From: Cerioporus squamosus
Taxonomy: Eukaryota > Basidiomycota > Agaricomycetes > Polyporales > Polyporaceae
Assembly (NCBI GenBank): GCA_022592435.1
Contig: JABYQS010000052.1
Span: forward strand, 152,734 to 216,733
Direction of reading: 5' to 3'
Length of the DNA: 64,000 nucleotides
The stretch's first letter is position 1. Each line of letters begins with the position of its first letter. A program made the translations under genes and the position numbers. The notes beneath the pieces were generated by a model. It ran no database searches. It had not been told where the DNA came from and was given only the letters and a program-made list of their open reading frames with translations. Below are positions 1-64,000 of the stretch, piece after piece.

Positions 1-361
1 AGCTGTTCACGTTCGGGGCGCGAAGGCCGAATGCACATCCTGAGCTCGTTGTCTGAGTCTCGCTGGAGTCGGCGAAGGCACACAGCGGGATGCAGTGAGT
101 GACTGCCAAACAGATATCCCTCGTCCACTACGCATAACATTGAGCCAGGATGGAACTCTGCAAGAATGAAGCTGTTGTAAGGCTCGACCAGGTGAGACGG
201 GATCGTGTGCTTCGTGACCCTCGTCGATCAGTTGAGGGACACACGAGAAGGCGCAAAGAAGGACCATACGAGTCACTGCGGGACGGTAGCACTGCGACTC
301 GGAGAGATACCTGCTTAACACCCTGATGGGACATGTACCTCGGCATTCAACACGTAGAGGC

Positions 362-1741
362 TCAGGAATCTCGGCTCTGGGTGAGCAACCACTTGATCCC
401 CTCCCTTGCGTCACGGTCCAACTTGACTGCAGCCGCGATATGGGGGAAGCAGTAGTGGAACGCGTGGAAGCAGCCCGGGTAACTGTCAGGACGACATTCA
501 GGGCGAAGCGAGCTAGGAAGCAAGAAATACCACGTACAGGATCACCTTTGTCGGCACGCCAGCTTGGCGTAAGAGCTTCTCGTATAAGATCCCTTCGTCC
601 CGGAGCGGGTCGAGTTCCTGGACCTGGATGAATGCTGGAGGAAGGCCGGCGTGCGAGCCCGCCAGGAGCGGGGAGACGCGCTCATCCCTGGCCGACGTCG
701 GAGGAGCGTAGACATCTATCGGAGTGTAGCAGGTCAGGTTGACAGGCTACAGCGAAAAAAGCCTAGAACTGAAGTACGCACTGAGGAAGCGGTGCATGCT
801 TTCGGTATTGAGGATGGGCGTGCTGGTGAACTCTGAGAAAGACCGGATCTCGTCTTGGTACTTCTCCGGGACGGCCCCGTGATGAAGGACGGTGGGCTCG
901 CGCAGGTACTGTCCTGTAAGCGGGTATTCTCTGAAGAGTGGGTCTTCGCGGGCCTTGATTGTTATAGCGGCGGACATATTCGCACCCGCCGAGTCACCAC
1001 CGACAAGGAAACCCTTCTTCAGGTCAATCTTGAGCTCGGATGCATGATTGACCACCTACGGACGACGTCAGTGCGCGTATATGATGCGCTTGAAATGTCG
1101 TATACCCATTCAAGCGCGGTATACGAGTCCTCGAACGGAATCGGGAAGGGATACTCCGGGGCGAGTCTAGGGGACATGCATGTTAGGGCCGCAAATAACG
1201 ACTTGGGTATTGGAGACGATCGTATGGCGAACCTGTAATCCACGTTCACGACAGCGATGTTGAGCTCAACGCAGATCGTCCGCAAATGTGCGTCGTCCGA
1301 GTCAATGTCGCCAAGCATCCATCCTGTAGGGGGCGGAGGGGTGTATAGTCAGTCGCACGACTATACATGGTAAGCAGTTCGCACATCGCACGCACCTCCT
1401 CCGTGAAACCAGACGAGAACAGGGAAAGTGTCCCCATCCCCGGCAGCGGGCCTGACGTACCTGATGGTTATCTCACCGCCCTTAACGGCGACGCGTTCGT
1501 CCGAGAGGATATACTGAGATGCTGCGTCGCTGTTAGCCCTTGCGGCTTGACTTCCATAATTCGACGCTTACTCACACTCGGGGAGTCGCTTCGCGTGGTA
1601 CTGGCTAAAAGGCGCAAACGTCACATTGGCAATCTCTCGAGCGTGCACAAGTTCGGATGTTCCTGGGGGTGGCGGCGGTGGTGGCTGAGTGAGAGCCGGA
1701 TTGGTAGAGAGAGCCGCAGCGAGTTCTGAGTCGTAGTCCAT
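362..1741 (-). CDS. Alpha/beta hydrolase fold-3 esterase/lipase (HSL-like)
   Basis: The spliced minus-strand frame carries the full set of hallmarks of the hormone-sensitive-lipase-like alpha/beta hydrolase family. An oxyanion-hole HGGGW is created by joining two exons across the intron near 1330-1400. DYRLAPEYPFP follows, also across an intron, then the nucleophile motif GDSAGAN near 990-1010. The acid Asp lies in QELDPLRDEG near 600-620, and the catalytic His in HAFH near 450-460. I chose the start MDYDSELAAAL because the upstream in-frame Met gives an unrelated leader. At least five short GT-AG introns are needed, and each join restores a family motif, which is strong evidence for the model. 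The family hydrolyses short-chain esters; the substrate cannot be told from sequence. It ends in WLLTQSRDS-stop, a normal family C-terminus. Confidence 0.85.
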
Positions 1742-2956
1742 GACAGATAATAGATGAAGTTCGTGGTACTGTGCGACAGAGGTTAGCAACGAAGCAGAGA
1801 AGCTATATACCAGGCGAACGAACCATCTTTAGATGCAGTGGGAAATCTCTCTCGGTCTTCTGTAAGCAGCTGTCAAGATGTGGTATGGAACTCCGGAACC
1901 CTGGTCGGATGACTTCTTAGGTTCAGAAACATACCCGGCGTGTAACAGCACCCAATGCCAATGGGGGGGGATTGTTCTGTCGTTCTTGGTGGGTGCAATT
2001 GCACCACTGGCATGATCATGAAGAGGAAGTCATGAGTTCAACAGAGTACGAGAGAGTGGCTTCATGGCATACCTCAGTCATACTTGGCATGCACATCCGT
2101 GGCATGTGGGTGCGAATTTGTGCGGGTATTACAAACGCTATTGCCAGGGCGATTCATTTGCCTTGGAAGTTGGTATGGTGGTATCGGGCCGAGTTCCGCC
2201 AAGTGCGGATACTTGTACTTGTACTACCGCGAGTCGTCATGAATGCGTGCACTAGTCCCGTAAGCTGACGAAGTCGCAGTTCTATACTTTGTTCTCCCGA
2301 TGTGTTCGTCCTGTGTATCAATTGGCGAAGTACGGAGCGACATGGACTCGGCGGAGTAATGACCCTTCGACGGTTGCAGCTACAAGCAAGGTGTCAGCTC
2401 TGCAGTATGATTGACTTGACAATTCAGCGCACCTGAAGCGTGCAGCCGGCATAGGGTTGACCTTGTTGCGTTCCGAGCGAGTCCAGGACCCTGCGCCCGC
2501 GTAGATGGAAGAATATCGGTGGTTCGTGCAAAGGCTAAGATCGGGGAAGCGCACAAGAAGCTCTCCGTAAGACGGAGTCTCAGAGGATGTAAGAAGGGCA
2601 CATGAAGATGGACAGAGTTACGGTGCGTGCTCGTCCGAGTCGTCACGGTGGTCCAGGACAGGATGAGATGCGTTGTCATTGGATGGCACCGCCACACTTA
2701 CCGAAGGTAAGTGGCCTTATACAAGCTGGTAAGCAGCAGTTTGTAGTTGGATAAGTAAAGGTCATCACACAATGATATCGCAGAGTTGAAGACGAATCCC
2801 GAGAGAAAAACAGCCTGACCGGGGAGGAATGGAAATACTGAGCTTCGTCTAGGCTGTGTGCATATTAAGTAGGAGAGGATCACGCCCAGATCTGAAGGTG
2901 GGTTCTACTCACGGAGCTCGTCAACCGGAGAGTGAGAAGGTCGCTGGGCCGGAGGC
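1742..2956. other. Intergenic, no gene recognised
   Basis: About 1.2 kb between the hydrolase start and the 3' end of the DUF4246 gene. The open frames here are short, lack splice-joined continuations and show no motif I recognise. The left part should contain the hydrolase promoter. Confidence 0.5.
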
Positions 2957-4693
2957 TCAGTGCTCGCACATATTGAACTCGAGCTCATACACCTTCTCGT
3001 TGTGCTCGACGACAAAGCTCGAGCGCTCCTTCATGAGCTCCGCCCGGTGTTCCTCCGCCTTCTCACGCGACATCACCCCGGGCTTCACGAACTCGGCGAC
3101 GAGATCGAACAGCTCCACAGGCAAGTTCTGCATCGCCGGTGCCTTGACGAGCTCGTCCATTGACCAGTCCTCCTGCTGCGGCGGGACGTGCGTCGTCGAC
3201 AAGATCTCCGTCTCCGGATTCACGAGGAAGAAGCACAGGATCTTCCGGTATCCCGGCTTCGTCGGGTCCGCAAGCTCGAACGCGTCGACGTGGTGCTGGT
3301 AGATGTTCGGGAACGCGACGCACTTGTCCTCCTCCGCGACGATGTGCCCGATGTTCTGGTTCTTGTGGTGGTTGGGCCCGAATCCGTACGAGACGATGAA
3401 CCCGCGGTCGTCGTACTGCTCGTACCGCATCTCGATGCCGTCCTCGGTGCCGACCGTGACGCGGAAGTCGAGCCGCGACTCGGTGATGTTCTCGCACGCG
3501 TAGTAGTACAGGCCCGTCACGACGATGTTCTCGTTTGCCATGCCCTCGACGTGCCACGCGCCCCCGGCGAAGCGCGGGTTCTCCGGCGTGAGGACGATGT
3601 TCGCGAGCTTGACGATCACCTGCACTTTGCGGCCCTTGAGCGAGTACTCGACGCGGTCCTCGAAGGTTGGAGGATGGAAGGGCGCGGGGTCGGGAATGAT
3701 GGGCCATCTGAACTCGTTCGCCCATATGTCGTACGCCTCTTGGTCGTACCACGAGTCCGAATTTCCGGGCACATCGCAGTACCAGAGCTCCGGATCGACT
3801 TGTACAGCCAGCGGACGCTCAGGGGATAGAGCGTCGGACAGCACCCGCTCAAACATGGGTACAAATCGCGCGAGGATGGACGTGATGGGCGTGTAGAGCG
3901 CGGCGTCGCGTGTGGGGTGGAGGTTGTTAATGTATCCGAGCGCCTCCACCTTTCCCGTCTCGGAGACAGCGAAGTCGGTCGGGAGCCACTGGTACTTCTG
4001 GGACATGAGGTAGCGGTGTTCCTCAGAGGAGCTGTTCAAATCTGGGCGGCGCGCTGTGTATGCCTGCGGCGTGATGGCTTCCAGTGGGTCATCATTGCTC
4101 GCGTCCTCCTTGCGAACGTACGACTCGCCGATGACCAGGCAATACAGCGAAGGGTGCACGAGATCTAAGACTTGCTTGTTCGATCCGGGGTGCCAGTCCT
4201 TCTTCTCTTCAGGTACGTTCTCGAGGAGCGCGACGCCGTGAACGAGTGCCTCCTTGGTAGCCGGGGAGATCAGCGACCTTGATTCGTACACATTGGGAAT
4301 AGATGCTGCCTGTGCAAGATTAGTGAGTAGGTTCGCCAGCGCATCAGAAACAGGACTTACGAATATGCCAGTCTCGGGGTCACGTCGGGAGGCCTCGTAT
4401 CTGAGTTCTTCGAAGATGTAGTCGACCTGCGCCTGGGTGATACGTTCGCGGGGCCATCTCTTCTTGCCATTGCCGTGTTTGAGGTACTCGTCGCCGCCCC
4501 ATAACTTCTCGACCAGCGCACGATCCTGTTCGACAATCTCCTGGCGCCACTTCTTGACGATGGTCGGGTCATTGACCTTCTCCCACCAGTCTGGCTTGGA
4601 ACGGATCTTGCCAGATAATAGGCGCATACGGAGCTCGACCAGCGTGTTGGGTTCGCGCTCTTGAAACGTGAATGGCGAAGGGAATCGGGACAT
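2957..4693 (-). CDS. DUF4246 family protein (copy 1)
   Basis: A near-continuous minus-strand frame of about 578 codons that matches the fungal DUF4246 family as I know it, and is plainly paralogous to the gene at 38941-40714. Both share FPSPFxFQxRxPxTLVELRM near the start, LSGKIRSKPxWWEKVND, a central GGAWHVEGMANExIVxTGLYYYA, and EEDKCVAFPNIYQHxVDAFEL with the C-terminus FNMCEH-stop. I take the Met of MSRFPSPF as the start; an upstream Met would add a basic leader absent from the paralogue. Positions 4310-4360 look like a 51-bp intron without a stop codon (GTAAG...ACAG), because the paralogue has an intron at exactly this point; removing it gives about 561 residues. The His/Asp-rich core (HVEG) has been compared with 2-oxoglutarate oxygenase folds, but the function is not established. 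Confidence 0.85.
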   Translation of the reverse strand: MSRFPSPFTFQEREPNTLVELRMRLLSGKIRSKPDWWEKVNDPTIVKKWRQEIVEQDRALVEKLWGGDEYLKHGNGKKRWPRERITQAQVDYIFEELRYEASRRDPETGIFVSPVSDALANLLTNLAQAASIPNVYESRSLISPATKEALVHGVALLENVPEEKKDWHPGSNKQVLDLVHPSLYCLVIGESYVRKEDASNDDPLEAITPQAYTARRPDLNSSSEEHRYLMSQKYQWLPTDFAVSETGKVEALGYINNLHPTRDAALYTPITSILARFVPMFERVLSDALSPERPLAVQVDPELWYCDVPGNSDSWYDQEAYDIWANEFRWPIIPDPAPFHPPTFEDRVEYSLKGRKVQVIVKLANIVLTPENPRFAGGAWHVEGMANENIVVTGLYYYACENITESRLDFRVTVGTEDGIEMRYEQYDDRGFIVSYGFGPNHHKNQNIGHIVAEEDKCVAFPNIYQHHVDAFELADPTKPGYRKILCFFLVNPETEILSTTHVPPQQEDWSMDELVKAPAMQNLPVELFDLVAEFVKPGVMSREKAEEHRAELMKERSSFVVEHNEKVYELEFNMCEH

Positions 4694-5410
4694 GATGGGA
4701 TGTGATCGGCGTGAGGAGTGCTGATATCGGAGGCTCCGCGAGCAAGTTGGTGGTCGACGTGGTCGTTCCAGAGGACCTATATACGACAGCACGGCGAGGG
4801 GCGGTCGGCGGATACGCGATGTCATCGCCTTCCCGGGGTTCCCCGCCTCGCGTTCTCACATCGACACAACACGAGTCTGACGAGACTCGTGTAGACTCAG
4901 TGGCGGACACGCACATGACGGAAACAAGGCTTATCTGATAGGAGATCGGCGAGAATAAGAGTTGTCCTCCATGTATGTGCCAGGAATCTGGTGCAGTCGG
5001 AGATTGCGGAACGTTCTCAATGGAGACATGCGACATGCCCCTGCTTGGGAGGAGGGCGACTCCGACTTCGACTATTGAAAACGCGTTAGCTTGAGCAGTC
5101 CTAATTGTCACAGATAATATACTGGAGCTCCGGACTGCTTTTGAGACTGATTGACACCGGGTAGTATTGCACGTGTGCGGCCGAATGGCCTATTCGACAG
5201 TATAAGACCACTCACCATAGGGAGACTGGTGAGTTCGAAAGGCATGGAAGCAGCCTCGGGAGTCTGTAAAGGTCATTCTAGTCAGACAGCTCTGGTGTAT
5301 GAGCGTATACCCCCGCAAGTCACCCCGTATGATCTGCACATCAACAATTGCTTGCGTGATTCCATACGCGACACCATTTATTGTCGTTTGGGAGAATATG
5401 AGGCGTGACA
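4694..5410. other. Intergenic, no gene recognised
   Basis: About 700 bp holding the promoter of DUF4246 copy 1 and the 3' flank of the F-box gene to the right. I see no motif-bearing open frame. Confidence 0.5.
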
Positions 5411-6741
5411 TCAGTCATATGTGAGCCAATCCGTCCAGAACTCTTCCTTCCCTACGGGGCTGTCAGCGTTGAGACGTTCAACGATCGGGGATACTCACAT
5501 GGCCGAATGCCTGCTTGCAGAATAGTGCGCTCCTTGCAGCGAGGGAACTGTGCCTCTACACACTTCAGCCAGACGCCGTCCTCGTCACTGTTGGTCGAGT
5601 AAACATTGATGGCCACCTCGGACAAGTGGTGGAATGGGGGGCGGTTGAGAATGTCGTCCAATCGCGCGTCGTGAATGTCGTCCCATCGCGCGTCGTGGAA
5701 GAGCGAGACCACGTCGTCCTTAGGCTGATCGCGGGAGATGTAATCGATCCGGAGAGTTTCCAGCTTCCTGGCGCGGACGTGTTCCAAAACCAGAAGAAGC
5801 CACGCCGTTTCGCTGTTCTCGAAGGTGAGCGATAGCCGGTCAAGCCCTGTGAGCCTGGAGACAGCTATAAACGAAGAATGCCAGGTGAAACTCAACACAT
5901 CGGCGAACTTTCGACTCAAACTGACCTTGATACGTGTCTGGCTGTTCATCGTATTGCATACACCAGAGCGCCAGACTCTGCAGACCCGGACTCATGAGCT
6001 CCAAGAGAGGATCGACCTTGATGGGCAGATATAGCTGTGGCATTCAAGCATTGAGTAACCAGCACGGGCAACCTAACTGAGTCGTACCCGGAGTTTCGTC
6101 AGAGACTCGCACCTCCCCGGAAACATGGCCTCGTCCGGCGGCGGGACCTGAGACTCGTACCAGGCGTTCTGGGTGATTTTGATGGTTTTGACGTGCGGGA
6201 AGGACCATACAGTGCCGGCGAGCAGGTCGAAGGTAATGTAGAGACAGGAATATAGGGTGAGGGAGGCGAGCTTCTCGCAGACCCCGAACGACCGCATGAA
6301 GCAGACGAGAGGGACCGGGACCGGGATCCTCGCATCCGCCTCGAAGGAGATCTTTTTGAGGTTGGTGAGGCCAGAGACGACGTAGAGAGGTAGAGGCGTC
6401 TCGAATTTGCCCGCGTTCATCATGGGGTAGTGCCATGCCCATCCGAGCTCGGGGTTGGTCTGACCATGGAGATCACAGCGCAATTCTTGCACGAGTTCCG
6501 CCAACTCTGGAGAAGCATGGATAGTTCGAGCGAAGCGGGTGTACACGGCCCGCCTCTCCAGGTAGACATATCCGTAAAGCTGCATCCGCGCGCGCGCAAG
6601 CCATGCACTGCATGTTAGTGCACACGCCCGCAGCGTCTTGTAGATGACTTCTATGCTCTCATCTGTATCTTCGCCGATGGCGTCAATCACTAGGAAGAAC
6701 AGCTCGAGGGGAAGAGGGGGAGAGTCTGGGTCGCGATTCAT
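5411..6741 (-). CDS. F-box/LRR-like protein
   Basis: The first exon opens with MNRDPDSPPLPLELFFLVID, an Agaricomycete-style N-terminal F-box. It is followed by ACALTCSAWLARARMQLYGYVYL and a run of leucine-rich segments (GLTNLKKISFEADARIP, KLASLTLYSCLYITFDLLAG). Two introns join the rest: one near 6040-6095 restores TKLRLYLPIKVDPLLELM, and one near 5850-5925 restores VSRLTGLDRLSLTFENSE. A possible short last exon ends at 5411 (EEFWTDWLTYD-stop); without it the frame stops near 5452. F-box proteins generally act as substrate adaptors of SCF ubiquitin ligases; the target cannot be guessed. This family is expanded and fast-evolving in Agaricomycetes. Confidence 0.75.
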
Positions 6742-7109
6742 GGAGATGATGAAGGTTCAGGAGAAGATGGCGGCGTCAATATCGTAGATGAGCGCTTGAT
6801 ATTTCATCCACTTAGACGCCTATGTTATCCTGAGTCCGAATCGTTGAACTTCAAGTCGTAGCCGCGAATATCTTCGGAAGGAATTACGGAGCTTCACGAT
6901 ACTGTCCTAGCGGGATTCGTGACTGGCTGACGTTGTGCGCTGCCGCCGAGACTGGCGCCCAAAGCCGCACACGGCTGGGTCGAATAAGTACGGTGTCTCT
7001 CCCTCCTCCTCCTCAGCACTACTCGACCACAGTCAGAACTCAACATTTATGTAGTTTTTAAGGAGTAGAACGCACCTGAATTGTTAGAGCGCTCACTTGC
7101 CAGCATGTA
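6742..7109. other. Short intergenic, no gene recognised
   Basis: Spacer between the F-box gene start and the 3' end of the SET-domain gene, both on the minus strand. It should hold the F-box promoter. Nothing else is recognisable. Confidence 0.5.
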
Positions 7110-8360
7110 TCAATTCCTCGTCTTTCGGCGGGATACTCTCCTGCGGCCCCACCACTCAGTACGCTCAGGAGCCGCCTCGACTGCAGCCCATCCCCTCTCG
7201 TCTCCACCGTAAGCACAGTTCAGAGCTCGCGCAAGCCCAGCCCACCTCCGCGCGCCCTCAGCATCCTCCACGGCGCAACAAGCCTTGCATAGCCGCGTCA
7301 CGAAGCCCTCCCAAATCGGCTCGTAGTACAGGTGCTCCGCCTCCAGCAGGTCCATGTACATCTTGTCGGCGCGGTTAACGTAGTCCTCAGGCATATCGGG
7401 ATCACGCACCCACCGCTCGAGCGCGGCATCGCGTGCGGCATGGCCCGCATCTGCCCGTGCTATCAAGCTGCGTCGAGTCTCGCTCTGCTCCAGGGCCGGA
7501 CCTGCGAGAGAGCAGTATGCGCAGGCGCAGGTGAAGCCGTAGTCCAGTAACGCCTGCTGGCGGGAGGCACGGGGCAGCGCGGGGTCGATGTAGGAGATGA
7601 AGACTTGGGAGCCGGCCCGGATGGGGAACAGCGCGCGGACCTCGATAGAGAACGTGGCCAGGTCGAACCGGTACGCGGCATTCGGGGAGCAGCTATAGAC
7701 CTAAGATGAGTACGTGCACATGTAATCGACCGAGCGGGGACACACTGACCTGTGGTTGATGCGCGAGATGTCCTTGCATATCCCAGCGTACTGCTGCCGC
7801 GAGCCGGGAAGCAACCCTATGTGCAGAGCGTTCGTGTCGACGATCCCTTTCACCAGCGAAGGCTCCTCAGAATGGCTATTTGCGAGATGGAAGAATGCAT
7901 CGCGGCGATTCGGTGGCAGTCGCGATATGGCGTCCTCTAGCTCCGGGTAGGCATGTTCGGGCGGAAGGCCTCGGTGGAAGGGGAGGAATTGGGGGTATAT
8001 ACAAAGTGGCCTTTCGCACATGATAAGCTCTCCGCGCTCGATGTCTGTAGTCATGAAGACCCCTAGCCCACTGGAGGCTGCGTCGGCTATGCGATACAAT
8101 GTGGAGGCGGGGGTATGCGAGCGGCCCAAGGAAGAGAATTCACGCTTGTCCTCGGCCTGGTAGAGAAGAATGACGCAGTCTGTCCCATGAGACAGTGTCA
8201 GTATGTCCAGATGTTTCCCATTGTATGGCTGAGTGTTGTTGGACAGGTCAAAGTCGGTTGTCACTCGGGGGTCGGGTATAGGAATCTTCTGGCTGGCCTG
8301 TTCTCTCCCATCGGGCGGGCACATCTGCCTCGAGGAGCGGATGCAACGTTGATTTGGCAC
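7110..8360 (-). CDS. SET domain protein, SMYD-like
   Basis: A split SET domain. The first exon carries the N-terminal SET segment SSGLGVFMTTDIERGELIM with ERPLCIYP. An intron near 7690-7750 then joins SRINH to SCSPNA, giving the canonical cofactor-binding NHSCSPN. Downstream come IEVRALFPIRAGSQVFISYID, with the catalytic-tyrosine region, and a post-SET type cluster FTCACAYC. A C-terminal helical segment (about 120 residues, including ADKMYMDLLEAEHLYYEPIW) follows and the frame stops at 7110. Such proteins are lysine methyltransferases, or candidate ones, of the broad SMYD/SET-MYND class; no MYND zinc finger is visible. The start at 8360 is uncertain, as the first roughly 70 residues do not look conserved and may hide an intron. 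Confidence 0.75.
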
Positions 8361-8966
8361 TTCGCTCGATTATTCAGACGAAGTCAACCACAGCGTGGCA
8401 GCTGCTGACCCTCGATACCTCAAGCATTCATTAAGTGAGCAGTTCTTACAATCGAACCAGATAGCGCGACGTACTACTTCGGCCACAGCCTTGCTTTCGG
8501 ATCCGAGGTTGGTCAAAACTCTGACTCGGATCGAGTGGGAGGAGGACGCACGTCGTACTGGCCCAGTACTCAGTAGTAGTAGTGGTAGGGATCCGAGAGA
8601 CATGCCATGCAAGCGTCGCTCAGCGCTCGGTGCCGGCAGCAACTTGAGATAAACAAGTCCAAATAACGCGGTAACGTGTCTGGGCGCCTGAGTCTCAGAA
8701 CACGGTTGTCTCCGCGTCCTCCTCCTCCTCCTCCTCCCCCTTCCTAAAAGCCACAAGCTCACGTAGTATCATATTGTTATTAGCCGACCACACTTTATAC
8801 CCTGGTTCTCTACCTTTCAATCCTGACTGTCACGACTCCGAGCGGAAAATTCAAGGTCGGGCCACTGTAGCTCTGCCACCGTCGTGAGTCAAAGAGTAAT
8901 AGTACTCGTGCGTTGACTTGATGTTAATTATGATATTTAACATTCGAGGTTGACCCACTGGGATAA
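8361..8966. other. Divergent promoter region
   Basis: About 600 bp between the divergently transcribed SET protein (minus) and EZH2-like gene (plus). It should contain both promoters. The AT-rich patch at 8925-8945 just before the plus-strand start is the most promoter-like part; no gene is seen. Confidence 0.4.
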
Positions 8967-11583
8967 ATGTGCGCCTCTCTGACGTGTTCTGTCAGAGACG
9001 AGGATCAAGTTGTACTCAGCTTATTCCGCGCCACATGGGATGAATACTTCTCATGGGAGCCATCCTACTGTGCGGAGACTCTGTTCAGAGTACGAGCAGG
9101 CGAAAGTGCAGACGCAGATGCGCGTCGCGCGGTGCTCGACTCAATCGAGGATGCCGCTGGACTAGCGCATAGCGAAACAGATGAAGCCACTGACACCCCC
9201 GTCGCCCTCTCATTTACATGCTACGAGATCTCCTCCTCAAGCGATATCAATAGCAGGCACACCCGTCCGGAGATGGTTCCGGCTACTGGTTCCCTCTCTG
9301 ACCCATATCCGTCATACGAGTCATGCGCTCCCATCAACGCCAACATCCTCCACGGCGACGATCCGAACTACCTCCCTTTCATCCCGTTTGCGGACGAGCC
9401 AACGTTCGATTTCCGCGACTACGTGTACGACCACAAGGGTCTCGCCTGGCAGGAGGGGTACCGCGATTCGGACGGTGCGCAGGTATGGTCCCGAGTGGCG
9501 TCCTGGTACTGAACAGCTCCCGCAGTTCTGGCGATTGTGTTGGAGACCGCGAGGAGACTGCATCGTAGCCACGGCATTTCGATGGAGGCGATCGACAGGA
9601 CTGGCATCCTCCCGCTTACGCTGTGCACAACCTCCGTTTGGGGCGCCATATGGACGGAAAAGATGAGGTGAAGCTCCGCTAGCCAATCCGCCGTTGTATA
9701 CTTATTCTGACAGGAGCGTCCTGATAGTGATCCAATACCGTGGCCGGGCTCTTCGAGGGTGTCCGGACCGCCTCTTCCCGATGTCGCACCGCCTGCCGCA
9801 GACGACGCGAAGACGCGACTCCAGGACTACCTGACGCTGTGGTGTCCCCGCATCGATTGTCTGCAGGGACATTGCTTCACTCACGGTCGGCAGTTTCCTT
9901 CGTCCACGACACGTCTCGGTGCTTACAGTGGGACATGCACTCAGCAACGGAGCAGTATAACCTTGACTTCGACACTCCCGCCGTGCCAGGAAATGAGAGA
10001 TTTAAATTCCTGCTGTCAGCGAAGACGCCGTGCGGAGATGATTGCGCCGTCGAGCATAGGAGGATATCTGTGGTGCGTGCGCGACGTGGACAGGTTGCAG
10101 CCTGACTCACCGTCTTGCAGGGAGAGGTGTCATGGAGTCATGCTGAGATTGCCGAGCTCAAGGTGATTTGTCACGTCGCGCCGCCGACCACGCCCTGCAA
10201 GCTTGCCCGCCTGTGTATGAAGCCTTGTTTCGAGGTAGCTGACGTCGCAATCCCCTCTGCTGGCTGCTGAGCTCAACGAGAGCCTAGGTTGCGGTCGTTG
10301 CTTCCACGTTTGCTTTGAAGCCCAAGAAGAAGAAACCCCCTAGACAGCAGGGCAATCAGATCGCGGACACCGCTGCGTATCCGAGACACCTATACGGTGA
10401 GCCTCGCATTCAATGCCCACTTATGTGTGCTGAAGTCTCGTCAGGATTGGAGCACACCTCAGCCTTCATACCGTGAGCGGCGATGTTTCGTGCATCCGAG
10501 TCCTTGAGTTACTCAGCCTGTCGGTTGTGCAGGAACAAGCCATGCAACCATCCAGGTCCCTGCGTACACAATGCTGACTGCGCATGCGCCGACAATGCAG
10601 CGCACTGTTCTCGCTCGTGCGCCTGCTCAGTGCGCTGTCCGTCTAGCACCCGCATCGAACCCTTCATGCTCGCTCACGTACTACGCAGGCGCAAGGAGAT
10701 GGGCAGGATGCAAGTGCGCGGTCCTCGTCGCGAAGCAGTACAAGAGAGGCCCTCGGGAAGTAACGATGAACCCGTGTTCGACCGATCTCTGCCCGTGCCG
10801 GAAAGCGAAGAGGGAGTGCGACCCCGAGGTCTGTGCGCCGTGTCCCAAGGACTCGCTCTGTAGAAACATGCAGCTGCAGCGCGGATTCCCGAAGGTATGG
10901 TTCACTGACTCTATTATTGCGGTGCGCCGTCCTGATGGAGCGTCTGCGGCCAGCTCGTCCAGGCCAAGCAGAGCAGACACGGCATGGGCCTGTTTCTCGC
11001 CGAGGCGGTGAGGGAGGGCGACCTCATCATAGGTACGATTCGTTTCCCTTGCCGTCTCATTTCTGACGTTCTGCCCTCAGAGTACGTTGGCGAGCTAATA
11101 TACGACGCGACCTTCCACTCCCGCAAGTGCGTCCTGACCTTCGCTGCTGCGTCTGCCTGCGTATGCTGACAGCCTGCACCCTCCGCAGCGAGCTCTCACG
11201 GCACCTACGGCGGAACTACGTCTTCGGGCTCAATGACCAGATCTCCGTCGACAGCATGCGTGCCGGCAACCCCGCGCGCTTCATCAACCATGCCCATTCT
11301 CGTCGAGCGAACGTCGAGGTGTCCAGTGAGTGTCCTCTTGAGTCTTCACCTTGCGTGTTCGGGTCGCACTTCTGACTCTTGCAATGCCCAACGTAGTCCT
11401 CCTGGTTGACGGAGAACAGCGAATCGGAGTCTTTGCAAGTAAGTAGGGGGCAGAGGCGGTGCCACGGGATTCTTGGGGCTGATCCGCTTGCTTGATGCAG
11501 AGAGGCAGATGGCACCTGGGACCGAGCTGTTTCTCGACTATGGACCGGAGTTCCCGATAACGGAAGAGGATAGGAGGCAGTAA
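8967..11583 (+). CDS. EZH2-like (E(z)/KMT6) histone methyltransferase
   Basis: A multi-exon gene with the order expected for the Polycomb H3K27 methyltransferase. The N-terminal exon contains PNYLPFIPFADEPTFDF, resembling the EZH2 segment before its central region. A Cys-containing piece LWCPRIDCLQGHCFTHG lies at 9838-9888. The CXC region (about 10535-10860) has NKPCNHPGPC, ADCACADNAAHCSRSCAC, WAGCKCAV and DLCPCRKAKRECDPEVC, spread over two or more exons. The SET domain (about 10960-11570) has HGMGLFLAEAVREGDLI, EYVGELIYDATFHS, GNPARFINHA, QRIGVFAKRQMAPGTELFLDYGPEF. It stops at 11583. The exon joins between about 9500 and 10450 are uncertain. The canonical NHS triplet reads NHA here. Likely role: the catalytic subunit of PRC2, with H3K27 methylation in the nucleus. 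Confidence 0.8.
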
Positions 11584-11760
11584 TACTGCTGGTACTTCGC
11601 GTAGGGAAACATTGAGTAGCTCCTATCAGTACTGCATGTGTTTGGAGTATGAATGCGCATTCTGAGCCAGCAAGTCATATAGGTTATCTCGCTCGTCGGA
11701 GGAGCGTCGGAGGGGATGAACGTGCGGTCAAAAAGAAAACCCGCCGATTCATCGAGTACT

Positions 11761-11850
11761 TCCCATTAGCCGACTCGAACGACTGACCTCGTCATAGAAT
11801 CTCTTTAGAGAGTTACTAGTGACGCGCTCTACCAACTGAGCTAAACGGGA
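11761..11850 (-). tRNA. tRNA-Thr (anticodon AGT) with 18-nt intron
   Basis: The minus strand folds into a full cloverleaf. The 7-bp acceptor pairs TCCCGTT with AATGGGA (one G-T wobble). The A-box TTAGCTCAGTTGG, a CGTCA/TGACG anticodon stem with loop CTAGTAA, and a T-arm with TTCGAGT follow. The anticodon AGT reads Thr. An 18-nt intron sits in the canonical place, one base 3' of the anticodon. On the transcript strand a T-run (11730-11734 on the plus strand as A5) lies about 26 bp downstream and could be the Pol III terminator. Confidence 0.93.
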
Positions 11851-12134
11851 CTTGCACGTAGTAATGGGTACATTGCCATGTAGCATACAGCTCTATTATC
11901 GCTGTCGTTAATTGTGTTCCTGCTCCTGAATGGCTCCTCTACCTTCTTCCCATCGCGTGTGTTCACGAGTGGCCAGTACCGGCCTTGCATCATCTTTTCC
12001 GGTAAGTGGTATCACTGCAGCCATAACCGCGAACCTATCAGGGCTTCTCTGGTCACAATCCGGTGTCCGGTGTCATTCCACTGATTACTTACCTTTACGT
12101 TCTCATAAGGGGGAACTAATCCTCGTCGATTAGA
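11851..12134. promoter_or_regulatory. Upstream region of farnesyltransferase beta gene
   Basis: About 280 bp between the tRNA 5' end and the farnesyltransferase beta start. It probably holds the promoter and leader of that gene. No clear TATA box is seen. Confidence 0.35.
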
Positions 12135-14255
12135 ATGGTTTCTCAGCTCCACCCCACACCAACGGATGGATATGGAACATATACCTCAAGGTTACAGAAA
12201 GAAACAGAAGAGATCATCACGAAGCACATCCCGGTGCAAGGCACAGCTCAAAGTGAACTACAGAAGAAGGCGCACTTCGAGTTTCTCCTGCGGAATCTGA
12301 GACAAGGATTCCCCGAGCGCTATACATCTCAGGATGCGAGCCAACCATGGCTCATATACTGGACTCTTCATGGCTTCAGCATCCTCGGTGTCGGGCTTGA
12401 TGATCAGACCAAGAAACGGTGAGTGGTGGAAGCTCTATGCGAGTTCCGCTTATCCATGTTTGATCAGAACCATCGACACGTTGCTGGCGCTGCAACACCC
12501 GGAAGGCGGCTTTGCGGGCGGTCCTGGTCAGGCTGCTCATCTGCTCCCCACTTACGCCGCCGTCTGCTCGTTCGCTATTGTCGGACGCCCTGGAGATGGC
12601 GGAGGCTGGGACGCCATCGATCGGTACGGCGCTGATGCCTCCGGCTCTCTTCTCGGCATATCTCATACTTCGGGGACTTGCACAGGAAGAAGATGTATGA
12701 CTTCTTCATGTCCTTGAAGCAAAGCGATGGGTCTTTCCTCGTCAGTCATCACGGTGAAGTAGACGTCAGGCAAGTGGTTCGCCTCCCCCGTCAATCGGAG
12801 TCTGATCGCTCGGATGCATAGGGGCATCTACTGTCTGCTAGCGGTAGCGACGTTGCTAAACTTGCTCACGCCCGAGCTTCTCGCGGGCGTCCCCGAGTTC
12901 CTAGCCACCTGCCAAACCTACGAAGGCGGGTTCTGTAATGCTTCCTTCCCAGGATGGGCTTTCGAGGCTGGTCAGTTGCACTGTATGACTTCACGTGCGC
13001 ATCGTTCTCAATATGAAACCCAGACGACCCAGAGACCCCGAGTGGCTCACCGAAGAGTTATGACCCCTCGGCGCCGCGTCCGCCGCTCGGTGAGGCGCAC
13101 GGTGGGTACACGTTCTGCGCCACCGCCTCCTGGGTCCTCCTGCAACCATACATCAAACTCTACCATTCTTCCGCCGGTGGCTCGTCCCCCAAGCCGGCCA
13201 TCAACACGCCTGCGCTGCTTCGCTGGTGCGTGCAGATGCAGGGATTCCCTATTGAGCTCGGAGGGTTCAAGGGCCGGACGAACAAGCTCGTGGATGGGTG
13301 CTACAGCTGGTGGGTCGGCGGTTGCGTCGTTCTGGCCGAGACACTTCTAGGCGTCGCGCGTGTGCACGAGGCCGTGCCGCATGAGCCTCATGAAGAGAAC
13401 GACGAAGACGGACAGAAGGCGTGGGACGATGCTGACGGTAAGCGGCTGACTGCTCGACTCGCGCGCACTGTGCTGAAAACATCAAATGCATCTCTCCTCG
13501 GACCTGGATGATCGGTGCCCACTCCATTTGTCCGCTGAACACTATTCGTAGATGCCCTGTTCAACCGCAAGGCGCTGCAGGAATACATCCTCTGCGCCGG
13601 GCAACACCCTGCCGGCGGCCTGAGAGACAAGCCGCCCAAGTAAGTCTTCCTCCGAGCGCCCACACACCCTCCGCACGCCCGGAAACGCATGCTGACGTCC
13701 TGATCCTCCAGGCCCGCGGACGCGTACCACACGCTTTACTGCACGGCGGGCCTATCGGCCGCTCAGCATCGCGTCATCCCTTCCGAGGCGCGCGAGAAGG
13801 CTGTTATTTCCGCCTGGAACCCGTCCCAGGCCGATGCCAAAGCCGGTATGTTTTCCCTCTCCTGCTGCGCGGTCACCCACCCCGTTTGTGGGTTCCGCAG
13901 GAGCATGTGCTGAGGAATCCCCGCGCCCAGGCACAGCGTATGCTCCGTTGTCGGACGCAGACCGTGAGAGGCTGGACGACTTGCGCAAGGGCACCTTCGC
14001 ACAAGCCATGTCCTGGTCCGAGGAGGAGGGCACGGCTGTGTACGTCGGCGGCGCAGCCAATCGTGTGGTGAGTCGCAGCGGTCCTCGTGCGGGCGACGGA
14101 TTGAAGGCTGACCGTGGTTCTTTTTCCCGACCGGTGGATAGAACGCTACCCACCCGTTGTTCAACCTGACGGCAACCCACTCGGACGGGATGCTGTCCTA
14201 CTTCTACGGCCAGACTCCGCCGTCGCGATATGTGAACAAACCGGCAACCAAGTGA
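12135..14255 (+). CDS. RAM1: Protein farnesyltransferase subunit beta
   Basis: Exons joined by several short introns give a full-length prenyltransferase beta subunit. Exon 1 contains HFEFLLRNLRQGFPERY and WTLHGFSILGV. Internal alpha-alpha repeats include ALQHPEGGFAGGPGQ, then HHGEVDVR. Next come LGEAHGGYTFCATASW and GGFKGRTNKLVDGCYSWW. The Asp and Cys of DGCYSWW and the His of DAYHTLYC correspond to the zinc ligands of the family, and the GGFKGRTNKL basic patch to the isoprenoid diphosphate-binding residues. The C-terminal exon holds NATHPLFNLTATHSDGML and ends KPATK-stop. With the alpha subunit (not in this window) the enzyme attaches farnesyl to CaaX cysteines of Ras, fungal lipopeptide pheromones and similar proteins. 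The neighbouring tRNA is unrelated. Confidence 0.92.
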
Positions 14256-15257
14256 CGAGAAGTTTGAAGAGACGCTACGAATACCTCACATCGCTTGACC
14301 AACCGGTCTTCCAATCGATTGCAGTGTACGAGTACGTATGCGTTAGATCAACACGTAAGAGACAGTACATGGGAGATTGTGTAGGCTGTGCGGATTCTGA
14401 TGGATTATAGCTCATTGTATACATAGCAGGCATAGCGGAACCAATACAGGAAGCGACTACGCACGAGGGGGGCAGGCATGTCCGTTCACCGGGGTTACGC
14501 CCACAAAACCACGCGCTCTCGAGACTCCGTGCGCGGATAGCTCGCGGCACTGCGCCACGCTGTCTTGCATGTCGCCAGATTGGACACCACGGGACCTGCA
14601 GGCCGACGCTGTCACCGGCTACTTAGGGGTGGTTGCATAAAGCGTGAAACGCACCAGTTGCGGACACTACAATGCCAATACTTGAGCCGTTGAACTACGG
14701 GAATGCTGCAACGTGCATCCGATATTGTCGAGCAAGAGGTAGGGTGATCGGGGAACAGTAAGCTGCTGGTACATCCCAAGGGGCATCAGACAAGACTAAG
14801 TACTTGCAGGGTGGCGTGCAGCCGGGAGGACCAGTGACCGGCCGCTGACGTGTGAAGACGACGTCTTGTGGGCGCACTGATCGATAGATTTGTTCCTCCG
14901 ACGGCGTCCGCGCAATTTGTATGGGAGACATTGACTCTATGATACAGTGATAGGTCGGAGCACTGGCAGCGGGTCTATACAGTGGAAGGAGTCAGAGGGC
15001 GTACTAGGATGAGCCGAGCTCGACCTTGTTGGACGGGCCTGGCAACGAAGTCATTAAATGAAGCAAATATGGCATGTGGGAGATAGCGCGGAGCAAGTCG
15101 CTGGACGGGCTCGCGATAACTTGGACATCGACGGTCACCACGGCCTCGGCGACGCCTTCAAGAGGCAACCAAGATGAAGCACTCACATGCATCCAAGAAG
15201 GCCGTCAATGACCATAGGGGAAGCCCAACAACGGCCATGAGCCGAGAAGGACGCACC
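14256..15257. other. Intergenic, no gene recognised
   Basis: About 1 kb between the 3' ends of two converging genes. Only short unsupported frames are present. A tRNA-like A-box near 14680-14700 on the minus strand has no matching B-box. Confidence 0.5.
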
Positions 15258-17125
15258 TCATGGTGTCCGTCCGGTGCGACCTCGCAAGTCCTGGACCTCC
15301 TGCTCCAACCAGTTCAGCTTCTGCCTGTCCTCCCTCCTCGATACTTCCAACTCCATCATCTGTCTCTCCAGCGCCTCGATATGCGCCTTCTCCTCCATCC
15401 TCGCCTTCGTCGCTATGGGCAGCATCCTCGACACCTCGTTCCACCGCACGTGGTTGGTCGACATCTCCGCACGCAGGCTAACCGGGACGAGCGCATGCTC
15501 CATCGCGATGTCGAATGCGTCCGGCCAGCGCAGCCCGAAGGCAATGGTGCATCCGAGCGGGAGGATCTGGCTGAGGAAGAGCGTGACGGGCTCGGACTTG
15601 GCAATAGAAGAGAGCCCGACTGCGAGGGTCTGGAGGCGGCGAAACCGGGGCAGGCTCTGGGACCGCGGCGTGGGGGCAAGCATCGGGATCGTGCGCGCGT
15701 CGACGTGGAGACCGAGGTGACGGATGTTGGGGCAGTAACGAGCAAAGGGGAGGAGGACGCGCAAGTTGAGCCCGGGGACGTTGGGCTCGGGTACCGGTTC
15801 GGGGTTCAACTGCAGGCTCTCCAGAGAAGGCCAGCTGCTCGCGAACTCCTCGATGTCTTCGTCGCTGATGGCAAGAGCGTAGTCCCAGCGAAACTCGAAT
15901 GTCCGGAGATAACGCGCCGAGAAGAGCGGCCGGAATGTTGCGATGGCTGGTCGGTCGTGAAGAGATGGTGGAGGAGAGGTGAGGCGAGAATCTGGTGCGA
16001 TGATGTAGTCGACGGACAGTTGGACAAGTGACGTGCATCTGTCCCGGATTACGGAGAACAGATCGTGCAGCGCATCCGGAGTTGCAATCACTATCGCCTT
16101 CAAGTGCAGTTCCGTGAGCTGCGCGGGAAAGAGAGACGAGCGGAGGAGCTGCGCAGCATCCTCTATTTGAGCACTGAAGGATAGAATGCGGAGGGCTGGG
16201 AATGCGTTGTTGGCGATGGCAGGGAAGAAGTGGGCAACGTCGGCGCGGTTCCCCGGCTCAGCGCGGGCGGGGTGGGCGAGGTTGATTGTCGCAACGTTCT
16301 TGAGCCGCGACAGCTCCGTGAGAAGTCGAGGTGTGAGACCGTATATTGGGACCGACACCCGCTGGAGGTGGGGAAGTCCGCGGAGGAGAACCACGGCGTA
16401 GTCTTCGAAGTTACCCATGTGTTCCTCGAGACACAGGTCGAGGTTCGTCAAGGTCGGGCATCGTGAGCATACTTGACTGATGAAGTCTGTGAGGGAAGGG
16501 GGTTCGGATCGATAGAGATGGAGGCCAAGATGTTTTACGCGCCGGTGCATGAAGACAAGGCAGAGACGCTGCCTCTCCGGAGCAGATGGGTACCAAATGA
16601 GCGACTGGAGGTTCGGGAATATGTCCGATGTTGGGCATGTTGCTGCCAGTTCATCGAAGACCTTCGAATGTATCAATGCTGGACGCTTCGACCTGTCCAC
16701 TGCCGAGCGGAGGTGACGGTGGTCATGACGCAGGCGGCGTACTCGGCCGGAATATCGCTGAAACCTGTCCCAGTCGGTGGGCAACAAAGACCGCTTGAAT
16801 GCCTATTTGTAGGGTGTCAGCAGACGTCAAGAACGACGATCGAACGGTTGAGGAGGACTACACCAACATAAGCGCCAGGCAGTCGTCCCGTGGAGATTGA
16901 GACTCGTTCTGGCTTGAGTGTCAAGGGAGCAAGGACGGAGAGTACCCGCTTGAGGTCGTTCACCTCGAACCACAAACTGTCCAGTGCAATTTCCGACCAG
17001 TGCTTGCACACACATGCGGCACGGGCGAGGGCGCGATCATCGAGGTACGAGAAAATCATTGCGAGGAGCTCGTCAATATGCACCAGAGAGCGGGTGGTAT
17101 GGTGGTCCATGCTCGCCGAATGCAT
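15258..17125 (-). CDS. F-box/LRR protein, copy A
   Basis: Two exons. Exon 1 (16868-17125) encodes a clear F-box: HIDELLAMIFSYLDDRALAR followed by AACVCKHWSEIALDSLWFEV. A 65-bp intron (16803-16867) joins GAY to AFKRSLLPTDWDRFQRYSG. Exon 2 encodes about 515 residues of leucine-rich segments such as HRRVKHLGLHLYR, CPTLTNLDLCLEEHM and FPALRILSFSAQIEDAAQLL, and ends in a C-terminal coiled coil (EEKAHIEALERQMMELEVSR) just before the stop. Total is about 600 residues. The architecture, including the intron position and the motif SxxDIEEhASSWPxLExLxLN, matches the gene at 19410-21224, so the two are paralogues. Likely an SCF substrate receptor; substrate unknown. Confidence 0.85.
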
Positions 17126-19409
17126 GACCGCGCGGTGTCGAGGAGCGGACGGAAGTGGAGGGAGAGAATGAAGAAGGCAGGATGTTCGCCGAGAGAATTT
17201 GCCGGTCTATATACCGCATTGCGTTCCACACACGGATAGATGCCGATAAGACCCCGGCATCCCGATTGGAAAGCCGGCTATGCGCCTTGATCTGGATCTC
17301 GTGTAATACGCACATCTTCTCATGCCAACGGCCTTCCCAGAACATCCCGTGCTTCGTACGCAGGCGGGCGCTGCCACTGAGACCACTGCGAGCGCACCGG
17401 AAGGTAGAAAGACAGCGAGCCTGCTCTCTTGTAGGTCACGCATCTTCTCGGAAAGCCCGGGGACAACAGAAGCAGTTTAGAGTGAATTCTGAGTGAAATT
17501 GAGAAGCACGCTCGGCGTGCGATCATCGATCATCCATGTCTTTGGTCTCTTGATCGCGTGGTTAGATGCCGCCCGGTGTCCAACGTGTTTGCTCTCGGCC
17601 TTCAAACAGCCCCCGAATATCATCCCCACATGCTGCCTACCACGAAAAATGTCCAGCCAGGATTCGCGGCGGCAGAGCTATGCGGATAAGTAGCAACGCA
17701 TCTTGGTTCGCCTCCTCTTTCTGGAAGCTTCCCTGTCGCTTTGCATGCCGCCGTAGCCGTTCCAGGGATGTGTCCAGTCTGATAGCCTCGGTGGCTGAGT
17801 CAATGACCGAGGTGATATTTGCAAACAGGCAATTGCCGGGCCAAAGTCGGTGCAAGTCGGTGGCGTTCGGGCAATGACCTCGGCAATTCCTCTTGTTACC
17901 GAGAGAATCGGACTGCGGAGGGCACCTGGGCTCTGTTCGTGACCTGTACGACCTCCAGATTGAGTATGAGCACGTCAAAGCGGATAGGGGAGGCACTCTC
18001 TATCCCCATTTCACCCTAGTGACCTGAGGTGACCAATCGGCTGCGGGGGTCCTCGCGATAGACGGCCCCGGGCATCTGTTCTCCTCGCAAGATGGGTTAT
18101 GACACCGCGCTTGCGGACACGTAATCCTGGAATGCCCGAACAACCTGCGATGGATAAGGCAATCTTGCAGCGATACGCGCGGTTCCCAACATCAGCGAGC
18201 CGTTGCTGAAACCCGCAGTCTTGCAATCTTGTTGATTCACCGTCGACGGCGACTAACCGTGAGTCACCGGTGAGAACGATGAGCGAAAAAGGGATTGCCG
18301 CCAGAACCTTCCGCATACCGCCGACGCCGAAGTGCACCGTGTGGTCGACTCGGAGTACGAATGAGGCGCGGCCAATAACTCTGAGTTGCAAGCGTTAGAA
18401 CTGCGGCACGCATGGGCGGACATGAAAGGGCCTGTCACCTGAATGCCGGACGGGTCCTACATCGCGTCTAATCGAGGTGACGCAAGCACTGTCTCGGCCA
18501 TGAACTATGACCGCTGGCTGGAAGCACTGAGACTTGGCCTCGTCGCGTACTGGCAGTTTGTTCCGTCACAGACCGCCGCGCCTCGTACTTGCACCCCTGC
18601 TCCTCGGAGTGGACCTGTGCAAGCTGATGAACTTCCTTCGCTGGCTGGTTGACGTAGCACTCGCCTCATGATGCGGAGAGCAAGTGACTGAGAGCTCGTC
18701 AAGAGCCTGGTGTTCTGGCTCTTAGTGTTCGCAAGTCCCGAGTCCCGATAAAAATCATGTTACCTGCAGGCTAATGTAGGAGCTTGCGCGGCGGACATAT
18801 TTTCATGGCGGCGTTCGGCATCCGAGAAGCCTGTGACTAGTCAGGGCACCGAGCCCGAGATACAGTCGACCGTTCACGGCGACTCTGGATCAGGGCACTT
18901 CGGCGTTTGTACCTTGATATTCGTCCAATAGGATGATCCTAATGGATGAACGCGTTAGAAGGAAGTCGTGAGCAGTAAAGACCGCTCATCGTGACCCATA
19001 TTTTGACCACGACTCACTACTCGCCGTTGAGCGCAGGTCCCCCGAATGAACCGAGTTCGCTCGGTGCGTTGAGGGCCAGTCGGCTCTCCCGGCCGCTCGT
19101 ACGTTATGTCAGATGCTGTGTGCTCATTTGAATGCCGGGTAGAGTTCGACCCCCCGACCAGCAGGACGGCGCCCGCTCACGTTTCACCGTCCTCGTGGCC
19201 GGGTAACGTACTTTTCGCGGCCTTCCCCTGATACTGATGCAACGCACCGTCCGAGACGTGTCAAGGCTGAAAGCAACGGTAGCATAGATGAGAGCATAAA
19301 CAAGACGTAACACAGATAGCCATCCAACACTGGGCTGCCAGACGTCAGCAAATTACCAGAGACGATGGAAGGCCACTCACAAGTTGATAGTAGTCAAGCG
19401 CTCCAGAAA
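17126..19409. other. Intergenic, no gene recognised
   Basis: About 2.3 kb separating the two F-box paralogues. Several short open frames exist on both strands, but none has a recognisable motif or splice-joined continuation. The left end should include the promoter of F-box copy A. Confidence 0.45.
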
Positions 19410-21224
19410 TCACTGCAGAATACACCCGCGGTCTGCGACCGCGCCCATGCCCATGCCCCGCCTCTCCTCCGAAACCTTGCAGCACGTCCTGAGGTCCTCG
19501 ACTTCGCATTCGAGCTCACCCCTGCGCTTCTTCTCCTCCATCCGGAGCCTAACTAGCAGTGGCAGCACTCGGTTCACCTCCTCCCAGCAGTGATACCACG
19601 CGGCACTGGCTTGCGAGATTTTCGACGCTGCCTCCAAATCATCCCGAGTGGCTGCTACGATGGCTCCCGGCTCCGGCCAGTTGACCCCTGCGACAACCTC
19701 GCATCCGAGGGGACACAGCTGGCTGAGAAACAATGCAATCGTCTCCGGCCCGTCAATGCTCGAGGTCCCGAAGCAGAGCCGCTGAAGGCGCGAAAATGGC
19801 CGCGCCGTCAACCCCAGAAGGCGCGCCAGCTGTTCAGCGTCTGGAAGAGGAGTGGCGGGATTGGCCGAAGCGTCGATGTATAACCCGAGGTCACGGATGT
19901 TGGGGCAGTGCTTGGCGAAGGGAATGAGTGCGTGCAGTGTGAGCGAAGACGGCTCCGTGGTGGGCATCGGCCCGCCATTCAAATTGAGGACTTCGAGCTG
20001 CGGCCAGCTCGATGCGAGTTCCTCGATGTCTGCTTGTGAGATCGCGAGGGGTGTCTCCCAGTTGAGCTGGAACGAAGTCAGTTCGAGCATTTCAGGACAG
20101 GATTGATGGTCTCCCAGGTGAGGAGCTCGTCCTTAGGAACAGCACGCCGGAAGACGTAGGGGGTGGGATCGCCGGAGTAGTCGAGCACGAGCTCCGTGAG
20201 ATGAGGGCACTTCTCCGCCACTGCGACGAAGAATTCGTGCACAAGTTGTGGGGAGACAAGCTGGATGAGATGGACATAAAGCTGTCGCAAGGTGGAAGGG
20301 AAGAATGGCGCATTCATGAAGCGAAGTATGGCCGGGAGTTGGACGTTGACGTTGAAGTCGTACAGAACGGGGAACGCGCCTTCTTGCAGGACGGGCTTCC
20401 ATTCCTGGACATCCGCGACGTCGCCGCCTCCCTGGTGTTCGAGAAATTCGAACTGGACCACACCGAGGTTCTCCCTTCGAGAGAGCGCTTCGATGACCTT
20501 GGTTGTTAGCGTATACTTGGGTAGGGTGATATCCTCTAGCTTCGGGAGCGCGGTGAAGAGCTCGCACAGCCCCGTCTCAATGTCGCGCACAGGGAAGGAG
20601 AAGCGAAGATCGATTCGTGTAATCTTGGGCATGCGGAGCGCAATTTCCTGGAAGTAGACGTTGAACGAGTATTGGGCCGATGGGGTGAGCAAGACCGCGA
20701 ACCGCTTGATGTTCTCGTGCATGAACATGAGGGAGAGGCGGAGGCGCTCGCCTGTCTCGGATGTCCATGTCAGCCAAGATAGCTTAGGGAATAGATGCAA
20801 AGTGGTGCGCGTCTGCGCGATCTCATCGAACACCAATGGTTCCTGCAGATATTTGTCGATGGAGGATGTAACGACGAGCTTGCGCACGCGACTTGCATAA
20901 CGCATGAAGCGCATCCAGTCGCTTGGCTCGAGTGGCCTACAGAATCGCTTCTGCATGTCAGAACGGCGTGGACCAATGCAGAGAAGTACGTACCTGTCCT
21001 TCAGGGCATTCTTCCGTCGGTGCAAGAAGGTGTAGCATGCGTGGGAGGTCCTCCACATCGCGCCACAATATATCCAGGGCAACCTCAGCCCAAGCCTTGC
21101 ATACGAGTGCATTCCTCCTGAGGTCCCCCATCTCGAGAATCGAGAATATCATCTCGAGGAGTTCCGGGACGGTCAACACGCGGTGTATGATCGTCACATA
21201 CAAAGACGGCGCGCGAGTGAGCAT
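19410..21224 (-). pseudogene. F-box/LRR protein, copy B, with frameshift
   Basis: Exon 1 (20994-21224) encodes an F-box: VLTVPELLEMIFSILEMGDL then RRNALVCKAWAEVALDILWR. A 43-bp intron (20951-20993) leads into KRFCRPLEPSDWMRFMRYAS and a long leucine-rich stretch. The frame then breaks near 20075-20098: one frame ends INPVLKC, and the paralogous continuation LTSFQLNWETPLAISQADI is in another frame. Copy A is continuous across this point, so a single-base loss is the simplest explanation, unless it is an assembly error. Downstream, SSWPQLEVLNLN, HCPNIRDLGLYIDASANP and a C-terminal charged helix match copy A. No credible GT-AG intron fixes the break. Confidence 0.7.
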
Positions 21225-22116
21225 CCGTGCGCCTGGAAACGGATGGGCTCAGTATCAGAACTCCGTCACAGACAAAATTAGCTACCTCTCCTGCTCATCG
21301 CGGGGTTGAGCGCCACTGCAGTAGATGTTGGTCGTGGTGGTTTGAAGTCAAGGATGAACCATGGGAATATCGAGTACCCAATCTTATCTCATCTAGCCGG
21401 AGTTCAATCCCCGATGCTTACCCTCGACTAACGTGACTTACCCCATTAGGTCGGCGCGTCAATTCGATGTTACCGGTACACCCGTCGGGACGTTCATCCA
21501 CAAGTCATCCTTTCCCTTCATGATCACTACTAGAACTGTTGACGTTCCACGCACTCACAATCGCGCAGGACCTCAAACCAAGCTCAACAGCGAGCCACAC
21601 TCTCTGCCAAGGGGTGAGCGTCTCAGATATTCGTCCACGGCTGCACGATCACTCATGGATTGAGGACAGGCTTCTGTAGCACCTTGGACTGACTCCTCAT
21701 GGCACGCCTAGGTCTGCTACAGCTTTTCTGGCTGATATATAGTGAGGGCCAATGCGACATGTTATAAGCAGGTGATGCACTCTCTGGTTAGATGGATGGA
21801 GAAGTTGCAGCGGGTACTCATACAATCCGCTCCACGAGTAGAGCTCTCCCGGGCCGTCTGGCGGTACGTCACCTCCCTATACTATCATTGAGCTTCGCTT
21901 GCGCTTGCGGAACAGGTGCTGCCTCCGAGGAGCTCGAGTACGGACTCTCTAACGGCCCGCAGTCTTCAGCAGATCACTGCTTCTCGACATGCTGAGGTCA
22001 GGTGGACAGCGGCATCTTAGCCGATAGTTCGCATTCGTATGGCGGAGCAGTATAAGAGGTCGCAAAGTGATCCCGAAGAGCGAACGGAAGGCCGCACCTA
22101 TTCCCCGACTCGTAGC
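21225..22116. other. Intergenic, divergent promoters
   Basis: About 0.9 kb between the starts of the minus-strand F-box gene and the plus-strand GDSL esterase. A TATA-like GATATATAGTG lies near 21733-21743. No gene is seen. Confidence 0.4.
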
Positions 22117-23571
22117 ATGCACTTCTTAAGTAGCCTCGCCGGACTCGCTCTGTCGGCCGTGTTCCTGTCCGCACTGGCTACCCCGGTTGCGAACGGAACT
22201 TTCGAACCAAGATTCGACTGGGACAAGATCAAGTATGTCTACGCGTTCGGAGACTCATACACCTTTGTGGGAGGCACCGAAGGCTATCCGAGATGGAGGT
22301 CAAGAGCCCTCTACCGCTACTTGCCACTTCGACTGACTTCGAATCTCCGGTCATAGCTTCATAGGCAGTGCTTTCAACTTCTCGTACACCCCGCAACAAC
22401 TCTTGGAGGACGAGATCCAGCTCAATGTGGTAGGTCCTTTGTATGACCCGTTTCAGTACATTGACTGAATCTCGTATGAGACTGGGTCGGATGGTGCTAG
22501 CTGGGTACGTCCCTTCCATCTGACTACTCTCTCAGAGGCGTCTGACTTGGTATACCATCACATCCAGCTGGAATATCTCACTGGGTGCTTCCAAGGAAGA
22601 CCGTCCGAGTGTGCGCCGCGACAGCTATGGGACTTCGCTTTCTCCGGTGCGGACGTCGACAAGAACCTGTAGGTGGATATGCCTTCGTTGCTGGGATCCT
22701 GATCTCTCACTATATGAACCAGGATCCCGCTTCACCACAACTTCTCTGTCGACCTCGTCGACCAAGTCAGGGAGTGGGCACTGTACGCATCCGAGGTCGT
22801 ACCGCATCCTGCAGATGAGACTATCACTGCGTTCTGGATCGGCATCAACGACACGGGAGATACGGTGAACAACAGCACCGTACGCTCATGTATTCCTTTC
22901 CTTATGGGCTTCGCTCACGGCACGACCAATACCAGCTGGATTTCAAGGCATTCTGGGAGCTCGAGATGCAGTCGCTCTTTGGTGCCGTGGTATGCTTCCT
23001 TACGAGACTATCTCGGTTCTTCATATTCACCATGTCGTTGCTCTCGCTAGCAAAACGCCTACGACCACAACCTCCGCGGCGCGTATCTCTTCATGACGCT
23101 TCCACCGCTCGAGCGCTCTCCGGACCACATTGGGAACCCCATTGCGCCGCTCTACGAACAGAACATCAAGGACTACAACACAGCGCTGCTCAATCACGCT
23201 GCCCACTTCGCGCGTACCCATCCGGATGTGAACGTTCTGACGTTCGACACGCACCAGTGGTTCTACGAGATCCTCGACAACGCGGAGCAGTACGGCTTCA
23301 CTAACATCACTGGGTAGGCGGTCACGCTCCCTACCCCACGTTCTGCGAGGCGAATACTGATGGCCGCCGGACCCACACTGCAGGTTTTGCCAGTGCAGTG
23401 ACCCGAGCTTCTTCTGGTTCAGTGAGTTCACGGTCCGGCAACGACTGCCCGTGTGACTGACTTTGAGAATGCTTTCTAGACACTGGTCACCCGACTGCCC
23501 GCGTGCATGGTCTTCTTGCAGAGGCGGTTGAGGCTGAACTCAGAAAGGTCTCAGCCATTGGACCCACCTGA
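22117..23571 (+). CDS. Secreted GDSL (SGNH) esterase, CE16-like
   Basis: The protein begins with a signal peptide (MHFLSSLAGLALSAVFLSAL, cleavage likely after ATPVANG). Block I follows as VYAFGDSYT, with the catalytic Ser in GDS. An internal segment gives FAFSGADVDKN, block III appears as FWIGINDTGD, and the C-terminus has FFWFNTGHPTARVH, with the catalytic His before Pro-Thr. Several short introns interrupt the gene. The layout matches fungal carbohydrate esterase family 16-type acetylesterases that remove acetyl groups from hemicellulose fragments; other GDSL lipases remain possible. The residue three before the catalytic His is Asn rather than Asp, which I believe also occurs in CE16-like members. 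It faces the phospholipase D gene tail to tail. Confidence 0.85.
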
Positions 23572-23841
23572 CCGGAGCGCACGGACGTGTATATCCTTTC
23601 CGGCGCATGCATATTTCTCTTGTCTTGAGCTCGCGTCCATCTCATGTCTTTATTCGGACGAGGATTGAATGAAGGAAGCCGGTCAGATGAACAAAGACAA
23701 CACGGTATATTTCGTAGCAGACATATCTACGCTGATCCTTAGTCAGAAATCTCGTACAGCCATTACTTCCCATCGCATCCAATTTCTATTCGTACAGTCC
23801 TACCATTCACTGCAACCATTTGCACTCCATGCACCCACCAC

Positions 23842-26800
23842 TCAGATATAGATCGGCAGAGTGGGGTTAAGGCCACGCCACTCAGGGCCCTGGACGAAGC
23901 TGTCCTCATCGATGAGGAAATCCTACAGTAGAATAGTTAGCAAATCAATCCCGACATTGGCACGAGTACGAAGATATACCATCGGGCACTCGACAAGCGC
24001 ACCACGGACCTCCGAGAGGCGCTCCTTGATGCGCTGGAGGGAAATGTCGGGCACGACGTGGCCAGTCATGACATCGGGCACGTAGGCCTGCAAAAGCGAG
24101 CTTCAGCGAAACATCACGGCGCATCCCAGTGATAACCTACATCGTAGTCCTTCCAACTGCGGATGAGGTTCGTCGGCACGGGACGGAAGACCTCCGTGAA
24201 GATCTCGCGATTCTTGCGCGCCGTGTTGTTCCAAAGGTTGATCGTGTCGTCCGAGAGCGGGTCCGCGACGATCTCGTCCTCCTGCTGGCCTGTCTCGTCC
24301 TCGTTCGGGTGAGGGGCCGGCTGCATGAACGAGTCGGGGCGGTCTTCATCCCTGCACCACTGCGGCGGAATGAGACCGAGGTGCTCTGCATTGCGGTCAG
24401 CGCACAGACACTACTTGCATGAACAAAGGCGACGGACCGCGATACAGCTTGCGACGGAGTGTCGCAGCGAAGCGAGCCGCCTGGTACTGCTGGCCGTCCA
24501 TGTACGTGTCGATCATGTCCTCGTCCTCGACAACGAGGGCAATCTCGGAGTCACCGTCACCCTGATTCGCATTCTCAATCAGCTGAACTTATGCATGTAG
24601 CTACGGCGACATACCTTCTGGCTACGGTCGTTCAAGTTGGCGGAACCCATCTGGAGTGAGTAATCAGTACCCCTACAACTCCCGCGCAGTGCCAAAACTC
24701 ACGATGACACGCCTGTCATCCACGATCATGACCTTCGAGTGGATGTACAGCAGCTCCGAAACAAAAGCGGCGCGCTCCTCGTCCTCAGTTCCGGCCCATT
24801 TCTCGTCAAGCAGACTCGTGCTGTCATGCAACATGTGCTGCACGACATTGTCCGCGACGTCCTCCGCGCCGCGAAGTTCCTGCGCAGCATTGCGCCAGCG
24901 GTCGATGATCTCACGCGCCTCTTCCACGGTGGGGGGCATGGGGTACGTCTCCGTCTTCAGTTCGGGCTTCTTGCCGGACGTGGTCTGCTCAGCGACCATC
25001 TTGCCCGTGGGGATCGAGACCGAAACTTCCTTTGGGTCCTCGATGCCCTCGCCGCGGCCAACCCAGACACGCGCAAGTGCCACGTTCAGCTGGTGGAACG
25101 TTACGCCGCTGCGCTCCTCGATCTGTTTCATGTATGACCCTATGATGTGGGTAAGTAGCGTGGATGGAGCAAGCAGACGGAGGGGCACGCACCCCATGGC
25201 GCGTTGATACGGTCGTACGCGCGCAGGTGATAGAAGCGGATGTAGTCGGACCTGTCGTCAGCTCTCGTCAGCGTCAAGCGGAACTGAACACGAGGAAGCA
25301 CTTACGGCTCGTAACCAGCCTTGCGGATCTCCTCGTAGATACTGTGTCCACCCCGGTTCATGGTGCGGTACTGGGCAGCCATGATCGTCTTCACGGACGT
25401 CTCATCCTTGACTACGCGTACGGTCAGCTCATGTTCTCCACGGAGCCGACGCAACTTACCTTGGCCAGCGAACCCGGGGACTTCGGGGATGACGACCACC
25501 ACGCGGAACTTGGTTCCCTCACGGCCGGCGCGCACAATACGCTCGACGAGTGCCTTTGCAATCTGATTCTGGACGGGACCGTCGTCCTGGGTGTTGGAGA
25601 TGAAGAACTGGTTCTCTGCGACCCACTGTGAGCGAGTTAACACCAGATTCAGCTGTTAGACTACGTACCGATGTAGATGAAGTGCTCAGATTCGCGGATG
25701 AGGTCAATGTCTAGCCCAGCGTCAGATCAGAACCTCTTCCAAGATTCCCGAACACGTACAGGCATTCTGGATACTGCGCTCCGTGAGGACGCCGTGGCTC
25801 CAGTCCGACACACTGCGCACCGCCTGCACGCGGCACGTACCCCGGGCAATTGGCTCCTCCTTATCGTAATCTTGAACGTCGCTCCTGTGAAGGTGGAAGC
25901 GATCTTTGAAGTGCTTGCCAATGCCGTGCCAGCGCTCGCGATGAGGGTGACCTGAGCTAGGAGATGAGGCACGTCGATGTGAACGGAACGTGTCCACCTA
26001 CGGGCAACGGCTTCATTAGGAGCGGCCTCGACATCATGAGGGAGGGCGAGCCAGTCGAAGCGACTACAGCTGGTTAGCTTAGCTTTCATACGTCTGGTCT
26101 TGGGACTTACGTATCATTGCGGTACTGTAAAACGCCACGGGTGTCAGTGTCGGACGCTCCCAAGCACTGATGCTACACGTACCTTGCGTTTCTTGACCTC
26201 GTTCCAGCGCTCAACGAAGTGCTGCACGATATCGAGCACAACGTCTCCAGTGATGGTCATGTGCACATCGTGCCAGGGCATCCGCGCGCTCTCGATCGAA
26301 CTCAGCCCGTTGCTGACGTAGTTCGGGACGTTCTGGAAGTCCATAATGCGCGCGTTGTTGTAGTCCTGTCCGGGAAAGAGAGTCGCAAACGGGTCGAGCG
26401 GGTGCACGTCCGCAAGGGGGTGCGAATGCGTATCCCACCGTCCGAAGCAGAGGTCCAGGCCACCAATGCAGGCGTAGTGGTTGTCGACGACGACGACCTT
26501 CTCATGGTGCGACCAGAACTCGACGTCGTCCTTGCTGCCGATGTGGTCGGGGTGCCGCATGACGGCGATGTTCGGGTGGAGCGCCTCGAGGGTCTCCTTC
26601 GTGTGGTGCGAGCTCATCGTCATGGTCTGCACGACCTCCTTGTAGACCACGACGTAGACCTTCACGCCTTGCTCAGCCTTGCGCTTGAGGATTCTGTCGA
26701 TGCGCCACTCCGGGTACTTGGCGGGAGGACGGCGGAGGTATAGTTCAGGAGTAAGCCACCAGTCCTGGCAACGACTCGAGGTCAGTATTTGGATAGTACC

Positions 26801-27311
26801 GATGGCGGTTCCTGAAGCAACTGGACAGACAGGGGCACCGCCATGAGGGAACTGGACATACCAGGATGAAGATAGCCTCCTGCGCCTTCTCCAGGAGCTC
26901 GGACACGGCCCACATGTAGTCATGCCCGTCGATATGCCTGTGAGGCTGGTTTGACAACTGCACCCGCACGCAACTCGAAGGACGAACGTACCACTTGACG
27001 AAGTTCTGCGCCCTCTGGGTCGCGAATGAGTGGAATCGGTGTCCCGACTGGATCTCTGCGCGGATCATGTCCGCGCGTTTCTCCTCAGGATCATCATGGC
27101 GACCTGTGGCCTAGTTAGCGACGAGATGCGGTTGTTTGACAAGACGGGTACGGACGATCCGGGTTCAGTATGCCTGATTAGATTCAGTCAGTCTTTCAGA
27201 CTCACGGCCAAGCTCCTTTGTTCACGCACCTATCGCCATCGCGCGAGCATGGCCAATGCCCTCCGGAACCTTGTCCGCAATGCGCTCGAGCTTGTTGAGG
27301 AATTTGGACAT
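23842..27311 (-). CDS. Phospholipase D (two HKD motifs)
   Basis: A many-exon gene. Exon 1 encodes MSKFLNKLERIADKVPEGI; later exons hold DWWLTPELYLRRPPAKYPEW and the first catalytic motif HHEKVVVVD with GGLDLCFGRWDTHSHPL. The central part includes DWSHGVLTERSIQNAY and ENQFFISNTQDDGPVQNQIA. The second motif is IHSKVMIVDDRRVI near 24700-24740, then ANLNDRSQKGDGDSEIAL. The C-terminus runs through PTLPIYI-stop. Both HxKxxxxD motifs are intact, so activity is expected. The enzyme hydrolyses phosphatidylcholine to phosphatidic acid and choline. No PX or PH domain is visible in front, unlike the classical Spo14/PLD1 type, so this resembles the shorter fungal and plant-like PLDs. Confidence 0.9.
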
Positions 27312-28959
27312 GGCCGCGGTCGAGGTGGTGGTGGTTGTTGAGCAAGAGGTTAAGCGATGCGAGATGGTTGTCTGGTGATAGTATGCCGGCAACAGCCGCT
27401 GGATACGGGGGCAATGACGGACGCCGAGCCATTGCCAACCGGCTGCTTGGCGCTGCTGCGCGCGATGACAGGAGTCCTTCGCTCGACGGCGAGCGCGATG
27501 AGGAAGGTGTCGCGCGCGACGCGGAATGACCGTCGGCGGTCCGTCGCCACCGTCGCGAACAGCCGCGACTTGGCCGCGTCGCGCAAGCACGTGATGCATA
27601 CCTCGACCTCCTCCTCCTCCTCCTGAGGCTCCTCCTCCTCTAGCTCTGTGTCTTCCTTCTCTTCCGCCAGCCGCAAGACTTCATGTCGCGCGCAACATCC
27701 TCACAAGTCGTCCATTGAAGTACCGGTAACGACAGCTGTGACGAACGCACGCCTTTCATGCGCCAGCGGGTCATAGCGCTCGTCAAGCTCGTTCGACCTT
27801 GGGCAGAATCTGACAGAGAGCAACATACGACTTGTCGGTTCGCGAGTTAAGTACCTAGGGAGACGGCAGAGAGCACGCTGGTGGATTAAAGGTCAGGACA
27901 GCATTGCCGTCTCACTGTCAACTACCAGCACGAAAGGGCGAATGTCAATGGGCTTGAAGTCAAGGAGGGTCGGAACTCTAGCCTGTACGAGCGAAACCTA
28001 TCCGACTCCCGAGGGTCATTGAACGTGTGCGCCCGCTCGGGTATAACCAAAACCTCCATCTCACGAAGTACAAGGAGACGTGCCCGATGCCGTCCTCAAT
28101 CGAGTATAGGTTCGTCTCCAGGCTTCAGTCTCAGGGTTCGCCCTTGGACCCTCGTTGGGCCTCGTATGCCTTCACATCGGCCACAGCACGATAGGACCGC
28201 AAGATCTTCACGGAAGCCGAGGTCTTCCGCCCACGCCGAGGAACCACCAGTGGAGATAATGCGATGTAAGTTGTCCAATGAGTTGCGCTCCTGCGTAACC
28301 AAAGTATTGGCGCTTTGCTTCGTACAGGGTTTACGTTCCAGATGTCATGCATTCATGACTGGCCATGTTTACTCAAAATCTCCCGATGAGCATTGAGAAG
28401 TGGTTCTTGGAGGTTCGCAATGCCCGTGGCGAATTCCCGATGGTAAGACCTCGTATTGCGCGTTCCGTTGATGTTTCTGCTTCAGGACATCGCTAAGGAT
28501 GGCTTCATCAATAGGCAAAAGTGACATGGCCTCAACTCTACCTACCCAGGGAGATACACTATTACAGTGATATACCAAAGTGCGCGCGTTGGACTGTGAC
28601 TGCTCTACGGATACGAGAGAATTCGATGGGCAGTAACGCTTCACAATAGTGAGCCCTCGTAAGTTATGCTGTGGAGTCTATGGAAGATACAGCCTACTTC
28701 GTAGTAGACGTATATGTAGCTCTGCGGCCGTACGCAGTTTGATCACTAAGCGGGCAACATAAGAAGGCTATCAAGACAGTAAGTCTTAGTCAATAGTGTA
28801 CGAGTAATGCTTCAATCCCGGTTCAATCATAGATAACAATGGATAAGAACGACGGGCTTACCCAAGGTTTAATAACCCATAGTAGGCTGGCGTCTTCGCC
28901 GTCAGCCACACCTTGGTCCGCAGCCACCACCAGCCATTCTTTCCCGTCTCTCAAACAAC
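27312..28959. other. Intergenic, no gene recognised
   Basis: About 1.6 kb between the PLD start and the coiled-coil gene pair. A CTC-rich microsatellite (about 27600-27640) lies close to the PLD promoter. Translating its minus strand gives a Glu-rich frame that I treat as an artefact of the repeat. Confidence 0.45.
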
Positions 28960-30402
28960 ATGGACACAGAACAACATGAGGCTTTGAATAAATCAAGCCA
29001 TATCGCACACGTCGACGAGCCCCAGGCACTTCCCGCGAACGTCGCCACTAAATCAACCACCGCGACTGCAGAATCACCACGACAACATGAACCACCTTGT
29101 CACTGCTGTATGGGCATTCATACAGACGAGCTTGGACTAACAGTTGCTGACCATACCTTGTACATGCTAAGGGAAAGGCAATCGTATGCCAAAGGACACG
29201 CGAGTCGCCCAAACTCCAGCCGCTCTCGGCCTCGTTCTTCCACAAATACGCGGGAGGTTGGAGCGGTCTGTACAGGCTTTCGTCCATCTTGTCCACCTCG
29301 CCGAAAAGATCGCGGCTGCGCTGGAAGATACTACGGCATTGCTACCTCCTGATATCTGTGACGATCTCTGTTTGCGCAGGGAGGTAGTCGCTTCCGTAGG
29401 TCGAACTGCTCCGCGCATGCGTCTCTGCTAACTCATGCTCATACTTGCAGGGATTCGATGCTGCCACTGTGACAATCATCACCACCCCTGGTTATGTGTG
29501 CAAGGAGGGCAGTGCGGAGCATGAGCGTCGTTATTCTGAGCGACACAAGGCGCTCACCAACATCGAGGACGAGCTCACGCGCGGCATCAAAGACGCGGAG
29601 TCCCTGTTCGATGCCCGGGACGAGCTCGTGCTTGCAGAGCGTCGTTATCGCCACCGGAAATATATACAAGCTGCCTTTCGCACCATGGTATGTGATCGCA
29701 TAGCAGCATTCTCAACTCATTCGCTGACATGTGCTCCCGCAGTCTATCCTCACCATCCCCTACTCTCCGCTGGTCTCTGCCATCTTCACTGCTGGTGACT
29801 TATTTGGCGTCTCTGTCTTGATAGCGATCCAGCGCGCCGTGTTTCCCGACGCAGGCGAGCAGCTAGGGGAGACGCTCGACCGAGTCATGTCTCTCGAACG
29901 AAACATTCAACGCAAGGTCGAGGAGGTCAGGCGCCTCAAAGACGCCCTCGCAGCTGTCAAGGCGAAGCTTGAAGAGGAGCAGCGGCATCCGATTGCGACG
30001 CAGCTCGCGGGCATATTGGACAAGGTCTATCTCGCCAAGCTAGCCGTCGAGAGCGTGATATTTGCGCCTTGCGCGAAGTGCACATGCCCCCCGCCCGCTC
30101 TACCCGTCCGCGAGGTGGTTGTCGCCCTTCGGGTCATGACGGAGACTCTGGACTCGCCGGAAGGACTGCAGCTGGTGGATGAACAGCTGGCCTCGCTCAG
30201 TGAAGAGCGTTGTGCGGTCCTGGATAGACTTTTCGCGGTCCTACGGACTGTTGTCTCCACCTCCTGTTCAGCTAGTCTCACATTGATTCCTGCATCGTCA
30301 CTCGTAGTTTGCTTGCTATCTTTCTCCATCCCTCGGACCTCTGTAACAATCAATCCAAACCTGACACGTTCCTCTTCCAACAGCCAACATCCGAACCATT
30401 GA
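28960..30402 (+). CDS. Unrecognised coiled-coil protein, tandem copy 1
   Basis: I do not recognise this family. Four exons are supported by comparison with the tandem copy at 30652-31975: 28960-29107, 29172-29383, 29451-29687 and 29743-30402, giving about 418 residues. Intron phases match the sister gene, and exon 3 is 237 nt in both. Exon 1 ends in PPCHCW (Cys-x-Cys-Trp). Exon 3 holds TTPGYVCKEGSAEHERRYSE and charged helix. Exon 4 starts SILTIPYSPLVSAIFTAGDL, a mildly hydrophobic stretch, then a coiled coil (NIQRKVEEVRRLKDALAAVK) and a Cys-rich patch CAKCTCPPPA. There is no signal peptide, so it is probably intracellular. The C-terminal tail diverges from copy 2 and may contain another intron or a different end. 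Confidence 0.7.
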
Positions 30403-30651
30403 GAACAAAGTTATCAGGACCGCTTCGGTTACAACGTCTCAGGTTCTAGTATATCCGTCGAATGAACTTCAATGCGACACCAGCCTGCTAAGTTGATAGA
30501 GAGGTAAATACCTTGAAGTTGATAAGTAATAGTAAGTAAGTTTTGTTACCATGATTAGCATACTTATCATCGCGCGTCTGGCCGCGGCCCGCGCTGACGC
30601 GCCTTGTTCCACAACCACCACCCGCCACTGTATTCACCTCTCAGGATCGGG

Positions 30652-31975
30652 ATGGACGCAGCACGAACTGATCCTATACCCATTGGAACTCGAACTGTGG
30701 AACTTGGAGAACCTCCAGAAGATCCTACAGATGTTGTCACCTCTCCTAACATCGCTAGTACATCGGCAGATCCGCCGCGCAATGAGGGTCACCCACCTTG
30801 TAACTGCTGTATGAGCACCATACGAACGAGTGTAGGAATTGAAGAGCTGACACTTGCACAGGGGAAAATCCGAAGGAGAAGCGCAATGCTCAAGGCTTCA
30901 AAGCAGTCCCTCTCAACCTCGCCCTTCCACCAATTCGTACGGAGTTGACACGGGCCGTCAGGGCCATAAACTCCATCATCACTCTGGTTCAAGAGAAAGT
31001 GGCGGTTGACCTTGAAGACCGGGGTACGTCGCCGCCTCCTGAGGTCCTAGACGACTTCTCCTCGCAGCGGGAAAGCGTTGCCAATGTAAGTCGCCGCGAT
31101 CGGCATGCGTGTCTCTGCTGATCCTTGCTCTCAGTGCTTCGAAACTGCTTCCTTGTTGATTACTACTACTCCGGGCTATGCATGCAAGCAGGGCAGTGCA
31201 GAACACGAGCAGCGCTACTTTCAGCGGCACAAGGAGCTCACCGATGTAGAGGACATGTTGACGCGCACTCTTGAAGCAGCCGAACCCCTGTTGAAAGCCC
31301 GCGACAAGCTCGTGCTCGAAGAACGTCGCTACCGTCTCCGAAAGTACATCCAAACCGTCTTTCGTGTCGTGGTATGATTTCCGGACATCACTATGCTCTG
31401 GTCTTGTCCGCTGACTTGTGCTCTCGCAGTCCATCGCTACTATCCCCTACTCCCCGCTTCTCTCCGCCATCCTCACTGCTGCTGACGTTTTCGGCATCTC
31501 TGTCGACATGGCAATTCAGCAGCTCGAGTTACCCGACGCTGACGAGCTGGGAGCGACGATGAGGAACGCCATGGTACTTGAGAAAAGCATAAAGGAGATC
31601 CGACGCTCGGTCGAGGAGCTCAAACAGATCAAAGAACACCTCGAAGTAGTCAAGGCAAAGCTCGATGAGGTGCAGCAGCGCCCCATCGCTACGCACTTGG
31701 CGGGCATCCTGTACAAGGTCTACCTCGCCAAACAAGCCGTCGCGGGTGCGCTATCTCCATCCAGCGACGAGTGCGCATGTTCCTCCTCCGCCGTCCCCAT
31801 CCGCGACGTCGTCGCCGCTCTCCGGGACATGGCTGAGGCCCTCGAAGCGCCACAGGTGATCACAGGACCGCTCGCCTCGCTGAGCGAGGACGATACGGCC
31901 TGCGTGGTGATCGATAGGGCTCTCGAGGTCCTGAGGACTTCGTCACCAGCTTCCGAACCGGCCGGCTCTGACTGA
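30652..31975 (+). CDS. Unrecognised coiled-coil protein, tandem copy 2
   Basis: Tandem paralogue of the gene 250 bp upstream, same strand. Exons: 30652-30808, 30862-31085, 31135-31371 and 31430-31975, about 387 residues, with all joins in phase. Shared blocks are PPCNCW at the first splice junction, TTTPGYACKQGSAEHEQRYF and the helix VEDMLTRTLEAAEPLLKARD. Also shared are SIATIPYSPLLSAILTAADV, RPIATHLAGILYKVYLAKQA and the end ALEVLRTSSPASEPAGSD-stop. The coiled coil SIKEIRRSVEELKQIKEHLE suggests self-association or partner binding. Function unknown; no enzyme motif seen. The conserved hydrophobic-to-helix exon 4 start vaguely recalls membrane-associating helices, but this is only an impression. 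Confidence 0.75.
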
Positions 31976-32762
31976 CCACCCTTTGTCGTATTCGCACATT
32001 TCCCGCTGTAGTCTCTGTCTCTCTCACCTCGCGCACTTGTAACGCTTGTACTTGTAGGTCTCTCGACATCCCCTCTCACCCCTATCGATTTCCTTTATAG
32101 CATTCGGATCAAATTATCTGCCCCACGTTCCTGGGTCTAGCCTGACGTCGTACGTACCCGGACTATCCTCTCCTGCACCCGGTTTCAAGACACTGCGTGT
32201 ATTAATATATAACCGCAATAGATTTGCGCAACCTGAAGCAAACGGCCGCACACAGCGCCCTACAATGCCGCCGAAGCGGGAGCGGTCGCGCCCTGTTGCG
32301 CCGCGCTCATCGGCACGTATCATATCAGCTATTGAAGGAATTCAGTCTGAGGGGCTGGCAGGGCCTGTAGCTGCTCACGGAAGTTTCGTCAACTCCGCCG
32401 AGTCAACCCCTCAAGCCCCGTGTATGAGTTCAGGCGACATACTCATTGTGCGCCTGAGCTGCGAATTCCGTGATGTGAGTCTGACCCTTGGTCGTGTGTT
32501 CATGTTGAATTGAATGCGCTCATGGAGTTCCATGCATGCCGGAGCTCGTGTCCAGGCCAAGACCTGGGGATGACGGAGGATACTTGAATAGCCATGGATC
32601 CGCTGCCCGTCGCCCCAGTTCAGTTGCCTGATGCTACGCGTACCATGCACGGCGACAGTCTCGGACCTCGAAGTCGCCGCGCCCACACATCCATGAGACA
32701 CCTCCCTAGGACTTACTGCATGTGAGTTGCAAGACGCCACTCGACCCTGGTACAAGTTCGCA
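31976..32762. other. Intergenic; one doubtful short frame
   Basis: About 0.8 kb between the coiled-coil pair and the repeat-peptide gene. A frame at 32265-32513 opens MPPKRERSRPVAPRSSARII and is preceded by an AT-rich, TATA-like stretch (about 32198-32212). It has no motif and no clear continuation, so I do not call it a gene. Confidence 0.4.
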
Positions 32763-32768
32763 TATAAA
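32763..32768 (+). promoter_or_regulatory. TATA box of repeat-peptide gene
   Basis: TATAAA lies 46-51 bp upstream of the ATG at 32814, a tight spacing typical of short, strongly transcribed fungal genes with small leaders. Confidence 0.55.
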
Positions 32769-32813
32769 GGTCCTACCGACCATGGTAGTGCGGCACATCC
32801 CTACCTCTTGAAC

Positions 32814-33464
32814 ATGAAGTACTCCGGACTCCTCACTTCACTCGTTGTCAGCATCCTCGTCTTCGTCGGCGAGGTGCGTTGGCTTCTCTTTTTCTTCCAT
32901 GCCGTCGCAAACGATTCTGCCTCCCGCCGCTATGCTCGTTATTTCTGCAGCAGCACGCTGATCCATATTGATACTAGGAAGCCGCCGTGGCAGGCGCACC
33001 CATGACCATAGCCGAACCTGTATACAAACGCGCCTTGTGCACCGGGGGAAGTGCTTCCTGCCCGGACTGGAAGCGGCAGGACGGGGGACTCGGGCAGGTA
33101 CGTCAGCTCGACATGCCGCACAAGGAGACTTCTCACTCGCACTTACCCTTCGGCAGGAAATCGCGCCCGCCGTCGGGGCTGGTGAGAAGCGACAGGACGG
33201 CGGACTAGGCCAGGTATGTCGCCTTACTCGTGTATGACAGTGGGATCGCATCTCCAATGACTGTCAAACAGGAAACTGTGCCGCTTGACGCCAATGGCAA
33301 GAGGGAGTTTTGCACCGGGAACGGTGCTTCCTGCGCGGACTGGAAGCGGCAGGACGGTGGACTCGGGCAGGTATGCTAGCCCAACCATTGATTGGGACCA
33401 CCTCCAAATTGTGATGCTTTGGCAGGAGACTGTACCTACTGGTGGCGCTGGCGAGAAGCGTTAG
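32814..33464 (+). CDS. Candidate Kex2-processed secreted repeat-peptide precursor
   Basis: Five phase-0 exons (32814-32873, 32978-33097, 33157-33213, 33272-33370, 33426-33464) give about 124 residues. A signal peptide (MKYSGLLTSLVVSILVFVG, cleavage probably near AVAG-AP) is followed by Lys-Arg dibasic sites at regular intervals. Cleavage after each KR would release a 13-residue Cys peptide twice (ALCTGGSASCPDW and EFCTGNGASCADW). It would also release a Gln-starting peptide three times (QDGGLGQEIAPAVGAGE, QDGGLGQETVPLDANG, QDGGLGQETVPTGGAGE). Exons 2, 3 and 4 all end exactly at GLGQ and the next exon always starts with Glu. This fits the fungal Kex2-processed repeat protein (KEP) class, which includes peptide signals, repellents and RiPP precursors. 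No matching modification enzyme is seen nearby. I do not recognise a named family. Confidence 0.8.
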
Positions 33465-34114
33465 GACGGCGTCGGAGAACGTTCTATTGAGTACTCGACA
33501 GGAGGGTGGACATTGAATTCGCAAGAACGATAGACAGATCGAGCTGCACTGGCTCGCTGTCTGCGCAACAAACTTCTACGAGTTCTCAGCGCCACCGTCG
33601 ATTGATATCGTTCTGACTCCGAGTCCCCAACAATCTGGATATATGTATTGACTTTTCCCTAGTTCGACGTCTCACAATTCGAGTCTTTAAGATCATACGC
33701 GCGTGCGGAGATACAACTGAATTGAGAACGAAACTGGTCCGAAGACGGATTACAAAGGGGATACATGAAGGCTTCTCACTCGAACACTCCTCGCTTGTAT
33801 AGTTTGTGAAGGCGACCATCTGCAATCGCAGTGTGCCCACGACACGATGAACCCACTGCCGCCACCGTGATTTCTCTTCTGCTCGCGCTCGCGCTCGTTG
33901 CTAGACTTCTCGGTATACGACGGGTCTTCTGGGATGAGTTCGGCACAAGTCAATTGAATGACATGAAGACGTACTCACCCTACACTATGCCCTCTCTCCC
34001 TTGAGCCTGCCCGTCAGGAATCGTGACCGGAGGACGCTTCGTCATGGTCCAGAACCAGCGTCCCCTCATCATCCGCGCTTCACCTATAGGCAGACAGCGC
34101 ATCAGCTAGTATAC
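33465..34114. other. Intergenic, no gene recognised
   Basis: About 650 bp between the repeat-peptide gene and the 3' end of the broken F-box gene. Right after the repeat-peptide stop the sequence still reads like a degenerate repeat unit in the same frame. Nothing else is recognisable. Confidence 0.45.
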
Positions 34115-35455
34115 TCAGTAAATTGGGGCAGAACACTCACAAGTGAGTTGCAGGGCGCCGCTCGTTTCGAGGTGCCGAGCGAGCTGCCGCTGCCATCTCC
34201 TCTCCATCCGGCGAGACCCCTCCTCCGAGAAACACATCAAGTCCGTGTCGATGTACACCTGTAGCATGAGCCGACGAGCGTGTGGGTAATTCTCGCGATT
34301 GCAGAGCGCACGGAGAAGACGCTCCCAGAGCCAGTCGCATCCGGCCACCGTTATCGATTTGAGGTCAAACAAGCCAAAGTCGAGCCGGACGATGTGCTGC
34401 AGCCGCAGCGGACACTCCAAAAGAGTCGCAGAGAGCTTCGAGGAGAGTGGGACAGGGGTCTAAAATGGGAACAAGCACTACCTGACCGATAGTCAAGCTG
34501 CGTAGAATCGTGCATTCCTGCAGTCCGTCGAAGAAGCTGGCATATGCTGTCGACACGTGGGATCAATTGTCAGATTAACGCGCTCGAAGAGAGAACTCAC
34601 AGCGACGCACGAAAGCGGTCGATTTCCGACTGAAACTGAACCCGGTGCGCACAATGAGCCATTGAAGGGACAGTGCGAGAGCGTGGATGAGCGGCGTCCA
34701 GGTCAGGAGAACCATTCTCGCTGATATCCAACTCCAACCACTCGACGGCAAGACGCGGACAGCAATCCAATAACCCTCGTACGAAGACGTCCTTCCTCGT
34801 CACAATCGCCGCAGACAAGTTCCTTGAGGCGGGGCTCCGAGCAGGGGACGTCATGCGGATCTTGTGGCATCGAAGGACCGCCCATCCGTTGCGGCGCCCA
34901 AGCTGGAGGAGTGCGGCATGTCTTAATTGAGGACAGTTCTAGCCGTTCCAGGGTAGGCAGAGTCCGGAGAGTCGAGAAGAATTCGGCCCATGACCAGGAA
35001 CGCGAGCCCGCCCAGCGAGAGAGTGGGCAGCTGGGTGAAATTGCCGATTGAGAGTGAACGGCTTGCAACCATGCAGCTTTCGTAGCTACCCAAGAACACG
35101 TCAATCCGGATAGAGTGCACATACTGTGCGAAATCCAAGATGTTGGGTGCATCATCGACGCACGGCATGTCGAGTCCACCTCGGTGTTGAAACGCTCGGA
35201 GACCGAACTTGAAGAGCCGAACGCGAGCGTAGGGAGTGAGCATCCGACATATGAGCGTGCCTTTGGTGAGAGCGATTCTGTCGTCTGTGAGATAGTCAAA
35301 AAATCATGTCGACCAGCTCGGCGGGAAGCGTCAAGATTAGCGGAAGAGGGGAGATCGTTCCAACATCGTCGTGGCGAGGCGGCAATACGAGACACTTTGG
35401 GGAGCGATCCAAGAGATACAAGGCCCAGTAGAAGATCTCGTAAGCCCAGAAACAC
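34115..35455 (-). pseudogene. F-box/LRR-like gene, probably broken
   Basis: The minus strand encodes an F-box start LILTLPAELVDMIF near 35300-35345. It continues as DYLTDDRIALTKGTLICRML in another frame, because a run of six T (plus-strand A6 around 35298-35303) is one base too long. Downstream pieces look like one LRR-type protein: VRLFKFGLRAFQHRGGLDMP, APNILDFAQYVHSIRIDVFL and, nearer the end, LECPLRLQHIVRLDFGLFDL with VAGCDWLWERLLRALCNREN, ending CECSAPIY-stop. Introns near 34480 and 34590 are likely. No convincing start Met precedes the F-box. It is either a pseudogene or a gene with a homopolymer sequencing error. Confidence 0.5.
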
Positions 35456-35927
35456 AATCCCATATCGTGCTGCAACTTGGGAGTGAGAAGGTGGTGGTGG
35501 TAATGGTGGTTAGGAGTTTAAACGTTCAAGGCCGCCTCCGAGTCCGTAACCTTGGGTACGCAGAGCCAGTGATAGTGAAGTAAGCGTCGGAGAAAGCGAG
35601 ATCAGTAGGCGAGTAAGCTTGAGTAAGTAAATGTTTGTTGACGGGCGCCCGGAGAGTGATTCCCAACCATTACGTTGCCTGGAACCGCAGGCTCTTTTCT
35701 CTGAAACTATCACTTGTTTGGATGCACGAAAAGTCTTATGAGAGAGTATCTTCCGCCTCTGAAACACCGGAAGCTTCGCTTACGCGACTAACTATCCAAA
35801 AACAGCCTTAAAAGACTTATGGTCGTCGAACGCGACAGACTGAGTATTACGACGTCCGTGGCAGTGGGCACGATCATCCTGCCGTCCGATCTTCGCCTTT
35901 GACATCCGTCACTCCCGTACAAGAGTC
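35456..35927. other. Intergenic, no gene recognised
   Basis: About 470 bp between the broken F-box gene and the hydrophobin 1 3' end. No supported open frame. Confidence 0.4.
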
Positions 35928-36381
35928 TCAAAGGGTCACGGGGACACATCCGATGGAGATGAGCGATCCTGTGGCAACGCGAGATGGGTGAGTATCCTGC
36001 TCCTCTGCAGAACGGAACAACTGATGTCAGGTCAAGACTTACCGTGCGAGTTGTCCTCGCAGCAGACAGCCTGCGCATCACTGTGTTACAGGTGAGCGAA
36101 CCGTCTTCTCCGTGAGATCATAGAAGCGCGACGTACCAGGCGTCTCCAGAGCCGACGCCGATGACGGTGATGGGGGAGCAGGTGAGACCCACGAGGGCGT
36201 CAACATCCTGCACGACGACCCCGATGGACTTCAGGATGCCCGCCGCAGCGGGGTCGCTGGCCTTCGCGGTGGACTGGCAGCACTGGATGGTGCCGGTGCT
36301 GCAGCTCGCGTCCGGAGCGGGCGCGGGGGTGGCGACGGCAAGGATTGCAAGGGACGCAACAGAGAGGAGAGTGGAGAACAT
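35928..36381 (-). CDS. Class I hydrophobin (hydrophobin 1)
   Basis: Three exons (36137-36381, 36043-36080, 35928-35968) give 107 residues. A signal peptide MFSTLLSVASLAILAVATPA precedes the hydrophobin cysteine pattern. C1 is in SCSTG, C2-C3 in IQCCQS, and C4 in GLTCSPITV. C5 is split by intron 1 (DAC-DAQ), C6-C7 are in AVCCEDNSH, and C8 is in SIGCVPVTL. All eight cysteines are present with the class I spacing (long C3-C4 loop). The protein is secreted and self-assembles at air-water interfaces to coat hyphae or fruit-body surfaces. Exon 2 (38 nt) and exon 3 (41 nt) have the same lengths as in hydrophobin 2 at 55147-55610, and the nucleotide similarity is high, so these are recent duplicates. 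A TATA-like ATATATAA lies near 36477-36484. Confidence 0.93.
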
Positions 36382-36477
36382 GGTCGATTGAGTGGTTGAG
36401 TGGTGTCGATGTAGACTCGGATGCGAGAGCGACTGGTGAGTGCTTGCTGGAGGGACTCTCTGAGAGAACTGACCTGT

Positions 36478-36484
36478 TATATAT
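36478..36484 (-). promoter_or_regulatory. TATA box of hydrophobin 1
   Basis: TATATAA on the minus strand, about 100 bp upstream of the hydrophobin 1 start codon; consistent with a strongly induced fungal gene. Confidence 0.45.
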
Positions 36485-38940
36485 CCCGAGGATAGCTTCC
36501 ATGACGTCGCTGAGAAATACTGGCTGCAACCAACCGTATCATGGACGGACGAAATGCGAACGCACCAGTATGGGAGACCACGGACTGCTGAATGCGGCCC
36601 CACTCTTGACAGGTGGGCGGCGGTGTCAGCCCTCATCCTGCGATGGTCCCTAGTCAGGCGGTATAGGCCGGGTAAGTACTTGTCACCAGGGCTCCACCCG
36701 AACACAAGGGGACCTCCCACTTACAACGTCCGAGAGTCCTCATGTAGGAGGATGAGGCTCAAATCCGCAGCCGCTCCATCCGGTGCGCAACTAAGCCGTT
36801 CATTGTCGCTCGCGCTGCTACGTTTTCGACAGCGTGAGGGCAACAGCCGCGTCCGGGAGTTCATAGACTGGGAACCGTACTTGTGCGTCAGCTCTCGGTC
36901 CCGCTCCTCCGCGAGCCTAACGTATACTCTAAACGTTTGTAGTCTACCTGTCCACTGTCGAAACTCGAACTTACAGGTCGGCATCGCAGGACACGCCGCT
37001 GCCCGCACTACCTGCGCTATGACGTACTGGGTGTCTTGTGTCCCGGGGTATAGCTGAACGTACGTTATCCTGGCATTGTGTGGGCTCCTGTGGTCAGACG
37101 GCTTGCGCTCACCATCACCATGCAGGAGAGTGTATTGCTCCACTCTATTTCGGCATACACGAGGAGGTCGTGGGGCGTGCGCGCGCGGTACGTACCCACA
37201 GTCATCTCCGTCATAACTGGGGTGATGGCCGCCGTGTATGCGAGCCGTCTCCGAGGGCAGCTTGGAAAAAACGAGGGTTTCTATGAAGTCATCTCGAAGA
37301 AGGTACTTATCCTCGTCTTTGTTCTGCAGATGTTACAGCTTACGGCGAAGACCGCGCGCTCTTGTGGCGACAGACCCGAACCGAACTCTCGTTCTTCAAA
37401 GCTACCGGGGTCCTTTCCCAGTGCCGCAAAACCTGTGCTCACATTCACATAGCTTGCGAGGCCGTCCATCCTGTAGAGCGGGCTTCGACCGAGTCAACTT
37501 CTTCTCCTACCTTGTGCAATGTAGGTCATAGGATGCGTACTCTAATTATACTAGTTGAGAACATGCGTCCAGACCAGATGGGTTCTCGTTATGCAAACAT
37601 TGACAAGCATCGCAGTCCGGAAGCTGGACCAGCTTGAGCATGTCCTCGGTAGCAGCTCGGTTGTCCGTGGGGTGCTAAATATGGCAACCTAAGCGCCGTT
37701 TCGGACGACTCCGCGAAGAGAACTCGAAGAGAGTTGCACTTCGACTTTCACCTCGATGTTCCTCCTTCTCCTCTCATCATAGCTTACTCACTCCGACGTC
37801 TGCTTCCCGCCTATTCAATGCAACGGACCTCCGAAATATCCATCTTCTCCTGTGAACTGGTGACCTACAAGACTTCCCCGGAGCAACATGCGCGATTCCA
37901 TGGCAGTACTACCCATGGTCACCTCCGTCGACAAGGACCCGCTGCTACGTTGCGCACAGTGGGCTGCATGTATGACTTTGTTGGAGCCAGGAACCGCAGT
38001 AGGGAGTAGGAGAGGCATTTGGTGACCGGTGAGTGCTCGCTCAAGCAGAGATATTGCACTCCCTCCCCCGTGGAACATGTACAGGCGTTCAATTTGACTA
38101 CATATTGAGTTCTTGAGAAACTGGGCCTCCGACCGTTACCATCTGTGACGCAGGAGAGTTCATGTCGCTACCTCTGGGAGTGTGCTTATGACGGCGAACA
38201 AGCTGGAGGCATGTACTTGCGGTCAGTAGCCTGTTCTTTGTGCCGAGGAGGTCGTCCAGCGTGGCGTCGGCTTCGCGATGCAGGCTTCTCCGGATGTCGT
38301 ACATCTCGTCGTCCCTAAGCATTATGCACGTTCGTTAGTGTCCCAGGACATATGTCGACGTCGCTATTTCCCCTGCTTGTTCCACTCTCGCATTTGCTTT
38401 CGATGCAAGCAGAGCTACTCTGGTGTCCGCTCCCGTCGTATCCGAGTCCATGCACTCCTTGTTGTGTCTGAAAATGATCCCGGTGGTCTCTGTAAGACCT
38501 GTCGGGCGCTGGAGTATTCAGTACATATCGGATCGCCGTAGACCTGAGCGAACCAGAGTGAACACGTATCATTCATAGCCTCTGACTCCCTCCACAACAG
38601 CGCGGGATCGGTGTTCTATGGGCGAGATGGGAACATTTCTCAAGCTCTCTACCGCTGCTACAGCGGGCTGAAGCCGTCCGACGTCCCCGGAACGCTCAAA
38701 ATTTGTCCTGCATTGACTCGTGTTGCAAACTCGCAAGACCGGATTAAAGTACGGTGCTTATCTGGTAAGTATTTGCGACTAGTCTGGTCATAGTTCGATC
38801 TAACACTTGCACAGCCTCGTGTCAAGAACTTCCGGCGACAAGGTCAGGCACAGGAACCTCCGCTCGGTCCTATAAGTACTGTTGACGTTGACATCCGGTC
38901 AGCATGCTCCTCACATCCTCCCCCGGCTCATCGTGCAACA
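36485..38940. other. Intergenic, no gene recognised
   Basis: About 2.5 kb between hydrophobin 1 and DUF4246 copy 2, whose starts diverge. The frame at 37078-37452 has a hydrophobic stretch (VPTVISVITGVMAAVYASRL) that could be a membrane-protein fragment, but no family or flanking exon is recognisable. The last 100 bp should hold the DUF4246 promoter. Confidence 0.4.
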
Positions 38941-40714
38941 ATGGCAGCCAGTAAAAAATCATACCACTTTCCATCGCCATTCAGGTTCCAGAGGCGCGAC
39001 CCTTGCACCCTTGTTGAGCTTCGCATGCACTACCTCTCCGGCAAGATACGCTCAAAGCCAAACTGGTGGGAGAAAGTCAACGATGCAGCCCTTGTTGCGA
39101 AGTGGCAGCAGGAGATGGTTGACCAAGATCGGGCAGCAGTAGAGGCGGTCTGGGGCCTCGAAGAGCGACTCCCGCACCGATACACGACAAAGCACTGGCC
39201 GCGAGACCTGATCACCGACGCTCAGCTCGACTATATCTTCGACGAGCTGCGATATGTCGCCAGTCGTCGCGACGAGCTGACAGGCATCTATGTGGGTTGA
39301 TATCGCGTCTTGCCGGTGTAGTGAAGTGTTTAACGCGGTGTTGCAGGCGGCTGCCATCCCGAAGGTGTACGAGTCGCGCTCGCTCATGCCGGCAGACTTG
39401 AAGAGCGCTCTGCTGTGCGGTGCCGACCTCCTTGAGTCCGTCCCCGACGAGGAGAAGGACTGGCACCCGGGCTCAAATGGCCAGGTGCTTGACCTCGTGC
39501 ACCCGTCTCTCTACTGCCTCCGCATCGGCTCTTCCTATGTCTACGCCCAAGACGACACGGAGCCTCATGCTCGAGCGCTTCGCGTGCTCACCGAAGAAGA
39601 GTACAGGAAGGACCGCCCGGATTTCCTCACGTACGACTACGAGACCTTCGCGCACTCGGCGAAGTACCAGTGGCTTCCGACCGACTTCGAGACCCCCGGC
39701 GCCGGGGTCGCATGGCCCCTTTCCTATATCAACAATCTACACCCCATCAAGCACCGTGACCTCTACCCGACGATATCCTCCATCCTGGGACGCTTCGTAC
39801 CCCTCTTCGAGCGCGTCCTGTCCGATGTCATACGCCCTGAGCCGGACGGCGTGATCAAGGCCGATCCCCGGACTTGGTACGACCATCTAGAAGAGCCAGA
39901 ATTTGAGGACGACGACGACGATGAAGAAGGGATAGAAGAGTGGGAGGAGACCTACAAGTGGCCGCTGATCCCGGAACCGCCCCCGTTCCAGCCACCACGC
40001 GACGACGGCGTCCCGCGGCTCTCGATGACGGACCTAGGGTCCACCATCCAGGTTATCGTCAAGATGGCAAGCATCGTGCTCACGCCCGAGCAGCCGCGCT
40101 ACGCGGGCGGAGCGTGGCACGTCGAGGGCATGGCGAACGAGCGCATCGTCGCGACGGGGCTATACTACTACGCGTGCGAGAACATCACCGAGTCGTGGCT
40201 CGACTTCCGGATCACCGCGGGCACGGAGCACGGGTACGACATGCCGTACCAGCAGAGCGACCACCAGGGATACCTCGCGGCGTACGGCTTCGCGGGCGGG
40301 GACCCGCTGAACCAGCCGCTGGGGCACATCGTCGCGGAGGAAGACAAGTGCGTCGCGTTTCCGAACATCTACCAGCATCGCGTCGACGCGTTCGAGCTTG
40401 CGGATCCGTCGAGGCCGGGGTACAGGAAAATTCTGTGCTTCTTCCTGGTGAATCCCACGACGCGTATCGTGTCCACAAGCGACGTCCCGCCGCAGCAGGA
40501 GGAGTGGGTGCGCGAGGATGCCGCCGACATGGCGGAACTGCGGACGCTCCCAAGGGAGCTGCAAGACATCGTGATGCGCTACGCGCGGGTGGGCACGATC
40601 TCGCGCGGGGAGGCGGTGAGGGACCGCGAGGAGCTCATGAAGGAGCGGGCGAGCTTCGTGATGGAGCATAACGAGCAGGTGTTCGAGACGAAGTTCAACA
40701 TGTGCGAGCACTGA
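38941..40714 (+). CDS. DUF4246 family protein (copy 2)
   Basis: Two exons (38941-39291 and 39347-40714; intron 39292-39346, 55 bp) give about 572 residues. The start MAASKKSYHFPSPFRFQRRD matches copy 1 from FPSPF onward. Shared blocks are LSGKIRSKPNWWEKVNDAAL, AAIPKVYESRSLMPADLKSA, DWHPGSNGQVLDLVHPSLYC, GGAWHVEGMANERIVATGLY and EEDKCVAFPNIYQHRVDAFE, and the C-terminus FNMCEH-stop is identical. Copy 2 has an acidic insertion (FEDDDDDEEGIEEWEE) not found in copy 1. The intron lies exactly where copy 1 has its stopless intron. Function not established; a 2-oxoglutarate-oxygenase-like core is possible. The two copies lie on opposite strands 34 kb apart. Confidence 0.9.
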
Positions 40715-42830
40715 CTCGTCGCATTCCGTTCGCGAGCTCGACTTCGATACCACTTTCTTTCATCTATACGTCTGGAGCATGCTCGGCTCGATGTTCGTAA
40801 CCACCAGGAGCCTTGTGTGCATGATTCGTGTTCCGACTCCGGGAGCAGCGCGTTTCGCAGGAGCAGCTGGAAAGTAAGTGCCAATATTTAACGTCAACGT
40901 TCAGCTTCCGCGTCTCTCCTGACCACCGGCATCTTTTAGAGAGCAGCGGGGAGACGCGAGGGCGGGGCGTTCGGGACACCTCCAGTACCTCCCTCCGCGC
41001 CGGTGCTGGATGGTGATTCGGACCGACCACTTGTAACACCGGCGGCACGAACGGCTGCAGGTCTCTTCCGGAAGTGTCCCTTTCAGCATGAGTACTTTCT
41101 CCTACAACTACGTCCGTCCGGCCGGGCGAGTCGAGCGTCCCGCGCCGTACCTTCAAGACGCATCGCCCTCAAGCCTCGAGGTCTTCAAGTTGGTGGGAGA
41201 CTGGGGACCAATCACTTGCCCACTACATTCTTCCAGACTACCCTCGCCGACTCAAAAGGCAGCTCTGTGCTGTGCTTGAAGTTGTATGGAGATGAGCTCA
41301 CCAGCAGCCTCCAGCTTGCCTCAGGCTGCCGTTCGCGGTACGGTGGGTGCGGCCGCGGTGCCGATGGCGGTAACGTTAACTATACCCCGGCGATCTCGGG
41401 GCTTGCCGACAGGGCAGAATCGACTTGACCTGACGCAGCCACGACGAACGCGCGCGTGCACGTCCCCATCCTCAGCCTAGTCCATCTTTCGCGACGCAGG
41501 GAGGAGAGTGCAACGGCACCGGATAAGTACCAGGACACCAACTCACGGACGGCGAATCCAGAGACGACCCCGCGATGTGGGAAGGATCAATGTGGACCCC
41601 GCACGCTCCCGAAGATAACACTTCCGGCAATAGCAGGCAATAGCGAGCTTCATGGGCGCTCGTGAGTTCTCCAGGAGGTCAAGCATACTGTTAACGTTCA
41701 TCGTGCTAACTTGTCTCAATAATCCGACTGCAGCAGTGCGAACTACTGGCGAAACGGGCCGTCCGAGCTGTGGAAGTCGCCGTGCTAGTTTGGTGCCAGT
41801 TGGTCTTGGCTAGCCCGGGCTCAAGTTGAAGGTTACCGTTGCGCTGGCTCCGCGAACTGTAAGTGTTATGTTGGTCCCTGCGATCGGCGTGTCCGTCTCT
41901 GTGGCGTCCGGCCCGGGGTGGGGCACAGTATAGAGGTCTAATGAGGCGGGTCCTGGCGAGCGTGGAGCCATGTCGAAATCTTATGGGCTTGTGAGGCTCG
42001 GGGGTGCCAGTGAGTGAGTGATGTCTCTCTGGGGTTGATCCAGTGTGAGATTGGGGACGATTCGTGCTGTGAGTAAGCCTCTGGTGCATACGTACGTACA
42101 AACTCATGTGTTCGCGCCGACAAGTCTCCGCGAGACGACCTGCGATGACGCGAGCTGTAGCTGTCATGTGTCCTACCCGTAGTGCCCGGTACCGCGCCAG
42201 ACTCTTCTTGGGGTCCCGCGTTCGTTGGACGATCGCAGTTCTGCGCTCTGAAGCAGTTGTGACATTGTCTAGCTGCGAGATCTGCATCGTCCCTGTCAAC
42301 CTGCGCGATCGACATTAATGGCAGAAGATCCATCTGGTGGTTCGAGGCGGACCGACTGCCGTTCTCGCGTCCGCGCCGTGCGACCAGGCCTCTCTCTGCC
42401 CAACGGACTCGGGCCAGTGTTCGAGCGTGGAAGATGCTGCCTGCTGGCTCTCCTCTAGATGCAGGTGTCCGCTGGCAATCCATCAAGGTTACGCCGTTAC
42501 AACCGGAGGGCAGCATCTCGGACGACCGCGCGCCTTCTCGGGCGAGTCGCCGTGAGCCCCTGGAGCGCCCTCAGCTGACCGCGCCCTCGCCGCCGCGTCT
42601 GCTCTTGGAATGCCGCGCACGCGAGCTGCTAGCCTCCGCTAGCGCATTCGCGGCTCTTGTGAGCAGGCTGGCAGGAGGCAGGAGGCGAGGACGCGCCACC
42701 GCTGCGAGGGGCTTGTTGCGGACCGCGGCGGGCCGGGTGTGGTTCAGGCACGCGTCGTTGATGGCTTCCCCGCAATCTCGATCTGCGGCCCGTGGGGCAG
42801 CAAAGTGTGACCACAAGCTCAGGCTGGCGT
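40715..42830. other. Intergenic; possible kinase-like scrap
   Basis: About 2.1 kb with no intact gene. Around 41088-41310 the plus strand reads MSTFSYNYVRPAGRVERPAP and, after a possible 46-bp intron, TTLADSKGSSVLCLKLYGDE. This resembles the N-lobe of basidiomycete kinase-like proteins, but nothing follows. The rest is GC-rich without motifs. Confidence 0.35.
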
Positions 42831-42837
42831 TATAAAA
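42831..42837 (+). promoter_or_regulatory. TATA box of sugar transporter
   Basis: TATAAAA about 100 bp upstream of the transporter ATG at 42933, in an otherwise GC-rich promoter. Confidence 0.55.
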
Positions 42838-42932
42838 GCCCCCGCGAGAGATGGCCGGCCTTCGGGACACCCTCCTCGTTTCCTCCACCCCCATCGTCGT
42901 CGTCGCCTCCCCCAGCGCGCTCGCTCTGCAAC

Positions 42933-45771
42933 ATGATTGACCAGAGACGGTTCAGAAACATCCGTGTCTACTGTGCGTGCCCCGCTCTCTCTTGTCTCCG
43001 TCCGTGCGTGATGACGAGCGCGCATATACCCAGGGCTCGCCTTCATCGCGTACTGGGGCATCGTTCTCTTCGGTTATGATACGTGAGTCCATCGACGCGT
43101 TTTGGCCGCATGTATGCGCTCACACTCGCCGACGATAGCGGTATCGGCGGTGGTGTCGTCTCCCAGAAGTACTTCAAGGAACACTTCGGGCTCTTGAACC
43201 CGGACGGCACCACGAACCAGCACAAGTCCGACAACGTCTCCTCGCTCGTCGTCTCCGTTCTCCAGGCGGGTGCGTTCTTCGGCGCACTGGGCAGCGCGCC
43301 CATCTCAGGTGAGTCACCCTCTCTCGCTGTTGCGATAGCGGGGGCGCAGGCTTTTGGGGAAACTCGTTGCTGCAAGTTCACCCATGACGTTAGGTGATCA
43401 TGCGGGCGGCCGCTCCGGCTCAGCCATTTTTGGCGCCCCGTCTTCGGAGCATCATCCTGGACATGGTGCCGTCCCGACTGTAACGCGTCGGGACAGGGAC
43501 AGCGCACACCCAGTAGCCGTGACGGTAGTCTTCTTGCATGGTTTAAGGCAGTATTCTTATCTTGTAAGAAGCTGCCTCATGTCGTTTGGCTATGAGCCAC
43601 TGGGCCTGTGCGGCCAAAGAATCGACCACGAGTCGTCCTGGTCCTGGTCCACGACACCTTTTTCCGACTTCTGCTTGGATCTGCCGCTACACCGGAATCC
43701 TCCAAACTCGGCCTGTGCCCGGCCGATGTCGCGGCAGATCCATGCCTGTCTGTCCACAGCCAACGGGTAGCCCTCGGGCTCGCACATGTCATCTGGAGCT
43801 TTCACCGGGCAAACCGGGCGAACTGCCCGTCATTGCATCGCCTGGTCGAAGCGATTGCGAGGCGTCTCTTGTCATTCGTTTCCGGGGTGGCGGTGCGAGG
43901 TCTGTGGCTTCGAAGATTATCGCTACAATGTCTATCCCCTTCTGTCTCGGCTACATATGCGCATTCACGTAACCCCGCCTTCGTATGCGACCCTGTCGAT
44001 GTTTCCGGTGCTGACATGGACCCACAGCTGCAATAGGCCGCAGATGGGCTCTGCTGTCCTTCATGACCATCTTCAGCGTCGGTGCGGTGAGTGATGCCTT
44101 CTGTATGCAAGCCTGATATCGTCATGACAGCACCGCTCAGATCCTGCAAACCATCGCTGGTGGCTCTCGTGGGATCGGTTACATTTACGCTGGCCGTGTC
44201 GTCGCCGGTGTTGGCATTGGTGCAATTTCTGCTGTGGCACCTGCCTACGTATCCGAATGCTCCCCGAAGGACGTCCGTGGCCGCATCACCGGTCTGTTCC
44301 AGATCATGGTCGCCGTCGGAGTCATGATTTCCTACTTCATTAACTGTGAGTGCCAGCCAATTGTGCCCAACGCGAGATCCTTATCGATTTCTCTGACACA
44401 CAGTCGGCATCGGCTTGCACGTCCCAACTGGCGCGAACGTCTGGCGGATTCCTTTCGGCTTTCAGCTCGTTCCCGCCGGTATCATGTCCTTCGGCCTGCT
44501 CACCACGAAGGAGTCGCCCCGTTGGCTCGCATCCAAGGGCCGCAACGAGGAAGCGATCACGAACCTCGCATACCTCCGGAGGAGGCACGTTGACGACGAG
44601 CAGGTCCGCGCGGAGATGGCTGAAATCCAGGCTGCCATTGACGAGGAGCGCGAGGCGCGTAAGGGCCTCGGCTTGCGCGAGGCGATCTTCGGAAAGGGGA
44701 ACCTCATCCGGTTCATCATTGCCATCGTCATCTTCGTCCTCCAGCAGTGGTCCGGCCAGAACTCGGTCAACTACTACGCTCCCCAAATCTTCACATCCGT
44801 GAGTCTTCTTCCCTTCTCTGTGTATAGGCGGATGCTGGATGCTGACCCATCGTCCTCGATAGATCGGATACTCCGGCACGACGAACTCGCTCCTTGCGTC
44901 TGGTATCTACGGTGTCGTCAAGGTCGTCGCGACCGCGCTATTCGTGTTCTTCCTGGTGGACACCCTCGGACGGAAAATGGCGCTGTTCATCTCAGCCATG
45001 GGCATGGGCACGCTGTTCTTCATCATCGGCGCGCTTCTCAAGACGCACCCACCACCGACCAACGGCGGCGACCCCCCTCCGGCGAGCAAGGCCATGGCTG
45101 CGATGCTGTACATCTATGTCTGCTTCTACTCCATGGGATGGGGTCCGCTGCCGTACGTCTTCTCACCATTCATGCGGGTAATCCGCGGTGTCTGGTGCTT
45201 CCGTGCTGACCCAACGTCTGTGTCAATAGATGGGTCTACGTCTCGGACATCTTCCCGACGCGCACTCGGCACTACGGTCTCGCCACTGCGAGTGCGTCCC
45301 AGTGGCTGTTCAGTGCGTCTTCTCCATCACATTATGTCCGCTGTCAGGCAAGGTTCTGACCTCGGCGTTCCTCCTCTAGACTTCGTGCTGTCCAAGGTGA
45401 CGCCTACGCTTGTTACCGACCTTGGGTACAAGATCTTCCTGATGTTCGCGACGATCAACATAGGCGGGATGGCTGTCTTCGCGCTGTGAGTTCCTCTTCC
45501 CCGCTAGTGGTCCTGCGCTGCCGCTGACACCGCTCGTCCGCACAGGCTCATTCCCGAGACGAAGGGCCGCTCGCTCGAGGAGATGGATATTATCTTCGGC
45601 ACGGTCTCGGCGGACCGGCGGAAAGCCGACATCGAGAAGCGCGAACGAGGTGCGTCCATACCATACATCCTCAAGTTTTCACGCCGAGGATCTCACGGTC
45701 TCTTCTTCGCAGCTCTGGAGCACGAACAGAACGAGACGACCTCGGACCGGTCGCTCGACAACAAGGTTTGA
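42933..45771 (+). CDS. MFS sugar/quinate-type transporter
   Basis: A multi-exon plus-strand gene giving a 12-segment sugar-porter protein. The start MIDQRRFRNIRVY joins across an intron to WLAFIAYWGIVLFGYDTG. Family signatures seen are IGRRWALLSFMTIFSVGAIL, RVVAGVGIGAISAVAPAYVS with SPKDVRGRITGLFQIMVAVG, ESPRWLASKGR, FVLQQWSGQNSVNYYAPQIF, VDTLGRKMALF and PETKGRSLEEMD. The C-terminal cytoplasmic tail is charged (ADIEKRERALEHEQNETTSD). The long loop has a central helix (AEIQAAIDEEREARKGLGLR). It should import a hexose, or quinate-like compound, with protons at the plasma membrane; the substrate cannot be assigned. One intron, 43309-44027, is 719 bp, far longer than the others (about 50-60 bp). 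Its removal restores PIS-AAIGRRW exactly. Confidence 0.92.
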
Positions 45772-46128
45772 GAACTGCTCTGTGCTCCTCCGACTTCTGT
45801 CGCCGTGCCCGCCTGCTCGCTGCCGTCCGCTATACCGCTACCCCCGTCCCGTACGTTACGCTGCATCTATCCTACTTAGTTCCACGAACCGCAACCACGA
45901 CCACGACCCCCCGCATTGCAGTCATCCTACTACGATCTACTACGACTCTTTATCTGGTACCAAGTTCGGTCATGTACGCGCTACGAGTTTGGACTCGGAC
46001 GGCCGGACACGCGGTTGATGTTTTACCCTCAAGGCTTGTGTTGTTGTCTTTAGGCGTGGCAGCTTTCTATGTAGGACTCGCTCGTCGCTGTGTGTGTCTT
46101 CGGTCTTCGTTCTTGTTGTACAGTATCC
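45772..46128. other. Transporter 3' flank
   Basis: About 350 bp between the transporter stop and the Tc1 element. It probably contains the 3' UTR. The element did not break the coding region. Confidence 0.45.
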
Positions 46129-46130
46129 TA

Positions 46131-47746
46131 CAGTGACGGACAAAAATATTGCCCGCCCCCAGTGGCAGGCATTGAATCCCCCTTAGCTCAAGCTCAGATA
46201 AGCTTGAGCATATGTCATATACTGTAGAATAACTGGACATTAGTTATCTATCATACAGTGCCTATGATGTTGCTGGGTGGCTGCGTGAAAGGCTGCAAAA
46301 GCCGTGGGAACGTTTGGGCGCTTATTTTCGACGTGCCAGCGCACAGTGTCCTGTCCTTTTCTTTTCCTCAGTACACATCACATTTAATCCCTGACACTAC
46401 ACCACTTTAATATCTTCATTCTACACCTTCTACTCTTTACGTCTATCACTATGGCACCCTGCACTCCCACCAAACGGGCTCGCATGCTCCAACTTCGCGA
46501 CCCTGCTTTTGGGAAGCCCAAGACCATGACGGAAATCGGCCGCATCTTGCACCTGGATCGTCGCACAGTTGCCCGGAACCTCAAGATTGTTCAGGAGACC
46601 GGTGACTTCTACTACCATGCTCCCCGGCCTGGCCGGCCCCGTCTTCTCACTCCCCGCGACCTTCGTCGTGCTGAAGTGGCCCTTGCCAATGGGTCAGCTC
46701 GGGATGCAACCGACGTCCAACGCCAGCTCTTCCCCAACGTCAGTGCCCGAACTGTGCGTCGTAGGCTTTGCGAGATTGGGCTCAACGGACGGGTACGTCG
46801 GTCAAAGCCGTATCTCAGCTCCTTCCACATCAAGCAGCGGAAGAAGTGGGCAGAGGAGTTTGCGGATTGGAGTGTGGAGGATTGGGAACCAGTGCTCTTC
46901 TCAGATGAGTCTCAGTTCAATCTCTTTGGCTCAGATGGGAGGCAATGGTGTCGGAGAAGGGTTGGGGAGGAGTTTTTGCCGAGGAATGTCAAGCAGCGGG
47001 TCAAGCATGGAGGAGGGAGTTTGATGGTGTGGGGGTGCATCACCTCCCGGGGCGTTGGGCGTCTTCATTGCATCAAGGGGAAGCTGGATTCCAAGCAGTA
47101 CTGTTCCATCTTGAAGCAGTCACTCCTAGGAACCCTCAAAGACCATCACATCCCCCGAGACAGCTTCATCTTCCAACACGATAACGACCCCAAGCACACC
47201 GCACACCTTACGAAGGAGTGGTTGCATGAACACAACATCCCTGTTCTCCCCTGGCCCTCGAGCTCTCCTGACATGAACATCATCGAACATGTCTGGGATG
47301 AGTTAGATCGCCGTGTCCGCCGTCGCAACCCTCTTCCTCGAAACCTCAAGGAGCTATGGGATGCCTTGCAACAGGAGTGGTACGGACTGGAGAAGGACTT
47401 CATTGCCAAGCTTTATCATTCACTCCCTGACCGTGTACGGGCCCTTAGAGAGGCCAAAGGTGGACATACACGTTACTGAGTTGTTTGTTCATGTTTACCA
47501 GTTTACCAGTATTTTATACCACGGTCATTACCCTTTGTGCGCTTACCCATAACCCCAGTCATGTACTTGTTACTTAAATAACTCAGGCATCACTGGGCCA
47601 AATTGCATCGTTCCTTCACTCAGTCATGCAGAATGGGAAGGCCTATAATTCACAAAAGAAAGCAAGTACATATGTCTAATATTGACAAAGTTACGGGGAG
47701 AATATAGTGCATGGCCTGGGGCGGGCATTATTTTTGTCTGTCACTG
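46131..47746 (+). mobile_element. Tc1/mariner (DD34E) DNA transposon, complete
   Basis: A 1616-bp element flanked by TA at 46129-46130 and 47747-47748, the expected target-site duplication. Terminal inverted repeats of about 29 bp begin CAGTGACGGACAAAAATATT on the left; the right end read in reverse is CAGTGACAGACAAAAATAAT, with two mismatches within the TIR. One uninterrupted transposase frame lies inside. Everything needed for a mobile copy is present. Confidence 0.93.
46451..47479 (+). CDS. Tc1/mariner transposase
   Basis: An intronless 342-residue frame with no internal stop. The N-terminus holds helix-turn-helix DNA-binding segments (PKTMTEIGRILHLDRRTVAR and SARTVRRRLCEIGLNGRVRR) separated by an AT-hook-like GRPRLLTP. 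The catalytic triad is visible: D in LFSDESQFNLFG, D in FQHDNDPKHTA, and E in SSPDMNIIEHVWDELD. There are exactly 34 residues between the second D and the E, so this is a DD34E Tc1-type enzyme. It cuts and pastes its own element at TA sites in the nucleus. Complete catalytic residues and intact TIRs suggest recent activity. Confidence 0.95.
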   Translation: MAPCTPTKRARMLQLRDPAFGKPKTMTEIGRILHLDRRTVARNLKIVQETGDFYYHAPRPGRPRLLTPRDLRRAEVALANGSARDATDVQRQLFPNVSARTVRRRLCEIGLNGRVRRSKPYLSSFHIKQRKKWAEEFADWSVEDWEPVLFSDESQFNLFGSDGRQWCRRRVGEEFLPRNVKQRVKHGGGSLMVWGCITSRGVGRLHCIKGKLDSKQYCSILKQSLLGTLKDHHIPRDSFIFQHDNDPKHTAHLTKEWLHEHNIPVLPWPSSSPDMNIIEHVWDELDRRVRRRNPLPRNLKELWDALQQEWYGLEKDFIAKLYHSLPDRVRALREAKGGHTRY

Positions 47747-47748
47747 TA

Positions 47749-48541
47749 TCTGGTGTTGTATTAGTATCTTTTTGGAAACTCCGATGCTCCGGCTGAGTTG
47801 GGGGGCGGGGGAAGGCGGGCCGTGTGTGAGATAAGTATGTCGCGGTAGAACACTCGGGCGTCGGCGTGAGCGAACGCCGATCGCCAGTCCTCTGTTCTCC
47901 AGCAATATAATTACCGGATCTTGTCTCTCTGCGGCCCACTGGCCGCATTGCATGACCAGCTAAATGCATGTGCACGCGGCATGGATAAGTACGATTTGTG
48001 TCGGAAGTTGTTTATTGACGCCCTTGAATCTATCTGTGATCTAAGGTTACTTCCTACTGAATGCATACTACACTAGTACTGCAGGTAGAGGAACCCTCGG
48101 TTGCCCTCCCGTGGGGGGAATCGGGATGTCGGCCAGCAAACGCGTGACGTCACGCGTTTGATCCGTGCATGGTTGGCGGCGGAGCGCCCAGAGTCATCGG
48201 CGTGTCCCCGCTGTTACAGTAGTACCCGTGTAGCTACGTGTATAACCATAGGAATGCTTGGAGGATTTTCTACACCTATTTTGCGGTGAGTTCATACTGC
48301 CTTCTCGATTCAAACCTCTGGTATGTACGGGGGAAAACAGCTGCCCGTGAGGTGGTCAGCAAGTCCCTTGACTAGGGACTTCCAACTTGAATAAGTACAG
48401 TTACTCAAAGTCTATACCTGGGCTAATCACTCTGTACTTTTTCTCGCATGTCTGTGAGTTGTCAGCAATGCTTTTTCGAAGCTCGGAAGGATTGCAGTTA
48501 CTTATGGCTTTACCCCACTTTGCCCGCAGAATACTTAGCCT
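47749..48541. other. Intergenic, no gene recognised
   Basis: About 0.8 kb between the Tc1 element and the promoter of the spermidine synthase fusion gene. No supported open frame. Confidence 0.45.
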
Positions 48542-48587
48542 GAGATTAGATCTAGGTTAGTCTGTCAATCTAATCTAATCTAATCTC
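48542..48587. repeat. Inverted repeat with TCTAA units upstream of fusion gene
   Basis: GAGATTAGAT (48542-48551) and ATCTAATCTC (48578-48587) are perfect 10-bp inverted repeats; the inner parts also nearly pair (GGTTAG with CTAATC). The right arm consists of the pentamer CTAAT repeated. It lies about 80 bp before the start codon, so it falls in the promoter or 5' leader. Confidence 0.6.
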
Positions 48588-48666
48588 CCCGCGCGATCGA
48601 CAAGAGATCCGTTTTGCGAGTCAAAATTTGGTCGGCATCTCCTCCTCCTCCTCCCACCTTGCAGCC

Positions 48667-51431
48667 ATGGCCCCCCTAACCCACCCATCGATCAAAGGTG
48701 TGTGCTGCTTGCTTTCTTTGCGCGTTGTGGAAGCGTTTTGGATCGAGGAAGCGTTTGGAAAAAGGCGAGTCACAGGCGAGGGATATGGAATGAGATGTGA
48801 GGAGCGGAGGATTCCTGACACGGATCGCGAACGCTCTGCGCCAAGTACGGGCGCGAAGCGTGGTCGAAGCGTTGTAGATTGTCACTGAAGGCAGATGGAC
48901 ATCGATCTGCGGGGGAGGATCCGAAGTGGAGGCTGGATCTGGGTTATAGTGAGGCGAGTGTCCGCGGCTGGGGAACGCAGTATACTGGTGGGGTATACGC
49001 AGAAAGAGACCCGGGAGTGCTTTGAAGTCAGACGAACCTCCATCTTCACTTGCGGCTAGAAACGTAGAGAACCCACACTGATATCCTGCCCTTTATAGAC
49101 GGCTGGTTCCGCGAAATCTCCTCGCAATGGCCGGGTCAGGCCATGACCCTCAAGGTCAACAAAATCCTCCACGTCGAGAAGTCCCTCTACCAGGACGTGC
49201 TCGTCTTCGAGTCCGAGTCGTACGGCAACGTCCTCATCCTCGACGGCGTCATCCAGTGCACGGAGCGCGACGAGTTCTCGTACCAGGAGATGATCGCGCA
49301 CATCCCGCTCGCCAGCCACCCCAACCCCAAGAAGGTGCTTGTGATCGGCGGCGGTGACGGCGGCGTCGTCCGCGAGGTCCTCAAGCACGACACCGTCGAG
49401 GAGGTCGTGCTCTGCGACATTGACGAGGCCGTCATCCGCGTGTCGAAGCAGTACCTCCCGCACATGTCCTCCCTCCTCAACGATCCCCGTGTCACCGTCT
49501 TCGTCGGCGACGGCTTCAAGTTTCTCGCGGACAACACCTCGACCTACGACGTGATAATCACCGACTCCTCCGACCCCGTCGGTCCCGCCGCCTCCCTCTT
49601 CCAGAAGCCGTACTTTGAGCTCCTCCGCGACGCGCTGACCCCCGGCGGCCACATCTCCACCCAGGGCGAGTGCCTCTGGATCCACCTCGACCTCATCCAG
49701 GACCTGCTCAAGACGACCCGGAGCCTGTTCGCCGTCGCGGAGTACGCGTACACGACCATCCCCACCTACCCCTCTGGCCAGATCGGCTTCATGGTCGCCT
49801 CGAAGGAGGCCGGCCGCGACCTCTCGAAGCCGCTCCGCACGGTCCCGAACACGCGCTACTACAACGCCGAGGTGCACAAGGCCGCGTTTGTGCTCCCCGA
49901 GTTCGGCCGCTCGCTGCTCAAGGAGGGCAAGGACCTGCGCCCCAAGTTTGGCCGGGCTGCGTTCACCGGTACCCCTACGAAGAAGGTCCTCCTCCTTGGC
50001 AGCGGCGCTGTTGCCCGCCCTTGCGCCGAGTACGTCGTCCGCAACCCGGACAACGCCTTGACTGTCGGTGAGTACTGCTGCCTGCGGTGTCTCGCATTTG
50101 CTGACTTTTCGCAGCTTGCCGTACGCTCAAGACCGCCGAGGCGCTCATCAGCGATCTGCCCAACGCGACCGCTGTCTCGCTCGACGCTGGATCCGAGGAT
50201 CCCGAGAAGCAGGCTGCGCTCGAGAAGGCGATCGCGGAGAGCGACCTCGTCATCTCGCTGGTCCCCTACATCCACCACGTCAACGTAATCAAGGCGGCGA
50301 TCAAGGGCAAGACGAACGTGGTCACGACGAGCTACATCAGCCCCGGCATCCGCGAGCTCGAGGACGAGATCAAGAAGGCGGGCATCGTCGTTATGAACGA
50401 GATCGGCCTCGACCCCGGTGTCGACCACCTGTACGCGATCAAGACGATCGACGAGGTGCACGCGCAGGGCGGGAAGATCAAGGAGTTCCACTCGTTCTGC
50501 GGCGGGCTGCCCGCGCCGGAGTGCTCGGACAACCCGCTCGGGTACAAGTTCTCGTGGTCGCCGCGCGGCGTGCTCCTCGCGCTGCTCAACAACGCGTCGT
50601 ACCTCGCGAACGGGCAGGAAGTCAACGTGCCCGGCGCGGAGCTGATGAACGTCGCGAAGCCGTACTACATCACGCCCGCGTTCGCGTTTGTCGCGTACCC
50701 GAACCGCAACTCGTCGCCGTTCCGCGAGTACTACAACATCCCCGAGGCGGAGACCGTGATCCGTGGCACGCTGCGCTACCAGGGCTTCCCCGAGTTCGTC
50801 AAGGCGCTCGTTGCGCTCGGATGGCTCAACATGGAGAAGAAGCCGTGGTTGAAGGAGGGCCTGACGTGGGCGGAGATCTTCCAGCAGTCCATCGGCGCTG
50901 CTGACGCAAGCGAGAGGTACGTCCACATGGGCATGTCGGATTGTCTGCAGTGGTTGACCTGTCTTCCACAGCACGCTCGTCGCGAAGGTGAAGGAGATCT
51001 GCCAATTCCCGAACGAGAGCGAGGCCCACCGCATCATCTCTGGGCTGAAGTGGATCGGCCTCTTCTCCTCGGAGAAGGCGGCAGTCCACGACGGCAACCT
51101 GCTCGACACGTTGTGCGCGCAGCTGCAGACGCTGATGGCGTACGGGCCCGGGGAGCGCGACCTCGTGATGCTCCAGCACAAGTTCATCATCGAGTGGGCG
51201 GACGGCCGGCGCGAAACGCGCACGTCGACGCTCGAGGCGTACGGCGACCCGTCCGGCCACTCCGCGATGGCGCTGTACGTTGGCGTGCCGTGCGGTATCG
51301 CGGTGCAGCTCGTGCTCGACGGGAAGCTGAACACCCCGGGAGTGCTTGCGCCGTACTCGAAGGAGATCTGCGACCCCATCCGTGAGATCCTTGAGTCGCA
51401 CGGCATGGGTCTCATCGAGAAGGTGTTGTGA
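48667..51431 (+). CDS. Spermidine synthase-saccharopine dehydrogenase fusion
   Basis: Four exons: 48667-48697, 49099-50067, 50115-50916 and 50972-51431. Exon 1 encodes [10 protein letters not shown] and joins across a 401-bp intron to [20 protein letters not shown], a typical spermidine synthase start. The N-terminal half has [18 protein letters not shown] (the decarboxylated SAM site), [17 protein letters not shown], the catalytic-Asp loop [14 protein letters not shown] and [20 protein letters not shown]. The C-terminal half begins [20 protein letters not shown] (Rossmann NAD(P) site), then [20 protein letters not shown] and [20 protein letters not shown], typical of the glutamate-forming saccharopine dehydrogenase of lysine synthesis. 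This chimeric gene is established in basidiomycetes (SPE3-LYS9 type). One cytosolic protein thus links polyamine and lysine biosynthesis. Confidence 0.95.
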
Positions 51432-51775
51432 GCTTGAGGTCCTTGGGTTATGATGACCATGGGTGCCGCGCGTGCTGGCGGGGCATATGCAGGAGAAGAA
51501 AAGGTAGATTGTATCATATAGGGCTTATGCGCTGTATCAACATAGACGTACTGAACGAAGGCTCGACTCGGTAAGGTCATCCACTACGCCGGCCTCTCGT
51601 GTTGTCTCCCCTAGGCAGACGATTGACGGGTCTATTGAGTGGGGGAAGGACGACCCGACACCTCTTGTGAGTCGTCAGTATAGTCGGAGACGCTAAGCGC
51701 CGTCAAGGGAAAGTCCTGCCTGAGATTTTTTTGCCTGTAGTTCTCTCACTCGAACCATCATCCTCCACGCAAACC
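51432..51775. other. Short intergenic, no gene recognised
   Basis: About 340 bp between the fusion gene stop and the kinase-like gene start. Probably the 3' UTR of one and the promoter of the other. Confidence 0.4.
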
Positions 51776-53972
51776 ATGGATGCAGATTACCACTGTCTTG
51801 AATTCCCACTCTTGCTTGCGCCTCCTCTACGCATTCCCGCTGATTCCGTCTCTGATGAGTCCGCTCACAATAAGTACTATCGCTTCCTCGTCGATTGCTA
51901 CTACGAATACCCCGCCACCCAACGCGCCCGTGTCTCCGACTTGCAGGATGCCGTCCTTAAGCAAGTTCATGACATCCCAGAGTACAGGAACCGTTCCGAC
52001 AGTGATTTCGTGATCAATATTCACGAGGTGCGACGGTTTGGCTGTTGCTCGTAGGATCACACATGGCTCCTTCATGCGCATCTCCCACAGTGCATACGAT
52101 TACCTCTGCCTTCCGCTCCAACCTACAACAGCAAGAAAGAGGCTTGTGAAGTAATCGACGTCGACTGGTTGTCACGGAATGCGTCCCCAGTTATCTCTTC
52201 ACGTCTACCAATAGCAAATCTGAAGACGGATTGTCTTGTCGCCGTTCTAAGTACGTGTATGCTTGAGCTTGCAGCCCTGCAGCATCTGTCACCGCTTACG
52301 CCGCAACAAACAGCTATTATTGCATCCTCGCGCTCGCTACCTCTGTCTATAGTGCAAGAAGTGAATGCGTCACCAGGACAGATCCGTCAGTCCCGTTGCC
52401 TTTTGAACTGATGGGGAAGTTGAGCATCTGACGTGCTCCTCAGGCCGTGAACAAATCGCTGCCGCCGCGCAGAAACGGGACTCTCCCTCAACTGGGGCCA
52501 CCCTCTCACAGCGGTTGAAGACTCAGACGGCAGCCTGCATAGACGCAGTGCATAACGGCCGCCCCATCGAGTTGACGGGCGCGCCCATCACCATCTACCA
52601 TCCCGCGTTCGCCAACTTCCTGAAATACATGGAGGAACCTCGTGTCTTCACCCCCGAGGAGTTGGACGTTGCGCAGGACTTCATCACGCAGGCCGCCGCT
52701 TACCACAAACACGCAAGCAGGCGGCATAAATTGTCGCCATCGATGAGTGCGGGGGTACACCAATTTGTCCTCGAACTCACGCCCATCTCGAACAGCACAG
52801 GCACATTCACCACTGATGGGGCGATGTTTGCTAGCAGGGAGACACCCGATGGCTTCTGCCCACTTATTGGAGCGCACGAGCTCAGGCCGGAGATTGGGGA
52901 GGGCGGGTGCGACCCGAGTGCCCAGGCTGAGAACGTATATGTTGCCTATTACTCGTCTGATGAGGTGAGTCGCGCGTGTAGCTATGCAGTTGCGGAGCTC
53001 ATAATATGATTGTAGGCTCGTCCTATTCGTGAACAGTGCTGCTGTCCGGCAGTCCTCATAGGTTCGACAGGCCCGAATCTGCAAGTCAGCGGTGCAGTTT
53101 TCGCCGATCAGTTCATCGTACAGAATCTTGGGGACAGCGTCTCCGTCGTCCCTCGGCTCAACCGGAAAGGGCGCTCGTTGCTCGACGATGCGGGCTATCG
53201 GGTCGCGCAACTCTTCTATGCGTTGCGGATGTGTCTCAGGGAGCTGGACGACTACTACGCCGATCTTATAGACTCGGTGACCATTCCCAAGTCGCACCCG
53301 GGCGCTGTCGGTGTCATGCCTGGACGTCCTATTAGACCGTTCATCCGAGCAGCGCGTGGTTTGCAACCGCCGCCCATGGTCAGCCCCCACTTCAAAACAT
53401 ATAAGGACCAACAGGGCAAGGCCGTCGTACTCACCTACAAGAAACGACTGGAGATGGAGTTTCCTGGGAAGGCGGTCTTTGTTGCAGAGGCGAAAACCGA
53501 GACCGAGACGGTCGATGTCGTGGTTAAGTTTGCGCCCGCGTACTGCCAGGCCGCGCACGAGCTGCTCGCGAGCGCGTCGCCTCCACAGGCACCAAAGCTG
53601 CGACACTGCAAGTTCGTCGAGTCGGTCGGGACGTGGGTCGTCGTGATGGACTACGTGAAGGGCAGGGAGGTCAACGGTGTCCTGGAGGATCCGGCGCACA
53701 TCGCTTCTCTCGAGAACGCTGTCACGACGCTGCATGCTAAGGGCTTCGTCTTCGGGGACCTACGCAAGCGGAACGTGTTTGTGGTCGAAAACACGGTGGT
53801 GCTGATCGACTTCGATTGGTGCGGCGAGGAAGGGACGGCGCGGTATCCGAGCGACATCGTACTCCAGAAGGGAGTGTGGCACCCCGCTGTGGGGCGGGGA
53901 GAACTGTTGAAGAAGATGCACGATAGGTACCACTTCCATGCGCTCACGGGCAGGACGTTACCACCAATGTAG
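51776..53972 (+). CDS. Kinase-like domain protein, basidiomycete type
   Basis: A multi-exon gene. Exon 1 runs MDADYHCLEFPLLLAPPLRI to about 52025. Another exon with ISSRLPIANLKTDCLVAVLS follows near 52080-52250. The longer exons from about 52445 carry AACIDAVHNGRPIELTGAPI and HAFxxF-like content, and after an intron near 52965-53015 LVTIP-type helices. The C-terminal part shows a reduced kinase fold: VVVKFAPAYCQAAHELL (lysine), VVVMDYVKGREVNG (hinge), LHAKGFVFGDLRKRNVFV (catalytic-loop Asp) and VVLIDFDWCGEEGTARYP (DFD in place of DFG). It stops after TGRTLPPM. Such proteins are numerous in Agaricomycetes and their roles are unknown. Exact exon limits between 52025 and 52520 are uncertain. It may or may not phosphorylate. 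Confidence 0.75.
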
Positions 53973-55146
53973 TGCTTGCATTTTGTGCCCCCTGGCTTCG
54001 AGTTCTATCGCACTGCGTGTCAAGTTCCTCGATAAAACGTTTCGCGGTCGTGTGAACAGTGTACGTACATCTCTGATTTATTCAGCTCGCAGTTGACCAG
54101 GGTACTCCAGTCCTTGGTGTCCTCAACAACCCGTACGCTCTCGCTTTGACTGTGATATAGGACGCCGGAGGGATCACCGAGAGGTCGGGAGTGACATGGC
54201 ACATGCGACGTCAGGCAGTCACCGTGCCTCCAAGTTTACAGTCGCGATGACTTCACGGGTACCCTCGTTTTGACCTCCGCCGGAGGAGGACAAGGAGCCC
54301 CCATCACCGCGGAGATGACTGTGAGTACGTGGCGGCATGCCGATGAGGTCGTCCTCGTGCATGCCGCAACATGGTAGAGCAATACCTTTCGCGCATGGTG
54401 ATGGAGATTACAAGCTGTCCTAACGAAAGATGGAGACGTCAGGAGCCTGCGGCAAGTCGACAGGATCACAGTCGGACGTACCGTGGAAAGCACGGCAAGG
54501 CAGTACGTCATAGTTTAACGTACTGCGGGCGGCACGTTCCTAGGTTGTGGACCGGCTTGAGAATTTCCGCGTTTGATAGATATGGTGCAAGCAAGTAGTC
54601 TGTGACGTTGAGGAGCGGGACCGAGCCTTGACGCTAGGAACAGCTTGAGCATGCAGGAGCCTCCTACGTCTGGAACTCGGAGCACCACTGTCGCATTGAA
54701 GAGCACCACAGGACGGAGAAACATCGAGCTGAACCGACAGAGGATGGACACAATGCCCGAACCGGCGTCGTTGAGTACAGTGCCCTTGGATGTTTTTCGT
54801 CGCAAGTCCGCCATGTGCCCGACAGGAGCCTGAGGTGGAGCCGCGCTGACAAGCATGGCCCCGACCTACAGCCGCAAGCGATGAAGAAAGGCAGGCTCAC
54901 GGCCGTCGTCCATCTGCCAAGAGTGGAGCAACATTCAGTAGTACACGGAGTCCAACGAGACGAGTACTCATAATCGTCATTGTGCCCGGACGGTCACGGC
55001 CCTCATGCGGGCGGGTTCAAGGTCGTGGCGTCACGACAGCGCTCCTGCGGGTACATAAGAGCTAATGCTTGTAGACACAGTACCATCAAGCACTCACCAG
55101 TCGTTCTCGCATTCGCATCCACATTCATCCACCGCGCTCACCGACC
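53973..55146. other. Intergenic, no gene recognised
   Basis: About 1.2 kb between the kinase-like gene and hydrophobin 2. No supported open frame; the last 150 bp should hold the hydrophobin promoter and leader. Confidence 0.45.
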
Positions 55147-55610
55147 ATGTTCTCCAAGCTCTTCACCATTGCCTCCCTCGCAATCCTTGCTGTCGCCACC
55201 CCGACCCCCGGCGGCGGGTCGGGCTCGTCCGGTTCCTGCAGCACCGAGCCAATCCAATGCTGCGATAGCACCGCAAAGGCCAGCGATCCCGCTGCGGCGG
55301 GCATCCTGAAGTCGATCGGGGTCGTCGTGCAGGATGTTGACGCCCTTGTTGGGCTCACCTGCTCCCCGATCACCGTCATCGGCGTCGGTACCGGTGATAG
55401 CTGGTACGTTGCGGTGTGATAACTTGCAGGAAGAGAACGGTTCACTGACCTGCATCACAGCGATGCGCAGGCCGTCTGCTGCGAAGACAACTCGCACGGT
55501 AAGCCTGCATACGACCGCGCTCGTGATGCACGAGGACCTGTGAAGTGACTTACCTGTTCGTCATTGCAGGAGGACTTATCTCCATTGGATGCGTCCCCGT
55601 GACTCTCTAG
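55147..55610 (+). CDS. Class I hydrophobin (hydrophobin 2)
   Basis: Three exons (55147-55403, 55461-55498, 55570-55610) give 111 residues. Signal peptide MFSKLFTIASLAILAVATPT, then a Gly/Ser linker GGGSGSSGS not present in hydrophobin 1. The eight cysteines are SCSTEPIQCC (C1-C3), GLTCSPITV (C4), SC-DAQ (C5, split by intron 1), AVCCEDNSH (C6-C7) and SIGCVPVTL (C8). The mature core TAKASDPAAAGILKSIGVVV is identical in the two paralogues. It is secreted and coats aerial structures. The 19-kb separation and opposite orientation of the two genes suggest a duplication followed by rearrangement, or dispersed copying. Confidence 0.95.
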
Positions 55611-56540
55611 AGGGTCTCCGTGGAGGAAGGCGGCGGACACTGGCAGAAGCTGGCAGTGACGTTGCCACGCGTGTTACGTGTCTATATCCGAACTGTTTGA
55701 TCCCTGCTTTGTACGAATCGCATAGAGCTTCACGCACCATGTGAAAGAGGGAATGCAAAGCAGAATTCAGCCCGGAAATCAAACACACAGCTATAGGACC
55801 TGCGGAGACTATCACTTGCCTCGCCGCTCGACTCCGATTAACTTCGAATCGGACGTCGGAGTCGGATATATCCGCGCAGATGACCAGACGATACCTTCCG
55901 TAAGTGTTACCGCATACGACCTAGTAAAATATATCCAGTCGGGATGTGTGGAGGACGGGGTAGCCAGCTAGCAGCCCTCAAGTACTCGTAGGGGACGATG
56001 ACAGTCGGGAGCAAGCCGACCCTACCAGATCAGCCGCCCAGCCTCAGCCTGGGCGCTACGGATCTTCGATCCCTACCACCGCCGTCTACTCAGTGTTGCC
56101 TTAGCCACGATACCGTAGTGTAGCTGGACTTACCTTCTGTGGAGTGTTACAGGATGACAACTAGTGGAGGGCAACTTGGTCAGTACCGTGGCCCGTGCTC
56201 GGACTAGAGGACTAGTACCTGAGACGCAGACGCTATTCCTGTCGTGGGTGTGGCAGCTCGGCACGATACTGTACCTGCGCCCGGTGTCGTTTGTTACTGA
56301 CACACGGACGGGCCCGAAGGACTCCTCTATTAGGACGCCATCTAAGTAGACTTCCTGGTAGATTAGACGCCTGTACCTGTGCTGTCGCTACCGAAATAGT
56401 ACCCGTCCTCCTCCTCCTCCAATCGACCCGAGGTACCCGACTGCGTAGAAAAGCTACAAGGACGCAAGAGACGATGTCCGAGCTACAAGGTGAGCCCTGA
56501 TAGCCCCATAACCATACGGGTCTGGGGAGTTTACGCAGAT
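55611..56540. other. Intergenic, no gene recognised
   Basis: About 0.9 kb after hydrophobin 2. No supported gene; a CTC microsatellite lies at 56406-56420. Confidence 0.45.
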
Positions 56541-56548
56541 GAACAGTT

Positions 56549-57273
56549 GTGAAGACCGAGTCTCTGCCGATTCTTCTTCCAGTAGAGATCATCCTCATTG
56601 TCATGGAAGTCAACAAGCACGACACCCGTACTCTCCAAAGCTGGGAGATGACGTGTCTCTTACTGTCGATGCACGCTCGCGCACTCCTATTCCACCGGAC
56701 GAGGCTTGAGTGTTCCAGCAAATCCTGCAGGACTACCGGTTTCGCGCACCTGCTCGAGTCGAAGCCAAGCATCGGGGAACTCGTGATAGAGCTCCAACTG
56801 TGGGCGCCCCAACGATCACCAAGTATCCTCTTGAAGATGACTTCGACCCAAGCGGGATCCCATGGCATCGCCTTCCGCACTTGCGCACGCTGCGGATGAC
56901 ACACCTCGTATCCTGCTCCATGTCCGACCTGTTCACCGTCCTGGACTCAACGCCATCGATAGAGAAGCTAGAAATTATACAGAGGATGTGGTCAGAAGGG
57001 AGGCGTCTGCCGCCCTTGGACGGCGGGCTGACAGAGGCGTCCGCAAATCCATTTCCGCGCCTCAAGGACCTGAGAGTCGTGCCGGGTACTTGTGACGCAT
57101 GGTCTTTTGTGTGGCATCTCCAGAAACGCGTTACAAATCTGTCGCTGGAATCATTGGAAGTAGAATGGGAACCCTCGTCCACCGATTGCATCGCGTGGAT
57201 TGAGCTGGTTACACTGCAAAGAAATCATCCTTTCCAGTGGCGCCAAATGATTACAAATAGAACTAAATTTTGA
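56549..57273 (+). pseudogene. F-box protein remnant, truncated by transposon DNA
   Basis: The left frame encodes TESLPILLPVEIILIVMEVN and DTRTLQSWEMTCLLLSMHAR, an F-box start, then SKPSIGELVIELQLW. The similarity then continues in a different frame from about 56800: WHRLPHLRTLRMTHLVSCSM, LDSTPSIEKLEIIQRMWSEG, FPRLKDLRVVPGT and SLESLEVEWEPSS, so at least one indel separates them. The reading ends at RTKF-stop where the sequence becomes sharply AT-rich (57250 on). I read this as an old F-box/LRR gene whose 3' end was lost when the transposon block on the right arrived. The start is uncertain. Confidence 0.6.
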
Positions 57274-58153
57274 TTCTTTTCCAATTGGGATCTTGATCAA
57301 GGTAAATTACAAAAGGTCGTGGAATAAAACATTCATAATTACTTGCGGTGCTAAACCGGAACAATCTTAACTTAACTCCTACGCACTTCATGCCCAAGCA
57401 AAGTAAGTATTTATGACTAATGACATCTTGGGAAATATAAGTGTTTCTGGTCAACCTTTGTGGCAAAGATAACACGCCTGCTCCGCAATTCTGTAGTCAC
57501 AGTATTATATCAAAATCATGCAACTACAGGCAGCTATCCACTGATATAGGGTACAAACTAATCAGAACACCAATACCACACCTTTCTTGAAACCTGTCCA
57601 ACCCTTTCCACTGATCATCTGTCAGATTATATCTAGATATATCGCAATGGGGCAATGGTAGCAATGCATTCACAGGGAAAATCTTGAGATATATGGGAGC
57701 CATTGGCAATAATGACAACTTAACCTTTTGTACTTGCATACTCTGCTTAGTGATATGTTGAAGATTTAGTCAAAAGAGATGATTGACCCTTCATTGCCTT
57801 TTGGATTGGATGGAGGCACAACATTACAGAGCATAAAAGTCCACAATCTCACCCTTTTCAATCAACATAGAAGGGTCAATTTGCTTGTATACAGTATATG
57901 CAATTGCAGTGCATGATATCCCTGGCCAAAATGCATTTATGTCAAAACTATACCAGAATGTAAGTATAAAGATCTGCCAGATTGGGCAGGCTGAGGAAAG
58001 GCTATGCTTTGGTCTACTAGAAAAGGAGTAAGAAATGCTTGTGTGATCAGCATACTGGCAAGTGAAATGGCTCCAGTTGTGATATATTGCACCGCACAGT
58101 TGAAGTGTATGTAATTATATAACTCACCAGCGATGTTGATGTGGACACACGAG
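57274..58153 (-). other. AT-rich relic next to Helitron helicase
   Basis: About 0.9 kb with base composition clearly unlike the GC-rich host. The minus strand contains short frames, such as AISLASMLITQAFLTPFLVD and ISRYNLTDDQWKGLDRFQER, broken by stops. They look like decayed exons, but I cannot name the protein. It may be the 3' part of the Helitron or a gene it captured. Confidence 0.4.
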
Positions 58154-59127
58154 TTAGGTATCAGTTGAGCTGTTGCAAGACTCTTGATGGCAAGGATTGG
58201 CTGCAGCATTCTCAGCGTAGAGACAGTGTTGACCAAGTGGTTGCAACTGGCACAGGGCTGACATATGCGATGCGTTTACGTTGATTTGACAGTTCCATCT
58301 CTTCAGTGCTGGTGCACGCGACGCTGTCCAGCACTCATTCGCTGCATGTTTTGTTCCCGGATGACTATGGGTGAGGGTGCCTGTCACCTGGTCGGGGTCT
58401 ATCAAGGTCTTGCTGGTATCTATGCATGGCGTCAGCTCTGATGCCGGGGCCTTGGACCAATTCAATGCTGGATGGACATGGGAAGGCACATAGTGTACTC
58501 CTTTCCAAGCTTGAAATGTGCGCAGAAGGGTGCCACAGGTGTCGCCAACGACAGAAGGGCATAACTCGTCTCCGAGACGGAGGTGTGTGAGGTCGTCCAG
58601 CAGTTCTAGTTCTTGAAACTCTCGGTGTAGTGCAGATGATGTCCCGGAGCGAATCTTGGTATTATCGAATTTGCCAACTATCAATGTACCTTCAAGAGAA
58701 GAACTGCGAGATAAGCATGTATATATTGATTGGTGGTTCTTACAGAACTCGAGCTTGCAGACGTTGGAGTGGTGGGTGTGCCCCTGGGATGCAAAATCAG
58801 TCATAGCAAAGTTTGGTAGGACTGTCACCTGTTTGCGCTGTACATAGACAACAAGATCATCTGCAGGAAGGGTGCATCTCACAGTCTTCTTCATCTTGGT
58901 GAATGGGATTACATTTTCAGAGAGCCCTGGGAGGCGTGTCATGCGCGGAGGGTTAGCAAGCTTGACGTACAGTGTGTCTAATGTGTACTTGCCACAGCTC
59001 ATGCAATGGGAGTCCCAACTGACCACTGTCATGGCTGCACCATTCGTAGCGCACAGCTCAGTGGCTTCATTGTACTTCAGCAGGACAGGCATGTCCACAC
59101 AGAGATAGAGAACGCCAGCATGATGTT

Positions 59128-59715
59128 TGTCATGGTCAGTGGACCAGCACCCCTTTTCGCTTTCCCTGGAAGTTTCATTTTCCCAACTTGATCCCTTTTC
59201 CTACTTCGTACACACCCCATTTTGGACTCCTTGATCTCATTCTCGCATGCGCACCTGTATGCTCTGCTCCCACGACCGCATGCCTTGTTCTCGCACTTAC
59301 CATCCTGTTACCATGTGTTTTCCCACCCTTTTGTCTCCCACTCGTACAGCCTTGCTCCCTTTTCCGCATGAGTCACTTTCACTGGCACGTGATTGTTCTG
59401 AGTAGACCAGTATATAAACCCCTCCCAGCGCTTACCTAGTCCCCATCTCGACCTCTTGGTCATTGGGACTAGGTGCACTTTTCCCCCATGTACTTTTCCT
59501 TTTCTCTGTGCTAATATACCTTAAGCTTGGTCATTGGGACTAGTCTGTCGCAGTGCGCGTGAAGACTAGCTATCGACGACTTCGTGCCTCCGAGCCGGTC
59601 ATTGCTCTGCCCTCGTCGAGTTCTCTCTCTCTATCTCCCTTTCAGCTCCTTGCCGCTCGCCCCCCAGACCGTCGCCGATCGACGTCTGGTGTCTACGCGC
59701 CTAGTTGCTGCGACA
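59128..59715 (+). mobile_element. Solo LTR, family X, copy 1
   Basis: A 588-bp sequence beginning TGTCATGGTCAGTGGACCAG and ending CTAGTTGCTGCGACA, flanked by the 5-bp duplication ATGTT on both sides (59123-59127 and 59716-59720). TG...CA ends, a TATA box (TATATAAACC at 59411) and no coding content make it a solo LTR or short LTR-derived element. It is similar along its length to the reverse complement of 60694-61243. Confidence 0.9.
59411..59418 (+). promoter_or_regulatory. TATA box inside LTR copy 1
   Basis: TATATAAA in the middle of the LTR; conserved in copy 2 (near 60960-60968, minus strand), as expected for the LTR promoter. Confidence 0.6.
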
Positions 59716-60165
59716 ATGTTTCGTTAGCGCAGGGGGTAAGTTCCAGAGGATGCTTTGGATGTGTGGGCAGATCGTGTTTGTTGTGTGCACTGGGTCTACA
59801 GTGCTGTCATTAAGGTGCTGCACTTGGCAATTGGATGCTCCGTCTTTATTCTTTCCCCACAGGTCTGATGAAAAGAAGCTACGAACAGGCAATTCACAAG
59901 CTTTGGCGAAGTCCCGTACCCGTTCTGCATTGATAGCATCCCGATTAGCATTCCAAGCAGTGATAATGGATACATCGCGGAAATGATCATGTCCCATTTC
60001 AGACGGTCCCTGGCTGGACTGTACATGCCTCATGAGGAGGGCAATATCCTCCTTCATGCAGCGCGCAAACTGCATGTTCTTGAGCGCTGTTCGAAAGTGG
60101 ATATCGTCGTCAGACATCCCATTCTGGTGCATGTTCTGATGGAGTATGACCACCGTTGTGAACTG

Positions 60166-60381
60166 TGTTGAAGTGGCACAAGAGAGGAGTCGAGAGCAGA
60201 AGTGGATAGATAACATAGCCGCTGAGGCTCGAGACTAAGTACATCAGAATGTGTACAAAGGACATCAGTAAAGTAAGTAAGTCCGATAAGTTATAGTCAG
60301 TAAAAGAGATACAATACGGTAAGTAAACGTAAAGAGCTCATAGTGTAAGTAAATGGCCATGAGTATCGCTATACTCCAACA
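60166..60381 (-). repeat. Copia 3' LTR
   Basis: 216 bp, read on the minus strand from TGTTGGAGTATAGCG to CTTCAACA. The TGTTGG...CAACA ends are classic for copia LTRs. The pol stop codon lies just inside its edge and a G-rich purine tract directly precedes it. Confidence 0.8.
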
Positions 60382-63300
60382 CTCCCCCTCAACTCGTCAT
60401 CCGACAAAATGCCGAGTTGCTTCCTCAGATAATGGAAATGCTCGTGCGGTAGCGCCTTCGTGAACAAGTCCGCAATGTTGTCATTTGTCGGGACATATTT
60501 GAGTGCGATAGTCCTGGCCTCGACACACTCCCAAATGAAATGGTGCCTCATGTCGATGTGCGTGTGTTGGACGTTGTCCTTCGACAGTGCAATTGCTGAC
60601 AGGTTGTCCGCGTTTAGACATGTTGCCTGCTCTTGATCGAAAGTGAGCTCGCTTAGGAGCATGCACATCCAGATGGCATGCCTGGCTGCGTAGTGTCGCG
60701 GCGACTAGGCGCGTAGACACCAGACGTCGATCGGCGACGGTCTGAGGGGCGAGCAGCGAGGAGCCGAAAGGGAGATAGAGAGAGAGAGAACTCGACGGGG
60801 GCAGAGCAACGACCAGCTCGAAGGCACGAAGTCGTCGATAGCTAGTCTTCATGCGCACTGCGACAGACTAGTCCCAATGACCAAGGTATATGGGGGAAAA
60901 GCGCACCTAGTCCCAATGACCAAGAGGTCGAGATGGGGACTAGGTAAGTGCTGGGAGGGGTTTATATACTGGTCTACTCAGAACAATCACGTGCCAGTGG
61001 AAGTGACTCATGCGGGAAAGGGAGCAAGGCTGTACAAGTGGGAGACAAAAGGGTGGGAAAACACATGGTAACAGGATGGTAAGTGCGAGAACAAAGCATG
61101 CGGTCGTGGGAACAGAGCATACGGGTGCGAGAACAAGATGAAGGAGTCTGAAGTGGGGTGTGTATGAAGTAGGAAAGGGGTTGAGATGGGAAACTGGAAC
61201 TTCCAGGGAAGATGAAAAGGGTGCTGGTCCACTGACCGTGACACGTAGGACACCGCCATGTACTCCGCTTCGGTTGAGGATAGTGCGACAACTACCTGTT
61301 TCTTGGAGCTCCACGTGACGAGTCCACTACCAATTAAGAACACGTAGCCTGAGATCGACTTGCGGTCTACAGGGTTTGCTCCCCAATCCGCATCTGTGTA
61401 TCCTTCCAAGCGGAAATCTCATAGAACGCCCGCGCGCTCGGCTCCCCCTTACGCCCATAGGTTATCCCGTAGTCCAGCAACCCCTTGAGGTAGCGAAACA
61501 TGCATTTTACTGCGGTCCAGTGAGCCGGGCCAGGGTGCGAGGCAAACTGTGACAGCGTCTGGACTGCGTAGCTGATATCTGGGCGTGTCCCGAGTGCCGC
61601 GTACAACAACGTCCCGATGGCCGCCTGATATGGGATGTCCTTCATCTCCGAAAGGTCAGCGTCCTCTGGCTCCTTGAGGAGCTTGACGTTCGGGTCCATG
61701 GGCATGCTGACCGGTGCGCAATCGGACATTCCATAGCGCTTGAGTGCTGACAAGATGTATTGTCTCTGTCTGATCGTGATGGTGGATGCCTGCTCATCCA
61801 TCGCAACCTCGAAACCAAGCAGCAGACGTGGTTTGCCAAGGCTAGTGATGTCATAGTGCTGCTGGAGTTGCTTCTCGAAGTCGTCCATCAGTCCTGTCAT
61901 GTCCGCGCCGCCAAGCATGTCATCTACATGGATGCCAAAGACAATCATCTCTCCACGGACCATCTTGATGTATATGCACAAGTCTGCCGATAGCCGTCGA
62001 AAACTCAGCTTCTCGACCATGGTGGTATTGAAGTGCTGATTCCACATCCAACCACCTGGCTTGAGTCCGTACAGCGCTTTGACGAGCCTGAGAACACATC
62101 CAGATCCGTCGTTGAAACCCGGGGGTTGCCGCATGTATATCTCCTCCTCCACGGGAGCGTTCAAGTACGCGCCGACGACGTCATACTGACGCGCTACCAT
62201 CTTGCGTTCAGCAATAATGGCCAGCAGGACCCGGAGTGAGTCCATTCGCACGACCGATGCGAAAGTCTCGAAGTAGTCCAGGCCTGGGACTTGACTGAAA
62301 TCTTGAGCCACGAGCCGGGCCTTGTACCTGACGATCCTCCCTTCCGAATTGCGCTTGAGCCTGTACACCCATCTGCAGCCGATCGGGTGCCTCCCTGCAG
62401 GTAAGTCCGTCGCTTCAAAAGTACCGAGTTTCTGAAGTTGAGAGTATTCAGCCTCCATTGCAGCCTGCCAGTCAGGCCACTCTGGTTGAGCTTGTGCCTC
62501 CTTGAGGTTCTGTGGCTCTGAGACACTCTCTGTGCCATGCAGGGTCAGCAAACACAAGACATGCACCTCCTCGTACGGGACCTTCTCTCTGGTCTCGTGG
62601 AGTGCCTTGTAGTTGATCCGTGCAGCCGCCTTCTGCTTCTCCCGCTTCGGTGCCTCGTCCCTGGATGGCTGTGCTCCTCCTGGTCCTGGTGCCTCCTCAA
62701 AATCCTCCGCCCATCCTCTGCTCGTCCCTGAGCGCTGATCTGACGGTGTTATCTGCCCGCCTTGTGCCTCTGCGCCACTGACACTCTCCGCCGCTCGTCT
62801 CTCCTGCGTCCCTGCACCACTGTCACTCTCTGGTGCCCGTGCGCTGCTATTCTCCCCCTCGAGCGGCTGAGAGGGAAGCTCAATGTACTCATAGTCATCC
62901 TCGTCCTGTTGTACGGTTCGTTTAGGGACTGCGAACATGATGTTGCATGACTTTCCAACACGCCAAGCAACCGGGTCGTAGTACCGCCAGGCCTTGCTGC
63001 CGTCGGCTACCTCCATAAAGAACATGGGTTTTGATTTGGGGTCAAGCTTGGTCCGATATTCCGGAGAGGTCAGAACCCAGCACCGGGAGCCCCACTCTTG
63101 TAGGTTCAAGACATCAGGCTTCTGTCCGGTCCACACTTCGTCCGGTTCTTGTCCTTCAGTGCACGAGTGGGCAGTCAGTTCTTCAGATAGAGGATGTGCC
63201 ACAGCTTCGGGCCACAAGAACTTCAGCATCTTCATCGCGATCATGATCGTACGTACGCGCTCCATGACTGTCCGGCAAGTACATTCTGCAATTCCGTTCT

Positions 63301-63992
63301 GCGCAGAGGACTTTGGTGCGGTTGTGTCCAGTTCAATGCCCTTGGCCTGTAGATAGGCGGTGAACTCGTCATTGATGAACTCGCCGCCGTTGTCACAGCG
63401 GATCTTCTTGAGCTTCACACCGAACTTGTTCTCGACATACGCCTTTAGTCCTTGAAATGCCCGAAGGCCTCGTATTTGTGCTTGCCGAACGCACGTCTAG
63501 ATCACCGCCCCTTTCCGTCTGTGAACGCCCACCAATACCGCTCTCCCCAAATTCCCACCGTCGACGCTGGCCCCCACGTATCCATCACTGTCATCTCCCC
63601 GATCTCCGTGAACTCCGTCTCCGACTTCTTCGGTATGACGCCACCGTCTGCTTGCCCTGTACGCATGCCTCGCATTGGTCCATTGGAGGCTCCGACTCGT
63701 CGACCTCCATGCCTGTTACAAGGCCCTTCTTGTACATGGCGATGATGGCTTTCATGCCCGGGTGACCTAGGATGCAATGCCATTGATGATAAGTCGGCTT
63801 CCATCTCGGGCGACATACCGCTGTCGCGTACGATCTCTCGGTTGTCGAGATCTCCGCGTGTCTGTCCATCTCGTAGAGGTAATTGCCGATGCGCTTCCCA
63901 ATTGCGTACGCGCGTCCCTTCGCGTTCTTGAAGCAGATCCGACTGCCACCGAGCTTGACGAGGTGCCTGCTTGCCTCGACGCATTCGACTGA
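60369..63992 (-). pseudogene. Copia polyprotein (degenerate)
   Basis: From the right, the pieces read as follows. The GAG-pre-integrase zinc segment is WHCILGHPGMKAI ... CEACVQGKQTV (63591-63869). The integrase start is EIGEMTVMDTWGPAS in another frame. The integrase core and RT (61367-63418) include IRCDNGGEF, SSAQNGIAECT, KARLVAQDFSQVPGLDYFET, VVGAYLNAPVEEEIYMRQPP and IHVDDMLGGADMTG (usually YVDD in copia). RNase H begins GYTDADWGANPVDRKSISGY in a shifted frame near 61400 and runs to STEAEYMAVSY. There the LTR insertion cuts it; it resumes after 60693 with LLSELTFDQEQATCLNADNL and ends at 60369. At least two or three frameshifts plus the insertion show it is inactive. Confidence 0.85.
60694..61243 (-). 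mobile_element. Solo LTR, family X, copy 2, inside copia RNase H
   Basis: A 550-bp LTR, minus orientation, similar throughout to copy 1 at 59128-59715. It is flanked by the 5-bp duplication CGTAG (60689-60693 and 61244-61248). Removing it with one duplication restores the RNase H frame between MAVSY and the following ARHAIWMCMLLSELT. It inserted after the copia element did. Confidence 0.92.
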
Positions 63993-64000
63993 GATGAGGT

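Follow-up and report, generated by a model that had tools for sequence, protein, structure and literature searches.

Kex2-processed repeat proteins (KEPs) are precursor proteins that combine a secretion signal with repeats bounded by dibasic sites (PMC6339444, PMC7329392, PMC9769878). In all, 7878 of them have been reported from 1345 of 1461 strains, with an average of about five precursors per strain in basidiomycetes (PMC7329392). The detection pipelines require three or more repeats (PMC6339444, PMC7329392), which in PMC7329392 must also have at least 8 residues each. Trp-ended products have been detected by mass spectrometry in shiitake (SGTGEASAADW) and in oyster mushrooms ([M/L]SGVAADW), and their shared -AADW end has been stressed (PMC9769878); a conserved XSDW motif reported in Basidiomycota (PMC6339444) may overlap DW cores such as those described here. 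KEP functions are characterized as largely unknown (PMC9769878). The gene analyzed here is a real KEP-type gene, found once in its genome and ordinary in kind. As a locus found once, with disulfide-ready, Trp-ended peptides, it gives exact masses for peptidomics and can be used to examine whether the mushroom KEP peptides that end in Trp constitute one family. A first-pass annotation had called it new, which holds in part: we found no published description of its pair of cores, but the gene is already annotated as a hypothetical protein and its class is published. In the literature searched (without supplements), QDGGLGQ and, of the cores, CTGNGASC (core 2) only were used as queries and gave no occurrence, and none of the paper titles listed concerned KEPs of C. 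squamosus.

The gene lies at positions 32814–33464 (+ strand) of the window, the whole 64,000-nucleotide stretch of Cerioporus squamosus DNA under analysis. We set the exon borders by hand from the span given in the first-pass annotation and then checked them by script. Joining and translating the five exons yielded a 124-residue protein; the spliced frame has 124 codons plus a stop codon, and all four introns (104, 59, 58 and 55 nt) have GT...AG ends and lie in phase 0. The protein and the nr record P0001, 'hypothetical protein C8T65DRAFT_779878 [Cerioporus squamosus]', have the same sequence from end to end, and the public annotation therefore uses the same splicing, with the four introns given in the first-pass annotation. 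A TATA box-like element (TATAAA; 32763–32768, + strand), located by string matching 51 nt 5′ of the start codon, might be functional. The precursor locus was the sole DNA match in the 54-Mb genome (1 match in the paralogue search), and the five matches from the protein paralogue search were all inside the precursor gene itself.

The precursor has the layout MKYSGLLTSLVVSILVFVGEEAAVAGAPMTIAEPVYKR / ALCTGGSASCPDWKR / QDGGLGQEIAPAVGAGEKR / QDGGLGQETVPLDANGKR / EFCTGNGASCADWKR / QDGGLGQETVPTGGAGEKR-stop, distributed over the five + strand exons as follows. Exon 1 (32814–32873) carries the start codon and a hydrophobic, signal-peptide-like N-terminus, in which the hydrophobic stretch comprises residues 5–19, the most hydrophobic 12-residue windows begin at residues 5–8, and inspection by eye indicated a possible AVA/G cleavage site. 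Exon 2 (32978–33097) encodes a pro-region ending in VYKR (KR site 1, 33026–33031), core peptide 1 (ALCTGGSASCPDW; 33032–33070), KR site 2 (DWKR; 33071–33076) and the first QDGGLGQ unit (33077–33097), which runs on in exon 3 (33157–33213) as EIAPAVGAGE, followed by KR site 3 (33187–33192) and QDGGLGQ unit 2 (33193–33213). Exon 4 (33272–33370) contains ETVPLDANG, KR site 4 (33299–33304), core peptide 2 (EFCTGNGASCADW; 33305–33343), KR site 5 (33344–33349) and QDGGLGQ unit 3 (33350–33370), and exon 5 (33426–33464) contains ETVPTGGAGE, a terminal KR (33456–33461) and the stop codon. The six KR dipeptides, starting at residues 37, 52, 71, 89, 104 and 123, account for 6 of the 7 lysines and 6 of the 6 arginines of the whole precursor, and a KR count of six was reached in none of 100,000 residue shuffles. 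KR 1–5 are cleavable, as had been claimed; we added the sixth, which forms the last two residues directly before the stop codon. The units between the sites, two 13-residue Cys cores and three QDGGLGQE units, were likewise present as described. The regular alternation attributed to them stood only as repetition and not as strict alternation, since the units follow one another in the order C-Q-Q-C-Q, with KR spacings of 15, 19, 18, 15 and 19 residues.

Protein searches retrieved one relative with a Cys core, P0002 (E 8.5e-6), a 93-residue metagenomic fragment from an ENA contig of 546 bases. It begins with MVGAPTAVAEPVYKRGCTGSQNCADWKRQDGGLGQ and lacks the N-terminus and first exon; after the MVGAPTAVAEPVYKRGCTGSQNCADWKRQDGGLGQ part it appears to run into an intron. 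The matching part retains AEPVYKR, both Cys residues, DWKR and QDGGLGQ, with altered residues in the core and the pro-region, and its Cys spacing is C-x5-C versus C-x6-C in the C. squamosus cores. Conservation of the KR sites among relatives, named beforehand as a check, could be followed in P0002 alone, where the two KR sites of the matching part are conserved in a fragment without an N-terminus. The other 58 residues, given in one frame and probably partly intronic, contain no KR and no QDGGLGQ, so that judged from its sequence P0002 leaves the remainder of the precursor layout without confirmation. These searches depend on shared 5-residue words, which distant relatives can escape, and one of them scored the 7996 candidates sharing most words. 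A profile of P0001 plus part of P0002 retrieved the same two proteins only, and Pfam and PDB sequence searches with the precursor protein gave no match.

Repeats bounded by KR/RR/KK/RK sites, by which KEPs are recognized, are present here as six KR sites with repeated units between them. The three-repeat threshold is reached by the QDGGLGQ unit only, the Cys core having two copies by our own count. The genome contains one match to a Kex2-type P_proprotein, from two scored candidates. We consider it highly probable that the gene is a KEP whose product is processed by Kex2 and Kex1 into two cystine-bridged, Trp-ended peptides acting extracellularly, with the Gln peptides as spacers. The precursor would enter the secretory pathway, Kex2 in the Golgi would cut after the five internal KR sites, and Kex1 would trim the C-terminal KR. 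The two 13-residue peptides ALCTGGSASCPDW and EFCTGNGASCADW released in this way would each probably have one C-x6-C disulfide and a free C-terminal Trp, with predicted MH+ values of 1265.49 and 1358.48, respectively, in the disulfide form. The three QDGGLGQE... peptides would be released as well, most likely as spacers, their N-terminal Gln cyclizing to pyroglutamate, with predicted masses (MH+) of 1551.73, 1553.71 and 1555.69 in the pyroglutamate form. The designation 'secreted Kex2-type repeat precursor' is well supported by the anatomy. The analysis shows the gene, its splicing as in the public record, the repeats, the KR sites and their partial conservation in P0002; cleavage, disulfide, pyroglutamate, secretion and function are what we infer.

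The assignment of product and spacer could also be the reverse. Three pyroGlu-Asp-Gly-Gly-Leu-Gly-Gln-Glu... peptides would then be the active product, and the Cys peptides a second product or a spacer. This is possible because the QDGGLGQ protein sequence is identical in all three copies and in P0002; the Gln copies also number three versus two Cys copies, and pyroglutamyl KEP peptides have been detected in C. cinerea (PMC9769878). However, the half that follows QDGGLGQ is variable (EIAPAVGAGE, ETVPLDANG and ETVPTGGAGE), and the conserved stretch stops at the exon border, so its conservation may in part serve splicing. Moreover, the published Trp-ended mushroom peptides resemble the Cys core unit and not the Gln unit. 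We regard the Gln peptides as unlikely to be the active product and retain the Cys-Trp peptides in that place.

The two core copies are joined by a 78-nt direct repeat with 85% identity. Across the segment made up of core, KR and QDGGLGQ, 22 codons in length, comparison of the copies revealed 16 identical codons, 5 nonsynonymous differences and 1 synonymous difference; the five residue changes are all within the core and leave the Cys residues, DW, KR and QDGGLGQ untouched. Introns 2, 3 and 4 each follow directly after QDGGLGQ, at the same codon border of the repeat, and their interiors are no more alike than shuffles, the shares of shuffles reaching at least the observed score being 0.657 (introns 2 and 3), 0.507 (2 and 4) and 0.11 (3 and 4). 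Similar coding repeats with dissimilar introns are consistent with either selection for the peptide layout or gene conversion confined to the exons. Since silent changes between the copies are few, selection on the protein alone does not fully explain the pattern. In the segment 33097–33426 of the window, the repeats in the exons differ very little, silent sites included, and such exon-limited gene conversion might account for this. As the intron that splits each spacer has the same position and is in phase 0, skipping of exon 3 or exon 4 would alter the number of peptides without a frameshift. A more speculative proposal, which we think rather improbable, is that the gene represents a family of cystine-bridged peptide hormones of polypores, with cores diverging inside a fixed Cys/DW frame and a copy number open to exon skipping. 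The repeat-per-exon layout could reveal how KEP repeats grow.

Among the peptides described previously, that of the Lentinula edodes KEP 2599, SGTGEASAADW (PMC9769878), shares the strings TG, AS and ADW with core 2. A query made of published peptides and some window letters retrieved, among 7996 candidates, P0001, the unrelated P0006, P0003 (Lentinula edodes), P0004 and P0005; units such as SGTNEGSAADWKR, SGTGDSSAADWKR and GGTNPGKGADWKR recur in the last three. Like the C. squamosus precursor, P0003 and P0004 have a hydrophobic N-terminus and short units each ending in ...DWKR. In contrast to it, KEPs of the SGTGEASAADW type (L. edodes, P0003 and P0004) have no Cys and no QDGGLGQ, and their 11-residue cores are arranged head to tail without a spacer. 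P0003 (F5051DRAFT_437315) follows the repeat pattern for three full units and then departs from it, and its gene model may be mis-spliced. The P0002 core equals SGTGEASAADW in length, with Cys at the places of Gly-2 and Ala-8 as aligned by eye; a gapped alignment makes the first Cys an insertion.

We evaluated the likeness of the cores by shuffling, with 27 pairs compared and no correction applied. Against SGTGEASAADW, the shuffle shares for core 1, core 2 and the P0002 core were 0.013, 0.0035 and 0.0050, respectively, with the final W fixed; 0.098, 0.015 and 0.034 with DW fixed; and 0.081, 0.050 and 0.086 with the last three residues (xDW) fixed. Such values also arise without kinship: with DW fixed, QYKAPSW, an unrelated peptide from Coprinopsis, reached 0.034 against core 1. 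Sequence likeness to SGTGEASAADW beyond the DW ending is thus weak. The Pleurotus KEPs that release [M/L]SGVAADW are likewise repeat precursors cut at KR to give ADW peptides with a terminal Trp, but they carry STE13 dipeptides, of which the C. squamosus precursor has none, and their cores are without Cys (PMC9769878). With DW fixed, alignment with the Pleurotus cores was no better than shuffles (0.19 to 0.69), and neither the P0005 cores nor SGVAADW was conspicuous (shares of at least 0.19).

A further resemblance is to the Trichosporon oleaginosus KEP peptide QSWGGCGGRGTPCW (PMC6339444), also from a basidiomycete, which has C-x6-C and a C-terminal Trp as in the C. squamosus cores. It differs in that the Trp comes directly after Cys and that an STE13 signature is present (PMC6339444). 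Core 2 aligned with it at borderline shares (0.093 with W fixed and 0.052 with either DW or xDW fixed), and core 1 and the P0002 core did not align (0.42 to 0.83). Taken together, the weak shares, the QYKAPSW value and the T. oleaginosus value make common descent with the AADW peptides possible without demonstrating it.

The T. oleaginosus peptide has a bearing on function as well. An alpha-pheromone-like signal has been proposed as the role of some basidiomycete KEPs that carry STE13 signatures, and the C-x6-C arrangement, the C-terminal Trp and the borderline alignment of core 2 with QSWGGCGGRGTPCW (PMC6339444) would agree with such a role here. However, the dipeptides after the five internal KR sites are AL, QD, QD, EF and QD, and the XA/XP (STE13) signature is absent after every KR, so that the protein does not belong to the canonical alpha-pheromone precursors. 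Neither core 1 nor the P0002 core aligns with QSWGGCGGRGTPCW, and basidiomycete sexual pheromones are described as a-type (PMC6339444). We therefore find an alpha-pheromone-like role improbable. A search of the genome for STE2 gave no match, but its 14 controls were equally silent, and the result consequently says nothing. The Cys-Trp peptides would most likely act outside the cell, either by signalling to the fungus that makes them or in interaction with other organisms, a functional step to which, taken alone, we give somewhat less than an even chance. A signalling role of KEPs is unproven in C. cinerea too, since knockouts of six KEP genes gave no visible phenotype (PMC9769878).

The features of the precursor are also those of dikaritin (ustiloxin-type) precursors, which have a signal peptide, here apparent from the hydrophobic N-terminus, as well as KR sites and repeats (PMC9769878) and whose cores are cyclized by UstYa-family enzymes. 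The genome does encode UstYa proteins. Of at least 16 matches to UstYa (DUF3328) in a six-frame search without introns that scored a limited number of candidates, none was located on the precursor contig (C468). The window reaches the end of this contig, base 216733, some 30 kb past the precursor gene, which bounds the search on that side. The lack of a UstYa match on the contig disfavors the cyclic RiPP precursor that had been offered as one reading of the gene. The cores are, in addition, without Tyr, and their two Cys residues offer a simple disulfide. A dikaritin-type product is, in our estimation, highly improbable.

We looked for sister genes in several ways. A closely spaced DWKR...DWKR pattern had no match in the genome, using a pattern that had no positive control and is blind to the precursor gene itself, whose copies are 273 nt apart. 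Genome searches with P0005 (E 0.035) and P0004 (E 5.55) led to two loci, neither of which contains two W[KR]R motifs within any 120 residues, and these were rejected as a Cys-less sister gene, of which none was found in the genome. Unspliced KR-rich frames (at least four KR in 90 residues) were absent from the window in a scan that misses spliced genes, including the precursor gene.

A Pfam scan of the neighborhood covered 30 of the 59 long stop-to-stop frames of the window, and a modifying enzyme could be hidden in the other frames or in intron-split genes. A partial hydrophobin ORF (36121–36720, − strand; profile positions 1–53 of 79) lies downstream, at a distance of about 2.7 kb from the precursor gene. 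This neighbor would suit peptides that coat the hyphal surface like the Rep1 repellents of Ustilago maydis; Rep1 is a precursor that is processed by Kex2 and lacks an STE13 signature (PMC6339444). The peptides are, however, short and few, and the adjacency of the hydrophobin may be a coincidence; a surface coat is very unlikely, and extracellular action of the Cys-Trp peptides is the reading that we keep. The matches above cut-off in the 30 frames further included a sugar transporter, a phospholipase D motif, a spermidine synthase and DUF4246 genes in two places of the window (2960–4855, − strand, and 38794–40711, + strand). A prenyltransferase toroid domain scored just above the cut-off (26.8 versus 26.5 bits; 12763–13347, + strand) and could be a protein-prenylation subunit; the precursor, some 19 kb from this ORF, has no C-terminal CaaX box. 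Further downstream lie a transposase ORF (HTH_Tnp_Tc3_2 and DDE_3; 46388–47476, + strand) and, close to where the contig ends, an ORF for a reverse transcriptase (RVT_2; 61370–63496, − strand).
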